Assembly: GCA_012026975.1 (NCBI GenBank)
Contig: VEPG01000012.1
Span: forward strand, 31,949 to 95,948
Direction of reading: 5' to 3'
Source of the DNA: Desulfuromonas sp.
GTDB lineage: Bacteria > Desulfobacterota > Desulfuromonadia > Desulfuromonadales > BM103
Length of the DNA: 64,000 bases
Below, one piece after another: positions 1 through 64,000 of this stretch. Each line of letters starts with the position of its first letter. Position 1 is the stretch's first letter. Below the pieces are notes generated by a model. The model saw only the letters and a program-made list of their open reading frames with translations. It searched no databases and was not told the DNA's origin. The position numbers were made by a program, and so were the translations under genes.

Positions 1-65
1 GTGCCATCCTCCAGCGTGCCGACCAGTTCGATCCGCACCTTATCCCCTTGCTTTGCCTTGGTCAT
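1..65 (-). CDS. FKBP-type peptidyl-prolyl isomerase, N-terminal fragment
   Basis: The gene starts with ATG at 65 on the minus strand and runs off the left edge. Only 21 codons are visible, beginning MTKAKQGDKVRIELVG and continuing TLEDGT. This is the usual opening of small FKBP/SlyD-type prolyl isomerases (first beta strand, then the GT-LEDGT turn). An AGGAAA ribosome-binding site lies about 7 nt upstream. The family assists folding by cis-trans isomerisation of Xaa-Pro bonds. The active-site part is outside the window, so the call rests on the N-terminus alone. Confidence 0.7.
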   Translation of the reverse strand, partial: MTKAKQGDKVRIELVGTLEDG

Positions 66-175
66 GATGTATTTCCTTTCGTTGGGCGCGGCGGCCTCTC
101 GTCCGCCGATGCTTTGCTGATTTTTTATTGCCGAGACAGAGTCAAACACGTCCCTGCAATTGATTATACCCAAAA

Positions 176-1462
176 CTATCGGGCGTTGCCGGAACGCGCG
201 CCGTTGCGCTTGAACCGGCGCCGGGTGCCGGCCGGTTTTGCCGACTCGGCTTCCGGGGCAGTGGCAGCCGCCGGCTTGGGCCGTCTGACCGCCGGTTGGC
301 GGGGCGGACGGGCAAACTCGCTGTCCTTGCGCGGCGCCGGCACGGTGTAGTCGAAGCCCTCGAGGCGGCGACGTTCCACCGGCTTGCCGAGTACCTTTTC
401 AATGGCCCGCACCATCGCGGTGTCTTCCCCGGTCACCAGGGTGAAGGCATCGCCGCTGCGCGCGGCCCGACCGGTACGGCCGATGCGGTGGATATAGGCC
501 TCGGCGGTATCGGGGATATCGTAATTGATCACATGGGAAATCTGGCTGACGTCGATGCCGCGCGCGGCGATGTCGGTGGCCACCAGAATCTGGAAGCTGC
601 CGTCGCGGAAGCCGTCAAGAGCGGCCTGGCGGCGGTTCTGCGACAGGTTCCCCTGCAGCGAGGCGGCACGGTAGCCGGCCTTCTGCAGCTGTTCGTCAAG
701 GCGCTTGGCGCGGTGCTTGGTACGGGTGAAGACCAGCACCGATTCGGTGTCGGTGTGCTTGAGCAAACCGAGCAGCAGCGCGGTCTTGAGGTGCTGCTCC
801 ACCGGGTAGAGGGCATGGCTGACGGTCACCGCCGGGGCCACGCGGTCGACCTGCACGGTCACCGGGTTGGTCAGCGTTTCACCGGCCAGGCCGCGAATCG
901 CCTCGGGCATGGTTGCCGAAAAGAGCAGCGTTTGCCGCGTTTTCGGCACCGCCTTGAGGATGCGGCGGATATCGGGGAGAAAACCCATGTCGAACATCTG
1001 GTCGGCTTCGTCGAGAACCAGCACTTCCAGCTTCGACAGGTCGATGGTCCCCTGGCCGATATGATCGAGCAGGCGCCCCGGACAGGCAACGACGATGTCG
1101 ACGCCGCGGCGCAGGGTGGCCACCTGCGGATTGAGGCCGACGCCGCCGTAGATGGTGGTGCTGGTCAGCCGCATCTTCTGACCAAGAGCGATGAAGCTGT
1201 CGTTGATCTGTTCGGCCAGCTCCCGGGTCGGGGCAACCACCAGGGCACGCACCCTGCCGCGCCCGCCGGGCTGCAGCCGGTGCAGAATCGGCAGGGCGAA
1301 GGCCGCGGTTTTACCGGTGCCGGTCTGGGCCAGTCCCATCACGTCGCGGCCGGCCATGACCGCCGGGATCGCCTGCGCCTGGATCGGCGTCGGCGTGACG
1401 TAGCCGGCGGCAGTGATACCGGCGGCTACATCGGGGTGAAGCTTGAATTCTTGAAACGTCAT
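176..1462 (-). CDS. rhlE: DEAD-box ATP-dependent RNA helicase, RhlE type
   Basis: A 428-aa cytoplasmic RNA helicase. In order: Q motif (GYVTPTPIQAQAIP), Walker A AQTGTGKT near residue 46, PTRELA, the DEAD box, SAT, and in the second RecA domain ATDIAARGIDV and HRIGRTGRA. The last 70 or so residues are basic, Pro/Ala-rich and disordered, as in RhlE proteins that use such tails to hold RNA. The family unwinds short duplexes during ribosome assembly and mRNA decay, often in the cold. It lies downstream of a second DEAD-box gene on the same strand but is separated from it by a terminator-like hairpin. No clear Shine-Dalgarno sequence precedes the ATG. The RhlE subfamily is assigned by overall similarity. 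Confidence 0.9.
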   Translation of the reverse strand: MTFQEFKLHPDVAAGITAAGYVTPTPIQAQAIPAVMAGRDVMGLAQTGTGKTAAFALPILHRLQPGGRGRVRALVVAPTRELAEQINDSFIALGQKMRLTSTTIYGGVGLNPQVATLRRGVDIVVACPGRLLDHIGQGTIDLSKLEVLVLDEADQMFDMGFLPDIRRILKAVPKTRQTLLFSATMPEAIRGLAGETLTNPVTVQVDRVAPAVTVSHALYPVEQHLKTALLLGLLKHTDTESVLVFTRTKHRAKRLDEQLQKAGYRAASLQGNLSQNRRQAALDGFRDGSFQILVATDIAARGIDVSQISHVINYDIPDTAEAYIHRIGRTGRAARSGDAFTLVTGEDTAMVRAIEKVLGKPVERRRLEGFDYTVPAPRKDSEFARPPRQPAVRRPKPAAATAPEAESAKPAGTRRRFKRNGARSGNAR

Positions 1463-1491
1463 TTATCTAAAGTCTTTCTTGATTGAGGGTG

Positions 1492-1532
1492 AGAAAAAAC
1501 TGCTCTTTGATCCAGGATACGACCTGGAGAGC
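1492..1532 (-). terminator. Intrinsic terminator/attenuator between the two helicase genes
   Basis: Read on the minus strand, GCTCT-CCAGG, a 6-nt loop, CCTGG-(5 nt)-AGAGC, then a GTTTTTT run. This has terminator form. It ends only about 30 nt before the rhlE start codon. A second hairpin (1535-1560, AGGTTC paired with GAACCT) stands just before it. It can end transcription from the upstream helicase or act as an attenuator for rhlE. Confidence 0.6.
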
Positions 1533-1563
1533 CAAGGTTCAAGGGTCGAACCCCGAACCTGGT

Positions 1564-2889
1564 TTATCGCGCGGTCGGGCGAGCGCCGGGCTTGCGGCTG
1601 CGCATTTCGACCACCGGCTCGCGGCGGTCGCGCGGGGCGCTCTTCTGCCAGCGGTTGCTGGATTCCCTGCGGTCGCCGGGGCGGCCAGTGCCGGGACGGG
1701 CGCCACCGGGGCGACCACTCCCCGGACGCGCGCCGCGCGGCGCATGCAGCGGGCGGGTCGGTTCCAGGCCGGCGATGACCGTCTGCGGCAGCGGCTGGGC
1801 GATGAAACGCTCGATCCGCTCCAGGCGCGGCACATCGGAACGGCTGACGAAGGAGATCGCCACACCCGAGGCCCCGGCGCGGCCGGTGCGGCCGATGCGG
1901 TGGACATAGTCCTCGGCGGCCATCGGCAGGTCGAAGTTGATCACGTGGCTGATGCCGTTGACATCCAGGCCGCGGGCGGCAACATCGGTCGCCACCAGCA
2001 GGCGCACCCGCCCCTGGCGCAGGTCGCGCACCGTGCGGTTGCGCGCCCCCTGCGGCATATCGCCGTGCAGCGCGGCGGCACGGTGCCCCGAGGCGGCCAG
2101 TTCAACGGCCAGGGCATCGGCATCGCGCTTGGTGGCGGAGAAGACGATCGCCCGGGTTACCGTCGGGTCGGACGCCAGGTGATGCAGGATGCGCTTCTTG
2201 TGTTCGAGGCAGTCGGTCACATGCAGGCGTTGCTCGATCTGCTCCAGCGTGACCTTTTTGCCGGCGATGTCGATGCGCACCGGCTCGCGCAGCATCTGGC
2301 CGGCCAGGTCGGCCATGGTCTTGTCGAGGGTCGCGGTAAAGAGCAGCGTCTGGCGGGTTGCCGGCGCGGCGGCCACCAGTTTCTCCATGTCCTCCTTGAA
2401 ACCCATGTCGAGCATGCGGTCGGCTTCATCGAGAATCAGCACTTCCAGACGCGACAGGTTGAGGCTGCGCCGCTCGAGATGATCGATCAGCCGCCCCGGG
2501 GTGCCGACCACCAGGTCGAGGGGCCCACCGAGGTCGCGGTACTGGTTGACATAGGGGGTACCGCCGAGGATCACGGCGCTGCGCAGATTGATGAAACGCC
2601 CGTAGTTGCGGGTGGCGTCGGTGACCTGGGCGGCCAGTTCCCGGGTCGGGGTGATGACCAGCACGCGCGGGGCACCTTTCGGGCCGCGGCGCACCTCACT
2701 GAGGCGCTGCAGGACCGGCAGCATGAAGGCGGCGGTCTTGCCGGTACCGGTCTGGGCCGTGGCCAGGATGTCGCGGCCGGCAAGAATTTCGGGGATGGCC
2801 CGGGCCTGGATCGGGGTCGGCTCGCTGTAGCCGCAGGTGGCTACGGCGCGCAGGATTTCGGGTTTGAGTTGCAGGGTTTCGAACGACAT
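1564..2889 (-). CDS. DEAD-box ATP-dependent RNA helicase
   Basis: A 441-aa paralogue of the neighbouring helicase with all core motifs: Q motif (GYSEPTPIQARAIP), AQTGTGKT, PTRELA, DEAD, TAT in place of SAT, ATDVAARGLDV and HRIGRTGRAG. The C-terminal tail from about residue 375 is a low-complexity Gly/Arg/Pro stretch with repeated GxGRPG units followed by basic residues, a typical RNA-binding extension. An AAGGAA ribosome-binding site precedes ATG 2889. The gene appears to have a long leader with a stable hairpin directly before the ribosome-binding site and a promoter around 3126-3154. This resembles cold-induced helicases, but the regulation is inference. Exact subfamily (RhlE, DeaD or SrmB) was not decided. 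Confidence 0.9.
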   Translation of the reverse strand: MSFETLQLKPEILRAVATCGYSEPTPIQARAIPEILAGRDILATAQTGTGKTAAFMLPVLQRLSEVRRGPKGAPRVLVITPTRELAAQVTDATRNYGRFINLRSAVILGGTPYVNQYRDLGGPLDLVVGTPGRLIDHLERRSLNLSRLEVLILDEADRMLDMGFKEDMEKLVAAAPATRQTLLFTATLDKTMADLAGQMLREPVRIDIAGKKVTLEQIEQRLHVTDCLEHKKRILHHLASDPTVTRAIVFSATKRDADALAVELAASGHRAAALHGDMPQGARNRTVRDLRQGRVRLLVATDVAARGLDVNGISHVINFDLPMAAEDYVHRIGRTGRAGASGVAISFVSRSDVPRLERIERFIAQPLPQTVIAGLEPTRPLHAPRGARPGSGRPGGARPGTGRPGDRRESSNRWQKSAPRDRREPVVEMRSRKPGARPTAR

Positions 2890-2902
2890 GCGGATTCCTT
2901 CC

Positions 2903-2924
2903 GTTGCCGCAAATTAGCGGCAAC
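2903..2924 (-). promoter_or_regulatory. Hairpin in the leader of the second helicase
   Basis: A perfect 8-bp inverted repeat, GTTGCCGC - 6 nt - GCGGCAAC, ends about 13 nt before the helicase start codon and just upstream of its AAGGAA site. No U tract follows, so it is not a terminator. It may affect ribosome access. The gap 2890-3303 otherwise holds the helicase leader and the region upstream of the YceI-like gene, where TATACT at 3262-3267 is a possible -10 box without a good -35. Confidence 0.45.
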
Positions 2925-3125
2925 TGTTCGCTGTGGCGTGCACGCCGCCAAGGCAGACGTCTGCCTCGGTCAAAGACCGGCGCGGCACTCGCAGACTGGC
3001 AGAAAAACATCGTCGCCAACCTGGGGTGCAGCCGCGATTCGAACGGGAACCTGTCGCAGGGGGGTCAGGAACGATGAAGCTTCGACGGGGGGTGAATGGT
3101 CGGAGCCTGTTACAGTCAACTCGGC

Positions 3126-3154
3126 AAGATACAGGGTGTTTAATGAAAGATCAA
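3126..3154 (-). promoter_or_regulatory. Candidate sigma-70 promoter of the second helicase
   Basis: On the minus strand TTGATC (3154-3149), a 17-nt spacer and TATCTT (3131-3126). Transcription would begin near 3119, giving a leader of roughly 230 nt before the ATG at 2889. Motif-based only. Confidence 0.4.
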
Positions 3155-3303
3155 GGATTTTCTTTGCAACCCGGCAGGGCGGTGCTTGCAGCCCGCGCCA
3201 AAGGGCCTTCCCGACCGGGAACGAACTGGGCGCAAGGCCCCGTCAAGGCCGGAATTTCATGTATACTGGATGGGCAGATAACTAGGTTTGGCAAAGGTTG
3301 CCG

Positions 3304-3900
3304 ATGCTCCCTCTCCTGCTTCAGACCCTTGTTCTGATAATCCTCGTCGTCCCGGCGACAGCTCTGGAGTTGCCCGGAACGTGCGACGTAGCATTTACCG
3401 GTTCGTCGACCCTGCACGACTTCGACGGCACGGCAGCCTGCGCGCCCTTCGTCCTAGCCGTGACGGAGGCTTCTGGCGGCGAACCGGATCTCGCTGCCGT
3501 CACGCTGTCCGTCCCCGTCGCCGGCATGCGTACCGGCATCGAACGGCGCGACCGGACCATGCGCGACATGTTCGAGGCCGGCCCCTTTCCGCAGATCACC
3601 GGCAGGCTGGCCGCCGCGCCGTTGGCGGAATTGCGCCGGCAGTTGCATCAGGCCGCCCGAAGCGGATCGGAATTCACCCTGTGGCTGCGAATTCGCGGCC
3701 TCGAACAGCCCGTGGCCACAAAGGTGACCCGTTTGCTCGATACCCCTCAGGGCTTCGGCCTCGATCTGGAATTTTCAGTTTCGCTGGCTGCCTTCCGCTT
3801 GGAGCCCCCGACCGTACTGGGGTTCATTCGCGTCGCCGACCTGGTCCGGGTCAAAGTCGGCGTGCAAACGGCCCCTCTCCCCGCCCCCTGGCCACCCTGA
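3304..3900 (+). CDS. YceI-like exported lipid-binding protein
   Basis: About 198 aa. The N-terminus is a hydrophobic signal peptide ending near VVPATA. The mature part has the YceI-family pattern: FTGSSTLHDFDG near the start, a VPVAGM segment followed by R..TMRDMFEA, and PQITG. YceI proteins are periplasmic lipocalin-like beta barrels that hold polyisoprenoids or amphiphilic chains. I take ATG 3304 because AAAGG sits 6 nt before it; an in-frame TTG at 3298 is the alternative. The gene ends 13 nt before the type III polyketide synthase gene, so it probably belongs to that operon, where binding or carrying an alkyl-chain product would fit. That role is inferred. Confidence 0.7.
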   Translation: MLPLLLQTLVLIILVVPATALELPGTCDVAFTGSSTLHDFDGTAACAPFVLAVTEASGGEPDLAAVTLSVPVAGMRTGIERRDRTMRDMFEAGPFPQITGRLAAAPLAELRRQLHQAARSGSEFTLWLRIRGLEQPVATKVTRLLDTPQGFGLDLEFSVSLAAFRLEPPTVLGFIRVADLVRVKVGVQTAPLPAPWPP

Positions 3901-3913
3901 CCGGAGCACCCTC

Positions 3914-5014
3914 GTGACCGCCTATCTTCACGAAATTGCCATTGCCACGCCTGAACATCTCTACCGCCAGGAAGAAGTCAGTCTCTGGATGCAGGAGCTT
4001 GCGGGCGACGACCGCCAACGTCGACTGCTCAAGGCGCTCTATCGAGCCTCCGGGATCACCACCCGGCACACGGTAATACCGGAGTTCGGCCGCGGATTCT
4101 TCGGCCGCGATGCCCACGGCGCGCTGGTCGAGCCGGGGACCGGGGCACGCAATGCCATTTACGCCCGCGAGTCGCGCCGGCTCGGCCGGCAGGCCGGAGA
4201 GGCGCTGCTGGCCGCCCGACCGGACTTTCTCCCCGACACTATCACCCACGTGGTGACCGTCTCGTGCACTGGCTTTGTCAATCCCGGCCTCGACTACTTT
4301 CTGGTCCGCGATCTCGGCCTGCCGGCAGCCACCGAACGCTACCATCTCGGCTTTATGGGCTGCTACGCGGCCTTCCCGGCCCTGCGCATGGCTGCCCAGT
4401 TCTGCCGGGCCGATCCCAATGCCCGCGTGCTGGTACTCTGCCTGGAGCTTTGTTCGCTGCACATTCAGCTTGGCGCTCGCGAGGACCAGCTATTGGCCAA
4501 CGCTCTCTTTGCCGACGGCGCCGCCGCCGCGCTGGTCAGCTCCACGCCCCCGCCACCGGGACGGACGGCCTTGCGCCTGGATCATTTCACTTCCAACCTG
4601 GTCCCTGAAGGGGAAGCCGCGATGGCCTGGTCGATCGGCGACCACGGCTTCGACATCGCTTTGTCGAGCTATGTGCCGAGGATTCTCGGCGCCAACATCA
4701 ACCCCGTCGTCAGCGAACTGCTGGCGACCGGCGGGCACAGCCCCGACGACATCGCCATCTGGGCGGTCCATCCCGGCGGCAAGGCGATCCTCGACCAGCT
4801 CGAGCGCTCCCTGGGACTGCGCCCGGAGCAACTGGCCCCATCGCGGGGGGTTCTGCGGGACTTCGGCAACATGAGCAGCGCCACCATCCTCTTCGTCCTG
4901 CACGACCTGTTGATGGCGCCGACCGATCGGCCGCGCCACATCTTCAGCATGGCCTTCGGCCCGGGGCTGACCGTGGAACAGGCGCTGCTGACCCAACTGC
5001 CGGGGAAGGTATGA
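3914..5014 (+). CDS. Type III polyketide synthase
   Basis: A 366-aa chalcone-synthase-fold ketosynthase. The catalytic triad is visible: Cys150 in GFMGCYAAF, His286 in AVHPGGK and Asn319 in DFGNMSS. The SCTGFVNPGLDYF segment around 117-129 matches the conserved region before the active site. The GTG start at 3914 follows GGAGCACCC. Such enzymes extend an acyl-CoA starter with malonyl-CoA and cyclise it to an alkylpyrone, alkylresorcinol or similar ring. Its stop overlaps the start of an FAD hydroxylase, followed by a methyltransferase. That set matches the srsABC phenolic-lipid pathway of Streptomyces in gene content. Starter, chain length and ring type cannot be read from sequence. Confidence 0.9.
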   Translation: MTAYLHEIAIATPEHLYRQEEVSLWMQELAGDDRQRRLLKALYRASGITTRHTVIPEFGRGFFGRDAHGALVEPGTGARNAIYARESRRLGRQAGEALLAARPDFLPDTITHVVTVSCTGFVNPGLDYFLVRDLGLPAATERYHLGFMGCYAAFPALRMAAQFCRADPNARVLVLCLELCSLHIQLGAREDQLLANALFADGAAAALVSSTPPPPGRTALRLDHFTSNLVPEGEAAMAWSIGDHGFDIALSSYVPRILGANINPVVSELLATGGHSPDDIAIWAVHPGGKAILDQLERSLGLRPEQLAPSRGVLRDFGNMSSATILFVLHDLLMAPTDRPRHIFSMAFGPGLTVEQALLTQLPGKV

Positions 5015-6204
5015 CCGGGCCGGATCCGCAGGTGCTCGTCGTCGGGGCCGGGCCGGTGGGGCTGTTGCTCGGCAACCTGCTCGGCACCTGCGGAGTGCAC
5101 GCCTTGGTGATCGACAAGCGGGCGCGCGGGCCTGAAGCCTCGATGGCCATCGGCCTGACGCCCCCATCTCTGGCTCTGCTGCAAACCCTGCAGCTCGACC
5201 AGTCTTTCATCGCCACCGGCGTCCGGGTCGAGCAAGCCGTGGTGCACGGCGACCGCGGCACGCTCGGCACCCTTTCTTTCCGCACCCTCTCCGGTCGTTA
5301 TCCGTTCATCCTCGCACTCCCCCAGGCCAAAACGGCCTCCCTGCTCGAAATCCGGTTGAGGGATTGCCCGCGGGTGGAACTGCGGCGCGGCGTGGAACTG
5401 GTCGGTCTGGAGCAGGATGTCGACGGGGTGACGGCCGTGCTCCGCGAGGGGGACGCAGCACTGGCGCACCCGGTGCGCTGCGCCTTTCTGATCGGTGCAG
5501 ACGGCGGTTACAGCCGCGTCCGGCAACTGGCCGCGATCGCCGCCGACACCGGCAGCTATCCCCAGAATTTCGCCATGGCGGACTTTGCCGACCACAGCGA
5601 TCTCGGTGACCAGGCGCACCTGTTCTTTACCCGTCACGGTTCGGTCGAATCGTTTCCCCTCCCCATGGGGCGGCGCCGCTGGGTGGTACAGACCGGCGAA
5701 CGGCTGGACCCGATCCCGACGGGTTTTTTAGCCGAGACCGTACGCCGGCGCACCGGCATCGACCTGAACGGCTGTGAACCGTTCTTCAGCAGCTCCTACG
5801 GAGTCGGCTGGCTGCTAGCACGGCGCTACCATCGGGGACGGATCGTCCTGTGCGGCGATGCCGCGCACCTGATGAGCCCGGTCGGGGGCCAGGGAATGAA
5901 TGTCGGCTTCGCCGATGCCGCCTGGCTGGCCGCACTGCTGAGCGCCTGCTGCCGCGAGGGAGCCGCCGCGGAGCCGCTGCTGGCCGGATACGAACAAGCC
6001 AGGCGCAAAACGGCCCGCATCGCCATCGGCCGGGCCGCCCGCGGCATGTGGCTCGGCACGAGGCAGGGACGGCTGGCCGGTTTGTGGCGCGAGCCGCTGC
6101 TGCGCCTGCTCCTCGCGCCGCCGCTGCGGGAACGGCTCCCGCCTTACTTTGCCATGCTGACCCTGCCGCACCCCCTCCCGCCCAACGGCTGTTCCTGGCA
6201 ATGA
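5011..6204 (+). CDS. FAD-dependent aromatic monooxygenase (UbiH/PHBH-like)
   Basis: A 397-aa flavoprotein of the p-hydroxybenzoate hydroxylase superfamily. The N-terminal dinucleotide-binding motif is VVGAGPVGLLLG. The second FAD motif is GDAAHLMSPVGGQGMNVGFADA, seen here as CGDAAHLMSP and GGQGMN near residue 280. The ATGA overlap at 5011-5014 couples it to the polyketide synthase. In srs-type pathways the flavoprotein hydroxylates and decarboxylates an alkylresorcylic ring to a hydroquinone, and a similar step is likely here. Family membership is firm; the substrate is inferred from context. It could also be described as a UbiH/VisC-like hydroxylase, but no ubiquinone genes are nearby. Confidence 0.85.
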   Translation: MTGPDPQVLVVGAGPVGLLLGNLLGTCGVHALVIDKRARGPEASMAIGLTPPSLALLQTLQLDQSFIATGVRVEQAVVHGDRGTLGTLSFRTLSGRYPFILALPQAKTASLLEIRLRDCPRVELRRGVELVGLEQDVDGVTAVLREGDAALAHPVRCAFLIGADGGYSRVRQLAAIAADTGSYPQNFAMADFADHSDLGDQAHLFFTRHGSVESFPLPMGRRRWVVQTGERLDPIPTGFLAETVRRRTGIDLNGCEPFFSSSYGVGWLLARRYHRGRIVLCGDAAHLMSPVGGQGMNVGFADAAWLAALLSACCREGAAAEPLLAGYEQARRKTARIAIGRAARGMWLGTRQGRLAGLWREPLLRLLLAPPLRERLPPYFAMLTLPHPLPPNGCSWQ

Positions 6205-6935
6205 GCCGCTTTACCGAAAAAGGCCGGGATTGGCTCGATGCTCCCGAACGCAAGCGCACGTTCAATGCCGCGCACTTTGCCGCCGCCGCGGCACGCTACG
6301 ATATGGCGACCATGGCCATGTCGTTCGGCCGGGACCAGCACTGGAAAGATCGCCTGGTCGACGGGCTCTCCGATCTTGCCGCCCCCATCTGCCTCGATCT
6401 GGCCTGCGGGACCGGCGATCTCAGCCGTCGCCTGGCGGCACGCTACCCGGGAGGGCACATCATCGCCCTCGACCTGTCTGCGGAGATGCTGGCTCTGGCC
6501 CCGGCGCGCGGCCGGCCGGCCAACCTCCGTTATCTGCGGGGGGACATGCATGATCTGCCGTTGGCGGCGGCAAGCTGCTCGGTGGTGACCGGCGGCTACG
6601 CCCTGCGCAACGCCCCCGATCTTGACCGTGCCCTGGCCGAGATCTCCCGGGTGCTGCGTCCCGGTGGTCAGGCGGCATTTCTCGACTTTGCGCGGCCGAC
6701 GACCCCGGCCGCGCAGCGGTGGCAGTATCACTTGCTGCGATTCTGGTGCGGGATGTGGGGCTGGCTGCTGTCCGGAAGCCGGGAGGTGCACGGTTATATT
6801 GCCGAGAGTCTGCGGACCTTCCCGGTGGAAACCGCGCTCGATACCATGCTGCAGCGCCATGGGCTGGTGCCGCGTGCCAGAAACCGGGTGATGGGCGGCA
6901 TGCTGCAGGTGATCTGGTCAGACCGGGTTGGCTGA
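6201..6935 (+). CDS. Class I SAM-dependent methyltransferase, UbiE/MenG-like
   Basis: 244 aa, started at ATG 6201, which overlaps the TGA of the monooxygenase (ATGA). An upstream in-frame extension lies inside that gene and is rejected. Motif I is LDLACGTGDLSRRL, motif II region HIIALDLSAEML, then GGYALRN and RVLRPGG, the UbiE/COQ5 signature order. These enzymes C- or O-methylate quinone-ring precursors. Its place as third enzyme after a type III PKS and a hydroxylase suggests methylation of the phenolic product. The 3' end overlaps the 3' end of the oppositely oriented gene by 18 nt. It could instead be the menaquinone methyltransferase MenG, but its operon argues for a dedicated role. Confidence 0.8.
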   Translation: MSRFTEKGRDWLDAPERKRTFNAAHFAAAAARYDMATMAMSFGRDQHWKDRLVDGLSDLAAPICLDLACGTGDLSRRLAARYPGGHIIALDLSAEMLALAPARGRPANLRYLRGDMHDLPLAAASCSVVTGGYALRNAPDLDRALAEISRVLRPGGQAAFLDFARPTTPAAQRWQYHLLRFWCGMWGWLLSGSREVHGYIAESLRTFPVETALDTMLQRHGLVPRARNRVMGGMLQVIWSDRVG

Positions 6936-7721
6936 CCCGGCACCAGAGTGCCCGGAAGTGCGGGGATGACCGAGCAGGTAGGTGATTGCCGCTGCCGGGT
7001 ACGGCCGTGCAAGACGGCCGTACTCCCAGTCGTATTCGGTGCCGGTCGCTGCCGCCATGGCCAGCAGCTCTTCCCGGGAATAGGCCCGCCACAGCGACAC
7101 CAGCCCGTCCCAGACGATACAAAAAGGGGCCACCGGCACGCAGTAGGTCCAAAAAAACCGGGCAAAGGTCAGGGGGCGGATGCAGGGTGTCAGGACGAAC
7201 ACCAGCAGGGGAACGCCGAAGAGCACGGCGAGCAGTTTGGCCGGGGTGCGCTCGGCAATTTCGAAGATGCCGATCGCGGCGCGCCGCTCGACGGCGTCCT
7301 GCAGAATGCCTTGGGCATCAACCGGGGAGAAGTGATGAAAGCCGTTGAAGAGAAGGCGCGTGCCCGTGAAGCCGGCCTGGAGGAACCGCGCGTCGACCGG
7401 GTCAGGGCAGAAGTCGAGACGCTCCGGAAAACGGCTCTTGATCTGCGCCATCGCCGCAAGGTTGGGGTAGCGGTCGGTCAGGGTGACCGTCACCTTCCAT
7501 TCCGCCGCCAGAAGCTGCTCCCAGGGGCCCGCCGCACCGGAGCAGAGGTCGACGATGCGCCGCGAGGAGCTCTGCGCCAGGAGCCGCTCGACCAGCGGCA
7601 CCACCGGCTCGTACAGGCGCAGGGCGGTGTTCATCTGGCGCAGGAAATCGGTCTGCAGGTTGCGCAGTACCGCCGGCAGCCACGGCAGATCCTCGAATTC
7701 GAAGAGGTGCCATCGCCTCAC
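6918..7721 (-). CDS. Methyltransferase-like protein with hydrophobic segments
   Basis: 267 aa, starting with GTG 7721, which overlaps the stop of the upstream MFS gene (GTGA). Residues around 65-80 (IVDLCSGAAGPWEQLL) form a SAM-binding motif I, followed by VTLTDRYPNL, so a Rossmann methyltransferase fold is likely. Two hydrophobic stretches follow (around 165-185 and 200-220), unusual for a soluble methyltransferase and suggesting membrane contact. No specific family recognised. It converges on, and overlaps, the UbiE-like gene. A longer open frame to 8573 lies antiparallel-phase within the MFS gene and is not used. Confidence 0.65.
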   Translation of the reverse strand: MRRWHLFEFEDLPWLPAVLRNLQTDFLRQMNTALRLYEPVVPLVERLLAQSSSRRIVDLCSGAAGPWEQLLAAEWKVTVTLTDRYPNLAAMAQIKSRFPERLDFCPDPVDARFLQAGFTGTRLLFNGFHHFSPVDAQGILQDAVERRAAIGIFEIAERTPAKLLAVLFGVPLLVFVLTPCIRPLTFARFFWTYCVPVAPFCIVWDGLVSLWRAYSREELLAMAAATGTEYDWEYGRLARPYPAAAITYLLGHPRTSGHSGAGSANPV

Positions 7722-8884
7722 CCCTGCCGCTCCTTGACACGCACTAGCGCCAGCAGCAGCACCGCCGCCACCGCTGCCAGGGCGGCCCCGCAGCCAAACG
7801 CCGTCAACGGCCCGGACCATTGCCAGAGAGCGCCGAACAGCAGGCTGGCCGGCAGGGCGCCAAGACCGATGGTGGCATTGAACCAACCGAAGGCGCTGCC
7901 GCGCTCGGCCGCCGGGGCCAGGTCGGCGACCAGGGCTTTCTCGGCACCCTCGGTCAACCCGTAGAAGAGCCCGTAAACAGCGAAGAGCAGCCAGATGTGC
8001 CATTCGCTGGTCGCCACGGCGAAACCGAGGTAGGCGGCGGCGTAGACCGTCCAGCCGGCCACAATCACGCCGCGCCGGCCGATCCGGTCGGAGAGGGCAC
8101 CGAAGGGAAAGACGCTGCTCATTTTGACCAGGTGAAAGAAAGACCAGAGCAGCGGCAGCCGTGCCGGGGCAACGCCGAGTTCGCCGGCGCGCAGCAGCAG
8201 GAAGGCATCGGAAGAGTTGCCGAGCGTGAACAGCAGCAGGATCAGCAGGTAGGCGCGCAGCTTGCCATGGGGCAGGACCGTTTTGCCGGTCGGGTGGGCC
8301 GACAGGGGAACCGGTCGCGACTGTTCGCGAATCCCGGCGGCGAGCAACAAGACTGCCAGCAGACCGGGGATGGCGGCGCACCAGAAGACCGTGCGCAGGT
8401 CGAGACTGAACCAGCCGAGCAGGCCCGCGGCAAGCAGCGGGCCGACCAGCGCGCCAGCGTGATCCATGGAGCGGTGGAAGCCGTAGGCGCGGCCGCGCAG
8501 TTCGGGCGCGACCGAGTCGGCGATCAGGGCGTCGCGCGGCGAAGTGCGGACCCCCTTGCCGATGCGGTCGCAAAAGCGCACGCCGAGCACGAAACCCGGC
8601 GATGCCGCTAACGCGATCAGCGGGCGCGCCAGCGCCGACAGGCCGTAGCCGGCCACGACCAGTGGTTTGCGTCTGGGCAACCGGTCGGAGAGATACCCCG
8701 AAGCGAGCTTGAGCAGCGCCGCCGTCGATTCGGCCACCCCCTCGATGACGCCGAGAAAGGCCGGTCCGGCACCGAGCACGCCGGTCAGAAAGAGCGGCAG
8801 CAGCGGGTAGATCATCTCGCTCGACACATCGGTCAGCAGGCTGACCAGGCCGAGCACCAGAACGTTGCCGGTAATGCCGCGCAT
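7718..8884 (-). CDS. MFS transporter
   Basis: 388 aa with about 12 hydrophobic segments. The first helix is followed by the MFS-family loop GYLSDRLPRRKPLV, and FCDRIGKGVRTSPRDALIADS marks a recognisable subgroup of putative efflux-type MFS proteins found in many Proteobacteria. It resides in the inner membrane. Start ATG 8884. It is translationally coupled to the methyltransferase-like gene downstream (GTGA overlap) and lies close to the phenolic-lipid operon, but faces away from it, so a role in exporting that product is only a guess. Confidence 0.85.
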   Translation of the reverse strand: MRGITGNVLVLGLVSLLTDVSSEMIYPLLPLFLTGVLGAGPAFLGVIEGVAESTAALLKLASGYLSDRLPRRKPLVVAGYGLSALARPLIALAASPGFVLGVRFCDRIGKGVRTSPRDALIADSVAPELRGRAYGFHRSMDHAGALVGPLLAAGLLGWFSLDLRTVFWCAAIPGLLAVLLLAAGIREQSRPVPLSAHPTGKTVLPHGKLRAYLLILLLFTLGNSSDAFLLLRAGELGVAPARLPLLWSFFHLVKMSSVFPFGALSDRIGRRGVIVAGWTVYAAAYLGFAVATSEWHIWLLFAVYGLFYGLTEGAEKALVADLAPAAERGSAFGWFNATIGLGALPASLLFGALWQWSGPLTAFGCGAALAAVAAVLLLALVRVKERQG

Positions 8885-8897
8885 GCTGTCCCCGTCG

Positions 8898-9797
8898 CTA
8901 CATGTTCACTTCGCCGGCGTGATCGTCACCGTCGCTGCCGGCCTGAAGTTCCGCAATCACCTGGGCGCCGAGCAGAATGATGATGGCGGCCACCTCGATG
9001 CACAGCAGCGCACCCACGGCGATGGCGATGGGGCCGTAAATCAGTTTGACCATGGAGATGGCCTGGTAATACCAGATCATCATCCGGCGGGTCAGTTCCC
9101 AGAGCACGGTCGCGGTCAGCCCGCCAATGAGTGCGTAGCGCAGGGAGACCCGCACGGCCGGCATGACCAGATAGATCGAGCTGAGGATCAGGAATTCGCC
9201 GACGATACCGGCGAGATAGAGGAGAACCCCGGTGATCCCCTCCAGGGAGAGATTCCAGCCGAAGTGCGTGACCTGCCGGTAGACGAACGTTTCGATCGTC
9301 CCGATGGCCCCCGAGACAATGATGGTGCCGAGAGCGATCAGGGAGAGGTAGAGATAAGGGATAATGGCTGAAACCAGCAGGTGCCGGCGCTTGGTTTTTT
9401 TCTTGAAGCGATGGAAGAAGATCAGCGTCATGGCGTTTTCCACCATGGAAAAGGCGATGGAACTGAAAAATAGCAGGGCGAGAATACCGACGACGCCGAG
9501 CACGATGCGATGTTCGAGGAACGGCTGCATCTGTTCGGTCAGCGTCCCCGCATAGCCGGGGATGACCAGATCCATGTAGACCGAGAGCACCTGGCTCAGC
9601 TGATTGACTTCCAGCACGTGAGAAAGGACGATGACGGCGAGAATCGTCATCGGGACAATGGACAGGAAGGTGTAGTAGGCGATAGCGCCGGAGAGCAGCA
9701 GCCCCTGGTTGCGCCGGAAGTCGCGCAGGACCCGCCGCGTGAAGCGCACGGCCCGCTCCATCCTGGTGGCAACCTGTTTCAAATCAGCGCCCTGCAT
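8898..9797 (-). CDS. YihY/virulence factor BrkB family membrane protein
   Basis: 299 aa with six predicted membrane helices. The opening GAIAYYTFLSIVPMTILAVIV region matches the YihY (formerly RNase BN) family signature AYYxxxSxxP. Middle segments contain a basic loop (HRFKKKTKRRH) before YLYLSLIALG. Family function is not settled; the old RNase BN label is known to be wrong. Its start overlaps the 3' end of recQ by 14 nt, so it is probably co-transcribed with recQ. Confidence 0.85.
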   Translation of the reverse strand: MQGADLKQVATRMERAVRFTRRVLRDFRRNQGLLLSGAIAYYTFLSIVPMTILAVIVLSHVLEVNQLSQVLSVYMDLVIPGYAGTLTEQMQPFLEHRIVLGVVGILALLFFSSIAFSMVENAMTLIFFHRFKKKTKRRHLLVSAIIPYLYLSLIALGTIIVSGAIGTIETFVYRQVTHFGWNLSLEGITGVLLYLAGIVGEFLILSSIYLVMPAVRVSLRYALIGGLTATVLWELTRRMMIWYYQAISMVKLIYGPIAIAVGALLCIEVAAIIILLGAQVIAELQAGSDGDDHAGEVNM

Positions 9798-11583
9798 AGC
9801 TGATGACCTCGTCGAGAAACTCGCCGCCGAAACGGCGCAGCTTGTGCCGGCCGACCCCGTTGACGGTCAGCAGTGCGGCCTCGCTGGTCGGCAGTACGGC
9901 AGCCATCTCGGCCAGGGTGGCGTCACCGAAAATGACGAACGGCGGCACCCCTTCGGCATCGGCCAGCCGCTTGCGCACCGCGCGCAGGCGCTCGAACAGC
10001 GCCTCATCGTAATCGAAATCGCCGAGCTTGGCACGTCCCTTTTTCGGCTGCACCTTGATGCGCACACGGGGGCGGGCCAGTTCCAGCCGCTCCTCGCCCT
10101 TCAACAGCGGGCGGGCGGCCGCGGTCAGCGTCAGCACCGAGTAGCGGGCCACATCCTGCACCAGATAACCGTGATGAATCAACTGGCGGATCAGGCCGGT
10201 CCAGGCTTCGGCGCTCTGGGCGGCCCCGATCCCGTAGGTTGTGAGCCGGTCGTGGCCGAGTTCCCGGATTCGCTCCGTACGGGCGCCGCGCAGCACATCG
10301 ACCACGTGGCCGATGCCGAAGCGCTGGCCGACCCGGAAGACGCAGGAAAGCGCCTTCTGGGCATCGACCGTGGCATCGTAGCGCTCCGGCGGGTTGAGGC
10401 AGACGTCGCAATTGCCGCAGTCATCGCCCAACCGCTCGCCGAAGTAGCCGAGCAGCACCCGTCGTCGGCACCCCGGCGCCTCGGCGAAACCAACCATCGT
10501 CTGCAGCTTGTGCAGTTCAATGCGCTTCTGTTCGGGGTTGCCCCCCTTTTCGATCAGCCCCCGGCTGATGGCAATGTCGCCGTAGCCGAAGAGCAGCAGC
10601 GCCTCGGCCGGCAGGCCGTCGCGCCCGGCGCGGCCGGTCTCCTGGTAGTAGCTCTCAATGTTCTTGGGCAGATCGTAGTGGACCACAAAACGCACGTTGG
10701 ACTTGTCGATCCCCATGCCGAAGGCCACCGTCGCCACCACGATCTGCAGATCGTCGCGCAAAAACGCCTCCTGCACCCGCACCCGGTCGGCATCGCTCAT
10801 CCCGGCATGATATGCCTCGGCGCGCCAGCCGGCGGCGGCCAGACGCTGGGCCAGTTCCTCGACCCGCTTGCGGGAGAGGGCATAAATGATCCCGGCATGG
10901 TTGCGCTGGCTTTCGAGAAAGCCGGTCAGCTGGAGAAACGGCTTGTTTTTCTCGATCACCGAGTAGCGGATGTTCGGCCGGTCGAAGCCGGCGACGAAGC
11001 AGCGGGCCTGCTGAAGGCCGAGCCGGGCGAGAATGTCGCTGCGGGTCTGCGGGTCGGCAGTGGCGGTCAGGGCGATCAGCGGCACGCCCGGGAAGATTTG
11101 ACGCAGCTGGCCGAGCTGCACGTACTCGGGGCGGAAGTCGTGCCCCCACTGGGAGACGCAGTGGGCCTCGTCAACGGCAAAGAGCGCAATCGGCAGTTCC
11201 TTGAGGCGCTCAAGAAAGCCATCGGACAGCAGCCGCTCCGGGGCGACGTAGAGTAGATCGAGCTCGCCGGCATGGAGCCGGGCCAGCACCTGGCGGGCGT
11301 CCTTTGCCCCCAGCGAAGAGTTGTAGCAGGCGGCGGCAACCCCGTTGGCGACCAGCGCATCGACCTGATCCTTCATCAGCGAGATCAGCGGCGAGACGAC
11401 GATCGCCACCCCCTTGCGGTGCAGCGCCGGGATCTGGTAGCAAAGCGACTTGCCGCCGCCGGTCGGCATCAGAGCAAAGGCGTCGTGGCCTTCCAGCAGC
11501 GTGGCGATGATCTCTTCTTGCGGCGGGCGGAAGGCGCTGTAACCAAAGATATCGCGCAAGGTCTGGCGGGGAGACGGGGTCAT
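9784..11583 (-). CDS. recQ: ATP-dependent DNA helicase RecQ
   Basis: 599 aa, the usual RecQ length. Domains in order: helicase with FRPPQEEIIATLL, Walker A MPTGGGKSLCYQIPA, the DEAH box as DEAHCVSQWGHDFRP, QETGRAGRDG; the zinc-binding RQC part with C-R-R-R plus CGNCDVC near 375-385; and a C-terminal HRDC domain (YDEALFERLRAVRKRLAD to the end). RecQ unwinds DNA 3' to 5' in recombination and fork repair. The gene sits divergently from rubredoxin. Confidence 0.97.
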   Translation of the reverse strand: MTPSPRQTLRDIFGYSAFRPPQEEIIATLLEGHDAFALMPTGGGKSLCYQIPALHRKGVAIVVSPLISLMKDQVDALVANGVAAACYNSSLGAKDARQVLARLHAGELDLLYVAPERLLSDGFLERLKELPIALFAVDEAHCVSQWGHDFRPEYVQLGQLRQIFPGVPLIALTATADPQTRSDILARLGLQQARCFVAGFDRPNIRYSVIEKNKPFLQLTGFLESQRNHAGIIYALSRKRVEELAQRLAAAGWRAEAYHAGMSDADRVRVQEAFLRDDLQIVVATVAFGMGIDKSNVRFVVHYDLPKNIESYYQETGRAGRDGLPAEALLLFGYGDIAISRGLIEKGGNPEQKRIELHKLQTMVGFAEAPGCRRRVLLGYFGERLGDDCGNCDVCLNPPERYDATVDAQKALSCVFRVGQRFGIGHVVDVLRGARTERIRELGHDRLTTYGIGAAQSAEAWTGLIRQLIHHGYLVQDVARYSVLTLTAAARPLLKGEERLELARPRVRIKVQPKKGRAKLGDFDYDEALFERLRAVRKRLADAEGVPPFVIFGDATLAEMAAVLPTSEAALLTVNGVGRHKLRRFGGEFLDEVISYAGR

Positions 11584-11639
11584 GGCCGCTCAGTATGTGG
11601 CGTGGCGGGCGGCAGGTCAAGAGTTCGTCGACCAGAGAC

Positions 11640-11667
11640 TTGCAGAACCCGACAAATTGTCTACAAT
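11640..11667 (+). promoter_or_regulatory. Candidate sigma-70 promoter of the rubredoxin gene
   Basis: TTGCAG (11640-11645), 16-nt spacer, TACAAT (11662-11667), about 48 nt before the rubredoxin ATG. An AGGAG ribosome-binding site follows at 11702. Confidence 0.55.
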
Positions 11668-11714
11668 GAGACTCTGGTTTCAACTTCATCAAACTCTCTC
11701 CAGGAGCCCCCGTC

Positions 11715-11873
11715 ATGACCAAGTATCGTTGCACGATCTGCGACTACATCTACGATCCGGCCGCCGGCGACCCCGGCAGTGGCATTGAGCCCGGCACCGC
11801 TTTCGAGGAACTTCCCGGCGACTGGGTCTGCCCGTTGTGCGGGGCGGATCAAAGCTGCTTCGAGCAGGTCTGA
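11715..11873 (+). CDS. Rubredoxin
   Basis: A 52-aa protein too short for most ORF cut-offs. It has the two iron-binding CxxC knuckles, [12 protein letters not shown] at residues 4-15 and VCPLCGA near 38-44, and the conserved [15 protein letters not shown] loop and GDWVCP. One iron is held by four cysteines. In anaerobes, rubredoxin carries electrons to superoxide reductase, rubrerythrin or oxidoreductases. The TGA stop (11871-11873) coincides with the first bases of a palindromic intergenic element, so the present C-terminus (CFEQV) may have been set by that insertion. Confidence 0.97.
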
Positions 11874-11995
11874 AAAACTATTGCGAAGGCCGTCCGCGGC
11901 GTTGCGCGGCGCTCGCCCCTCGCCTATCCTGTCGGATAGGTCTCGGGCCTGTGCTCCGTGCGCCTTGCATCCGGCCTTCCTCATAACGTTTTTCA
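11871..11995. repeat. Palindromic MITE/REP-like element A
   Basis: About 125 bp bounded by imperfect inverted repeats: left TGAAAAACTATTGCGAAGG, right end the complement of TGAAAAACGTTATGAGGAAGG. The middle holds further hairpins (for example CCTATCC-TG-TCGGATAGG). It fills almost the whole gap between rubredoxin and lipA. No ORF inside. The form resembles element C at 34502, which also has GAAAAAC-type ends. Confidence 0.6.
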
Positions 11996-12013
11996 ATCTC
12001 TATCAGTGAAATC

Positions 12014-12892
12014 ATGACGGTATCTTCGCCGCGCAAACCGCCGTGGCTCAAGGTTCGCTTTCCGGCCGGTCCCGGCTTCGCCCGCATCGACCGGATGCAT
12101 CGCGAGCAGGGGTTGCACTCGGTCTGCCGCAGCGCCGCCTGCCCCAACCAGGGGGAGTGCTGGAGCAGCGGCACCGCCACCTTCATGATCCTTGGCGAGC
12201 GCTGCAGCCGCGACTGCCGTTTCTGCAACGTTGCCCACGGGCCGGTAGCCGCGCCCGACCCGGCCGAACCGCACGCCGTCGCCGCGGCCATCGCCGAACT
12301 GGGATTGCGCCACGCGGTCATTACCTCGGTGACGCGTGACGATCTCGCCGACGGGGGCGCCGGGCACTTTGCCGCAGTCACCACGGCGATTCGTGCCGCC
12401 GCCCCAGGCTGCCGGGTGGAACTGCTGATCCCCGACCTGGGCGGCGACCGCACGGCCTTGCAAACGATCCTGGCGGCACGCCCCGACGTGCTCGGCCACA
12501 ACCTCGAGACCGTGCCGCGCCTCTATGCGACGGCCCGCGCCGGCGCCGACTACCGTCGTTCCCTGGCCCTGCTCGCCGCCTGCCGGGAACTGGCTCCGGA
12601 CATCCCGGCCAAGAGCGGGCTGATGCTCGGTCTCGGCGAGGAACATGATGAATTGCTGACGGTCTTTGCCGACCTGCGCAACGCCGGTGTCGGCATGCTG
12701 ACCCTCGGCCAGTACCTGCAGCCAACCCGGGCACATTTGCCGGTCGTACGCTATCTGCCGCCGGATGAATTTGCGGCATTACGCCGGGAGGCACTGGCCA
12801 TGGGCTTCACCCAGGTGGCCGCCGGCCCGCTGGTGCGATCAAGCTACCATGCCGCCGAGCTGTTCGAGGAGCCGCCCCATGAGTTCCCCTGA
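12014..12892 (+). CDS. lipA: Lipoyl synthase
   Basis: 292 aa radical-SAM enzyme that inserts two sulfurs into protein-bound octanoyl groups. The auxiliary cluster ligands Cys38, Cys43, Cys49 (CRSAACPNQGEC), the radical-SAM cluster CSRDCRFC (Cys64, 68, 71) and the C-terminal RSSYHA, whose serine completes the auxiliary cluster, are all present. It is the first gene of a run lipA-trxB-sucA-sucB-lpd with overlaps of 14, 4 and 4 nt, so the lipoylating enzyme is made with the lipoyl-dependent 2-oxoglutarate dehydrogenase. No lipB is visible here. Confidence 0.97.
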   Translation: MTVSSPRKPPWLKVRFPAGPGFARIDRMHREQGLHSVCRSAACPNQGECWSSGTATFMILGERCSRDCRFCNVAHGPVAAPDPAEPHAVAAAIAELGLRHAVITSVTRDDLADGGAGHFAAVTTAIRAAAPGCRVELLIPDLGGDRTALQTILAARPDVLGHNLETVPRLYATARAGADYRRSLALLAACRELAPDIPAKSGLMLGLGEEHDELLTVFADLRNAGVGMLTLGQYLQPTRAHLPVVRYLPPDEFAALRREALAMGFTQVAAGPLVRSSYHAAELFEEPPHEFP

Positions 12893-13855
12893 CCCCATCT
12901 ACGAAAGCATCATCCTCGGTTCCGGCCCGGCCGGGTTGACCGCCGCGATCTATACCGGCCGCAGCCGCTGCTGCCCGATCCTGATTCACGGTCATCAGCC
13001 GGGGGGACAGTTGACCACCACCACCGCCGTCGACAACTACCCCGGCTTCCCGCAAGGGGTGGACGGTCCGGAACTGATGGAGAACATGCGGCTGCAGGCC
13101 GAGCGCTTCGGCACGCAATTCGTCGAGGGGAAAGTCACCCGGGTCGAGCTTGGCGAACGGCCCTTCAGACTTTGGGTTGACGATCAGCTTTACCGCTGCC
13201 TGACGCTGATCATCGCTACCGGCGCCTCGCCGCGCCTGCTCGGCCTCGGCACCGAGGAAGCGCTCTACGGCCACGGCGTGTCGGTCTGCGCCACCTGTGA
13301 CGGCTTCTTCTACCGCGACAAGGAGGTGGTGGTGGTCGGCGGCGGCGATACCGCCGTCGAAGAGGCGGTCTTTCTGACCCGTTTCGCCAAAAGAGTCACC
13401 ATGGTGCACCGCCGCGACGAACTGCGGGCCACGCCGGTGCTGGCTCAGCGGGTCTTCGCCAACGACAGGATCGCATTCCGCTGGGATACGGTGGTCAGCG
13501 AAATCCTCACCGATCAGGCCGGCGTCACCGGCGTGCGCCTGAAAAATCTGAAAACCGGGGAGGAGGAGAACTTCGCCTGCGCCGGCGTGTTCATCGCCAT
13601 CGGCCACCAACCGAATTCGGCACTGTTCAAGGGGCAGCTGGACTTCGACAAGGACGGCTATATCCAGACCAGGAACGGCACCGAGACCAGCGTTCCCGGC
13701 GTGTTTGCCGCCGGCGACGTGCAGGATCCGATCTTTCGCCAGGCGATCACCGCCGCCGGCACCGGCTGCATGGCGGCGATCCAGGCCGAACGCTTCCTCG
13801 ACGACCTGCCGTCGGAAGCGCAGTTGAGCTGCCAAAAGGGGATCTGCACGGAGCA

Positions 13856-13859
<4 letters not shown>
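12879..13859 (+). CDS. trxB: Thioredoxin reductase
   Basis: 326 aa, started at ATG 12879 behind GAGGAG; the in-frame extension upstream lies inside lipA. FAD motif GSGPAGLTAAIYTGR at 14-28, redox pair CATC at 137-140, NADPH motif VVGGGDTAVEEA, and AAGDVQD near the C-terminus. It reduces thioredoxin with NADPH. The tail has two extra cysteines (LSCQKGICTEQ), not part of the standard fold. Overlaps lipA by 14 nt and sucA by 4 nt. Confidence 0.95.
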
Positions 13860-16533
<2,674 letters not shown>

Positions 16534-16537
<4 letters not shown>

Positions 16538-17748
16538 TGGAGATCCGCATCCCCGCAGTCGGTGAATCGATCGTTGAAGCCCTGTTGGCTGCCTGGCGCG
16601 TGGCCGATGGGGCCATCGTGCACAAGGACGAGGTGCTCTGCGACCTGGAGACCGACAAGGTCAACATCGAAGTGACCGCCGAAAGCTCCGGCATTCTGCG
16701 GATCGCGGTGCCGGCCGGACAGACGCTGCCGGTCGGCAGCGTCATCGGCGCCATCGTTCCCGGCGAGGAACCCGCCGCGCCGCCGGCGGCCGAACAGCCT
16801 CCGGCAGCGCCAGCAGCCGTTCCGGCACCGGCCGACAAGGCACCGGTCAACCCCGCCGCCGCCAGACTGGCCCGCGAGCAGGACCTCGACCCGACAGCCG
16901 TTGCCGGCACCGGCCGTGGTGGCCGGGTGACCGTCGAAGACCTGATGGCAGCCGCCAGACCCGCCGCCCCGGAAATGGTGCGCAGCGAGGAGCCGGCACC
17001 GTACCGGGTCTCCCCCTCGGCGGCCGCGACGGAGGCGTCACCGGACGGACGGACGGTAACCCGCGAACCGATGTCGCCGCTGCGCCAGCGCATCGCCGCG
17101 CGCCTGCTCGCCGCCCGCCAGCAGACCGCCATGCTCACCACCTTCAACGAGGTCGATCTCACCCGGCTCAAAGATTTGCGCAGCCGGCACCAGGAGCAGT
17201 TCACCGGCAGGCACGGCATCAAGCTCGGCCTGATGTCGTTCTTCGTCAAGGCCTGCATCGAGGCGCTCAGGGGCTACCCGACCGTCAACGCCCGCATCGA
17301 CGGCACGGACATCGTCTACCACCACTACTACGACATCGGCATCGCCGTCGGCACCGAGCGCGGTCTGGTGGTACCGGTCCTGCGCGACGCCGACCGGCTG
17401 ACCTTCGCCGACATCGAAAGGCAGATCGCCGATCTTGCGCAAAGAGCCAACGATCGCAAGTTGACCCTGGCCGAACTGGAGGGTGGCACCTTCACCATCA
17501 GCAACGGCGGCATCTACGGCTCGCTGCTCAGCACGCCGATCCTCAACCCGCCGCAGACCGGGGTGCTCGGCATGCATGCCATCCAGGACCGGCCGGTGGT
17601 CCGTGACGGCGCGGTGGTGGTCCGGCCGATGATGTACCTGGCGCTTTCCTACGACCACCGTCTGATCGACGGTCGCGAAGCGGTCGGCTTCCTCAAGCTG
17701 ATCAAGGAATATCTGGAAGACCCGGAGGAGTTGCTGCTGGAACTGTAA
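16534..17748 (+). CDS. sucB: Dihydrolipoamide succinyltransferase (E2)
   Basis: 404 aa. One N-terminal lipoyl domain with the lipoylation site [10 protein letters not shown] (Lys near 43), an Ala/Pro-rich linker, a peripheral-subunit-binding domain ([22 protein letters not shown]), and the catalytic acyltransferase domain ending with the [12 protein letters not shown] active-site motif and [19 protein letters not shown]. These match SucB rather than AceF. Together with sucA and lpd it forms the complete complex. Confidence 0.97.
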
Positions 17749-17750
17749 CC

Positions 17751-17830
17751 TCAGGTTAAAGGTCAAAGGTAAAGGGGCAAAGGTTCAAGTTTCAGAAAAA
17801 CCTTTAGCCTTTCACCTTTAGCCTTTTGCC
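17751..17830. repeat. Purine-rich hexa/heptameric inverted repeat
   Basis: Several AAAGG-type units (TTAAAGG, TCAAAGG, TAAAGGGG, CAAAGG) face the complementary CCTTTAG/CCTTTCA units after a short spacer, so the transcript can fold into a long imperfect hairpin. It lies between sucB and lpd. Repeats of this sort are frequent between genes in this bacterial group; no function is evident. Confidence 0.5.
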
Positions 17831-17850
17831 TCAACGACAGGAGTAGCCTG

Positions 17851-19251
17851 GTGACTGAACAGTTCGACCTGGTGATCATCGGCGGCGGGCCGGGCGGCTA
17901 CGTGGCTGCGCTGCGCGCGGCGCAGCTGGGGATGAAGGTGGTGGTGGTGGAGAAGCGCGATGCCCTGGGCGGTACCTGCCTCAACGAGGGGTGCATCCCG
18001 AGCAAGGCGCTGCTCGATTCCAGCGAATATTTCGCCCTGGCCCGCGACGGTTTCAAGCGCCACGGGATTCTCATCGAGCCACCGAAGCTGGACCTGGCGC
18101 AGATGATGAAGCGCAAGGATGAGGTGGTGGTGCGCCTGACCCGCGGCATCGCCAGCCTGTTCAAGAACCGCGGCATCCAGCTGGTGACCGGTACCGGGCG
18201 GCTGGTTGCCGCGGACAGTGGCACGCCGCGGGTTGCCGTCGCCACTGTCGACGGAGAACAGCTGTTGAGCGGCAAGTCCGTCCTGCTCGCCACCGGCAGC
18301 GAGGCCGTGGCCATCCCCGGCCTCCCCTTCGGCGACCGGATCGGCGAGGCCCGCGATGCCCTCGCCTACCCGCAGGTTCCCGAGCATCTGGTGGTGGTCG
18401 GCGGCGGCTACATAGGGCTGGAACTCGGTTCGGTCTGGCTGCGCCTCGGTGCGAAAGTGACCGTGGTCGAAATGCTCGACACGCTGTTGCCAAACACCGA
18501 CCGGGAAATTGCCGGGACCCTGATCAAGAGCCTGGAAAAGCAGGGGATGACCATTCTGGCCGGGACCAGAGTGGCCGGCGTCGAGGAAACTTCAACGGGT
18601 TTGAACCTGCAACTGGAGGGGAAGAACGTGCAAACCGTGGCTTGCGACCAGGTGCTGGTCGCCGCCGGCCGGCGCCCCTGCATCGAGGGACTGGAACTGG
18701 AGAACCTCGGGATCAAGCTGGAGCAGGGCCGGATTCCGGTTGATGCCGACTACCGGACAAGTTGTCCCGGCGTCTACGCCGTCGGCGACCTGACCCCCGG
18801 ACCGATGCTCGCTCACAAGGCGATGGATGAAGCGGTGGCCTGCATCGAGCGGCTGCACGGCGAACTCCCCGAGATCGACTACCATCTCATCCCCGGGGTG
18901 ATCTACACCCTGCCTGAAGCCGCCTCGGTCGGCCGGAGCGAGGAACAGCTCAAGACGAGCGGCACAGCCTACGCGACCGGCAAATTCCCCTTCATGGCCA
19001 GCGGCCGCGCCAAGGCCCTCGACGAGACCGAGGGGTTCGTCAAGGTACTGGCTGCACCCGGGTCAGGGCGCATCCTCGGCGTGCACATCCTTGGCCCGCG
19101 AGCCTCGGAGCTGATTGCCGAAGCTGCCGCGGTCATGGCCTTCGGCGGCAGCATCGAAGACGTCGCCCTGATCACCCACGCCCACCCGACTCTGGCCGAG
19201 GCGTTCAGGGAAGCGGCGCTTGGCGCCGCGGGCAAGGCCGTGCATCTTTAA
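17851..19251 (+). CDS. lpd: Dihydrolipoyl dehydrogenase (E3)
   Basis: 466 aa FAD disulfide oxidoreductase. GGGPGGYVAALRAAQLG FAD motif, redox disulfide GGTCLNEGCIPSK near 40-52, NAD motif VVGGGYIGLELGSVW, GDLTPGPMLAHKA, and the C-terminal HAHPTLAEA containing the active-site His-Glu pair. GTG start at 17851 behind ACAGGAG. It reoxidises dihydrolipoamide of SucB, giving NADH. A hairpin-forming repeat separates it from sucB but the operon order is intact. Confidence 0.97.
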   Translation: MTEQFDLVIIGGGPGGYVAALRAAQLGMKVVVVEKRDALGGTCLNEGCIPSKALLDSSEYFALARDGFKRHGILIEPPKLDLAQMMKRKDEVVVRLTRGIASLFKNRGIQLVTGTGRLVAADSGTPRVAVATVDGEQLLSGKSVLLATGSEAVAIPGLPFGDRIGEARDALAYPQVPEHLVVVGGGYIGLELGSVWLRLGAKVTVVEMLDTLLPNTDREIAGTLIKSLEKQGMTILAGTRVAGVEETSTGLNLQLEGKNVQTVACDQVLVAAGRRPCIEGLELENLGIKLEQGRIPVDADYRTSCPGVYAVGDLTPGPMLAHKAMDEAVACIERLHGELPEIDYHLIPGVIYTLPEAASVGRSEEQLKTSGTAYATGKFPFMASGRAKALDETEGFVKVLAAPGSGRILGVHILGPRASELIAEAAAVMAFGGSIEDVALITHAHPTLAEAFREAALGAAGKAVHL

Positions 19252-19276
19252 CCAACGTACTGCCTGTCGGGAACCA

Positions 19277-20269
19277 CTACGGTCTTATCTCAACCATGGT
19301 GCCAACGGGTACAAACTTGTAAATTTCCTCTATTTCCTCGTCGGTTAAGGCAATGCACCCTTTCGTCCAGTCAACCTCCGCATGGGAATCCCCAACCCAA
19401 GAGAACCCATTTTTGATGCCGTGGATCATGATGTCTCCGCCCGGAGAAACACCCAGCTCTCTTGCCCGCTTCCTGTCGCTCTCGTTCGGATAGGAAATAT
19501 GCAGGGACAGGTGATACTGGCTCCCCTGGTTTTTCGCATCGATGAAGTAGATGCCTTCCGGGGTTTTGTTGTCGCCCTGTCTTTCCTTCGGCCCGATCGG
19601 GTTCCCCCCCAAGGCGATCCTGTAGGTTTTGAGCGCTTCGCCTTTTGAGAGCAGCGTCAGACGACGTTCCTTTTTTTCAATCAGGATTTTGTCTGTCGGC
19701 CGGCTCTGGATGGCAAAAGAGAAAACCTGTTGTTCAAGCTCTCCGGCCTTTTTTTGCAGGGTGACAATTTCATTTTTCAGGCCGGCAATTTCGCCCTCCT
19801 TGCCCTTAATCTCTTGCCGGAGGGTCTCGATGTGTGCTTGCTGTGTGCTGATCAACTGGTCCTTGGCGGAGACATTGTTGAGATAAAACAACATCATTTC
19901 ACTGTCCTGCCGGTACCGACTCCCCGGATAATCCTTGATGAGTTTTTGAAAACACTCCTGGGCTTTCCGGTAGTCTTTTTGCTCATTCCGCGGATGGGTA
20001 TAAATAATGCCCATCTCGAACAATGCCCGGTCTCCCGTCGCGGGATATGTTTCGATGATCTGCTCGTATTTCTGCAGTGAGGCCTCGTAGCTCCCCTGAC
20101 TAAAAAATACATTCGCCTCTTCGAAGTTTGATCTGGCCTGAAATCCCTGGCTGCATCCGCAGACGAGCATCACTGCTATTATGAGGCAGAGGCTTCTCCT
20201 GCCCAGACGCGCCAAAGCCCGACTCAAGCCGTTAGGCCCTAAGGCTTGCAAGATACCCGGATCCCTCAT
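19277..20269 (-). CDS. L,D-transpeptidase lipoprotein with repeat and coiled-coil region
   Basis: About 330 aa from ATG 20269 (AAGGGG just upstream; an in-frame GTG at 20275 is possible). Lipobox LVCGC places the lipidated Cys at 39. Residues 45-120 resemble TPR/YbgF-BamD-type repeats, 125-190 form a coiled coil, and the C-terminal YkuD catalytic domain has MIHG and the cysteine motif WTKGCIALTDEEI. Such enzymes act in the periplasm on peptidoglycan tetrapeptide stems, either making 3-3 crosslinks or attaching proteins. It lies downstream of an Lpp-like gene and a second L,D-transpeptidase, beyond a strong hairpin. The usual SxGC is here TKGC. Confidence 0.85.
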   Translation of the reverse strand: MRDPGILQALGPNGLSRALARLGRRSLCLIIAVMLVCGCSQGFQARSNFEEANVFFSQGSYEASLQKYEQIIETYPATGDRALFEMGIIYTHPRNEQKDYRKAQECFQKLIKDYPGSRYRQDSEMMLFYLNNVSAKDQLISTQQAHIETLRQEIKGKEGEIAGLKNEIVTLQKKAGELEQQVFSFAIQSRPTDKILIEKKERRLTLLSKGEALKTYRIALGGNPIGPKERQGDNKTPEGIYFIDAKNQGSQYHLSLHISYPNESDRKRARELGVSPGGDIMIHGIKNGFSWVGDSHAEVDWTKGCIALTDEEIEEIYKFVPVGTMVEIRP

Positions 20270-20370
20270 CGCCACCCCTTGGCAGAAGCGTCAGAAATAT
20301 TTCGTGCTAAGAGCCATCTGCCCCAACTTGACGAGGCAAGCCGTGAAACGCCCGGACCGCTGTGATGGCT

Positions 20371-20414
20371 GATAATGAAGTGGCAGGGCCGCGAAACCCT
20401 GCCACTTCATTATC
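20371..20414. terminator. Long perfect hairpin, probable bidirectional terminator
   Basis: An 18-bp perfect inverted repeat (GATAATGAAGTGGCAGGG / complement) around an 8-nt loop, between the lpp-like gene and the downstream L,D-transpeptidase gene. It has no long U tract, so it may act as a processing or stability hairpin that favours the abundant upstream message. Confidence 0.6.
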
Positions 20415-20455
20415 GGGAATATCAAAGATAAAGTTAAGCTCCCCTTGAGACCGAC

Positions 20456-20758
20456 TTATTTCCTCATCGATTTCTGGAAAGCTTCATCAGCCATTTTGGC
20501 CTTTTCCTCTGCGATCCGTTCTCTTTCCTCGGCCTTCTTTACCGCCTCGTCGGCGCGGGCCGCGGCTTGTTCCGCCCTTAACGTGGCGGCATCGGCGGCC
20601 GCCTTGGCGGCTTGCGCATCCTGCGCCGCCTGATCAGCTTTCGCGCCGATCAGTTTTTCCTGCGCCTGCACCTGCTCGAGTTCGGCGGTTGTTGCACAAC
20701 CCAGCAACGTAACCGCGAGAGCAAGCGTCATTACGGTCAGCAAAAGACTTTTCTTCAT
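20456..20758 (-). CDS. Lpp/OprI-like alanine-zipper outer-membrane lipoprotein
   Basis: 100 aa. Signal peptide with lipobox TLLGC (Cys21). The mature 80 residues are a continuous Ala-rich heptad helix (AKADQAAQDAQAAKAAADAA and similar), as in the trimeric alanine-zipper lipoproteins OprI and Lpp. The protein ends FQKSMRK; in E. coli Lpp the terminal Lys of YRK is joined to diaminopimelate in peptidoglycan, so this C-terminal Arg-Lys is suggestive. The ribosome-binding site AAAGGAGGTGA is a perfect match to the 16S tail, implying high expression. It lies 47 nt behind one L,D-transpeptidase gene and before another. Confidence 0.8.
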   Translation of the reverse strand: MKKSLLLTVMTLALAVTLLGCATTAELEQVQAQEKLIGAKADQAAQDAQAAKAAADAATLRAEQAAARADEAVKKAEERERIAEEKAKMADEAFQKSMRK

Positions 20759-20805
20759 CTCCAGTCACCTCCTTTCTGCTTGGGATACCCTAACTTATCG
20801 TGTGG

Positions 20806-22125
20806 CTATGTTTTTTTGACGGGTTCGATCAGGATACCGTCGATTTCCAGATCGATTTTCAAGCGTTTGGCGGCAGCGTCGGCTTCACTGCTATCATTGA
20901 AAGGGCCGGCGATGACCCGATAACGCTTGCTGCCCGGCAACACCCTTGCCGGGATCGGGGGGCCCTGGTGATTGATAATGGCGGCAATCCGCAGAGCCTC
21001 AATCTCGTCAGGCACATCGGCGGCCAGAACATACCACGCCTCCAGTTTCAGCTCCGGTATTTCCGGTTTGCCCAGCAATTTACCCGGATGCTCGACTTCC
21101 ATGGTTTCCGCTGTCGTCTGGCCACTTCCCGGACTCAGCTCGAGAATGGGGACCGGAATCCCCCGGGCCTCGGCCTGTACTTCCTTGATTTTTTTCCAGT
21201 CAAGCTTGCGACCCGATTTCTTTTCGATGCTTCTCAGCTTTGCATATGTCTGTTCCAGTTCAACGGCACCCGAGCCCTCCTGGGGCGCATGCGCTTCCAG
21301 GTACAGGACGCCGTTGCGCTGACCCACCAGATATGGCTGGCTGATAATGGCCACGGGGGTGTTAACCGGCGTGTCACCGAAGAGCAGCTTCACACTTTCC
21401 GGATAAAGCCGCAAACAGCCATTGGTCGCGTTGAGACCGATGCTGGCCGGCTTGTTGGTGCCGTGGATCAAATAGCTAGATTTACTTAGATAGAGCGCAT
21501 ATTCCCCGAGGGGATTTTGCGGTCCCGGCGGAACTTTCGCGGGCAGTGGATCGCCTTTTTTCCGGTGGTCCTCGGCAATCGAAGCAGGTACCGTCCAGGT
21601 CGGCCGGATGGCCTTGCGTTCCACATACATCCGCCCCGTGGGCGTGGGCCGCTCTTTGGTGCCGACACCGACCGGGTAGGTCGATACCGCCAGCGATTTG
21701 CCATCCTCTTTATATTGAAAGAGTCGCATGGTGGCCAGATTGACAACAATGCCTTCCCTGGGAGCGTCCGGCAGGATGAAGCTCAGGGGCAGCACAATCC
21801 GCCTGCCGGCCTCGGGCACCCACACATCCACCCCGGGATTGGCGGCACTGATGGCGTTGATCCCCAGGCTGAAGTGTCTCGCGACATCCGGCAGGGTATC
21901 CCCCTTTTCAAGCCTGACGGCTGCCAGCCGGCCAATGACGTCATCACCTTCCGCCACCGAAAACCGGTTGCGTTCGAGCTCCTTCTCCGGATGGACCGGG
22001 GCAGCCCATGGCTTTTCCTGAACACTTTTCAGCGCGGCACATCCATGGAGAAATGCGATGAATATGCAGAGGGCGATAAGACGAAGCCCCTTGGATGTAA
22101 GTGACAGGTCAACGATTCGGCACAT
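20806..22125 (-). CDS. L,D-transpeptidase lipoprotein with LysM and SPOR-like domains (ErfK/YbiS type)
   Basis: 439 aa. Lipobox FLHGC (Cys29). A LysM-like segment (about 60-115) with GDTLPDVARHFSLGINAI, then the YkuD catalytic domain with His221 in LIHGTNKPASIG and Cys237 in NATNGCLRLYPESV, a fully conserved active site. Residues about 365-435 form a SPOR-like domain (AWYVLAADVPDEIEALRI ... RYRVIAGPFNDSSEA), which binds denuded glycan. ErfK/YbiS-class enzymes anchor Braun lipoprotein or crosslink peptidoglycan. It is the first gene after a leader with two tandem GEMM riboswitches and is followed by an Lpp-like gene. Confidence 0.9.
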   Translation of the reverse strand: MCRIVDLSLTSKGLRLIALCIFIAFLHGCAALKSVQEKPWAAPVHPEKELERNRFSVAEGDDVIGRLAAVRLEKGDTLPDVARHFSLGINAISAANPGVDVWVPEAGRRIVLPLSFILPDAPREGIVVNLATMRLFQYKEDGKSLAVSTYPVGVGTKERPTPTGRMYVERKAIRPTWTVPASIAEDHRKKGDPLPAKVPPGPQNPLGEYALYLSKSSYLIHGTNKPASIGLNATNGCLRLYPESVKLLFGDTPVNTPVAIISQPYLVGQRNGVLYLEAHAPQEGSGAVELEQTYAKLRSIEKKSGRKLDWKKIKEVQAEARGIPVPILELSPGSGQTTAETMEVEHPGKLLGKPEIPELKLEAWYVLAADVPDEIEALRIAAIINHQGPPIPARVLPGSKRYRVIAGPFNDSSEADAAAKRLKIDLEIDGILIEPVKKT

Positions 22126-22223
22126 GGATTAAATATGTTCGCCTTTGCAATATTCGCTTTGCACCCAAGGATGCCGAGCTTCCAAAAACCGGGGGCCGGA
22201 CGTTGTTAGTCAATTTCGGCTGC

Positions 22224-22338
22224 AAAAAAGCCGGAACACCAAATATCGTCCGTGATATTTCGGCATCCCGGCTGTCTGCTGGAGACCCTAGGCTTTCCGC
22301 CCCACCCTCGCGGATGGTTTAGTCTTATCGTGTACCAC
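22224..22338 (-). promoter_or_regulatory. GEMM-I riboswitch copy 2 (gene-proximal), predicted cGAMP type, with terminator
   Basis: On the minus strand: ACTAAACC, a CCATCC-GCGA-GGGTGG stem with GNRA loop, GGCGGAAAGCC and AGCCGGGATGCCGAA, the conserved core of GEMM-I (Rfam GEMM_cis). The base that corresponds to Vc2 G20 is A (position 22323), the GEMM-Ib feature linked to 3',3'-cGAMP recognition in Geobacter. The 3' part of the aptamer (CCGGGATGCC) also forms the left arm of a terminator (22230-22272) followed by six U. Ligand binding should therefore block termination (ON switch). It ends about 100 nt before the L,D-transpeptidase start. Confidence 0.85.
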
Positions 22339-22436
22339 TCTGTTGCCGGCTGCATCCCGGCAGAGTTCAACCGTGGATCGCCGGGTTGATCATTCAATAG
22401 GAAGCGCTCAACCAAATCCTTTCGTCTCTCGGGCAC

Positions 22437-22551
22437 AAAAAAACCGGAACGCCAAATATCGTCTGTGATATTTCGGCATCCCGGCTGTCTGCTGGAGACC
22501 CTAGGCTTTCCGCCCCACCCTCGCGGATGGTTTAGTCTTATCGTATACCAC
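22437..22551 (-). promoter_or_regulatory. GEMM-I riboswitch copy 1 (promoter-proximal), predicted cGAMP type, with terminator
   Basis: A near-identical copy of the riboswitch at 22224-22338, offset by 213 nt; across the aptamer core I count a single difference, at the outer end. It has the same GCGA tetraloop stem, GGCGGAAAGCC and A at the ligand-selecting position (22536). Its terminator (CCGG arms at 22444-22447 and 22481-22484) ends in seven U. The polymerase must pass both terminators before reaching the genes. Confidence 0.85.
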
Positions 22552-22576
22552 GGCCATTTCCGTGAACTGCGGTACA

Positions 22577-22606
22577 GGTATACAAAAGCCGTTATTTGCA
22601 AGTCAA
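22577..22606 (-). promoter_or_regulatory. Sigma-70 promoter of the riboswitch-controlled operon
   Basis: Minus strand TTGACT (22606-22601), 18-nt spacer, TATACC (22582-22577) preceded by TTG. It lies about 25 nt upstream of riboswitch copy 1, in an AT-rich stretch. Confidence 0.6.
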
Positions 22607-22800
22607 ATTAAAATTTAAAAAGTTTTTCAAATCCATCACTTTTGTGGTTTTGCCCGTAACCGCCACGATTGTTTGAACGTTGTCGGTGTGCACGAATGCA
22701 CGGTTTCCCAAGGCGCCTCGCCTTACCGCCCACTGCTGACCAGGGAATTATTGGGCGGCCGCGCGCCTGAACAGGCAAGGCAACGGGCATTCCCTCCCCC
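22607..22800. other. Intergenic region without recognised gene
   Basis: Between the riboswitch promoter and the LOG gene end. AT-rich at first (up to about 22640), then GC-rich with a short hairpin (AAGGCG-CCT-CGCCTT near 22708-22722) that could end LOG transcription. No conserved ORF seen. Confidence 0.4.
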
Positions 22801-23829
22801 TTAGAACGAATTCAGCCTCCGGATAAACGCCTCCAGCAGCCCATAGCTGCGGCGGTCGAACTCGAAGGCCAGGCGCGGCAGGTCGAGCAGGTCGGGCTGA
22901 TCGCGTTCCTCCGGGAAGGCCGGGGTCATTGCCAGCTGGCTGCCGGGCTCGACGATTTCGGCAAACTCCGCCTGCAAGGTGGCAATCTGTTCGGCGTGAA
23001 GCGGCTTGTTCAGGCGGATCACCAGGGTCTTGCCGATGAACCGGGACGAATGGTAGACCCGGTAAAAATCATTGATCACCTGAGCCGCCTCGAAGGGGTC
23101 GCGGGTGATGGTGAACAAGCCGAAGTCCTCGCCCGAAATCAGCCCGCGCGTCAGCAGGGTGTCGCGGATGAATTCGAACCACGGCTCCCAGTATCCCCCT
23201 TCATCGTCATCGATCAGCACCAGCGGGATCGGCGGGTTCTTGCCGGTCTGCACCAGCGTCAGCGTTTCCAGCGCCTCATCGAGGGTACCGAAGCCGCCGG
23301 GGAAGAGCGCCACGGCATGCGCTTCCTTGAGGAACGCCACCTTGCGGTTGAAAAAATACTTGTAGCTGATGACGTTGCGGCTGTGTTCCATTACCGGGTT
23401 GGTTTCCTGCTCGAACGGCAGGCGAATGTTGACGGCGAAGGAGTTCTCCGGGCCGGCCCCTTCGTTGCCGGCTTGCATGATGCCGGGACCGCCGCCGGTG
23501 ATCACCATGTAGCCGAGTCGGCGCAGCTGGCGGGCGAAGGTCACGCACTTCTGGTAGATCGGCTCCTCGGGGGCCGTACGGGCCGAGCCGAAGATGGTGA
23601 CTTTCTTGCGGCCGCGATAGGCGCCGAACAGTCGGGTGGTATAGCGCATTTCGCGCAGGGTTGTGCGCATCATCTTCAGATCGGCAAGATAATCGACTTC
23701 CTGTCCGGCCTTGAGCCCATTGATGAGAATTTCCCGGATCATCTCCGGGTGATGCACTTCGCTCATCCGCAGGATTTCGTCGAGCAGGTCGTCGAGCGCA
23801 CCGTTGGTCCGGTTGAAACTGATGCCCAT
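22801..23829 (-). CDS. LOG-family nucleotide-monophosphate nucleosidase (TIGR00730-like)
   Basis: 342 aa, with an extended N-terminal region of about 85 residues before the Rossmann core. The LOG signature PGGFGTLDEALE is present, with GGGPGIMQAGNEGA upstream of it, so the ribohydrolase active site looks complete. Such proteins, often still annotated as lysine decarboxylases, cleave purine or cytokinin riboside 5'-monophosphates to base and ribose 5-phosphate; PpnN does this in response to (p)ppGpp. The longer form here resembles PpnN-type size. It is followed at its 5' side by the YkgJ-like gene and rnpB. Confidence 0.85.
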   Translation of the reverse strand: MGISFNRTNGALDDLLDEILRMSEVHHPEMIREILINGLKAGQEVDYLADLKMMRTTLREMRYTTRLFGAYRGRKKVTIFGSARTAPEEPIYQKCVTFARQLRRLGYMVITGGGPGIMQAGNEGAGPENSFAVNIRLPFEQETNPVMEHSRNVISYKYFFNRKVAFLKEAHAVALFPGGFGTLDEALETLTLVQTGKNPPIPLVLIDDDEGGYWEPWFEFIRDTLLTRGLISGEDFGLFTITRDPFEAAQVINDFYRVYHSSRFIGKTLVIRLNKPLHAEQIATLQAEFAEIVEPGSQLAMTPAFPEERDQPDLLDLPRLAFEFDRRSYGLLEAFIRRLNSF

Positions 23830-23849
23830 GGAGGACTCCTTGATAAACT

Positions 23850-24392
23850 TCAGCGGGTCAGCAAACGTTGTTCGCCAACCCGCTCCGCGCTGATGAGTAA
23901 ACCGCGCAGGCTGGCACCGGGACAGCGTTCGGCCACTGCATGATACGCGTTGCGCAGTTCGGCTTCAATCTTTGAAAACGTCGTGCGCTGTTCATCGGTG
24001 AGCTGAGCATCGATCCGCTCGCACAGGAAGATGATGCAGTTGAAAGGGCGCCGTGCCACCGGCAGCCGGCAGCCCTGGGCGCCAAGCAGCGGGCAGGCCA
24101 GCGTGAAGTCCGGGGTTGGAGGCTCTTCTCCCCGCAGCAGGTAGCCGAGCACATTGGTCAGGGTCACATGATGTTTGGCCCGACTGCAGCAGCCGCCGAG
24201 GCAGTCGGTGCAAATGGCCGATCCGTCTACTTCGAGAAACAGTCGATCGAGAGCGACCTGCAGTTCGCCGATCTGGCTGGTCAGGGCGACCAGCCAGTCG
24301 TGCTCCGCGACGGGCAGTTCCGCCAGCTCACGCCGGACACGGGTGAGGGTTTTCTCCCACAACACGGCATCGGCAGCAGTTGTCATATTCAT
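23850..24392 (-). CDS. YkgJ-like cysteine-cluster protein
   Basis: 180 aa from ATG 24392. The frame is open to 24575 but that part lies in the rnpB gene and its terminator, so it is not used. Cysteine motif CTDCLGGCCSRAKHHVTL (residues about 60-77), followed by CPLLGAQGCRLPVARRPFNC and FLC, the layout of the YkgJ/UPF0153 zinc- or iron-binding proteins. Function in the family is unknown. It is probably read from its own promoter or by readthrough from rnpB. Confidence 0.7.
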   Translation of the reverse strand: MNMTTAADAVLWEKTLTRVRRELAELPVAEHDWLVALTSQIGELQVALDRLFLEVDGSAICTDCLGGCCSRAKHHVTLTNVLGYLLRGEEPPTPDFTLACPLLGAQGCRLPVARRPFNCIIFLCERIDAQLTDEQRTTFSKIEAELRNAYHAVAERCPGASLRGLLISAERVGEQRLLTR

Positions 24393-24402
24393 GCTCACAA
24401 GA

Positions 24403-24431
24403 CAAAACCCGAGGGATTCCCACGGGTTTTG
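24403..24431 (-). terminator. Terminator of rnpB
   Basis: Minus strand AAAACCCG - 11-nt loop - CGGGTTTT. It lies 10 nt after the RNase P RNA 3' end and 11 nt before the YkgJ-like start codon. Confidence 0.75.
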
Positions 24432-24440
24432 TAAAAAGTG

Positions 24441-24832
24441 TGGCCGGAGAGACCGGTAAGCCGGGTTCTGTTCCCGCTCCGGTTGCCCTCGGCGGGTGGC
24501 GATCATTCCTCTAGGGCCGCCGTTGCCGACGGCCTCAAGCAACCAACCCGGGAGTCTCGGACGGGCCGTCCTCAAACACTCCCCTATTCGGTCTTGCTCC
24601 GGATGGGGTTTACCGAGCTGCCGGCGTCACCGCCGGCACTGGTGAGCTCTTACCTCACCCTTTCACCCTTACCTGCCTTCGCACCAGGCGATGGCAGGCG
24701 GTCTGCTCTCTGTGGCACTTTCCCTGGGGTCGCCCCCGGTCCCCGTTAGGGACCATCCCGCCCTGTGGAGCCCGGACTTTCCTCCCGTCCGCTTACGCGA
24801 ACCGGCGATCGCCTGGTTCTCTCCGACCACGC
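24441..24832 (-). ncRNA. rnpB: RNase P RNA, bacterial class A
   Basis: About 390 nt on the minus strand. P1 is formed by the 5' GGTCGGAGAGA and the 3' TCTCTCCGGCC. The diagnostic core GAGGAAAGTCCGGGCTCC (near 24768-24786) is followed by ACAGGGCGGGATG; the lower part has GGTAAACCCC and AGAGGAATGATCGCC near the 3' side, and the RNA ends with ACAGAACCCGGCTTACCGG. This ribozyme removes 5' leaders from tRNA precursors together with the RnpA protein. It lies 12 nt after the zinc-ribbon gene. Confidence 0.97.
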
Positions 24833-24844
24833 AAACTGTATGAA

Positions 24845-25564
24845 CTATCCCTCTTCGACCAGCAGATAAAGCAACCGGCTGCAGTGGGGACAGCTCTGCA
24901 CTTCCTTGGCCACATACAACCGGTTGAACAGTTGCGGCGGCAGATGCATATGGCAGCCGAGACAGGCGCCATCGCGCGCTTCGACCACGGCGATCCCGTT
25001 GCGGCGCTCCAGCAGCATGTCATAGCGCTTGCGCAAAGTGACCGGCAATTTCCCGGTCAGGCTGTCACGCTGGCGGCCATGATCGGCCAGCCCGGCATCG
25101 AGACCGGCAACGACAGAGGCGATTTCAGCCTGGCGAGCAGCGGTCTGCTCACTCAGGGTCGCCAGTTCGGCGTCTTTTTCGCCCTTGTCGGCAGTCAACG
25201 CCTCGAGCTCCCGGTCCTTGGCGGCAACCTGATCATTCAGTTCCTTGATCTGCTTCTTGGCCGCATCGACCTCTTTGAGCACCGCCAGGTATTCACGCTG
25301 TGTCTTGATCTGCGGCAGCCGGCCCTCGGCGCGCGCGGCCAGGCCACGCTCATGCTCCAGCTTGCCGAGCAGTTCCCGACGCTCTTCCTGACGGGTCTCG
25401 ATCGTACCGGTCAAACTGTCGACCATCGCCTTGATCCGGTCGACTTCGACCTGCAGCCTGCCCTGCTCCTCATCCAACTGCTGGCGCTGCAGGATCAGTT
25501 CCCGCCGCTCTTGATCCAGCGCCTGCAATGCTTTCAACACCTGCAACTGTTCCGGCACGGTCAT
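24845..25564 (-). CDS. Coiled-coil protein with C-terminal C4 zinc ribbon (DUF164/CdsZ-like)
   Basis: 239 aa. Residues 1-170 form a long antiparallel coiled coil rich in Glu, Lys and Gln. The C-terminus has a zinc ribbon: CLGCH near 203 and CPHC near 226 (GACLGCHMHLPPQ ... QSCPHCSRLLYL). This architecture is conserved in many bacteria next to nif3-like genes, as here; related proteins act as chaperones or regulators in pathogens, but no function is established for this group. Confidence 0.85.
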   Translation of the reverse strand: MTVPEQLQVLKALQALDQERRELILQRQQLDEEQGRLQVEVDRIKAMVDSLTGTIETRQEERRELLGKLEHERGLAARAEGRLPQIKTQREYLAVLKEVDAAKKQIKELNDQVAAKDRELEALTADKGEKDAELATLSEQTAARQAEIASVVAGLDAGLADHGRQRDSLTGKLPVTLRKRYDMLLERRNGIAVVEARDGACLGCHMHLPPQLFNRLYVAKEVQSCPHCSRLLYLLVEEG

Positions 25565-25619
25565 GCCTCCCTATGTAGTATCGATCCGGCCGGTCATCTG
25601 AAAAACCGGCGATTGATGA

Positions 25620-26744
25620 TCAGCGGACGAGAAACGGATCGTGTTCCCCGTCGTGTACGAGAACGTCCAGACGCCAGCCCCTGGCTGCCGCCTCTGTACC
25701 GAGCCGGGCGGCGAGTTCGTCGACTGCCAGCCGTTCGGTCGCAAAATGTCCTGCATCAAGCAGCGCCAGGTCGAGTTCTTCGGCCAGTCGCGCCTCATGA
25801 TATTTCACATCACCGGTGACCAGGAGATCGGCACCCTGACGCTTGGCCTCCGGGATCAGCCCGGCACCGCTGCCGCCGCACACCGCCACTTTGCCGATCA
25901 GGCGCTCCGGCGGGCCGACCACGCGCACGGACCGGCAGTCCAGCGCCGTCTTCACCCGTTTGGCGAATTCGCCAAGCGCCTGCGTTTCGGGGAGACGGCC
26001 GATCCGGCCAAGCCCGACCCCGGGCAACTGGTTGGCCAGGGGTACCAGATCATAAGCAACCTCTTCGTAAGGATGCGCCTTGAACATTTTTTCCAACACC
26101 CGGCTCAAGCGCCGTTGCGGAACAATGGTTTCCAGACGCACTTCCTCGGTCTGTTCGCGACGGCCGACTGCACCAATGAACGGTGTGGTTCCCGGCCCGG
26201 GACGGAACGTCCCGATGCCATTGGTCTGAAATGAGCATTGGTCGTAGCCGCCGATGTGTCCGGCACCGGCGGCAAACAGTGCCTCGGCGACAGCGCCGGC
26301 ATGCGCGACCGGCACGAAAACCGCCAGTTTGAGCAGCTGTCCGGTCACCGGCTGCAGTGGCTCGGCATTGGAGAGTGCCAGGCGTTCGGCCAGCCACCGG
26401 TTCAGGCCATCGGCAGCAACATCGAGATTGGTGTGTGCGGCCGCAATGGCCACGCCGCCGCGAACCGCCTGCCAGATGACCCGGCCGACCGGATCGTCGG
26501 GGGTCAAGCGACGCAGCGGCTTGAACAGCAGCGGGTGGTGGGTGACCAACAGCTGCGCCCCTTGTTCGCCGGCTGCGGTCAGCGCGGCCATTGACGGATC
26601 AAGGGCCACCAGCAGCCGCTCGACGCTGGCCCCGGGGTCGCCGACCTGCAGGCCGACATTATCCCATTCCTCGGCCAGATCGGGGGGATACAGGCCATGC
26701 AGCAACCCGAGCAGATCCTGCACCCGCGCCGTACGGCCGGCCAC
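25620..26744 (-). CDS. Nif3-like dinuclear metal centre protein (GTP cyclohydrolase 1 type 2 homologue)
   Basis: 374 aa from GTG 26744, behind a strong AGGGGG site. An in-frame start farther upstream would place codons in a 13-bp inverted repeat and is rejected. Metal ligands seen: [19 protein letters not shown] and near the C-terminus [14 protein letters not shown] middle PII-like insert (about 125-225) makes this the long form. The family forms hexameric rings; despite the cyclohydrolase label no activity is generally accepted. It is followed by the zinc-ribbon gene in the usual order. Confidence 0.9.
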
Positions 26745-26761
26745 CTTGCCCCCTATAAAGA

Positions 26762-26798
26762 CCAAGAGTGCAACTCGAGGGTCGGGTTGCACTCTTGG
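26762..26798. repeat. 13-bp perfect inverted repeat
   Basis: CCAAGAGTGCAAC and its exact complement flank an 11-nt loop, upstream of the Nif3-like start codon and downstream of the tRNA. It has the form of a terminator or leader hairpin for the tRNA transcript. Confidence 0.5.
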
Positions 26799-26860
26799 CG
26801 GACGGTTGGAATGAACGAAATCAATGTTGGCATGTATTGCACGTCTGACCTGGCAAAAGG

Positions 26861-26936
26861 TGGTGGGCCCACCAGGGATCGAACCTGGGACCTACCGGTT
26901 ATGAGCCGGCGGCTCTGCCAGCTGAGCTATGGGCCC
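26861..26936 (-). tRNA. tRNA with CAU anticodon, probably elongator tRNA-Met
   Basis: 76 nt with encoded CCA. Acceptor GGGCCCA pairs with TGGGCCC; D arm AGCTCAGCTGGCAGAGC; anticodon arm CCGGCTCATAACCGG with CAU; T arm CCAGGTTCGATCCCTGG. Not an initiator tRNA (it lacks the unpaired first position and GGG/CCC anticodon stem). A lysidine-modified tRNA-Ile with CAU cannot be ruled out from sequence alone. Confidence 0.93.
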
Positions 26937-26954
26937 GTATCAAGTCGGATAGTA

Positions 26955-26984
26955 AGTTTATGCCCGGGAATTTCGGTCTGTCAA
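26955..26984 (-). promoter_or_regulatory. Promoter of the tRNA gene
   Basis: Minus strand TTGACA (26984-26979), 18-nt spacer, TAAACT (26960-26955), 18 nt before the mature tRNA 5' end. Confidence 0.7.
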
Positions 26985-27052
26985 ACAAAAATCAGGCGCG
27001 GGGTTCGCCAACGAGGCAAGGCCAGCCCCGTATCTCGAACCGGGCAATACCA

Positions 27053-28804
<1,752 letters not shown>

Positions 28805-28888
28805 CGATCCATCCCCTCGATCCTGGTCCTTTCCGAAAACACGAGACTCCTCGGAAATCTTCTCATTATATGCATAAACGGGAAAATT

Positions 28889-30658
28889 TCAAAGCTTTTT
28901 TTTGATTTGGACAAGCTCAAGCTGGTACCGGCCGACGGCCTCGAAATCGCCGGACTGCTCGGCAGCACCAACCAGTTCCTGCAGTTCCCGCAAACGCTGG
29001 CGCTGGCCGACCGCCGCCACCGCCTTCCGGCAATCGGCGAAGATCCGCTCCGGGTCGGCAGCCCATTCCGCCTGATCTTCGGCCAGCAGCAAGCCGCTGA
29101 GCAGCGCCTGCACCTTGTCGTCGTGCAGGTCATCGAGCAGCACCTCCGGCAACCGGCCCTCGGCATCCTCGGCAGCCAACAGATAATCGGCGACTTCGCG
29201 ATGCTCCGGAGACGAAAACAACACCGCCGTTCCTTCTTCCCGCACCTGACCGCGAGCCCGGTCGTTGGCCAGCATCAGACGGAGTAAAAACGTTTGCGGC
29301 CGGGTCTCGGCCTCCGGTTCAACGCGCCGCGCCTGGACCGGCGTCCGCTGTTCGGGAAGGGGCGCGGCGCCCCCGCGCCCCTTCCCCTGCAGCAGGGCTT
29401 CGTCCAAACCGGTCCGGGCTGCAATCTGCTTGAGGTAGAGGTTGCGCTCCAGGTCACTGGGGAGCCGGCGAATGCGCGTCAGCACCTCTTCGGCTGCCCG
29501 CGCCCGCCCTTCGACCCGGTCGCCGTGGATTTGCAACTGCTCGTCGAGGAACACTTCCAGCGCCGGGCGGGCTGCCGCCAGGCGGACTTGAAAGGCTGCG
29601 GTCCCCTGCCCGGTCAGGAATGAGTCGGGATCCTCGCCGGCGGCCAGGCCGACGGCACTGACGGCCATCCCTTCGGGGAGCAGGGCGTCCATGGCCCGGA
29701 ACGTCGCCTGCCGGCCGGCCTTGTCGGCATCGAAGACCAGGATCGCCTGCTCGGCATAGCGCTTGAGCAGGCGGGCGTGATCGGCGGTCAGGGCCGTGCC
29801 GCAGGCGGCCACGGCATTGGCGATCCCGGCCCGGTGCAGGGCGAGCAGGTCGAAGTAGCCCTCGACCACCAGCACCGCGCGGGCATGGCGAATGGCGTCG
29901 CGCCCCTGGTAAAGCCCGTAGAGGGTTCGGCCCTTGTGGTATACCGGGGTTTCCGGCGAGTTCAGGTACTTGGGGGTGCCATCATCGAGCACACGCCCGC
30001 CGAACGCCACTACCCGTCCTTCCGGATCGAGGATCGGAAAGAGCAGGCGGTTATGGAACAGGTCGCGGTCACCGCGTCCGCCACTCCCCTCGCGCACCAG
30101 GCCGGCCGTGCGCAGCTCCTCCTTTGCAAAACCCTGGGATGCCAGATGACCGACCAGCGCCTCCCACTGGTCGGGGGCAAAGCCGAGCCGGAAAGAACGG
30201 ACGATTTCAGCCTCGTAGCCTCGTTGCCGCAGGTAGCGGCGACCGGCGGCACCGGCGGCATCCTCGAGCAGCAGCCGATGGTAAAAGGCACAGGCCGCCT
30301 CATTGATCCGGTACAGCCGTTCGCGCTGATCGCGGCGCTGACGGTCGGCCGGGGTGACCGGGGTCTCCTCGACCGTTATCCCGGCCTTTTCCCCCAGACG
30401 CTTGACCGCCTCGGGGAAGGTCAGCCCTTCCATGCGCATGACGAAGTTAAAGACGTTGCCCCCCACTCCACAACCGAAGCAGTGGAAGATCTGGCGTGGG
30501 GCGTTGACGTTGAAGGAGGGGGATTTTTCCTGGTGAAAGGGGCAGAGGCCCTGGTAATTGGCGCCGGAGCGCCGCAGCGGCATGTAGCTGGAGATCACCT
30601 CGACGATGTCGTTGCGCTCGCGGATTTCGCGGACGGTTTCTTCGTTGATGCGACTCAT
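28889..30658 (-). CDS. dnaG: DNA primase
   Basis: 589 aa. N-terminal CHC2 zinc finger (CPFHQEKSPSF ... FHCFGCGVGGN at 40-65), RNA polymerase core with VAFGGRVLDDGTPKYLNSPET, Toprim motif VVEGYFD and DADKAG, and a C-terminal helicase-binding region. It makes primers at the fork. The start is set by the family N-terminus (INEETVREIRERNDIVEVI). The sequence before the ATG is the end of a palindromic element (30664-30825), so its ribosome-binding site (a weak GGGA) may come from that element. Confidence 0.97.
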   Translation of the reverse strand: MSRINEETVREIRERNDIVEVISSYMPLRRSGANYQGLCPFHQEKSPSFNVNAPRQIFHCFGCGVGGNVFNFVMRMEGLTFPEAVKRLGEKAGITVEETPVTPADRQRRDQRERLYRINEAACAFYHRLLLEDAAGAAGRRYLRQRGYEAEIVRSFRLGFAPDQWEALVGHLASQGFAKEELRTAGLVREGSGGRGDRDLFHNRLLFPILDPEGRVVAFGGRVLDDGTPKYLNSPETPVYHKGRTLYGLYQGRDAIRHARAVLVVEGYFDLLALHRAGIANAVAACGTALTADHARLLKRYAEQAILVFDADKAGRQATFRAMDALLPEGMAVSAVGLAAGEDPDSFLTGQGTAAFQVRLAAARPALEVFLDEQLQIHGDRVEGRARAAEEVLTRIRRLPSDLERNLYLKQIAARTGLDEALLQGKGRGGAAPLPEQRTPVQARRVEPEAETRPQTFLLRLMLANDRARGQVREEGTAVLFSSPEHREVADYLLAAEDAEGRLPEVLLDDLHDDKVQALLSGLLLAEDQAEWAADPERIFADCRKAVAAVGQRQRLRELQELVGAAEQSGDFEAVGRYQLELVQIKKKL

Positions 30659-30663
30659 CGTTT

Positions 30664-30825
30664 AGTGTCCCGTACGGTTAGTCCCCTGCACAAATTGTGA
30701 GGAGTTTGGGCCTCTGGCAAGGCGCGCTGACGCAGGCCTGGTGGTGCCAAGCCGAGGAAGCGCAACGCCGCCAGAGGGCGAAAGGGCCACAATTTGCAAG
30801 GAAAGGATTAGCCGCACGGGACACT
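30664..30825. repeat. MITE-like element B with 21-bp terminal inverted repeats
   Basis: 162 bp. Left end AGTGTCCCGTACGGTTAGTCC, given here as 30664-30684, matches the complement of 30805-30825 at 18 of 21 positions; an inner pair (CACAATTTG / CAAATTGTG and GCCTCTGGC / GCCAGAGG) continues the palindrome. No ORF. It fills the mutS2-dnaG gap: its right end overlaps the mutS2 stop TAG (30824-30826) and its left end stops 5 nt before the dnaG ATG. The ends resemble transposon termini, so it may be a non-autonomous element mobilised in trans. Confidence 0.7.
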
Positions 30826-33202
30826 ATACCAGCTCCACCACCGTCACGTTGTCTCCCCCCTCGGCCACATCGGCCGCGCCGAAACCGATGACTTCACGGC
30901 GGCCGGCCAGAAACTCCCGGACGGCCCGCCGCAGAATTCCTTCACCGGAACCATGGACGACTTCCAGGCGCTTTTCCCCGTGCAGCAAGCCTTCATCGAG
31001 AAAAGCCGCCGTCATGTCGATGGCCTCGTCAACCCGCTTGCCGACCAGCACCAGGCGCGGCCGGAAGGCCCGCCGTGTCACCCGATCGCGAACCTTCGGG
31101 ATTCGGGCCGGGGTCGGCGCGAAACGCGGCGGTTGATACTGGCGCAAAGCCGCCAGTGGCTGGCGCAGCCGCTTGCCGCCCAATTCGAGCTCGGCGGTCG
31201 CCCCATCGACATTGACTACCCTGGCATCGACGCCGAGTGCCGTGACGAACAGCAGTTCGTTGACAGCCACCGCCCGCGGCACAACCCCCGGCGGTACGAC
31301 TTGCGGCTGCGGCAGCTCCCGGCGCAGGGCACGCAGCTCACCGGTCAGGCGCGCCTGCTCGCGGACAGGGGGGATGGTTCCCTGGCGGGCTTCACGGAAC
31401 AGGGAGCGGAGCTGCTCCTCGGCTTCGCTCAGCAGGCGACTACCGCGCTGACGCACATCTTCGAGGATGGTCCGTTGCCGGGCCTCCAACTCCTCGCGCA
31501 GGCGGCGCTGCTGTTCGTGCTCGCGCTCGGCCTGCCGACGCAGCGTCCCGGCCGCCTGCAGCTCCTCGTCGATGGCCGCCCGCAGGGCCTGCAGCCGCTC
31601 AAGCACGGCCAGCCCTTCGCGCTCGCCGTGACCAAGATAACCTGCCGCGTTTGACAACAGATCCTCCGGCAAGCCGAGCCGCCGGGCGATCGTGAAGGCG
31701 TGGCTGGCGCCGGGAATGCCATAGTGCAGGCGGAAACTCGGCTGCAGCGTTGCCGCATCGAATTCTACCGCGGCGTTCTCGACCCCGTCCTCAAGATGGG
31801 CGTAGCCCTTGATCAGGTGCAGATGGGTGGTGGCAACCACCCGTGTCCCGGCCTGGCGCAGCCGATCGAGCACCGCCAGCGCCAATGCCCCGCCCTCCCC
31901 GGGATCGGTGCCGGTGCCGAGTTCATCGATCAGTACCAGGGCCTGTTCACCGGCAACGGCCAGGATGTCGCGGATTCGGCACAGGTGCCCAGAAAAGGTC
32001 GACAGACTGCGTTCAAGACTCTGTTCGTCGCCGATATCGGCCATCACCGGAGCGAACGGGAAGAACCGGCTTCCCGGCGCGCAGGGGATCGGCAGACCGG
32101 CACGCGCCATCAGCACCAGCAACCCGGCAGTCTTCAGCGCAGCGGTCTTGCCACCGGTGTTCGGCCCGCTGATCACCAGCACCTGTTCGTTCTCGCCAAG
32201 CCGCAGATCGATCGGCACCACCGCTTCGCCCAACTTCAGGGCCAGCAGCGGGTGACGGGCGGCGGCCAGTTCCAGCAGCGGCCGGGCGGCCAGCTGGGGG
32301 ACGACGGCATCGACATCCCTGGCGAAGCGGCCCACCGCCAGGCGCAGATCCAGCACCGCCAGGATGGCCTGGTTGGCGGCCAGTGCCTCGCGGGCGTCAC
32401 GGACCATGGCGGTCAGCTGCAGAAGAATCCGCTCTTCCTCGCGCTGCACCTCGCGCAACAGGGTCTGCAGACGGTTGTTGCCGTCCAGCGCCGCCGCCGG
32501 TTCGACATAAAGTGTCTGGCCGCTGGCCGAGGTGTCGTGGACAAAACCGCGCAGACGGCCGGAATGATCGGTGCGCACCGGCAGCACGTAGCGGTTGTTG
32601 CGGTCGGTGATCAGCTGTTCCTGGAAAACCCCGGCGTAACGCTCGTCGGCGAGCAGCCCTTCGAGCTGGCGTTTGAGCCGGGCACGCACGGTTTGCACCT
32701 CGCGGCGCAGGCGGCCGAGCTCCGCGGAGGCACTGTCGAGAATTTCGCCACGCGGACCGATGCTGCGACGGATCGCCGCCACCAGCTGCGGCAGCGGCAC
32801 CAGGGCTGCTGCGTGGGCCTGCAGCAGTGGCCAGCCGGCACTTTCGGCCAAAGCCGTTTTGCACGCCGCGGCTGCTTCGGCAACCCCCCGCACGGCGGCA
32901 AAAGCCTCGGCGGAAAGCCAAAGCCCCTCCACGTGCAGCTGTTCGAGCAACGCCGTGAGATCGTCACCATCGCCAACCGGCAGCGGCCCGCGGGCGGCCA
33001 GCAGTTGCATCGCCTCCGCGGCTTCGGCCAATGTCGCGGCGATGGCAGCGGGCTCCGCCAGCGGCCGCAAAGCCAGCGCCAGCGCACGGCCGGGGGCGGT
33101 GCGGGTCAGGCCGGCCAGATGGGCGGCAACCTTGGAGAATTCCAGCAGGTCGAGGCTGTCGGCCACCCCCCCGGCCGGCTCTGCACGGCGCCGACGGTTC
33201 AT
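30824..33202 (-). CDS. mutS2: Endonuclease MutS2
   Basis: 792 aa from ATG 33202 (ATGA overlap with cvpA); the open frame continues through cvpA in another phase and is not used. No N-terminal mismatch-recognition domain. It has the core/clamp helices, Walker A SGPNTGGKTAALKT, Walker B ALVLIDELGTGTDPGEGGALA and THLHLIKGYA. The C-terminal Smr nuclease-like domain is present with HGSGEGILRRAV in place of HGKGTG, and the LDLRG motif is degenerate (LVLVG). The family suppresses recombination or rescues collided ribosomes. The stop codon lies at the end of a MITE-like element. Confidence 0.93.
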   Translation of the reverse strand: MNRRRRAEPAGGVADSLDLLEFSKVAAHLAGLTRTAPGRALALALRPLAEPAAIAATLAEAAEAMQLLAARGPLPVGDGDDLTALLEQLHVEGLWLSAEAFAAVRGVAEAAAACKTALAESAGWPLLQAHAAALVPLPQLVAAIRRSIGPRGEILDSASAELGRLRREVQTVRARLKRQLEGLLADERYAGVFQEQLITDRNNRYVLPVRTDHSGRLRGFVHDTSASGQTLYVEPAAALDGNNRLQTLLREVQREEERILLQLTAMVRDAREALAANQAILAVLDLRLAVGRFARDVDAVVPQLAARPLLELAAARHPLLALKLGEAVVPIDLRLGENEQVLVISGPNTGGKTAALKTAGLLVLMARAGLPIPCAPGSRFFPFAPVMADIGDEQSLERSLSTFSGHLCRIRDILAVAGEQALVLIDELGTGTDPGEGGALALAVLDRLRQAGTRVVATTHLHLIKGYAHLEDGVENAAVEFDAATLQPSFRLHYGIPGASHAFTIARRLGLPEDLLSNAAGYLGHGEREGLAVLERLQALRAAIDEELQAAGTLRRQAEREHEQQRRLREELEARQRTILEDVRQRGSRLLSEAEEQLRSLFREARQGTIPPVREQARLTGELRALRRELPQPQVVPPGVVPRAVAVNELLFVTALGVDARVVNVDGATAELELGGKRLRQPLAALRQYQPPRFAPTPARIPKVRDRVTRRAFRPRLVLVGKRVDEAIDMTAAFLDEGLLHGEKRLEVVHGSGEGILRRAVREFLAGRREVIGFGAADVAEGGDNVTVVELV

Positions 33203-33672
33203 CGCAGCAGCTGCCGCCCCCCGTTCACAACCCGCTCGCCCAGCGTAGTAAAAGGCGGCGCCAGTTGTGACTGCCGGCGGGACTCTTTCAGCCAATCGGC
33301 AACAGACAGGCCGTACAGCACCAGGGCCAGCAGCAGAGTTCCCTGCATCAGACCGAACAGGCCACCGAGAACCCGGTTGAAGCCACCGAGGAAAATCAGC
33401 TTGAGGAAGCGGGACAGCACCACGCCGAGCAGGACGAAACAGATCAGCGTGACCAGGAACAGGACAGCGAAGCAAACCACCATTGCCAGCCATGGCGGCA
33501 GATTGGCCCAGGCAGGCATTGCCTCCGCCAACGCCATGTGATAGCGGACGGCGAGGATGGTGCCCAACCCCAGACCGGCCAGGGCGCACAACTCGTGAAT
33601 CAGGCCGAGCCAAAGCCCCTTGAGGAGCAGTACGGCCAGCACGGCCACAATGGCGATGTCGACCGCGTTCAT
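33199..33672 (-). CDS. cvpA: CvpA family membrane protein
   Basis: 157 aa with four hydrophobic segments; starts VDIAIVAVLAVLLLKGLWLGLI and contains LGGVLSRFLKLIFLGGFNRVLGG-type residues (seen as FNRVLGGLFGLMQG) typical of CvpA. Inner-membrane protein, linked in enterobacteria to envelope homeostasis and colicin V production. Overlaps mutS2 by 4 nt, a common pairing. Confidence 0.85.
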   Translation of the reverse strand: MNAVDIAIVAVLAVLLLKGLWLGLIHELCALAGLGLGTILAVRYHMALAEAMPAWANLPPWLAMVVCFAVLFLVTLICFVLLGVVLSRFLKLIFLGGFNRVLGGLFGLMQGTLLLALVLYGLSVADWLKESRRQSQLAPPFTTLGERVVNGGRQLLR

Positions 33673-33694
33673 TGCACTCTCCCCGGCGAGGTGC

Positions 33695-34138
33695 TCACCC
33701 GGCCAGACGGGCCTTGACCAGCTCGCTCACCAATCGGCCGTCGGCACGACCGGTGGTCTGCGGGGTAACCAGCTTCATTACCGCGCCCATGTCGCGCGGC
33801 CCGCTGGCCCCGGCTGCAAGCACGGCGGTTTCGATGAGCGCCTTGATCTCCGCCTCGCTCATCTGGGAGGGGAGGAACTCCTGCAGAATGGCCAGCTCCT
33901 GCTCCTCCTTGGCGGCCAATTCGGGGCGGACGCCCCGGTAGGCCTCCGCCGACTCGCGGCGCTGCTTGACCAGGGTGGAGAGCACCTTGATTACGCCGGC
34001 GTCGTCCAGCGTTCCGCGCGCTTCGATCTCGGCATTCTTGATCGCCGTGCGCGCCATGCGGATGGCGCTCAGGCGCAGGCTGTCCTGCGCCTTCATCGCA
34101 CTCTTCATCGCTTCGGTCAGTCGTTCCTGGATGGTCAT
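33695..34138 (-). CDS. GatB/YqeY domain protein
   Basis: 147 aa, full-length YqeY: MTIQERLTEAMKSAMKAQD start, VIKVLSTLVKQRRESAEAY, EFLPSQMSEAEIKALI and the end GRADGRLVSELVKARL. This domain is shared with the tail of GatB, the tRNA amidotransferase subunit, and is thought to bind tRNA. It commonly precedes dnaG/rpoD in this bacterial group. Confidence 0.92.
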   Translation of the reverse strand: MTIQERLTEAMKSAMKAQDSLRLSAIRMARTAIKNAEIEARGTLDDAGVIKVLSTLVKQRRESAEAYRGVRPELAAKEEQELAILQEFLPSQMSEAEIKALIETAVLAAGASGPRDMGAVMKLVTPQTTGRADGRLVSELVKARLAG

Positions 34139-34155
34139 GATGAGTCCCCTGAAGA

Positions 34156-34482
34156 TTATTTCGTACGGGCGGCCTTCTCGGCCAGCCCCGAAGTGCCAAA
34201 GCGCCTGCGCAGCTCCGCGTAGACCCGCTCCGGCGGCAGGTCGTAATGACCGAGCAGCACCAACAGGTGGAAGATCAGGTCGGCGGCCTCATACACCACC
34301 TGCTCGCGGTCACCCCCCTTGCCGGCCACGGCGACCTCGGTCGCCTCCTCGCCGATCTTGCCGAGGATCTTGTCGAGCCCCTTGGCATAGAGCGAGGCCA
34401 CGTAGGACTGCTCGGACGGGTTGTTCTTGCGATCAAGGATGATCCGATAAACGGCGTCGAGAATGTCGTTGTTGCTGTTCAT
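34156..34482 (-). CDS. hisE: Phosphoribosyl-ATP diphosphatase
   Basis: 108 aa of the MazG-like all-alpha fold. LDAVYRIILDRKNNPSEQSYVAS and KIGEEATEVAVAGKGGDREQ then YEAADLIFHLLVLL carry the acidic metal-binding residues. Second step of histidine synthesis. HisI is not fused and was not seen in the window. A palindromic element separates it from hisF. Confidence 0.95.
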   Translation of the reverse strand: MNSNNDILDAVYRIILDRKNNPSEQSYVASLYAKGLDKILGKIGEEATEVAVAGKGGDREQVVYEAADLIFHLLVLLGHYDLPPERVYAELRRRFGTSGLAEKAARTK

Positions 34483-34501
34483 TTCAAGTTCCTTCCAGGC
34501 T

Positions 34502-34613
34502 GATCAAAAATGCCCAGGTGCTAGGCGCCCGCAGACCGAGGAGCGAGGCGTACCTCGCTGGTACGCCGCAGCAACGAGGGCAAGGGCAACAACGCAGATG
34601 GGCGTTTTTCATC
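34502..34613. repeat. Palindromic MITE/REP-like element C
   Basis: About 112 bp in the hisF-hisE gap. Ends GATCAAAAATGCCCA and complement of GATGAAAAACGCCCA. Internal palindrome CGAGGCGTACCTCG - CTGGTACGCC. No ORF. Related in layout to element A (GAAAAAC ends, GC-rich middle). Confidence 0.65.
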
Positions 34614-34617
34614 GGCC

Positions 34618-35385
34618 TCACAACCTGACCGGCACCCCGTGCTGCTGCAGATACTCTTTGCACTCGTGAATCGTATATTCGCGGAAATGGAAGATGCTCG
34701 CCGCCAGGGCTGCGCTCGCGCCCCCCTCGACCAGCCCCTCGCGGATATGCTCGAGATTGCCGACGCCGCCCGAGGCGATCACCGGGATGCCGACCCGGTC
34801 GCTGATGGCCCGGGTCAGCGGGATGTCGTAACCGTCCTTGGTGCCGTCCTTGTCCATCGAAGTCAGCAGAATTTCGCCGGCCCCGAAACCCTCCATGCGC
34901 GCCGCCCATTCCAGGGCGTCGATCCCGGTTGGGTTGCGGCCGCCGTGGGTGTAGACCTCCCATTGGAGCGGGTCGGTGCCCGGCACCCGACGGGCATCGA
35001 TGGCCACCACGATGCACTGCGAGCCGAAGCGCTCGGCCGCCTCGCGTACGAACTCCGGGCGGTGCACCGCCGCGGTGTTGATCGAGACCTTGTCGGCGCC
35101 GGCATTGAGCAGATTGCGGATATCCGCAATCTCGCGCACCCCGCCGCCGACGGTCAGCGGCATGAAAACCCGCTCGGCGGTGCGCGCCACCACGTCGAGG
35201 ATGATGCCGCGCTTTTCGTGGCTGGCGGTGATGTCGAGAAAGGTCAGTTCGTCGGCCCCCTGCAGGTCGTAGGCGGCCGCGACCTCAACCGGGTCGCCGG
35301 CATCGCGCAGCTCGACGAACTGGACTCCCTTGACCACCCGCCCGTCCTTGACGTCGAGGCAGGGGATGATGCGTCTGGTCAGCAT
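34618..35385 (-). CDS. hisF: Imidazole glycerol phosphate synthase, cyclase subunit
   Basis: 255 aa TIM barrel. Catalytic Asp11 in [14 protein letters not shown] and Asp near 130 in VVAIDARR; phosphate-binding loops LTVGGGVR and [11 protein letters not shown]. With HisH it makes ImGP and AICAR. Starts at ATG 35385. Confidence 0.97.
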
Positions 35386-35395
35386 GACTTATCCT

Positions 35396-35824
35396 TCATG
35401 TCAAAACTTCCCACTCTTCGATGTCGCCGGGGACAACCACGAAAAGGGGGTGCACCCGCGGTGCATTGCCGGACTGCGCCTGCCAGCGCTCAGGATCGCG
35501 CTGCTGCAGCTTGCGGCCCAGATGCTGCCATTCGTAAGCCACCTGCCCGGCCGTGACCGGAATGGCCGGAGCCGGGACGGGACGTAATATCTTTGGGGTG
35601 GCGAAGCGATAACGTCGACGCTCCGCTTCCTCCGCAATTGCCGCCAGATAAGCACCGATAGCCGTCAACGGGTCGGCCTGGCGACGAAACCGCCGCAACT
35701 GCGGATGGTGGTGGTACCCTCTGGTCTCCCCCGCCAGCACCTTTTGTGCCAGCAGTCCCTCGCGCCACACCGCCAGCAGACCCTGGCGGTCGAGCAGCCG
35801 CGGATGGAGGGACCAGAGGCGCAT
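35396..35824 (-). CDS. Pyrimidine-dimer DNA glycosylase/endonuclease V-like protein
   Basis: 142 aa from ATG 35824, which overlaps the hisA stop (ATGA). The N-terminus [20 protein letters not shown], then REGLLAQKVLAGETRGYHHHPQLRRFRR, is the conserved region of the Pyr_excise (T4 DenV-like) family. The C-terminus (FVVVPGDIEEWEVL) also fits small family members. T4 DenV uses its N-terminal amine as nucleophile with a Thr at position 2 after Met removal; here residue 2 is Arg, so the same chemistry is uncertain. It stands inside the his operon between hisA and hisF, 10 nt before hisF. Likely repair-related, role unproven. Confidence 0.7.
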   Translation of the reverse strand: MRLWSLHPRLLDRQGLLAVWREGLLAQKVLAGETRGYHHHPQLRRFRRQADPLTAIGAYLAAIAEEAERRRYRFATPKILRPVPAPAIPVTAGQVAYEWQHLGRKLQQRDPERWQAQSGNAPRVHPLFVVVPGDIEEWEVLT

Positions 35825-36552
35825 CAACCCTGCTTGGTCAGGGCGACAGCCTCGCGCAGATCCAGCGCCCCCGAGTAGATCGCCTTGCCGGTAATCACTC
35901 CGGTGACCCCATACCGTTCAATGGCCAGCAGGTTCTCGATATCTTTCAGACTGGACACCCCGCCCGAGGCGATTACCGGGATGCCGGCGGCTTCGGCCAG
36001 TGCCCGCGTGGCCTCGAGGTTCGGCCCCTGCAGCATGCCGTCACGGGCGATGTCGGTGTAGATGATGGCGGCGACGCCATCCCCGGCGAACCTCTTTGCC
36101 AGCTCCACGGCGGTGACACCGGTGACCTCGGCCCACCCCTGCACCGCGACCATGCCGTTTTTCGCATCGATGCCGACCACGATCCGGCCAGGGAAGCGCC
36201 GGCAGGCGTCCGTCACCAGCTGCGGGGTACGCTGTGCCGCCGTGCCGATGATGACCCGAGACAGGCCAAGAGACAGGTAGGCTTCGATGGTGGCCAGGTC
36301 ACGGATGCCGCCGCCGAGTTGGGCGGGAATGTCGATTGCCTTGACGATTGCCTCGATGGCGGCACGGTTCTTCGGCACGCCGGCAAACGCACCGTCGAGG
36401 TCGACAATGTGCAGCAGCTCGCCCCCCTCATCCTGCCAGCGGCGGGCGGTGACCGCAGGGTTGTCGGAATAAACGGTATCGCGCTCCATCAGCCCCTGTT
36501 CGAGCCTCACGCATTTGCCGTCTTTCAAATCAATGGCGGGGATGACAATCAT
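35824..36552 (-). CDS. hisA: ProFAR isomerase
   Basis: 242 aa TIM barrel, paralogue of HisF. Catalytic Asp8 in [17 protein letters not shown] and Asp near 129 in [14 protein letters not shown] and ASGGVSSL phosphate loops. Isomerises ProFAR to PRFAR. Two nt separate it from hisH. Confidence 0.97.
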
Positions 36553-36554
36553 CT

Positions 36555-37181
36555 CTACATCTCTCCAAAATTCTTCAGCATCTTTAGCCCCACCGCCTGG
36601 CTCTTCTCAGGGTGAAACTGGGTGGCCATGACGTTGTCGCGCCAGATGCTCGAGCAGAAGGTCTGCCCGTAGCCGGTCTCGGTGGCAATCACCGCCGGGT
36701 CATCGGGAACCACAAAGTAGGAATGAACAAAGTAGACGAAGCTGCCGTCCGGCACGCCTTCGTAAAGTGGCGCAGGGCGGTGGATGCCGATCCGGTTCCA
36801 TCCCATGTGCGGCACTTTGAGTGGCTCGCCCTCTTCCCGAGAACCTTCAGGGAAGCGCACCACTTTCCCGGGAATGATGCCGAGTCCTTGATGACGGCCG
36901 AACTCTTCACTCTCGGTAAAAAGCAATTGCAGGCCGAGGCAGATGCCAAGGAACGGCTTGCCGGCGGCCACGTGCTCCTTGATCGGCGCGACAAAGCCCC
37001 CTTCCGTGAGGTTGCGCATGCAGTCGCGGAAGGCGCCGACCCCGGGGAGAACCAACTTGCCGGCCCGGGCCGCAACAGCCGGATCGGCCGTCACCACGGC
37101 AGTGCAGCCGACCTGTTCGAAGGCCTTCTGCACGCTGCGCAGATTGCCCATGCCGTAATCGATGATGACGACGTCGCTCAC
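36555..37181 (-). CDS. hisH: Imidazole glycerol phosphate synthase, glutaminase subunit
   Basis: 208 aa class I glutamine amidotransferase. Nucleophile Cys in [10 protein letters not shown] near 82, His-Glu in QFHPEKSQ near the C-terminus, PGVGAF oxyanion strand. Supplies ammonia to HisF. ATGA-type overlap with hisB. Confidence 0.97.
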
Positions 37182-37768
37182 TCCAGCGCCCCTTTGGAAG
37201 AGAGCACCCCCTGCACACGCGGATCGATCTGGGTCGCTTCATCGAGCGCCCGGGCCAGCGCTTTGAACACCGCTTCGACGATGTGGTGCAGGTTGTCGCC
37301 ATAGGCCAGGTTGACGTGGAGGTTGGCGCCGGCATGATTGCAGAAGGCAGTGAAGAACTCCTGCACCAGCTCCAGGTCGAAGCTGCCGACCTGGACCTTG
37401 GGGAGATCGACGTGCCAGACCAGGAACGGCCGGCCGGAAAAATCGAGGACCACCGAGGCCAGCGCTTCGTGCATCGGCATGGTACCGCGCCCGTAGCGGC
37501 GGATCCCGGCCTTGTCGCCGAGAGCCTGCTTAAACGCCTCGCCGAGGCAGATGCCGACGTCCTCCACGGTGTGGTGGGCATCGACTTCGAGATCGCCTTT
37601 GGCTTCAATGGTCAGGTCAAAAAAGCCGTGGCGGGCAATCTGCGTCAGCATGTGGTCGAAGAACGCCACGCCGGTGGCGATCTCGTGTTGCCCGCTGCCG
37701 TCCAACCCGAGGGTGACCTGGATGGCGGTTTCCTTGGTGGTGCGATCGATCGATGCGGTACGGCTCAT
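37178..37768 (-). CDS. hisB: Imidazoleglycerol-phosphate dehydratase
   Basis: 196 aa monofunctional HisB, from ATG 37768 behind GGAGGG. Metal-binding motifs [13 protein letters not shown] and [10 protein letters not shown] in the first half and the repeats [11 protein letters not shown] and DNLHHIVEA in the second. Dehydrates IGP to imidazole acetol phosphate. A GTAGGGGC palindromic element lies between it and hisD. Confidence 0.97.
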
Positions 37769-37790
37769 GAGTGCCCTCCGATTGCCATTT

Positions 37791-37838
37791 GTAGGGGCGC
37801 CATTCATGGCGCCCGGGCGTGATAAATCAAGCCCCTAC
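37791..37838. repeat. GTAGGGGC/GCCCCTAC palindromic element, copy 1
   Basis: 48 bp, ends GTAGGGGC and GCCCCTAC, containing the hairpin GGGCGCCAT-TC-ATGGCGCCC. Lies in the hisD-hisB gap. Same ends as the elements at 39834 and 41172. Confidence 0.65.
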
Positions 37839-37847
37839 GATAACCGG

Positions 37848-39140
37848 TTATCCCTTCAACCTGATGCTCACCGACTTGGCATGTGCCTCCAACCCTTCCA
37901 GTTCGGCGACGCGGACGATCGCCGGACCGAGGCGCTCGAGGCCTTCCTTGCTGAAGCTGACCAGACTCGATTTCTTGACGAAATCGTCGAGGGAGAGCGG
38001 CGAGAAGAAGCGCGCTGTCCCGCCGGTCGGCAGGGTATGGTTCGGCCCGGCCAGGTAGTCGCCGGCGGCCTCGGGAGTGTGATGGCCGAGGAACACGGCA
38101 CCGGCATGACGGATCTGCGGCAGCAGCCCGAAGGGGTCGGCCACCGCCAGCTCCAGGTGCTCGGGAGCGAGCCGGTTGGAAAAAGCGGCGGCTTCGGCCA
38201 GGTCGCGGGCCACGATGATCGCTCCGTACTGCGCCAACGACTGGCGGGCGATCTTCTCCCGCTTGAGCGTGCGCAACTGGTCGGCAAGTGCCGCCTCGAC
38301 CTTGCGGCCGAAAAGCTCGTCGGTGGTGATCAGGATCGACGAAGCCAGTTCGTCGTGCTCGGCCTGGGAGAGCAGGTCGGCGGCGATATGCTGGGGGTCG
38401 CCGCTGCCGTCGTTGATCACCAGGATTTCGCTCGGCCCGGCGATCATATCGATATCGACCTGTCCGAAAACCAGGCGCTTGGCGGTGGCCACGTAGATGT
38501 TGCCGGGGCCGGTGATCTTGTCGACCCGCGGGATGGTGGCCGTGCCGAAGGCCAGAGCCGCCACCGCCTGGGCGCCGCCGGCCTTGAAAATCCGGTCGAC
38601 GCCGGCAATGCGCGCCGCCGCCAGCACGTGCGGATTGGCCTCGCCGCCGGGCATCGGCACCACCATGACCACCTCGCCGACACCGGCGACCTTGGCCGGT
38701 ACCGCGTTCATCAGCACCGATGACGGGTAGGCGGCCTTGCCGCCGGGGACGTAGATGCCGACCCGGTCGAGCGGCCGCACCATCTGGCCGACCAACACGT
38801 CGTTCTCGTCGGTGGAGAGCCAGGTTTCGGTTTTCTGCTTGCGATGGAAAACAGCGACCCGATCGGCAGCCAGTTGCAGGTCGGCAAGGGCCTGCGGCGC
38901 CACCGCCGCCATGGCCGCATCGATCTCCGCCGCGGTGACTTCCAGCGTTGCCGCCGTCAGCTGCAGATGGTCGAAGCGTGCAGTATAGTCGCACACCGCG
39001 GCATCGCCGCGTTCGCGTACGTCGGCGATGATCGCTTTGACCGCGGTCTCGACCTCACTGGAGACTTCTTCGCCGCGCGCCACGATCAGCGCAAAGGTTT
39101 TATCAAATTCGGGATCGTTGAAACGCAGGAACCGGATCAT
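37848..39140 (-). CDS. hisD: Histidinol dehydrogenase
   Basis: 430 aa from ATG 39140 behind a GGAGG-rich leader; the longer frame to 39221 lacks a matching ribosome-binding site. VPGGKAAYPSSVLMNAVPA, AGPSEILVI, EHDELASS and GPNHTLPTGGTARF, with Zn and catalytic His/Glu residues. Oxidises histidinol to histidine in two NAD-dependent steps. Confidence 0.97.
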   Translation of the reverse strand: MIRFLRFNDPEFDKTFALIVARGEEVSSEVETAVKAIIADVRERGDAAVCDYTARFDHLQLTAATLEVTAAEIDAAMAAVAPQALADLQLAADRVAVFHRKQKTETWLSTDENDVLVGQMVRPLDRVGIYVPGGKAAYPSSVLMNAVPAKVAGVGEVVMVVPMPGGEANPHVLAAARIAGVDRIFKAGGAQAVAALAFGTATIPRVDKITGPGNIYVATAKRLVFGQVDIDMIAGPSEILVINDGSGDPQHIAADLLSQAEHDELASSILITTDELFGRKVEAALADQLRTLKREKIARQSLAQYGAIIVARDLAEAAAFSNRLAPEHLELAVADPFGLLPQIRHAGAVFLGHHTPEAAGDYLAGPNHTLPTGGTARFFSPLSLDDFVKKSSLVSFSKEGLERLGPAIVRVAELEGLEAHAKSVSIRLKG

Positions 39141-39159
39141 CCTCTCCTCCCTCCGCGGG

Positions 39160-39822
39160 TCAGGCCGAGATGCGCGGCGCGGCCTCGACCACCTGCTCGA
39201 GCCCGGCAATGATTGCCGCAATCCGCCGGTGCTTGGTCTTGAGACTGGCGCGGTTGACGATCAGGCGGCTGGTGACATCACAGATCGTCTCCACCTCGAC
39301 CAGGCCGTTCTCCCGCAGCGTCCCGCCGGTCGAGACCAGGTCGACGATGCGTTCGGCCAAACCGACCAGCGGCGCCAGTTCGATCGAACCGTACAGCTTG
39401 ATTACCTCGACCTGCACCCCCTTCGCCGCAAAATAGCGTTCGGTGATGTTCGGATACTTGGTGGCGATGCGGATGTTCGACCAGCCGGCCGGATCATCCC
39501 CCTCACGCAACGTTTTCGGTTCAGCCACCATCAACCGGCAGTAACCGAAACGCAGGTCGAGGGGCTCGTAGAGGTCGCACCCCTGTTCGAGCAGGGTGTC
39601 CTTACCGACCACGCCGAGATCGGCGCAGCCGTGTTCGACATAGGTCGGTACATCCTGGGCGCGCACCGCCATGAAGCGGGTGCGGTCGGCGGCATTCTCG
39701 AACACCAACTTGCGGCTCTCCCCTTCCATCTCCGGACAGGTGATGCCGATCTTGGCGAACAAGGCCATCGAGTCCTGCATGATGCGCCCTTTCGGCAGGG
39801 CGAAGGTGATCCAGTCGGACAT
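39160..39822 (-). CDS. hisG: ATP phosphoribosyltransferase, short form
   Basis: 220 aa from ATG 39822. FALPKGRI at the start, the family signature region with GVVGKDTLLEQGCDLYEPLDL, and VDLVSTGGTLRENGL near 160. The C-terminal regulatory domain of the long form is missing, so it should need HisZ for activity and feedback control; no hisZ is in the window. First step of histidine synthesis. Confidence 0.95.
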   Translation of the reverse strand: MSDWITFALPKGRIMQDSMALFAKIGITCPEMEGESRKLVFENAADRTRFMAVRAQDVPTYVEHGCADLGVVGKDTLLEQGCDLYEPLDLRFGYCRLMVAEPKTLREGDDPAGWSNIRIATKYPNITERYFAAKGVQVEVIKLYGSIELAPLVGLAERIVDLVSTGGTLRENGLVEVETICDVTSRLIVNRASLKTKHRRIAAIIAGLEQVVEAAPRISA

Positions 39823-39833
39823 AGGCAATCCTT

Positions 39834-39881
39834 GTAGGGGCGGACTGCGTCCGCCCAGGGCGCATGCAATGCGCCCCTGCC
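39834..39881. repeat. GTAGGGGC palindromic element, copy 2
   Basis: 48 bp between murA and hisG: GTAGGGGCGGA-CTGCG-TCCGCCC followed by GGGCGCAT-GCA-ATGCGCCCC and TGC. Two adjacent hairpins within GTAGGGGC ... CGCCCCTGC ends. Confidence 0.6.
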
Positions 39882-39885
39882 GTCA

Positions 39886-41145
<1,260 letters not shown>

Positions 41146-41171
41146 GAAACACCCTCGTATTGTTGATTATT

Positions 41172-41223
41172 GTAGGGGCGGCGTTTCGCCGCCCTTAATC
41201 AGGCGGGGAGAGCCCGCCCCTAC
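41172..41223. repeat. GTAGGGGC palindromic element, copy 3
   Basis: 52 bp: GTAGGGGCGGCG-TTT-CGCCGCCC, spacer, GGCGGG-GAGA-GCCCGCC, then CCCTAC. Its right end overlaps the TAG stop of prmC (41220-41222). Confidence 0.65.
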
Positions 41224-42068
41224 ACCCGTCGTCCACCCACCACCCGCTCGATACCGGCAAGGTCGCGAGAAATAAAAAGTTCCGCAAGTCCGGCGGCGGC
41301 AAGCAGTTCACGAACTGACGCGGCCTGGCCAATCCCGATCTCGACCAGTAGCCACCCTCCCGGAGCGAGGATCGCGCCGGCCTGGCGGGCCAGGGCGCGG
41401 TAAGCGTCGAGGCCGTCGCCCCCCCCGTTGAGAGCCAGCTGCGGCTCGAACTCGCGCACCTCCGGCATCAGCGTGGCCAGATCCCCCGTGGGGATGTACG
41501 GGGGATTGGCAACAATCAGGGCAAACGGTCCGGCCGGCAAGGCGGCAAGGTCGGCCTGAAGGAAGTCGATGCGTTCACCCACGCCGTTCAGCCGGGCGTT
41601 CTCCATCGCCACCGCCAGGGCCGTCGACGACAGGTCGATGGCCGTGACCCGGCACTCCGGACGCTCATGAGCCAGGGCGATCGCCAGGGCGCCGCTGCCG
41701 GTACCGACATCGAGCACCCGGGTGGCACCGGGCAGTCGTTTCAGAGCTTCCTCGACCAGCAGTTCGGTATCCGGCCGGGGGATCAGCACCGCCGGTGTCA
41801 CCTTGAGCGGCAGCGACCAGAATTCGGTTTCGCCAAGAATATAGGCCAACGGCTCGCGCCCGGCGCGCCGCCGGACCTTCTCGCGATAAGCCACCAGCTC
41901 ATCGGCCTGCAGCGGTCGCTCGAAATTCAGATACAGCCCCACCCGGTCCAGCTCCAGGGTGGCGGCCAGCAGCAGTTCGGCATCGAGCCGCGGGCTGTCG
42001 ATGCCGCGCCCGGCAAAGTAGTCGGCGGTCCAGCGCAGCAGCTTCAGGACCGTCCAGCTCTCCGTCAA
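41220..42068 (-). CDS. prmC: Release factor glutamine methyltransferase
   Basis: 282 aa starting with TTG 42068, 1 nt after the prfA stop and 7 nt behind AGGAGG; the earlier frame lies inside prfA. N-terminal helical domain, then SAM motif VLDVGTGSGALAIALA and the catalytic NPPYIPT. It methylates the GGQ glutamine of RF1 and RF2, matching its place next to prfA. The stop TAG is part of a GTAGGGGC palindrome. Confidence 0.95.
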   Translation of the reverse strand: MTESWTVLKLLRWTADYFAGRGIDSPRLDAELLLAATLELDRVGLYLNFERPLQADELVAYREKVRRRAGREPLAYILGETEFWSLPLKVTPAVLIPRPDTELLVEEALKRLPGATRVLDVGTGSGALAIALAHERPECRVTAIDLSSTALAVAMENARLNGVGERIDFLQADLAALPAGPFALIVANPPYIPTGDLATLMPEVREFEPQLALNGGGDGLDAYRALARQAGAILAPGGWLLVEIGIGQAASVRELLAAAGLAELFISRDLAGIERVVGGRRV

Positions 42069-42069
42069 G

Positions 42070-43143
42070 CTACCCCTCCTGCCCGGCCAGCAGCTCGGCC
42101 TGGGCATGGGTCGCCAGCGCCTCGACCACCTCGTCGAGATCCCCCTCCATGATGCTTTCCAGGCGGTACAGGGTCAGATTGATGCGGTGGTCGGTACAGC
42201 GCCCCTGTGGAAAGTTGTAGGTGCGAATCCGCTCGGAGCGATCGCCACTGCCGACCTGGCTTTTGCGGTCGGCCGCCGTCTTGGCATCCTGCTCGGCGCG
42301 CATGGCATCGAGCAGCCGGGCCTGCAGCACCTTCATCGCCTTGGCGCGGTTCTTGTGCTGCGATTTTTCGTCCTGGCAGCTGACCACCAGCCCGGTCGGC
42401 AGGTGGGTGATGCGCACCGCCGATTCAGTCTTGTTGACATGCTGGCCGCCGGCACCCGAGGCGCGATAGACATCGACCCGCAATTCGGTCGGGTCGATCT
42501 GGACTTCGACATCCTCGGCTTCGGGAAGCACCGCCACGGTACAGGCCGAGGTGTGAATCCGTCCCTGCGCTTCGGTTTCCGGGACGCGTTGCACCCGGTG
42601 GGTGCCGCTTTCGAATTTGAAGCGCGAATAGACCCCCTGGCCGCTGATCAGGGCAATCACTTCCTTGAAGCCGCCGACTTCCGCCTCGGCGGCGGAGAGA
42701 ATCTCGACCCGCCAGCCCTGGCGCTCGGCATAGCGGGTGTACATGCGGAACAGGTCGCCGGCAAAGAGGGCCGCCTCGTTGCCACCGGTGCCGGCGCGAA
42801 TCTCGAGGATAATGTTTTTGGTGTCGTTCGGATCCTTCGGCAGCAGCAGCAGCTTGATCTGCTGCTCGAGCTCATTCTGCTCGACTTCCAGTTCCTGCAG
42901 TTCGGCACGCGCCATGTCGCGCACTTCCTGGTCCGGATCCTTCAGCAGTTCCTGGCTGCCGGCGGCATTCTCACGCACCTTGCAGAACCGATGATATGCC
43001 GCCACCACCGGACTGAGGTCGGAATGCTCCTTGGAGAGGGCGCGAAATCGTCCCTGGTCCGCCAGCGTCTTAGGGTCGGCGAGAAGCCCCTCCACTTCGC
43101 GGAAGCGGTCGGCGACTTCTTCAAGCTTGTGCAGCATCGACAT
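42070..43143 (-). CDS. prfA: Peptide chain release factor 1
   Basis: 357 aa. Stop-codon-reading tripeptide PET in [14 protein letters not shown] and the peptidyl-tRNA hydrolysis motif GGQ in [16 protein letters not shown]. Recognises UAA and UAG. Next to prmC, which modifies it. Confidence 0.98.
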
Positions 43144-43146
43144 GGG

Positions 43147-43836
43147 TCAGGTTAAGTCCTTGTATTCCTTGCGGACCGCCACCGCCTCGCCACAGGTCAT
43201 CTTCCCTTCCGGACAGGCACCGCGTAGACAGCCGGGGCCGGCATCGGCAAAGAGGAGCGGGGCGGCACCGCGGACCAGGCGCAGCATTTCCTTGGCCATG
43301 GCGCGGATCTCCCACTGGGCGCGCCGGCAGCAGCGCAAGGCAAAGAAATGATGCAGCTCCCGTGCATTCATGGTCATTACCAACTTGGTGGCCGCGGCAT
43401 TGGGCAACACGAAGCGGGCATCCTCGGCCGGGATGCCGGCACTCAGCAATTCACGGTAAAGTTCATGGGTCGCCGCCAGGTGTTCATGGAAGCGCGCCGC
43501 CAACCCCGGCTGTGCGGCAATGCTCTCCGGCACGATCGCCTCAAAGGGTGTCTCATGAGAGACGTAACGCTGGCTCTGCTGCGAATAGGAAGCGATGCGG
43601 TGGCGCACCAACTGGTGTGAACAGGCGCGGCTGATCCCCTCGATGCCGAAGGTGAAGCTGGCATGCTCGAGCACCGACAGGTGTCCCATGTCGACGATCT
43701 TGCGCAGCAGCTTGGGCGCCTGCTCCGGAGCACGCTCCAGCAACTGGCTGATGCTCGCATCGGAATAGCAGAGCCGGGCGGCAGCAGCAGCCACCTGTTC
43801 GGGATCAGGGGTGTGGGTCAGGAGTTGGACACGCAT
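43147..43836 (-). CDS. thyX: Flavin-dependent thymidylate synthase
   Basis: 229 aa from ATG 43836 (GAAGGG upstream; a TTG 12 nt earlier is in frame). ThyX signature RHRIASYSQQSQRY near 73-86, SVLEHASFTFGIEGISRAC before it and NARELHHFFALRCC after. Makes dTMP from dUMP with FAD and methylene-THF, independent of ThyA. Three nt from prfA. Confidence 0.96.
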   Translation of the reverse strand: MRVQLLTHTPDPEQVAAAAARLCYSDASISQLLERAPEQAPKLLRKIVDMGHLSVLEHASFTFGIEGISRACSHQLVRHRIASYSQQSQRYVSHETPFEAIVPESIAAQPGLAARFHEHLAATHELYRELLSAGIPAEDARFVLPNAAATKLVMTMNARELHHFFALRCCRRAQWEIRAMAKEMLRLVRGAAPLLFADAGPGCLRGACPEGKMTCGEAVAVRKEYKDLT

Positions 43837-43940
43837 GGCCCTTCGCAATCGAGCTGGACCGCGCCGTCCGGAAACCGGGCCGAGTCCCGGGTCGGGACGC
43901 GGAAAGGATGGGTCGCGGCATGACGGCCGCTACAAAACAG

Positions 43941-43962
43941 AGACGGCCCCGCAGGGCCGTCC
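43941..43962 (-). terminator. Terminator after rpmE
   Basis: Hairpin GACGGCCC-TGCG-GGGCCGTC on the minus strand followed by a loose T-rich stretch (CTGTTTTGT). Lies between rpmE and thyX. Confidence 0.6.
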
Positions 43963-43977
43963 CCGGAACAAAACCGG

Positions 43978-44181
43978 CTATTTTTGCTCGTACTTTTTGC
44001 GGAAGCGTTCGATGCGCCCGGCGGTGTCGAGCAGCTTCTGCTTGCCGGTGAAGAACGGATGGCAGTTCGAGCAGACCTCGGTGATGATCTCGTCCTTCTT
44101 GGTAGACCGGGTTTCGAAGGTGTTGCCGCAATGGCACTTCACCGTGACCGGCTGATATTTCGGGTGGATTCCTTCTTTCAT
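43978..44181 (-). CDS. rpmE: 50S ribosomal protein L31, zinc-binding form
   Basis: 67 aa from ATG 44181 behind [30 protein letters not shown] and [14 protein letters not shown] carry the four-cysteine zinc site. Non-zinc paralogues lack these, so this is the C+ form. Sits between rho and thyX. Confidence 0.97.
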
Positions 44182-44292
44182 GACTCTCGCTCCTGGGCGG
44201 CCTGGCTTGGTACAGACCTGATAATGCGGCGGTGTGCCGTTAAAGGTATGAATTATTAGCATTAGCGACAGGGAATTGCAAGCACTGTCGCA

Positions 44293-45540
44293 TCACTGAT
44301 TCATCGAATTGAAGAAGTCCTGGTTGCTCTTGCTTTCGCCGAGCTTGTCGAGAAGAAACTCCATGCTGTCGACCACGTTCATGCTGCTGAGCACCTTGCG
44401 CAACAACCAGATGCGCTGCAGCGTGGTCTGATCGATCAGCAGTTCCTCGCGGCGGGTCCCCGACTTGTTGACATCAATGGCCGGGAAGGTGCGCTTGTCG
44501 ACCAGTCGTCGATCGAGCTGCAGTTCCATGTTGCCGGTCCCCTTGAACTCTTCGAAGATCACCTCGTCCATCTTGCTGCCGGTATCGACCAGGGCGGTGG
44601 CGATAATGGTCAGCGACCCCCCCTCTTCAATGTTGCGGGCGGCACCGAAGAAGCGCTTCGGCTTGTGCAGGGCGTTGGAATCGACCCCGCCGGAGAGGAT
44701 CTTGCCGGAGGGCGGCACCTCGGTGTTGTAGGCGCGCGCCAGGCGGGTGATCGAATCGAGGAGGATAACCACGTCGCGCTTATGCTCGACCAGGCGCTTG
44801 GCTTTCTCGATGACCATCTCGGCGACCTGGACGTGGCGGGTCGCCGGCTCGTCGAAGGTCGAGGAGATAACTTCACCCTTGACCGAACGCTGCATGTCGG
44901 TGACCTCTTCCGGCCGCTCGTCGATCAGCAGGACGATCAGGTAGACTTCGGGGTGGTTGGTCGTGATCGAGTTGGCGATGTTCTGCAGCAGCATGGTTTT
45001 GCCGGTGCGCGGCGGGGCGACGATCAGGGCGCGCTGCCCCTTGCCGACCGGCGTGGCGATATCGACCACGCGCATCGACAGGTTGTCATGGGTGGTCTCC
45101 AGCACCAGGCGCTCGTTCGGGTAGAGCGGGGTGAGGTTGTCGAACAGCGTCTTCTCCCGCGCCACCGCCGGGTCCTCGAAGTTGACCTCGGACACCTTGA
45201 GCAGGGCAAAGTAGCGTTCCCCCTCCTTGGGCGGGCGAATCTGCCCGGAGACCGTATCGCCGGTGCGCAGGTTGAAGCGGCGGATCTGCGACGGCGAGAC
45301 GTAGATGTCGTCCGGCCCCGGCAGATAGTTGGCATCCGGAGCGCGCAGGAAACCGAAACCGTCCGGGAGGATCTCCAGAACCCCCTCGCCGAAGATGGCG
45401 CCGTTCTTCTCCGAGGTGGCGTTGAGGACGGCGAAGATCAGATCCTGCTTGCGCATCCCGGCTGCACCTTCCACGCCGAGTTCCTTGGCGATCGCCGACA
45501 GTTCGGTGATCTTTTTCTCTTTCAATTCCTTCAGGTTCAT
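44293..45540 (-). CDS. rho: Transcription termination factor Rho
   Basis: 415 aa. N-terminal Rho_N helix ([23 protein letters not shown]), cold-shock-like RNA-binding domain ([16 protein letters not shown]-type residues), Walker [26 protein letters not shown], and the R-loop region with [31 protein letters not shown]. Hexameric RNA helicase. Confidence 0.98.
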
Positions 45541-45837
45541 CGTTTCTCCTGGCGGAGCAAGCCCCGCATGTCACTTGTCCGGTGACGATGATGCAACACA
45601 GTGTTCTCAGCCATGCAGGCCGAAAAAGGTTTTGGATGGAAAATTTTTAATGTCTTGGTCTGTCGTTGCGGGCTTACCGCTAAAGGGTCTCGGTTTATAA
45701 CCTTCAACGTTTCAAGGACGTGGTCTTATCCGGGATCGGCGTATTGATTGAAAGGAAGTCGGTATATTTAGGATAGTGAACAGGGGAAGGTTCTATAAAT
45801 CAGTCTTCGGCATTCTTACCGGCTTTTCACTTCGCTG
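45541..45837. other. Intergenic leader between gluQ and rho
   Basis: About 300 bp. It must hold the rho promoter and leader. I see no ORF or conserved RNA. AT-rich between 45640 and 45800; rho leaders are often autoregulated, but no specific structure is evident. Confidence 0.4.
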
Positions 45838-46731
45838 TCAACGGCAATTTCCATGAGTTGCCGGGATGCGGCCGACCGCCAGACAATCACTCCCCCAGGC
45901 CAGCAGTTCGGCCGATGGCGCGGTGTGCAACTCGCCGGGGATGTCCTGCCCGAGCCATTCCAAGGCCCTCTTGATCATTTCCCCGCCACGGGCCAGGGGA
46001 TTGTCACCCTCGCCGTTGCGTTTGCTGATCTTGCTGCCGTCGGCATGCAGAACCAACGGAAGATGCAGATAGGCGGGAACCGGCCGCCCCAGATTTTCCA
46101 GAAGGAAGATCTGACGCAGCGTCGAACCGAGCAGGTCGGCCCCGCGCACCACCTGATTGACCCTGCTGTCAGCATCGTCAACCACGACCGCCAGTTGGTA
46201 GGCAATCATTCCGTCGGCCCGACGCAGGACAAAATCGCCCACATCCCTGGCCAGATTCTGCTCGTATCGGCCGAATACGCCGTCTATGAAACCGGACTGT
46301 CGATCCGGCACCCGAATCCGCACGGCCCGCGGCAATCGCCCGGCCGGCAGACCCTGCCGACAGGTTCCCGGGTAGATCGGCCCTTCCTCGCCGGGGTGGG
46401 GGGCGCTGGCGAGAATTTCCTTCCGGGAGCAGGCACAGTCGTAAAGCAGCCCCTGGTTATGCAATTGCTCCAGCGCTGCAAGATAAGCCTCCTGGCGGCG
46501 ACTCTGCCAGACAACTTCGCCATCCCAGCGAAACCCCAACGTTTCGAGCGTAAAGAGAATCTCGTCGGCAGCCCCCGGCACGACCCGCGGCGTGTCGAGA
46601 TCCTCGATTCGCACCAGCCAGCGTCCGCCGGCGCGGCGGGCCAGGCAATAGCTACCCACGGCGGCGACCAGCGAACCGAAATGCAGCGGCCCGGTCGGGC
46701 TGGGGGCAAAACGGCCGGTGATGGTGGTCAT
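45838..46731 (-). CDS. gluQ: Glutamyl-Q tRNA(Asp) synthetase
   Basis: 297 aa from ATG 46731. A GluRS catalytic core without anticodon-binding domain: PSPTGPLHFGSLVAAV replaces HIGH, IEDLDTPR, zinc ligands CACSRKE and YPGTCR, and KISKRNG as the KMSKS motif. It glutamylates queuosine on tRNA-Asp. Confidence 0.93.
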   Translation of the reverse strand: MTTITGRFAPSPTGPLHFGSLVAAVGSYCLARRAGGRWLVRIEDLDTPRVVPGAADEILFTLETLGFRWDGEVVWQSRRQEAYLAALEQLHNQGLLYDCACSRKEILASAPHPGEEGPIYPGTCRQGLPAGRLPRAVRIRVPDRQSGFIDGVFGRYEQNLARDVGDFVLRRADGMIAYQLAVVVDDADSRVNQVVRGADLLGSTLRQIFLLENLGRPVPAYLHLPLVLHADGSKISKRNGEGDNPLARGGEMIKRALEWLGQDIPGELHTAPSAELLAWGSDCLAVGRIPATHGNCR

Positions 46732-46855
46732 TCCCACGTGGGTACTTCCCGGCCCGTCAGGGCACCGAAGGGTTCCCAAAGGCGTGAAGTCATGGGGCCG
46801 TGACAAAAAATCTCGGGCAAACCACTAAAATCACTCGGTTTCACCACTAATTCCA

Positions 46856-46884
46856 TTGACAAAGGATAGGAAAAACACTATTTA
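46856..46884 (+). promoter_or_regulatory. Promoter of the Rrf2 regulator with possible operator
   Basis: TTGACA (46856-46861), 17-nt spacer, TATTTA (46879-46884). An ATTTA / TAAAT pair (46880-46884 and about 46903-46907) overlaps the -10 and start region and could be an autoregulatory Rrf2 site. Confidence 0.55.
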
Positions 46885-46926
46885 CACGATACTGGATAGT
46901 CGATAAATGTTACCGGAGAATGCTGC

Positions 46927-47394
46927 ATGATCATCACCCGTGCTACGGAATATGCCATTCGCGCCGTCCTTTACATGGCCTGTCAGCCCCAAGGGGAGAT
47001 CATTTTCAAGAAGGATATCTGTCGAGCCCAGGAGATCACCCCGGCATTTCTGACCAAAATCCTGCAACCCCTGATCAAGGAGGGGATCGTCGGTTCGCAA
47101 CGCGGCGTCGGCGGCGGCTTCTATCTTGCCAAACCGGCAGCCGAAATCAACCTCTTTGATATCGTCAAGACCCAGGAAGGCCCGCTTTACCTGAATCAGT
47201 GCCTGATCAAGGAAGGCTATTGCGGCCGGGAGTTCTTTTGCCCCGTACACGGCGCCTGGAAGGAAATCCGCACCGAACTCGTGACCACTCTTTCCCGCTA
47301 CGACTTCGCCATGCTGGCTTCCCGCCAGGGGGAACTCCCCCCCATCCCCGCCTTTACGGGAAAGCCCCGCAGAAAAAAATCCGCCACAGCTTGA
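46927..47394 (+). CDS. Rrf2-family transcriptional regulator with three-cysteine cluster site
   Basis: 155 aa. N-terminal winged helix-turn-helix with ATEYAIRAVLYMA, TPAFLTKILQPLIKEGIV and the wing SQRGVGGGFYLAKP. Cys92, Cys99 and Cys105 (QCLIKEGYCGREFFCPVH) fall at almost the same positions as the iron-sulfur ligands of IscR and NsrR, so an Fe-S or redox/NO-responsive sensor is likely. No isc genes adjoin; downstream is the cytochrome-porin block, 357 bp away, a possible target. The Lys-rich C-terminus (KPRRKKSATA) is unstructured. Confidence 0.9.
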   Translation: MIITRATEYAIRAVLYMACQPQGEIIFKKDICRAQEITPAFLTKILQPLIKEGIVGSQRGVGGGFYLAKPAAEINLFDIVKTQEGPLYLNQCLIKEGYCGREFFCPVHGAWKEIRTELVTTLSRYDFAMLASRQGELPPIPAFTGKPRRKKSATA

Positions 47395-47407
47395 ATTCAT
47401 AAAAAAC

Positions 47408-47443
47408 ACCCTGGAGACCAGGAGGGCAAGTCATCCAGGGTGA
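47408..47443 (+). terminator. Hairpin after the Rrf2 gene
   Basis: CACCCTGGA and TCCAGGGTG separated by 18 nt, 13 nt after the rrf2-type stop. No U tract after it. It may be a weak terminator. The remaining gap to 47751 is AT-rich and contains the candidate promoter at 47567. Confidence 0.45.
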
Positions 47444-47566
47444 AGCAGGAAGCCGCGTCCGACTCCCTGTACAAAACCTTCTGTGTAAATTATACCAGAT
47501 CAACAGGGATTTTCCAAAAAACACCAAAATTCCTCCTGAATTCTCTGCAACACACCGTTTTGCCTC

Positions 47567-47596
47567 TTGTTTTTTTCATAAAACTCCGCATAATAC
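47567..47596 (+). promoter_or_regulatory. Candidate promoter of the cytochrome-porin operon
   Basis: TTGTTT (47567-47572), 18-nt spacer, TAATAC (47591-47596), giving a leader of about 150 nt. No riboswitch recognised in that leader. Confidence 0.35.
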
Positions 47597-47751
47597 TTTG
47601 AGTCTCAGAATTTTCTCACCAGAACCGGGTGGGGACTTTTATATCTTTAGTTTAGACTGATTCCTGTTTTTGCAATACAGATTTTTATTCAGGTGAATGT
47701 ACTTTTCCCCGCACCACAACCACGCATTGAGGTGCAGAACAGGAGGCCCGC

Positions 47752-48744
47752 GTGTTTCCCCGTCTATTCCTTCTCATTTCCATCATCGGCTCGGTTGCCC
47801 TGATAGTGGCCTGTACCGACCTCGCCGCCCTGCGTGTCAGCCGGCCGATCGCCCCGATCCAGGACTATGAAACCTTTTTGGTCGGCAACCTCGAGGCCGA
47901 TTACGTCGGTGACGAGAACTGCCTGGCGAAGTGTCACAAGCACGACAAGATCGCCAAGGATTTCAAACTCTCGATTCACGGCGAACAGATCTCGGCGGAA
48001 ACCGGCCTGCCACTGGTCAATTGCGAATCGTGCCACGGGCCGGGAAGCCTGGCCGTGGCTAAGATCGATGAAAAACAGGTCTGCGACTTCAAGACGCTGC
48101 TCCCCCTCGATGAATTTCCGGCCCAGGCCCAGGCGATGCTCTGCCTGAAGTGCCACTCGGCGGCCTCGACCCCGAATCTTGTCAACTGGAACAGCAGCAT
48201 CCACGCAATGAACGACGTCAGTTGCTTCTCCTGTCACAAACTGCACATGGGACCGCAGCAAAAACTTGGCCGCCACGAACAGCAGGAGGTCTGCGAAAGC
48301 TGCCATCTCATGGTCAAGATGGAGTTTGCCCAGTTCTCCCATCACCCGGTGCCGGAGCATAAGATGGCCTGCACCGACTGTCACGACCCGCACAACTCAT
48401 CGAACTCCACCAACCTCAAGGGGATGCAGGTCAAGGCCGTTTGCACCCGCTGCCACATGGAGTATCAGGGACCGTTCGTCTACGAGCACGCCGACGTCAC
48501 CGAGGATTGCACCAACTGTCACAATCCGCACGGCTCACCCAACAACAACCTGCTGACGGTTAATCAGCCGTTCCTGTGCATGCAGTGTCACGCCGGCCAC
48601 CACGGCCAGCGTTCCGACCAGGGGGCTCTAGACAACACGTCGATGAAACAGGCGTTTTTTACTCGCTGCACCGACTGTCATACGTCCATTCACGGCACTG
48701 ACGTTCCGACCGTGCATGGCCGCGGCGGCTTCATTGCACGCTAA
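47752..48744 (+). CDS. Lipoprotein multiheme c-type cytochrome, DmsE/MtrA-like
   Basis: 330 aa from GTG 47752, 7 nt behind GGAGG. Lipobox LIVAC (Cys21). Nine CXXCH motifs (CESCH, CLKCH, CFSCH, CESCH, CTDCH, CTRCH, CTNCH, CMQCH, CTDCH) plus one CX3CH, CLAKCH at 57-62, so ten hemes are possible. Motif spacing and the HDPHN / NPHGS signatures fit the MtrA/DmsE periplasmic decaheme family, which sits in an outer-membrane barrel and passes electrons through it. The MtrB-like gene follows after 38 nt. Electron transfer to outside acceptors is the likely role; donor and acceptor are unknown. Confidence 0.9.
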   Translation: MFPRLFLLISIIGSVALIVACTDLAALRVSRPIAPIQDYETFLVGNLEADYVGDENCLAKCHKHDKIAKDFKLSIHGEQISAETGLPLVNCESCHGPGSLAVAKIDEKQVCDFKTLLPLDEFPAQAQAMLCLKCHSAASTPNLVNWNSSIHAMNDVSCFSCHKLHMGPQQKLGRHEQQEVCESCHLMVKMEFAQFSHHPVPEHKMACTDCHDPHNSSNSTNLKGMQVKAVCTRCHMEYQGPFVYEHADVTEDCTNCHNPHGSPNNNLLTVNQPFLCMQCHAGHHGQRSDQGALDNTSMKQAFFTRCTDCHTSIHGTDVPTVHGRGGFIAR

Positions 48745-48782
48745 ATGTCTGCATCATTTTCAACTGGAACCGGGAGGCAACA

Positions 48783-50909
48783 GTGAACGGATATAAAATT
48801 TGGGTGTCGGCGCTTTGTGGACTGCTCTTGGCCGGTACAGGCAGTGCACTGGCCGACATCAGCGATATCGAGTCGGCCGACAAGGCCGCAACCGAAGCCA
48901 GCGCATCGCTCGGCTACCGCGCCACCAGCGTACATGGCGCTCCCGGCCGGGCCCTTGAATACGACAGCCTGAAATCGAGCCCGCTTTTCAAGGGGCGGTT
49001 GTTTACCGACCAGGGACCCTACCGGCTCGACCTCGGTTTTGACTATCTGAATGAGGACGACTACAACGCAGAGGCGCATCTGGACACGCGCGGACTGCTG
49101 CGCCTCGATCTGCGCTCGACACGGTTTTTCCACAATCTCGACCACATTCCCTATGACAACGGCTTTCGGGGCGTACCGGCAAATGACGACGACCTGCGCG
49201 CCCAGCCTTTTGCTCCTGTAGAAGGAAGTCGGCCAGACGCCTTTTTCCCAGGCACAATCGCTGTTCCTCCGGCGCCGTTACGCGCCTATTACACGGATAA
49301 GAACCCCGGCGACGATTACAGCCTGCGCCTCGACACGAACGAGGTGAAGGTGAAGATCAAGTGCCCCGACTATCCGGCACACGTCAATCTCTCCTACTGG
49401 CGTTATGAAAAACAGGGGGAAAGGCAGCTGCGCTTCGCGTCAGAGGGCGGTACCAGTGGCAGTTGCGTCGGCTGCCACATGCAGAGCAAGACCCGCGACA
49501 TCGACCGGGTTACCGAAGAACTCAAGGTGAGCGCCGATGCGCATGCCGGTTTCGTCGATGTGGTCCTGGAAACCCTGTATCGTACCTTCCGCGACCGCGA
49601 GGAGATTCCGGTCGACACCTTCGGCGTTCATACTCGCGGGCGGGATTACGGGGACTACGAGCACAGCGAGGCCCCGGACAGCCGGTTGAAGGAAGCGACT
49701 TTGCGCCTGAACACGGCCCCCTCCGGCGGACTGGTCGGGAGTGCCAGCTTCACGATCGGTGAGCGGGAAAACCAATCCGATCTGACCTCCGTGGCCCCGG
49801 TCAAAGCCGAGACCGACTATTACAAGGCTTCGGCGGACGCGACCTATACCCCCGGCCAGAACTGGACCTTCAACCTGCGTTACCGGTTGATCGACATGGA
49901 CAGTGACAACTCCACTACGCTTTACGATACGGTCAACACCATCAACGCCTTCAAGTCGCCGCTGCCCGTCCGCGAAAGCATGGATATTACCCGCGCCTGG
50001 TACGAAGCAACCGCCAGCTACCGGCCAAGCCGACACCTGACGTTGAAAGCGGAAGTCCGCCGCGAGGAGATCGACCGCAGCAATACGGGCGAACCGGTCA
50101 CACACTCCTCATCGACGACGCCGATCACCATCAATCCCAGATGGCAGCTTCCCGACGAGGAAATCATCACCCGGGTCAAGCTCGGTTTCAGCAGCAGGCT
50201 GTTGGATAAATCTGCCCTCAAGCTGAGTGGCTGGGTGGCGGTTCAGCAGAACGACGACCCGGCCTACGGCACCTCTTACGGTGACAGCCAGGAGCTTTTC
50301 CTGGTCACCAGCTACACCCCCTCGCCGCTCTGGGGCGTACAGGCAAACATCAACCTGCTCAAACAGGAAAACAACGACTACGAGCTCGAGGCCGAGCCCA
50401 TTGACCGCAACAAGGAGCAGCAGAACCTGAGCCTCGGCACCTGGCTCAACCCCCGCGAGGATCTCAGCTTCGACCTTTATTACGGGTACTTCCGCACGGC
50501 CATCGACCAGAACCTGGCCTTTGGTGCGTCGGCCCCGTACGCGTTCCAGGACGACAGTGTCGATTACCAGCAGACCGTGCATTCCATCACGGCCGGCATG
50601 ACCTGGCAGGCACTGAAAAACCTCTCTTGTCGCCTGGAGGGCTATCACATTCGTTCCAAGGCCGACTATGACCCGAATTTTTCCTATGTCGGTTTCCCCA
50701 ACGGAGCCAATGCCGACTCGTCCGACCTCGAGGAGATCAGCAAGGTTGACATCCGGCAGAACGGCGTGCGCGGCCGGGTGACCTGGCAGATCGACGAAAA
50801 CCTGACCTGCGGTTTGGAAGCGACCTTCGACGATTACGATGAACGCGGCAACGATGTGTTCGACGGTTCGGTCCAGAGCTACATGGCCAGCCTTTCCTAC
50901 ACGTTCTGA
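48783..50909 (+). CDS. MtrB/PioB-family outer-membrane beta-barrel
   Basis: 708 aa from GTG 48783 behind GGGAGG. Signal peptide ending GTGSALA, then a long run of alternating amphipathic strands and a final SYMASLSYTF ending in Phe, the outer-membrane assembly signal. Family features include ISDIES near the mature N-terminus and repeated LRYRLID-type strands. An added CVGCH heme motif occurs at 228-232 (GSCVGCHMQSKTRDIDR). In MtrAB systems the barrel sheathes the decaheme cytochrome. No outermost MtrC-type cytochrome follows. Confidence 0.88.
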   Translation: MNGYKIWVSALCGLLLAGTGSALADISDIESADKAATEASASLGYRATSVHGAPGRALEYDSLKSSPLFKGRLFTDQGPYRLDLGFDYLNEDDYNAEAHLDTRGLLRLDLRSTRFFHNLDHIPYDNGFRGVPANDDDLRAQPFAPVEGSRPDAFFPGTIAVPPAPLRAYYTDKNPGDDYSLRLDTNEVKVKIKCPDYPAHVNLSYWRYEKQGERQLRFASEGGTSGSCVGCHMQSKTRDIDRVTEELKVSADAHAGFVDVVLETLYRTFRDREEIPVDTFGVHTRGRDYGDYEHSEAPDSRLKEATLRLNTAPSGGLVGSASFTIGERENQSDLTSVAPVKAETDYYKASADATYTPGQNWTFNLRYRLIDMDSDNSTTLYDTVNTINAFKSPLPVRESMDITRAWYEATASYRPSRHLTLKAEVRREEIDRSNTGEPVTHSSSTTPITINPRWQLPDEEIITRVKLGFSSRLLDKSALKLSGWVAVQQNDDPAYGTSYGDSQELFLVTSYTPSPLWGVQANINLLKQENNDYELEAEPIDRNKEQQNLSLGTWLNPREDLSFDLYYGYFRTAIDQNLAFGASAPYAFQDDSVDYQQTVHSITAGMTWQALKNLSCRLEGYHIRSKADYDPNFSYVGFPNGANADSSDLEEISKVDIRQNGVRGRVTWQIDENLTCGLEATFDDYDERGNDVFDGSVQSYMASLSYTF

Positions 50910-50937
50910 TCCCGACAAAGAAAAGATACCTTCGACC

Positions 50938-51888
50938 ATGAACCGGTTTTTGCTCATTTTCCTCGCGGTTGGGTGCGCAACCGTCCTGTTTTTGTCGATG
51001 CCGCGCCCTGCCGCCGCCGAACCAATCCTTGCAGCCATCGTTCCCGCCGACCTCCCTCGCTACAAGGAGGCGCACAAGGCCATGGTGCAGATTCTGGAAA
51101 CCGGCGGGTTCGGTGCCGGCAAGCTCAAGATCATGATGCAGGCACCGAACGCCGACAAGATGTCGATCGTCAACAGCGCGCGCCGGGCCGATTCGGCTGG
51201 TGCGGCGGTCATCGTCATTTATGGCAGTCGGGCAGCCCAGGCCCTGGCCGGCGAACAGCTCAACGCGCCGCTCCTTTTCGCCGACGTTTACGACCCGGTG
51301 GCGCTGGGGGTGGTCAAGAGCCTGACCACCACCGGAGCGGAGATTACCGGTGCGTCCAGCAAGACCGACCTTGACAGCCTGGTCGGCCACATGCTCAAAG
51401 TCACCGGGGCCAAAACAATCGGTGTGCTTTATACCAAGGATGAAGGCGGCGCCGAGCAGCAGTTGGCCGAACTGAAGAAAACCGGCGTGACCATCAAAGC
51501 CGAGAATATCAGGAACCCCGGGGAGGCAGCCGCGGCAGCCGAGAAACTTGCCGATCAGTGCGATGCCCTGTTCCTGACGGAAAGCATTGCCGTGATGCAG
51601 CAGGGTCCGACCATCGTCAAGACCGCTCTGGCGCAGAAAAAACCGGCCTTTTCGCAGATCCCCGACCTGGTCAAGACAGGGGCCCTGCTCGGTTTGGAAG
51701 CCGATCCTGACGAACAGGGGAAACTGGTCGGCGTTCACGCTCTGCAGATCCTCCAGGGACAGAAGGCGCATTCCCTGCCGGTCCGCTCCGCCAAAAAGAT
51801 CACCCTGACGATCAACCCGGGGACGGCCGGTCAATTGGGGCTGACTATTCCGCCCGACGTCATGAATGCCGGCCAGGCCATCAAGTAA
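50938..51888 (+). CDS. ABC-type substrate-binding protein (TrpX/YtrF-like, PF04392 family)
   Basis: 316 aa from ATG 50938. Signal peptide cleaved after PRPAAA. Two-lobed periplasmic-binding fold with VIVIYGSRAAQAL, PLLFADVYDPVALGVV, ITGASSKTDLDS, TIGVLYTKDEGGAEQQ and ALFLTESIAVMQQGPTIV, the pattern of PF04392 proteins that bind amino acids or small aromatics. No permease or ATPase gene is nearby, and a chemoreceptor gene starts 10 nt later, so it probably serves as a ligand-binding partner of that receptor. Confidence 0.85.
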   Translation: MNRFLLIFLAVGCATVLFLSMPRPAAAEPILAAIVPADLPRYKEAHKAMVQILETGGFGAGKLKIMMQAPNADKMSIVNSARRADSAGAAVIVIYGSRAAQALAGEQLNAPLLFADVYDPVALGVVKSLTTTGAEITGASSKTDLDSLVGHMLKVTGAKTIGVLYTKDEGGAEQQLAELKKTGVTIKAENIRNPGEAAAAAEKLADQCDALFLTESIAVMQQGPTIVKTALAQKKPAFSQIPDLVKTGALLGLEADPDEQGKLVGVHALQILQGQKAHSLPVRSAKKITLTINPGTAGQLGLTIPPDVMNAGQAIK

Positions 51889-51898
51889 GGGAAACACC

Positions 51899-54277
51899 AT
51901 GCTCAGCAAGCTCAGTCTGCGCTGGAAAACTTTGGTCGTGATGCTGTTGGTGGCGGTACTGCCGCTGGTCGTCAGCATGATGATTCTCTCCGGCTTTACT
52001 CAAAAACAGTTGCGCGCCAGCCTGCTGCAGGTTGCCGAAAAATCAAAGAATTTCGTCGACCTGAACACCGCAGCCACCCAGCGCGAAATGGTCAACACCG
52101 TCACCGTTCTGAGCACGACCACCGACCTGATCAACGCCGTCTATTTCACCACGCTTACGCAGGATCCCGCGCAGCTTGACGAATATCTGGAAACGGCGCG
52201 CACGCAATACAAGTACACCGCCATCGAGGTGCTCGATCCCCAAGGCAAAACGATTGCCGGTGCCCAAGCCAAAGATACCGGACTGGCCGGTGGCGGTGGC
52301 GAAGCGACCGATCCCGCGCTGGCCAAGTTGATGCAGGCGAAGGCCCAGGGCGGGATGCTCCCCTACCGTGGGCGGATGGGCAACCTGGCCGTTGCACCGG
52401 TGCTTTTTCAGGAACAGGTGATTGGCTATCTGCTCGCCATCAACCTGCTCGACGACCAGTACGCCAAGCAATTGCGCGATTTGAGCGGCGTGGAGGTTGC
52501 CTTTCTCGGCCCCGGCGGTGTCGTGGGCGCTTCACACCCCGATCTTCGCGAGATTGACATCAAACGTGATTTCGAAGGCTCCGGCGAAACCGTCTACCTG
52601 GGCGGAAACCGCTTTTTTCCGGTCGCCCGCCCGCTGGGCAGCAGCGGTTACCGTTTGCTGGTCGCCATGGATCTGTCGATCGAAACTTCCGCGTTGACGT
52701 CCTTGCGCACGGTCATGGCGGCACTGGCGATCGGGGCGATCGGTGTCGCCCTCATCGCTGCGCTGCTCTTCTCCCGCACCCTGACCCAACCGCTGCAGGA
52801 AATGGTCGGCAACCTCCGCGAAATCGCCCAGGGGGAAGCCGACTTGAACCATACCCTGCAAGTGCGCAGCCAGGATGAACTCGGGGAACTGGCGGGTAAT
52901 TTCAACAGCTTTGTGCATCGTTTGCGCGAGATGGTCGAACGTATCCGGGATGCGGCCGCGGATATCTTCGGCGCCACGGAGCGAATTCGCCAGACCTCCC
53001 AGGAGGTCAGCGCCGGCACGGTCCGCCAGGCCGCCTCGCTCGAAGATTCCTTCCAGGCCATCCAGGGGATCGATGAATCGGCCATTGATGTGGCTAACGG
53101 CATCAGTTCCCTGCTCGATGCGGTTGAAATCAGTTCCTCCGCTACACTGGAACTGGGCGCCACGATCGAAGAGATCGTTTCCCAGGCCGAACGGCTCTTC
53201 GCCACCATCGAGGAAGTTACCAGTTCGATTGCCGAGATGTCGGTTTCCAGCCAGGAAGTCTCCGACAATGTCGAAAACCTCTCCTCTTCCACCGAGGTAA
53301 CCGCTTCATCGATCACCGAAATGGATGCTTCGATCAAGGAAGTCGAGGAAACCGCTCAGCAGACCAACGCCCTGTCCGAACAGGCCAGCCAGGATGCCGA
53401 AAAGGGGAAGGCCGCGGTTGCCGAAACGATCGCCGGGATTCAGGCGATCCAGACCACGGTCGAAGAGGCCAGCCGGGCCATCGAGGATCTTGGCCGTCAG
53501 TCCCGTGAAATCGGCACCATCCTGACCGTGATCGATGAAGTGGCCGACCAGACTCGCCTGCTGTCGCTGAATGCCTCGATCATCGCTGCTCAGGCAGGCG
53601 AGCACGGCAAGGGCTTTGCGGTCGTGGCCGACGAAATTCGCGAACTGGCCGAGAGGACCGCGGTTTCGACCCAGGAGATTGCAGCCATCATCGGCCGGCT
53701 GCAGGAAGGGACCGGCAGTGCGGTCAAGGCGATGCAGGCCGGCAGCCGCCGGGTCAACGAAGAGGCCGAGCGCTCCAAGGTTGCCGAACAGGCCCTGGAG
53801 AAGATCACCGCCAGCACCCTCAAATCGGCCCAGCAGGTCAAGGGGATCGTGCGCGCGACCCAGGAGCAGGCGCGAGGGAGCAAGCAGATCACCGAAGCCG
53901 TGAATCAGGTTTCATCGATGCTCCAGCAGATCTCCCATTCGGTTAAGCAGCAATCAAGCGGTATCCGGCAACTGGCCAAGGCCGCGGAATCGATGCGCGA
54001 CATTGCCTCTCAGGTCAAACTCAGCACTGGCGAGCAGGCCAAGGGAAGCCATCAGATCACTGCCAACATGGAGCGGATTCGCGCCATGATGCAGCAGATC
54101 GACTATGCCTCCAAGGAACAGTCGGAACGCAGCAAGCAGGTGGTCGAGGCCGTCTCGGAAATCCGCCGGGTAGCCGAGAATAACGCAACCCGCACGGCCG
54201 AGCTTGATCAGGTGGTGGAAAAACTTGCCGCGCAGGCAACGGTGCTCGATCGGGAAATCGGCTCGTTCCGTTCCTGA
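51899..54277 (+). CDS. Methyl-accepting chemotaxis protein
   Basis: 792 aa from ATG 51899. First membrane helix about 12-34, a periplasmic sensing domain of about 240 residues with Cache-like features, second helix around 280-302, HAMP (RTLTQPLQEMVGNL ... EIAQGEADLNHTL), then an unusually long signalling coiled coil. The hairpin tip EVADQTRLLSLNASIIAAQAGEHGKGFAVVADEIREL is recognisable by DEVADQT and GEHGKGFAVV. Other Glu/Gln pairs are candidate methylation sites. It does not end in an NWETF-type pentapeptide. Follows the binding-protein gene by 10 nt. Confidence 0.95.
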   Translation: MLSKLSLRWKTLVVMLLVAVLPLVVSMMILSGFTQKQLRASLLQVAEKSKNFVDLNTAATQREMVNTVTVLSTTTDLINAVYFTTLTQDPAQLDEYLETARTQYKYTAIEVLDPQGKTIAGAQAKDTGLAGGGGEATDPALAKLMQAKAQGGMLPYRGRMGNLAVAPVLFQEQVIGYLLAINLLDDQYAKQLRDLSGVEVAFLGPGGVVGASHPDLREIDIKRDFEGSGETVYLGGNRFFPVARPLGSSGYRLLVAMDLSIETSALTSLRTVMAALAIGAIGVALIAALLFSRTLTQPLQEMVGNLREIAQGEADLNHTLQVRSQDELGELAGNFNSFVHRLREMVERIRDAAADIFGATERIRQTSQEVSAGTVRQAASLEDSFQAIQGIDESAIDVANGISSLLDAVEISSSATLELGATIEEIVSQAERLFATIEEVTSSIAEMSVSSQEVSDNVENLSSSTEVTASSITEMDASIKEVEETAQQTNALSEQASQDAEKGKAAVAETIAGIQAIQTTVEEASRAIEDLGRQSREIGTILTVIDEVADQTRLLSLNASIIAAQAGEHGKGFAVVADEIRELAERTAVSTQEIAAIIGRLQEGTGSAVKAMQAGSRRVNEEAERSKVAEQALEKITASTLKSAQQVKGIVRATQEQARGSKQITEAVNQVSSMLQQISHSVKQQSSGIRQLAKAAESMRDIASQVKLSTGEQAKGSHQITANMERIRAMMQQIDYASKEQSERSKQVVEAVSEIRRVAENNATRTAELDQVVEKLAAQATVLDREIGSFRS

Positions 54278-54292
54278 CCCACTTATAACCGC

Positions 54293-54334
54293 CAGCAAAA
54301 AACCTCGAGGGAATTCCCCCGAGGTTTTTTGCTG
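54293..54334 (+). terminator. Terminator after the chemoreceptor gene
   Basis: CAGCAAAAAACCTCGGGG-type hairpin (AAAACCTCG / CGAGGTTTT) followed by TTTTTT; symmetrical, so it may act on both strands. Confidence 0.8.
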
Positions 54335-54381
54335 TCCGTCTCCAATTCTTTATCTTTTCGTGCAGGTATATTTTTTTATTC

Positions 54382-54410
54382 TTGACTCATTGAATGTTGT
54401 TTGCTATAAA
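54382..54410 (+). promoter_or_regulatory. Promoter of cysK
   Basis: TTGACT (54382-54387), 17-nt spacer, TATAAA (54405-54410), about 44 nt upstream of the ATG. Confidence 0.65.
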
Positions 54411-54453
54411 CAAGCCACTGGGAAACTATCTCGACAGCCAACCGGAGGCGCTC

Positions 54454-55410
54454 ATGGCAAAATTCTTTCTCGACAACTCGCTCTCCATCGGGCGGACCCC
54501 TCTGGTTCGTCTCAACCGCATCGCCCCCGGTGGCGCCACCGTACTGGCCAAGATCGAGGGGCGCAACCCGGCTTACTCGGTCAAGTGCCGTATCGGCGCG
54601 GCCATGATCTGGGACGCCGAGAAAAAGGGACTGCTCGGCCCCGGCAAGGAAATTGTCGAGCCAACCAGCGGCAACACCGGCATTGCCCTGGCTTTCGTCG
54701 CGGCGGCCCGTGGCATTCCGATCACCCTGACCATGCCCGAAACGATGAGCCTCGAGCGCCGGCGGGTTCTCAAGGCGTTTGGCGCCAACCTGGTGCTGAC
54801 GCCGGGGAGCAAGGGGATGAGCGGCGCCGTCGCCGAAGCGGAGCAAATGGCGGCGGCCGCGCCTGACCGCTATGTGCTGCTACACCAGTTCAAAAATCCG
54901 GCCAACCCGGCCATTCATGAACAAACCACCGGCCCGGAAATCTGGGAAGACACGGACGGACAGGTCGACGTAATCATCTCCGGCGTCGGTACCGGCGGCA
55001 CCATCACCGGGATTGCCCGTTACATCAAAAAGACGCGCGGCAAGCAGATTCTGGCAGTCGCCGTCGAACCCGCGGACTCTCCGGTGATCACCCAGCGCTT
55101 GGCCGGAGAGACCTTGCAGCCCGGTCCGCACAAAATCCAGGGGATCGGCGCCGGCTTCATTCCGGACACCCTCGATCTGTCCCTGGTCGACCGTGTTGAG
55201 CAGGTGACCAACGACGAAGCCCTCGAATTTGCCCGCCGCCTCGCCAAAGAGGAGGGGATGCTTTCCGGCATTTCCTGCGGCGCAGCCGCCGCTGTCGCCG
55301 CGCGACTGGCGGCAAAGCCCGAATTTGCCGGCAAAACCATCGTGGCCATCCTCCCCGATGCCGGCGAACGTTATTTGAGCAGCATCCTGTTCGAGGGAAT
55401 TGTCGCATAG
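54454..55410 (+). CDS. cysK: Cysteine synthase (O-acetylserine sulfhydrylase A)
   Basis: 318 aa from ATG 54454 behind GGAGG. PLP lysine in [23 protein letters not shown] for the substrate carboxylate, [14 protein letters not shown] phosphate loop and [11 protein letters not shown]. Makes cysteine from O-acetylserine and sulfide. No riboswitch precedes it, unlike the methionine genes after it. Confidence 0.96.
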
Positions 55411-55466
55411 AAAGCTGCCATTTGCCCTGGCTTAACCGCAGCGTTCTTTACCAAATAAATATTTTA

Positions 55467-55495
55467 TTGACAATTTTGCTTTAGTAGTTTAGTAA
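55467..55495 (+). promoter_or_regulatory. Promoter before SAM riboswitch 1
   Basis: TTGACA (55467-55472), 17-nt spacer, TAGTAA (55490-55495), about 30 nt before the riboswitch P1 stem. Confidence 0.6.
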
Positions 55496-55521
55496 ACAAT
55501 CAAGATTGTAACAACATAGCC

Positions 55522-55740
55522 TTTTCATCAAGAGTGGCTGAGGGACAGGCCCTGCGACGCCACAGCAACCGATCCGCCATAGCCGTCAGGCAAAGGTGGG
55601 TGCCAGGTGCTAAATCCTGCCCGCAATAGCTCCTTAGGGGCGAAAGCGGGAAAGATGAGAATGGCGCTTTGCAGACGGCAGACCTTTACCTCCGTCCCCG
55701 AAGCCCCTTCTCATCCCCACCGAGAAGGGGCTTTTTCTCT
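55522..55740 (+). promoter_or_regulatory. SAM-I (S-box) riboswitch with terminator
   Basis: Core AAGAGTGGCTGAGGGACAGG, CAGCAACC and GGTGCCAGGTGCTAAATCC match the S-box consensus. P1 is TTTTCATC (55522) with GATGAGAA (55654-55661). The latter can instead pair with TTCTCATC (55708-55715), forming an antiterminator. The terminator AGCCCCTTCTC / GAGAAGGGGCT (55702-55732) with a U run follows. SAM should therefore stabilise P1 and shut off the gene. Confidence 0.93.
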
Positions 55741-55767
55741 TCCGTCAACGTGCACAAGGGGATGACG

Positions 55768-56922
55768 ATGACCTGCCAACCGCAACACCTGACCCTGGAA
55801 AGCCGACTGGTCCAAACCGGCGTCGGCCGCGACGAAAGAACCGGAGGAATCAGCTTTCCGATCTATCCGAGTGCCACCTATCGCCACCCCGGTGTCGGCG
55901 AAAGCACAGGCTACGATTACACCCGCTCGGGGAATCCGACCCGCCAGCTGCTCGAGGAAACCCTGGCCGAACTCGAGGGCGGCGCCCGCGGGTTGGCTTT
56001 TGCCTCCGGCATGGCGGCACTGACCACTCTCTTCCTGCACTTTGCCGCCGGCGACCATCTGGTGGTTTCGGAGGATCTTTACGGCGGTACCTACCGGATT
56101 CTTGATCAGGTATTCGGAAAGCTTGGCCTCTCCGCCAGCTACGTGAATACCGCCGACACGGCAGCCGTTGCCGCCGCCATCCGGCCGCAGAGCAAGGCCC
56201 TGCTGGTGGAAACCCCCGGCAATCCGCTGCTCGGCGTGGCTGATCTGGCGGCGCTTGGCGCTCTCTGCCGGGAGCATGGCCTGCTGTTCATCGTCGACAA
56301 CACCTTCCTCACTCCGGTGCTGCAGCGTCCTTTCGAATTCGGCGCCGATGTCACCGTCTATTCAGCCACCAAATATTTCGGCGGGCACAACGACCTTTGC
56401 GCCGGCGCGCTGGTGGCACGCACAGCGGATCTCGGAGAACGATTGTATTTTCTGCAAAATTCAACCGGCGGCATCCTCCCTCCGCAGGACTGCTGGCTGC
56501 TGCTGCGCAGCCTGAAAACCCTTTCCCTGCGCCTGGAACGGCATTGCGCGAATGCCCTTTCCGTGGCACGCTGGCTGAAAACCCGGCAGAAAGTCACGGC
56601 GGTCTACTATCCGGGGCTTGAAGAGCACCCCGGACATGAGTTATCGAAACGGCAGACAGCGGGTTTCGGCGGCATGCTCTCGTTCCGGGTCAATACCCCG
56701 GAAACCGCCCGGCAGGTTTTGAAACGCTTGCGGTTGGTTTCCTTCGCCGAAAGTCTCGGTGGCGTGGAGTCGCTGATGACCCTCCCGGCGGTGCAGACCC
56801 ACGCCGACATCCCCGAAGCTGAGCGGTTACGCCTTGGCATCTGTGATCGGCTGCTACGGTTGTCGGTCGGCATCGAGAGCGCTTGCGACATTATTGCCGA
56901 CTTGGAACAGGCTTTAACTTAA
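55768..56922 (+). CDS. Transsulfuration-family PLP enzyme 1 (cystathionine gamma-synthase/beta-lyase or sulfhydrylase)
   Basis: 384 aa; ATG 55768 chosen because AAGGGG lies 6 nt before it (an ATG 6 nt earlier overlaps it). Cys/Met-metabolism PLP family: YDYTRSGNPTR, ASGMAALTT, ETPGNPLLGVADL, VDNTFLTP and the PLP lysine in SATKYFGGHND. It uses an activated homoserine and cysteine or sulfide. With metX acetylating homoserine nearby, O-acetylhomoserine is the likely substrate. Sequence alone does not separate synthase from lyase. Confidence 0.85.
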   Translation: MTCQPQHLTLESRLVQTGVGRDERTGGISFPIYPSATYRHPGVGESTGYDYTRSGNPTRQLLEETLAELEGGARGLAFASGMAALTTLFLHFAAGDHLVVSEDLYGGTYRILDQVFGKLGLSASYVNTADTAAVAAAIRPQSKALLVETPGNPLLGVADLAALGALCREHGLLFIVDNTFLTPVLQRPFEFGADVTVYSATKYFGGHNDLCAGALVARTADLGERLYFLQNSTGGILPPQDCWLLLRSLKTLSLRLERHCANALSVARWLKTRQKVTAVYYPGLEEHPGHELSKRQTAGFGGMLSFRVNTPETARQVLKRLRLVSFAESLGGVESLMTLPAVQTHADIPEAERLRLGICDRLLRLSVGIESACDIIADLEQALT

Positions 56923-56975
56923 ACATAGGTCTTATAGGTCTTATAGGCCTTATGTGACCCATAAGACCTATAAAA
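56923..56975. repeat. GTCTTATAG-type direct and inverted repeats
   Basis: AGGTCTTAT repeated twice, then ATAAGACCTA in inverse orientation, forming a TAGGTCTTAT / ATAAGACCTA hairpin between the two PLP-enzyme genes. Low-complexity intergenic repeat. Confidence 0.5.
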
Positions 56976-56987
56976 AAGGATTTCCCA

Positions 56988-58145
56988 ATGACAGCACTGC
57001 CAGCCAAACCGTACCGTCCCGCCACCCTCCTCGTCCATCAGGGTAGCGACCGCGATCCGCACACCGGAGCATCGGCCATTCCGATCTACCAGGCCTCGAC
57101 CTATCACCACCCCGAAGGCAAACCGGGGGAGTACGACTATGCCCGCAGCGGCAATCCCAGCCGACAGCAGGTCGAGGAGGCCATTGCCCTGCTCGAGGGG
57201 GGAGTGCGCGGCTTCGCCTATGCGTCGGGGATGGCGGCCATCGGCAGTGCCCTGGCCCTGCTCAAGAGCGGTGACCACCTGATTGCCCCGGAAGACCTCT
57301 ACGGTGGCTCCTGGCGCTATCTCAACACGGTTCTGCCACAACAGGGGATCACTGCGAGCTTTGTCGATACCACCGACCTCGCCAAGGTGGCGGGAGCGAT
57401 TGTCCCGAACACCCGGGCCATCTTTTTGGAAACCCCGTCGAACCCGCTGTTCAAGATCACCGACCTGCGCGGGATTGCAGCCCTCGCCAAAGAACGGCAG
57501 TTGCTGACCTTGCTTGACAATACCTTCATGACGCCGCTGCTGCAGCGCCCTTTGGAGCTTGGCATCGACGTGGTCATCCACAGCGCCACCAAGTTTCTCG
57601 GCGGCCACTCCGATCTGCTCGCCGGGCTGGTGACCACCGCCGACCCGGAACTGGCCCGCCGGCTCAAGCATTTTCAGAATGCGTTCGGAGCCGTTCTCGG
57701 GCCGTTCGACAGCTTTCTGCTCGCCCGCGGCATCAAAACCCTCAAGCTGCGCCTGGAGGCGGCACAGAGCAATGCCGGGATCCTGGCCGAACGCCTGTCG
57801 AAGCACCCGGCGGTCAAGTGCGTTTACTATCCCGGGCTCGCCGATTTCCCCGACCGCGACCTGCATAACCGCCAAGCCGGCGGAGCCGGGGCCGTCCTCT
57901 CCTTTGAACTGCGGGAAGGGCCCGGGGTGGAACGCCTGCTGAAAAGAGTGCGGTTACCGGTCATTGCCCCCAGTCTCGGCGGAGTGGAGACGATCCTGAC
58001 CCATTGCTGGAGCATGTCGCATGCGGCCATCCCCGCCGCGACCAAGCAGGCACTGGGAATTAGCGAAACCCTGGTGCGCATCTCCGCCGGCATCGAGGAT
58101 GTCGAGGACCTTTGGGAGGATCTCGAACAGGCGCTTTCCGTTTGA
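56988..58145 (+). CDS. Transsulfuration-family PLP enzyme 2
   Basis: 385 aa paralogue of the preceding enzyme: YDYARSGNPSRQQ, ASGMAAIGSALALL, ETPSNPLFKITDL, LDNTFMTPLLQRP, PLP lysine in SATKFLGGHSDLLAG and SLGGVETILTHCWSMSHA. The SLGGVETL and HSD features fit cystathionine gamma-lyase/beta-lyase members. The pair probably divides synthesis and cleavage of cystathionine; assignment of each is not possible by eye. Starts at ATG 56988 behind AAAAGGA. Confidence 0.85.
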   Translation: MTALPAKPYRPATLLVHQGSDRDPHTGASAIPIYQASTYHHPEGKPGEYDYARSGNPSRQQVEEAIALLEGGVRGFAYASGMAAIGSALALLKSGDHLIAPEDLYGGSWRYLNTVLPQQGITASFVDTTDLAKVAGAIVPNTRAIFLETPSNPLFKITDLRGIAALAKERQLLTLLDNTFMTPLLQRPLELGIDVVIHSATKFLGGHSDLLAGLVTTADPELARRLKHFQNAFGAVLGPFDSFLLARGIKTLKLRLEAAQSNAGILAERLSKHPAVKCVYYPGLADFPDRDLHNRQAGGAGAVLSFELREGPGVERLLKRVRLPVIAPSLGGVETILTHCWSMSHAAIPAATKQALGISETLVRISAGIEDVEDLWEDLEQALSV

Positions 58146-58170
58146 CTTTATGAGGTAATTTCGCTAGAGT
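58142..58170 (+). promoter_or_regulatory. Promoter before SAM riboswitch 2
   Basis: TTGACT (58142-58147) overlaps the stop codon of the PLP enzyme; 17-nt spacer; TAGAGT (58165-58170). Confidence 0.45.
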
Positions 58171-58189
58171 TCCTGCGTCGTTACGACAG

Positions 58190-58412
58190 TGCACGTCTTT
58201 ATCGAGAGTGGCGGAGGGACAGGCCCTGCGATGCCACAGCAACCGGTTCGCCGGAGCCCGTCAGGGCGAAGGTGGATGCCAGGTGCTAATTCCCGCCCGA
58301 CGAAGCCCTTGAGGGCGAAGTCGGGGGAGATGAGGACGGTGCCCGCGATACGTCGGCAATTCTCAACGTAACCGCGCGGCCCCTTCTCATCTTCGGGAAG
58401 GGGCCTTTGCTT
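58190..58412 (+). promoter_or_regulatory. SAM-I (S-box) riboswitch 2 with terminator
   Basis: Core ATCGAGAGTGGCGGAGGGAC, CAGCAACC and GGATGCCAGGTGCTAATTCC. P1 3' strand GGAGATGAGG (near 58335). Terminator GGCCCCTTC / GAAGGGGCC (58378-58405) with U-rich tail (TTTGCTTTTTC). Same off-switch layout as the riboswitch at 55522 and parts of the aptamer are nearly identical. Confidence 0.93.
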
Positions 58413-58431
58413 TTTCAGAAAAGGTGGACAG

Positions 58432-59553
58432 GTGACAGGTTCCGTCGGCATTGTCAGCACCCGGCATGCGGAGTTCGATCTCGAACTGCCGCTGGAGAGC
58501 GGTCGTGTGCTCGGCCCGTTGACGCTGGCCTACGAGACTTACGGCACATTGAATGCGGCCCGCTCCAACACGGTCTGGGTTGCCCACGCCTGGACCGGCG
58601 ATGCCCACGCAGCCGGCCGTCACACCCCGGAAGACCGCAAGGTGGGGTGGTGGGACGACATGATCGGTCCCGGCAGGATTCTCGACACGGACCGCTATTT
58701 TGTGGTCTGTTCCAACGTCATCGGCTCGTGCTACGGCACGACCGGACCGACCAGCATCAATCCGCGCACCGGCAAACCTTACAACCTGAGTTTCCCGGTG
58801 ATCATGGTGCGCGACATGGTGCGTGCCCAGCAATACCTGCGCGAGCATCTCGGAATCGACCGGGTTTTGACCGTAATCGGCGGCAGCATGGGCGCCATGC
58901 AGGCGGTGGAGTGGGGGATTCATTACCCCGAGCACACGGCTTCGATCATCCCGATCGCCGGCACCGGCCGCCCCTCGCCCATGGCGATCGCGCTCAATGC
59001 CCTGGCGCGTCAGGCGATCTACAACGATCCGATGTGGAAAAAGGGGAATTATCGCCCGGAGCATCCGCCGGCCGACGGATTGGCCCTGGCCCGTGCCGTC
59101 GGACACATCTCTTTTCTTTCCGACACGTCGATGAACCTCAAGTTCGGGCGCCGCTTCTCGGTGCGCGATGGGGTCTTCGACTTCTTCGGCCAGTTCGAGG
59201 TGGAGCGGTACCTGGAGTACAACGGCCGCAATTTCGTCGATCGCTTCGATACCAACAGCTTCCTCTACCTGGCCAAGGCTCTCGACCTCTATGATGTCGC
59301 CTGGGGGTTCGACGGGCTCGAAGATGCTCTCTCCCAACTCATCTGCCCTTCGCTGTGGTTCGCCTTTACCTCCGACTGGCTCTACCCGCCTTACCAGACG
59401 GAAGAGTTGGTCGGCAGCCTCAACCGCCTCGGACGACCGGTCGAATATCACCTGGTCGAATCCAACTATGGCCACGATTCGTTCCTGATCGAACCTGACA
59501 AGTTCACGCATAAGATCAGTGAATTTCTGGGACGGATGGCGAACTGCAGCTGA
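58432..59553 (+). CDS. metX: Homoserine O-acetyltransferase
   Basis: 373 aa alpha/beta hydrolase from GTG 58432. [15 protein letters not shown], the nucleophile Ser152 in [14 protein letters not shown], and the Asp/His of the triad in the C-terminal part ([16 protein letters not shown]). Acetylates homoserine with acetyl-CoA. Some MetX-fold enzymes use succinyl-CoA, so acyl specificity is inferred. Confidence 0.93.
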
Positions 59554-59570
59554 AATCCCTCCTCCGGACA

Positions 59571-59610
59571 AAAGCGGCGGCTCCTTTGGGGAGCCGCCGC
59601 TTGATTTTGT
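59571..59610 (+). terminator. Terminator after metX
   Basis: AAGCGGCGGCTCC - TTTG - GGGAGCCGCCGCTT followed by GATTTTGTT. It can also serve the minus-strand genes ending at 59631. Confidence 0.75.
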
Positions 59611-59630
59611 TCGCCTGCTGCTGACCTGAC

Positions 59631-59804
59631 TCAGTCTTTTTCATCCTTAAACAGATCGAGTTGCACGAAACGGTGCTTCTCCACCTTGAACGGCATCGGG
59701 AAAAACCGAGGGCACTCGACCAGCACTGTGGCCGCCGGCTGTTTGCAAGTCCTCAGGCACTTCGCACAGAGCGGATTGAGGCTGACAGCAGCGGTCGGCT
59801 TCAT
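59631..59804 (-). CDS. Small cysteine-motif protein next to selU
   Basis: 57 aa, below usual ORF length limits. MKPTAAVSLNPLCAKCLRTC then KQPAATVLVECPRFFPMPFK. Four cysteines (13, 16, 20, 31) form a CX2CX3CX10C pattern that could bind zinc or an Fe-S cluster. The start ATG overlaps the stop of the selenouridine synthase gene (59801-59804). I do not recognise a named family. Coupled translation with selU argues that it is a real gene. Confidence 0.65.
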   Translation of the reverse strand: MKPTAAVSLNPLCAKCLRTCKQPAATVLVECPRFFPMPFKVEKHRFVQLDLFKDEKD

Positions 59805-60859
59805 TGCCGGCCCTCCCCCTTTGCCAGAACCTGGCCAATCGCCGTTTGCAAGTTTGCCAAGCCCGCGGCCTCATCATCGATCAAAACTTCGATGCGCCGT
59901 TCGGGGAAGGTATGTCGATAAAGCGGGTCATAATAGTCGACCATCAGGCGGCGCACCAATTCCTCCCAGGCCCCTTCCTGCAACAGTCCGGTCAGCTCTT
60001 CAATGGCCTGCCGGCCAAGCCGTTCCTTCAACGCCTGGATCGGTCGGGCAAAATCGTCCCGCAGGTGATCACGCGCCGGATAGTCGGCCAGGATGTTGCT
60101 GATCCTCGCTTCAAGCGGCGCTTCGATCCATACCGACACCTCGGCCTGCAGCCCCTGATAGACGCGCAGCGGCAGCGCCAGCCGGCCGATATGTCGGCTC
60201 TCCCCTTCGGCCAACGCATAACCCGACGGCGGAATTTGCCGCAAGGCATCCCAGAGCAGGGCCTCGAACATCCGCTGGGTCGGCTGCGGCGGCAAGCCAA
60301 GATGGCCGAATGCACTACCGCGGTGATTGGCCAGCCCTTCCAGGTCGACAACCGGATAACCGGCATCGGCCAGCCGCTGGAGCAGGGCCGTCTTGCCGAC
60401 ACCGGTCAGCCCGCGCAGCACGATCAGACGCCCCCACGTGCCGTTTTCGAAAAAGTCTCGCACCAGACCGCGGAAGGCTTTATGTCCTCCAACCATCTGT
60501 CGCGCCGGGATGCCGGCCAGCTCCAGGAACTGCGTCAGGGCCCGACTGCGCATCCCTCCGCGCCAGCAGAAGACCACGGCCGGAGGCGAACCGGAAAGAC
60601 GGGCTGATGCGACTTTCTCGATCAGCGCCGGGATCTTCGGCGCGACAATCTCCACGCCACGGCGGCGGGCCGCCTGTCTTCCGACCTCTTTGTAAAGGGT
60701 GCCGATCTCGGCCCGCTCGGCATCATCCAGAATCGACACATTGATGGCACCGGGGATCGTCGCCTCGGCATATTCGGCAGGGCTGCGCGCATCGATCAGC
60801 AGGGCACCACGGTCACGCAGAGCCAGAGCTTTTTCCAGGGAGATCTCAAAATCAGACAT
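59801..60859 (-). CDS. selU: tRNA 2-selenouridine synthase
   Basis: 352 aa (also called MnmH/YbbB). N-terminal rhodanese domain with the catalytic Cys98 in VFCWRGGMRSRA; LRGLTGVGKT P-loop at 150-157; C-terminal helices typical of the family. Converts 2-thiouridine at the tRNA wobble position to 2-selenouridine through a geranylated intermediate, using selenophosphate, so a SelD should exist elsewhere in the genome. Confidence 0.93.
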   Translation of the reverse strand: MSDFEISLEKALALRDRGALLIDARSPAEYAEATIPGAINVSILDDAERAEIGTLYKEVGRQAARRRGVEIVAPKIPALIEKVASARLSGSPPAVVFCWRGGMRSRALTQFLELAGIPARQMVGGHKAFRGLVRDFFENGTWGRLIVLRGLTGVGKTALLQRLADAGYPVVDLEGLANHRGSAFGHLGLPPQPTQRMFEALLWDALRQIPPSGYALAEGESRHIGRLALPLRVYQGLQAEVSVWIEAPLEARISNILADYPARDHLRDDFARPIQALKERLGRQAIEELTGLLQEGAWEELVRRLMVDYYDPLYRHTFPERRIEVLIDDEAAGLANLQTAIGQVLAKGEGRQ

Positions 60860-60936
60860 CGATGCCTCGGTTTGGCGGATACCCGGTTATACCTTGAAGC
60901 CAGGTTTGGCGGCAATGCCCTTGCGGCCACATGAAA

Positions 60937-60966
60937 AAAGCGAGACCGGTCAACGGTCTCGCTTGC
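60937..60966 (-). terminator. Hairpin between the CBS gene and selU
   Basis: AAGCGAGACCG - 4 nt - CGGTCTCGCTT, with TTTTT following on the minus strand (plus-strand AAAAA at 60934-60938). Ends transcription of the CBS gene. Confidence 0.75.
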
Positions 60967-60992
60967 GAGCGGCAGCTCTTATACCAACCGCT

Positions 60993-61832
60993 TCAGTTCA
61001 CGGACAATCCGGTACCAAATCCCGCGGTTTTTGCCTGACTCATCAAGCTGCCCGCCAGGACCGACTCCCGATGGTCGAGGATCCGGCTCAAGTCGGTCTG
61101 GGTCAAAACTCCCGACATAGCCCCTTCCTCATTCACAACCAACAACCGCCGCACATCGTGGCTGCGCATCAGGTCGATGGCATGGGTTGGCAGGGCGGAA
61201 GCGGGTATGGTCACGACCGGCGACGTCATCACCACCTCGACCGACAGGCTGGAAAGGTCGACGCCAGCAGCAACCAGGCGCACCACATCACGTTCCGTAA
61301 AGACGCCGACCGGACGTTTCCCTTCAATGACCACCACCCCGCTGATGGCATGACTGGCCATCAGCGCCAGGGCCTGCCTGGCGGTCGCTTCGGTCGATAC
61401 GTGCCTGACCTGGCAGGACATCAGCAGCGACACCTGCTGGTCTGCCGAAAAGATCGAGCCGCTCAAAGCACGCACCAGGTCGGTCTGGGTAAAAATGCCG
61501 GCCAGTTCCATTTGCTCGCCAAGCACAACCAGATGGCGGATACCGTTTTCGCGGAACTGTCGGTAGGCATCGTCAACCGTCAGTTCGGCCGATGCAGTCA
61601 GCACCGGCTTGCTCATCACCTCGCGGATGCGCAATGCAGGCTGGCCGATGACCCAGTTGGCCGCAAACACCACATCCCGTTCGGTCAAAATCCCGATCGG
61701 CTCCCCTTTGAGCAGAACAACGATACAGCTGATGCGCTGAGCACTCATCAATTTGAGGGCCTCGATAACCGGGGTTTCGGCCTCGACCGAAATCACCGGG
61801 CGTGACGCCAGTTCACCAATTGTCCGGTTCAC
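60993..61832 (-). CDS. Protein with four CBS domains (two Bateman modules)
   Basis: 279 aa, made only of four CBS repeats: starts at about 5, 75, 140 and 210, each with a GI/GV(L/F)T(E/Q)(R/T)D(V/L) ending (GILTERDV, GIFTQTDL, GVFTERDV, GVLTQTDL). Bateman modules bind adenosyl nucleotides such as AMP, ATP or SAM and usually regulate a partner. No partner domain is fused. Confidence 0.9.
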   Translation of the reverse strand: MNRTIGELASRPVISVEAETPVIEALKLMSAQRISCIVVLLKGEPIGILTERDVVFAANWVIGQPALRIREVMSKPVLTASAELTVDDAYRQFRENGIRHLVVLGEQMELAGIFTQTDLVRALSGSIFSADQQVSLLMSCQVRHVSTEATARQALALMASHAISGVVVIEGKRPVGVFTERDVVRLVAAGVDLSSLSVEVVMTSPVVTIPASALPTHAIDLMRSHDVRRLLVVNEEGAMSGVLTQTDLSRILDHRESVLAGSLMSQAKTAGFGTGLSVN

Positions 61833-61870
61833 AACACTGGTCCTCCAACCCCTCGTCCCTGCCTGGGAAG

Positions 61871-61915
61871 ATGCGGTTCCGTCTTTCTACGAAACCGCAT
61901 TCCGGCAATTGCCGG
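61871..61915. repeat. Two hairpins upstream of the CBS gene
   Basis: ATGCGGTTCCG - loop - CGAAACCGCAT (61871-61900) and the perfect palindrome CCGGCAATTGCCGG (61902-61915) in the gap between the CBS and DUF4350-like genes. Terminator or regulator binding site; not decided. Confidence 0.4.
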
Positions 61916-61983
61916 ATAAATATCGGGAAAAACGCCGAAAATCGTTGGCAGACAAGAACATTGCAAGTTTAATTCCGATTGTC

Positions 61984-62745
61984 TTAAGGAACCTTAACCG
62001 CAGCCAGCCAGCCAGCAAGGTTTACGGCAAGAGCACGGTTGCTCCCCTCGAGATAACGGTTTTGAAACAAGGCGTCATCGCCAAAAACCGCGAAGCGGCC
62101 AAAGCCGAAGGTTCCGGCCACCGCAACACCGAACGGCTGGACGGCATCACCGACACTCAGCTGTCCGTCACGATTGAGATCGACCCAGCCATGTGCCCCG
62201 GTTCGCGCCACAATTTCAACGGCGGGAACCGTGCCGCGCAATGCCCAGGCGCCATAAACGGCAAAGTCCTGCAAGCCGTCATTCAGAGGGTGGGGCGCCA
62301 AGTCGCGCACCCGGAAATCCTGACGGTTGCTGCCGATTACATTGCTCTGTTCACGCAAGGTACCGTTGGTGAAATCGACTTCGAGAGTGTGCAGCAGTCC
62401 CGCGAGAGGGGGGGCTATGTGCAGCATGACGGCCAATCCGCCGCCCCGCTCGACAAACGCCCGGACGGCGGAAACCTCCTCCGGCGTGAATGGCTGAAAC
62501 GCCCCGGAGCTGATCAGTACATCGATACCCGTCAACTGCGCGGACTCAAGGGGCTGACTGGTCGTACGCACCTCGTATCCGGCCGTGGCGAAAACGCCCG
62601 CCAGCGCCGACAAGTCGAGCGGACGCTCTCCTCTGGCCAGAAACGGTTGGCCATGTCCTTCGTCAAACAGGACGACCGGCGCCGCCAGCACTGCTTGCGG
62701 CAACCATAACAAGCCGAACAACAGCAGGCAAAGCCACCACCTCAT
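61984..62745 (-). CDS. Exported DUF4350-like protein
   Basis: 253 aa from ATG 62745 behind GGGAGGG. Signal peptide MRWWLCLLLFGLLWLPQAV ending AVLAA. The mature protein starts with VVLFDEGHGQPF and has a glutamine-amidotransferase-like fold (VLISSGAFQPFTPEEVSAVRAFVERGGGLAVML), the DUF4350 layout; the usual amidotransferase cysteine is not present. Residues near 195-205 (DLNRDGQLSVGD) look like a dockerin/EF-hand calcium loop. Periplasmic; function unknown. Lies 42 nt after the HD-GYP gene, probably an operon. Confidence 0.7.
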   Translation of the reverse strand: MRWWLCLLLFGLLWLPQAVLAAPVVLFDEGHGQPFLARGERPLDLSALAGVFATAGYEVRTTSQPLESAQLTGIDVLISSGAFQPFTPEEVSAVRAFVERGGGLAVMLHIAPPLAGLLHTLEVDFTNGTLREQSNVIGSNRQDFRVRDLAPHPLNDGLQDFAVYGAWALRGTVPAVEIVARTGAHGWVDLNRDGQLSVGDAVQPFGVAVAGTFGFGRFAVFGDDALFQNRYLEGSNRALAVNLAGWLAAVKVP

Positions 62746-62787
62746 CGTGCCCTCCCGAAAGATTAGTTGCGGAAACTGTGCCACCGC

Positions 62788-63738
62788 TTATGCCAGCGGC
62801 GCCGAGATTTGTACGACCGACAGCGGTTCTACCTCTTCCGCCAGCGTCCCGTAGCAGTTGCCGACCGGTGGGGTTCCACGCCGGTCGCGGGAAACAACGA
62901 CAGCTGCGGCGTCCGGTTGGCCTTTCCGGTTGCGGGCCACCAGAGCGGTTACGCATTCCCAGCCGAGCTTCCCCTGTTCGGCCAGAGTGGTCAATTCCTC
63001 GAGAGCACTCCGGTTATCGTAGGCCAACGGCCGGTAGGGGCGTGGCGCCAACAGGGCATCGTAGACATCACAGGCCGCCACCAGTTCAACGATCGGCTGC
63101 AGATCGCTGACGCCGCGGGGATAGCCCGAACCGTCCCGACGTTCATGGTGATCGCGAGCCACGATGACCGCCGGGTGTTTGTGGTCACCCAAGTAGTAGG
63201 TCAGCAGAACCTGCCCGGCCAGAGGGTGGTGATTGAGCATGCTGCGTTCCACGCGCGTCAGTGGACTGTTCTTTCGCAAGATGGATAGCGGAATACAGAT
63301 TTTGCCGAAATCGTGCGTCGGCCCGGCCATGTTTTTGCCGGGCTGTTCATGGTATCCAGGCATGATATCTTCGCCCACCAGCATGGACAGGGCAAAAACC
63401 GTGAGGATATGCCGATAGGTATGAAAATCATGACCACGGAAATGGTCGAGAGCATACAGCAGGGGCACCGGCAGGGATACCGGTGCCATCAGGGCCAGCA
63501 ACTCGTCAACCTGGGAGTTGTCACCAAAGATCTCGCGGTAAGGGGTCATCGCCAGGCAACAGCGAAGGTCTTCGCGAACCGGTCCGTAGTCGAGCAAGGG
63601 GACATATTCACGCGGGACCAGGCGACCCGCGGCCGCCACCTCGGCCAGCACCTGCTCACTGAGCAACGTTCCGGCCGCAAGCAACAACTCCCCTTCCAGA
63701 GTCACCACCGGAAATGACAATACGATCGTTTTATCCAT
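62788..63738 (-). CDS. HD-GYP domain phosphodiesterase
   Basis: 316 aa from ATG 63738. An N-terminal region of about 90 residues without a recognised domain is followed by HD-GYP: HDFHTYRH, metal-binding His142-Asp143 in GPTHDFGKICIP, HHP near 170, and DHHERRDGSGYPRG with Gly205-Tyr206-Pro207. The motif set is complete, so it is probably active against c-di-GMP or 3',3'-cGAMP. It has no receiver domain; the N-terminal part may sense something. Confidence 0.88.
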   Translation of the reverse strand: MDKTIVLSFPVVTLEGELLLAAGTLLSEQVLAEVAAAGRLVPREYVPLLDYGPVREDLRCCLAMTPYREIFGDNSQVDELLALMAPVSLPVPLLYALDHFRGHDFHTYRHILTVFALSMLVGEDIMPGYHEQPGKNMAGPTHDFGKICIPLSILRKNSPLTRVERSMLNHHPLAGQVLLTYYLGDHKHPAVIVARDHHERRDGSGYPRGVSDLQPIVELVAACDVYDALLAPRPYRPLAYDNRSALEELTTLAEQGKLGWECVTALVARNRKGQPDAAAVVVSRDRRGTPPVGNCYGTLAEEVEPLSVVQISAPLA

Positions 63739-63874
63739 CCCCCGACTCCTCACCTCCGCAGTCACACTCGTCATTTGACGGTTTGCTGCCGTCAGATAAC
63801 TTTGCCGCCCCACCAGGCAGGCCCTTACAAAGTTACCATATCAGTCGACAATTATAAGGGGTTTTTCATTTTTC

Positions 63875-64000
63875 TTGACCAACCATTGCCGGCACCGTCA
63901 TTATCTCCCCATGAAAAAAGCAAGACGCGTTCCGAAAAATATGTTATGAAAAAACTGTTTGCCCGGTAGGCAAATTATTTCCCGGAGGTCATCGCACCAT
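63875..64000 (+). promoter_or_regulatory. Candidate promoter and ribosome-binding site for a gene beyond the right edge
   Basis: TTGACC (63875-63880), 18-nt spacer, CATTAT (63899-63904); a GGAGG at 63984-63988 and the last two bases AT could open an ATG at 63999. The gene itself is outside the window. Confidence 0.3.

Follow-up and report, generated by a model that had tools for sequence, protein, structure and literature searches.

The leader of an envelope operon in the window (the whole stretch of 64,000 nucleotides analysed here) contains two complete aptamer and expression-platform units, at 22437-22551 and 22224-22338. We read these units with considerable confidence as two complete GEMM-Ib riboswitches in series, acting as transcriptional ON switches for the operon. 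The elements of the leader are as follows.

22577-22606, minus strand: candidate sigma-70-like promoter, predicted from the sequence (-35 TTGACT at 22601-22606, 18-nt spacer, -10 TATACC at 22577-22582)
22467-22551, minus strand: upstream GEMM-I aptamer (RF01051 at 48.8 bits, and alignments), with A at 22536
22437-22486, minus strand: upstream intrinsic terminator (-26.1 kcal/mol, z -3.9), the left arm of which overlaps the aptamer 3' strand
22339-22436, minus strand: inter-riboswitch spacer of 98 nt, resembling the spacer of the cytochrome-type tandem described below
22254-22338, minus strand: downstream GEMM-I aptamer (RF01051 at 48.5 bits, and alignments), with A at 22323
22224-22273, minus strand: downstream intrinsic terminator (-25.9 kcal/mol, z -4.0)

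Two near-identical GEMM-I aptamers

A cmscan search of the 22224-22606 locus returned two matches to RF01051 (GEMM-I / c-di-GMP-I) and no more, one in the upstream copy (22472-22546, minus strand, 48.8 bits, E = 1.7e-6) and one in the downstream copy (22259-22333, minus strand, 48.5 bits, E = 2e-6). The earlier note on this DNA had described two near-identical GEMM-I aptamers in tandem, to be checked with the Infernal GEMM-I model, and both aptamers were indeed matched above the gathering score of 35 bits. The two 85-nt aptamers differ at only one of their 85 positions (T/C at the 7th position of A1), and the aptamer and terminator units are 92.5% identical over their full length. A strict regular expression failed to find the majority of copies and was replaced by Infernal.

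The hallmarks of GEMM-I, namely P2 with a GNRA tetraloop, the AAA/CC core and the 3' UGCC segment, were recognised by alignment with the model and with the 31 other leaders. Both copies carry A at model position 11 of the Infernal alignment, next to the GC/AAA core on its 5' side, where the model has a conserved G. Counting back from the GC/AAA core, we take 22536 and 22323 to be the equivalents of G20 of the Vc2 aptamer, and the alignment thus confirmed the A that had been noted at this position in both copies. The A is present in all 33 aligned leaders of this type (the two of the window and 31 others).

Expression platforms and promoter

Each terminator is a hairpin of 19 bp that carries a single bulged G and runs into 6-7 U, and none of 200 shuffled sequences folded as stably. 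A consensus promoter and terminator scan of the leader called neither the candidate promoter nor the terminators; the latter were most likely missed because of the bulge in the stem. The TTGACT-18-TATA spacing of the candidate promoter is repeated before the cytochrome-type tandem of the same genome.

The left arm of the terminator, AGCCGGGAUGCCGAAAUAUC, includes the aptamer 3' strand, and 9 nucleotides have a pairing partner in the aptamer model as well as in the terminator model. In fold predictions, using a free-energy model that excludes ligand and tertiary contacts, the terminator pairs had a mean probability of 0.92 in the unbound ensemble. Across 33 related leaders, standard pairs occupy 97.2% of the terminator pair cells, and when the terminator partners were slid by 1-3 columns as a control, this proportion fell to 30-48%. 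Two mid-stem pairs are changed on both sides (UA to AU and CG to UA), as is a single cell of a third pair, although the evidence from this covariation is modest because the 33 leaders are closely alike. The overlap, the folds and the conservation of pairs agree with the proposal that the aptamer 3' strand is also the left arm of a U-tailed terminator.

The regulated operon

The leader is followed by three genes.

20806-22125, minus strand: first gene, a lipoprotein-like L,D-transpeptidase with YkuD and SPOR domains, 439 aa (PF03734, 7.2e-22; PF05036, 5.6e-10)
20456-20758, minus strand: second gene, an alanine-zipper outer-membrane lipoprotein (Lpp/OprI-like) with a C-terminal Lys, 100 aa (PF11839, 1.5e-11)
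19277-20275, minus strand: third gene, a TPR and YkuD L,D-transpeptidase, 332 aa (PF03734, 1.1e-20)

The operon has 44 homologous loci in named genomes, the majority of which belong to Geobacteraceae, other former Deltaproteobacteria and Nitrospirae; a 45th match, to a distant Devosia protein with 27% identity, was set aside. The order of the three genes is kept in most of the named loci whose contig reaches far enough. In Geobacter sulfurreducens, the genes under GEMM-Ib control, including the 'lipoprotein transpeptidases GSU0181-0183', were down 16-fold in a gacA deletion, and the RNA of a tandem leader was gone by the second riboswitch (PMC6456294). The gene content and the regulator class described for the GSU0181-0183 leader match those of the window, and, as judged from the published description, GSU0181-0183 is most likely the equivalent of the operon in the window.

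Ligand and cGAMP synthase

From the sequence evidence, we predict that cGAMP is probably the ligand of the pair. The genome of the window encodes a GacA orthologue (contig C72) of 463 aa with a receiver domain and a GGDEF domain, the best PDB match of which is the structure of GacA from G. metallireducens (6d9m, 5.7e-57; next match, 2.4e-41). Its GHLVGS motif has Ser where ordinary GGDEF enzymes have Asp, the signature of Hypr GGDEF enzymes (PMC6456294). A clear GacA homologue is present in 53 of 58 relatives. The same genome also encodes a second Ser-type GGDEF protein, a GAF-GGDEF protein of 347 aa with GHLVGS (G000:C65:8771-9241; L061:946-1989) and again with 6d9m as its best PDB match, so that it may have two cGAMP-capable cyclases.

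We found 20 GEMM-I aptamers in the genome, 9 with A and 11 with G at the specificity position as read from the oriented sequences, and cGAMP and c-di-GMP signalling seem to coexist. With 11 G20-type aptamers and numerous ordinary GGDEF enzymes, this organism very probably makes c-di-GMP, which would favour a pair that responds chiefly to c-di-GMP or to the two dinucleotides alike. Moreover, A at position 20 alone does not establish cGAMP selectivity, since a natural A variant from Desulfobacca acetoxidans gained affinity for cGAMP and may have lost only little of its affinity for c-di-GMP, keeping much of it (PMC9481103). However, the A is invariant in the 33 leaders even though G20 aptamers coexist with it in the genome, a GacA orthologue is encoded, and expression of the published Geobacter operon falls without gacA; we thus consider a pair devoted mainly or equally to c-di-GMP unlikely.

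Several other riboswitches were observed. Two G-type (c-di-GMP-type) GEMM-I riboswitches in tandem, separated by 107 bases, lie in front of a multihaem cytochrome-like gene (G000:C22:8570-8751; L099:2571-2752). Two aptamers on contig C65 of the same genome (L103:3230-3304 and 4085-4162) scored best with the variant family c-di-GMP-I-GGC (RF03167), and they precede signalling genes for a response regulator and a sensor with CxxCH motifs. The window itself contains two SAM-I riboswitches 2.7 kb apart, at 55522-55661 and 58196-58336 on the plus strand (77.9 and 76.5 bits).

Switching logic

In each unit without ligand, the aptamer 3' strand would pair with the downstream arm to form the intrinsic terminator. 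When 3',3'-cGAMP, presumably from the GacA-type Hypr GGDEF enzyme of the genome, is bound, the 3' strand would be kept in the aptamer and RNA polymerase would read on. In the pilM riboswitch of G. metallireducens, the aptamer and the terminator cannot form together, and termination is prevented by cGAMP, making the riboswitch an ON switch (PMC9262584). The ON direction predicted for both units, as the earlier note had it, is therefore well supported by the anatomy and by the likeness to pilM. With the Geobacter GEMM-Ib riboswitches (for example, those of pgcA/GSU1761 and pilM), the window shares the aptamer family, the A at the specificity position, the terminator formed from the aptamer 3' strand and, judging from this anatomy, the ON logic, together with a GacA synthase in the genome; it differs in that its organism belongs to another genus of the same broad group, and is represented by a draft genome, and in that the ligand of its riboswitches is predicted.

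Because both terminators must be passed, readthrough would be approximately the product of two probabilities. The pair had been described as giving a steeper, AND-like response. The requirement for both units stands as a description, whereas the input is one and the steepening is only modest: by calculation, two independent and identical switches would go from 10% to 90% over a 40-fold range (apparent Hill coefficient 1.19), compared with 81-fold for a single switch, and their midpoint would be 2.4-fold higher. The chief effect of the tandem would instead be a very low leak. As the leak is squared, illustrative values of 5% leak and 80% maximum would increase the induction from 16-fold to 256-fold. 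In fact, measurements of a triple tandem from Bacillus thuringiensis showed a lower background and a larger fold change as units were added (PMC4759541). Tandem c-di-GMP-I riboswitches have been catalogued as 347 doublets and 12 triplets, with Bc3-5 of B. thuringiensis as an example; like the pair in the window, they are complete riboswitches in series for the same ligand class with a pseudo-cooperative logic, whereas the pair in the window consists of two near-identical copies and is predicted to bind cGAMP, not c-di-GMP.

Distribution of the tandem

Several members of Geobacteraceae, like the window, have a tandem in front of the homologous operon. Tandems were found before the same operon at ten other loci (L113, L115, L117, L119, L122, L123, L124, L125, L126 and L134), and a single copy was found in nine cases (L128, L139, L140, L143, L155, L156, G016, G022 and G054). 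GEMM-I was not found before the homologous operon in roughly half of the loci, and no riboswitch was found within 900 bases upstream of this operon in the sister genome G002. The ten other genomes with a tandem at the same operon indicate that the tandem arrangement is old, and a recent first origin was ruled out. Decayed GEMM-I copies were observed before the same operon at L114:862-910 and L116:3367-3442; in both, the 5' half of the aptamer is gone, and with it the A that contacts the ligand, and the L114 copy also lacks the terminator arm.

The single copies in some relatives and the decayed copies in L114 and L116 would fit a leader with a single working riboswitch and a passive leftover of a recent duplication. 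However, both copies in the window are intact in the aptamer, the terminator stem and the U tract, and tandems persist before this operon in the ten other genomes. We therefore regard a single working switch as very improbable, and prefer two functional riboswitches in series.

History of the two copies

A second A-type tandem is present in the same genome (G000:C22:55620-55900; L098:3621-3901), before a gene for a CxxCH-containing surface-type protein. This cytochrome-type tandem is conserved in G002 of the same genus (L198), and in G046 (L210) it lies before a gene for a similar protein.

We reconstructed a tree of the riboswitch units, which are short (only about 120 nt). The upstream and the downstream copies of four Geobacteraceae genomes formed separate clades (support 99/97 and 96/93), as expected from an old tandem. 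The similarly spaced tandems before the same operon in Geobacteraceae would also suit a reading of the window copies as old positional orthologues of these upstream and downstream copies, with their similarity maintained by selection and neither conversion nor recent copying involved. However, the window copies were sisters in the tree (97/86) and grouped with the first riboswitch of the cytochrome-type tandem (C22:55620) and that of another species of the genus (98/88). Placing the upstream window copy with the Geobacter upstream copies, or the downstream copy with the downstream copies, was rejected (AU; P = 0.016 and P = 0.0066, respectively). The tree and the AU tests rule out simple positional orthology, and we consider old orthologues kept similar by selection very improbable.

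The sequences around the aptamers were also compared. The spacer between the window copies resembles the cytochrome-type spacer (z 3.5, with 0 of 300 shuffles scoring as high), and the flank upstream of the window tandem resembles that of the cytochrome-type locus (z about 3, with 1 of 300 shuffles as high); no resemblance was found between this flank and the flanks of the other transpeptidase leaders. Whereas the operon matches GSU0181-0183 as described, the nearest leader to the riboswitches of the window is the cytochrome-type one found in their own genus. The simplest explanation is that, within the genus, this operon received a copy of a cytochrome-type riboswitch or had its own riboswitches converted by one. 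The near identity of the two copies had been attributed to recent duplication or gene conversion; the sister grouping of the copies favours such lineage-specific duplication or conversion, whereas the tandem arrangement itself is not recent, as shown by the ten other genomes.

It is quite possible, at slightly less than even odds, that the leader was rebuilt in the genus by copying the promoter-proximal cGAMP riboswitch, perhaps with the promoter and the spacer, from the cytochrome-type operon, and was then homogenised. Because the tree in which all transpeptidase leaders, including the window copies, were held together also stood (P = 0.10), we offer cassette copying as a hypothesis.

Implications

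Tandem GEMM-I pairs and the GEMM-Ib control of such an operon have been published (PMC6456294, PMC9481103). What is new here is the extension to another lineage, together with suggestive evidence for copying or conversion of leaders within a genome. The control of an operon for a lipoprotein and L,D-transpeptidases, which would serve peptidoglycan anchoring, by a predicted cGAMP riboswitch now reaches beyond Geobacter, and would tie cGAMP signalling to the anchoring of the outer membrane to the cell wall alongside its known link with surface cytochromes. The history of the copies offers a concrete case of how a riboswitch regulon may grow and how the likeness of tandem copies may be kept up. 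If cassette copying is true, tandem GEMM-Ib leaders would be mobile regulatory cassettes, subject to concerted evolution, through which operons enter the cGAMP regulon.
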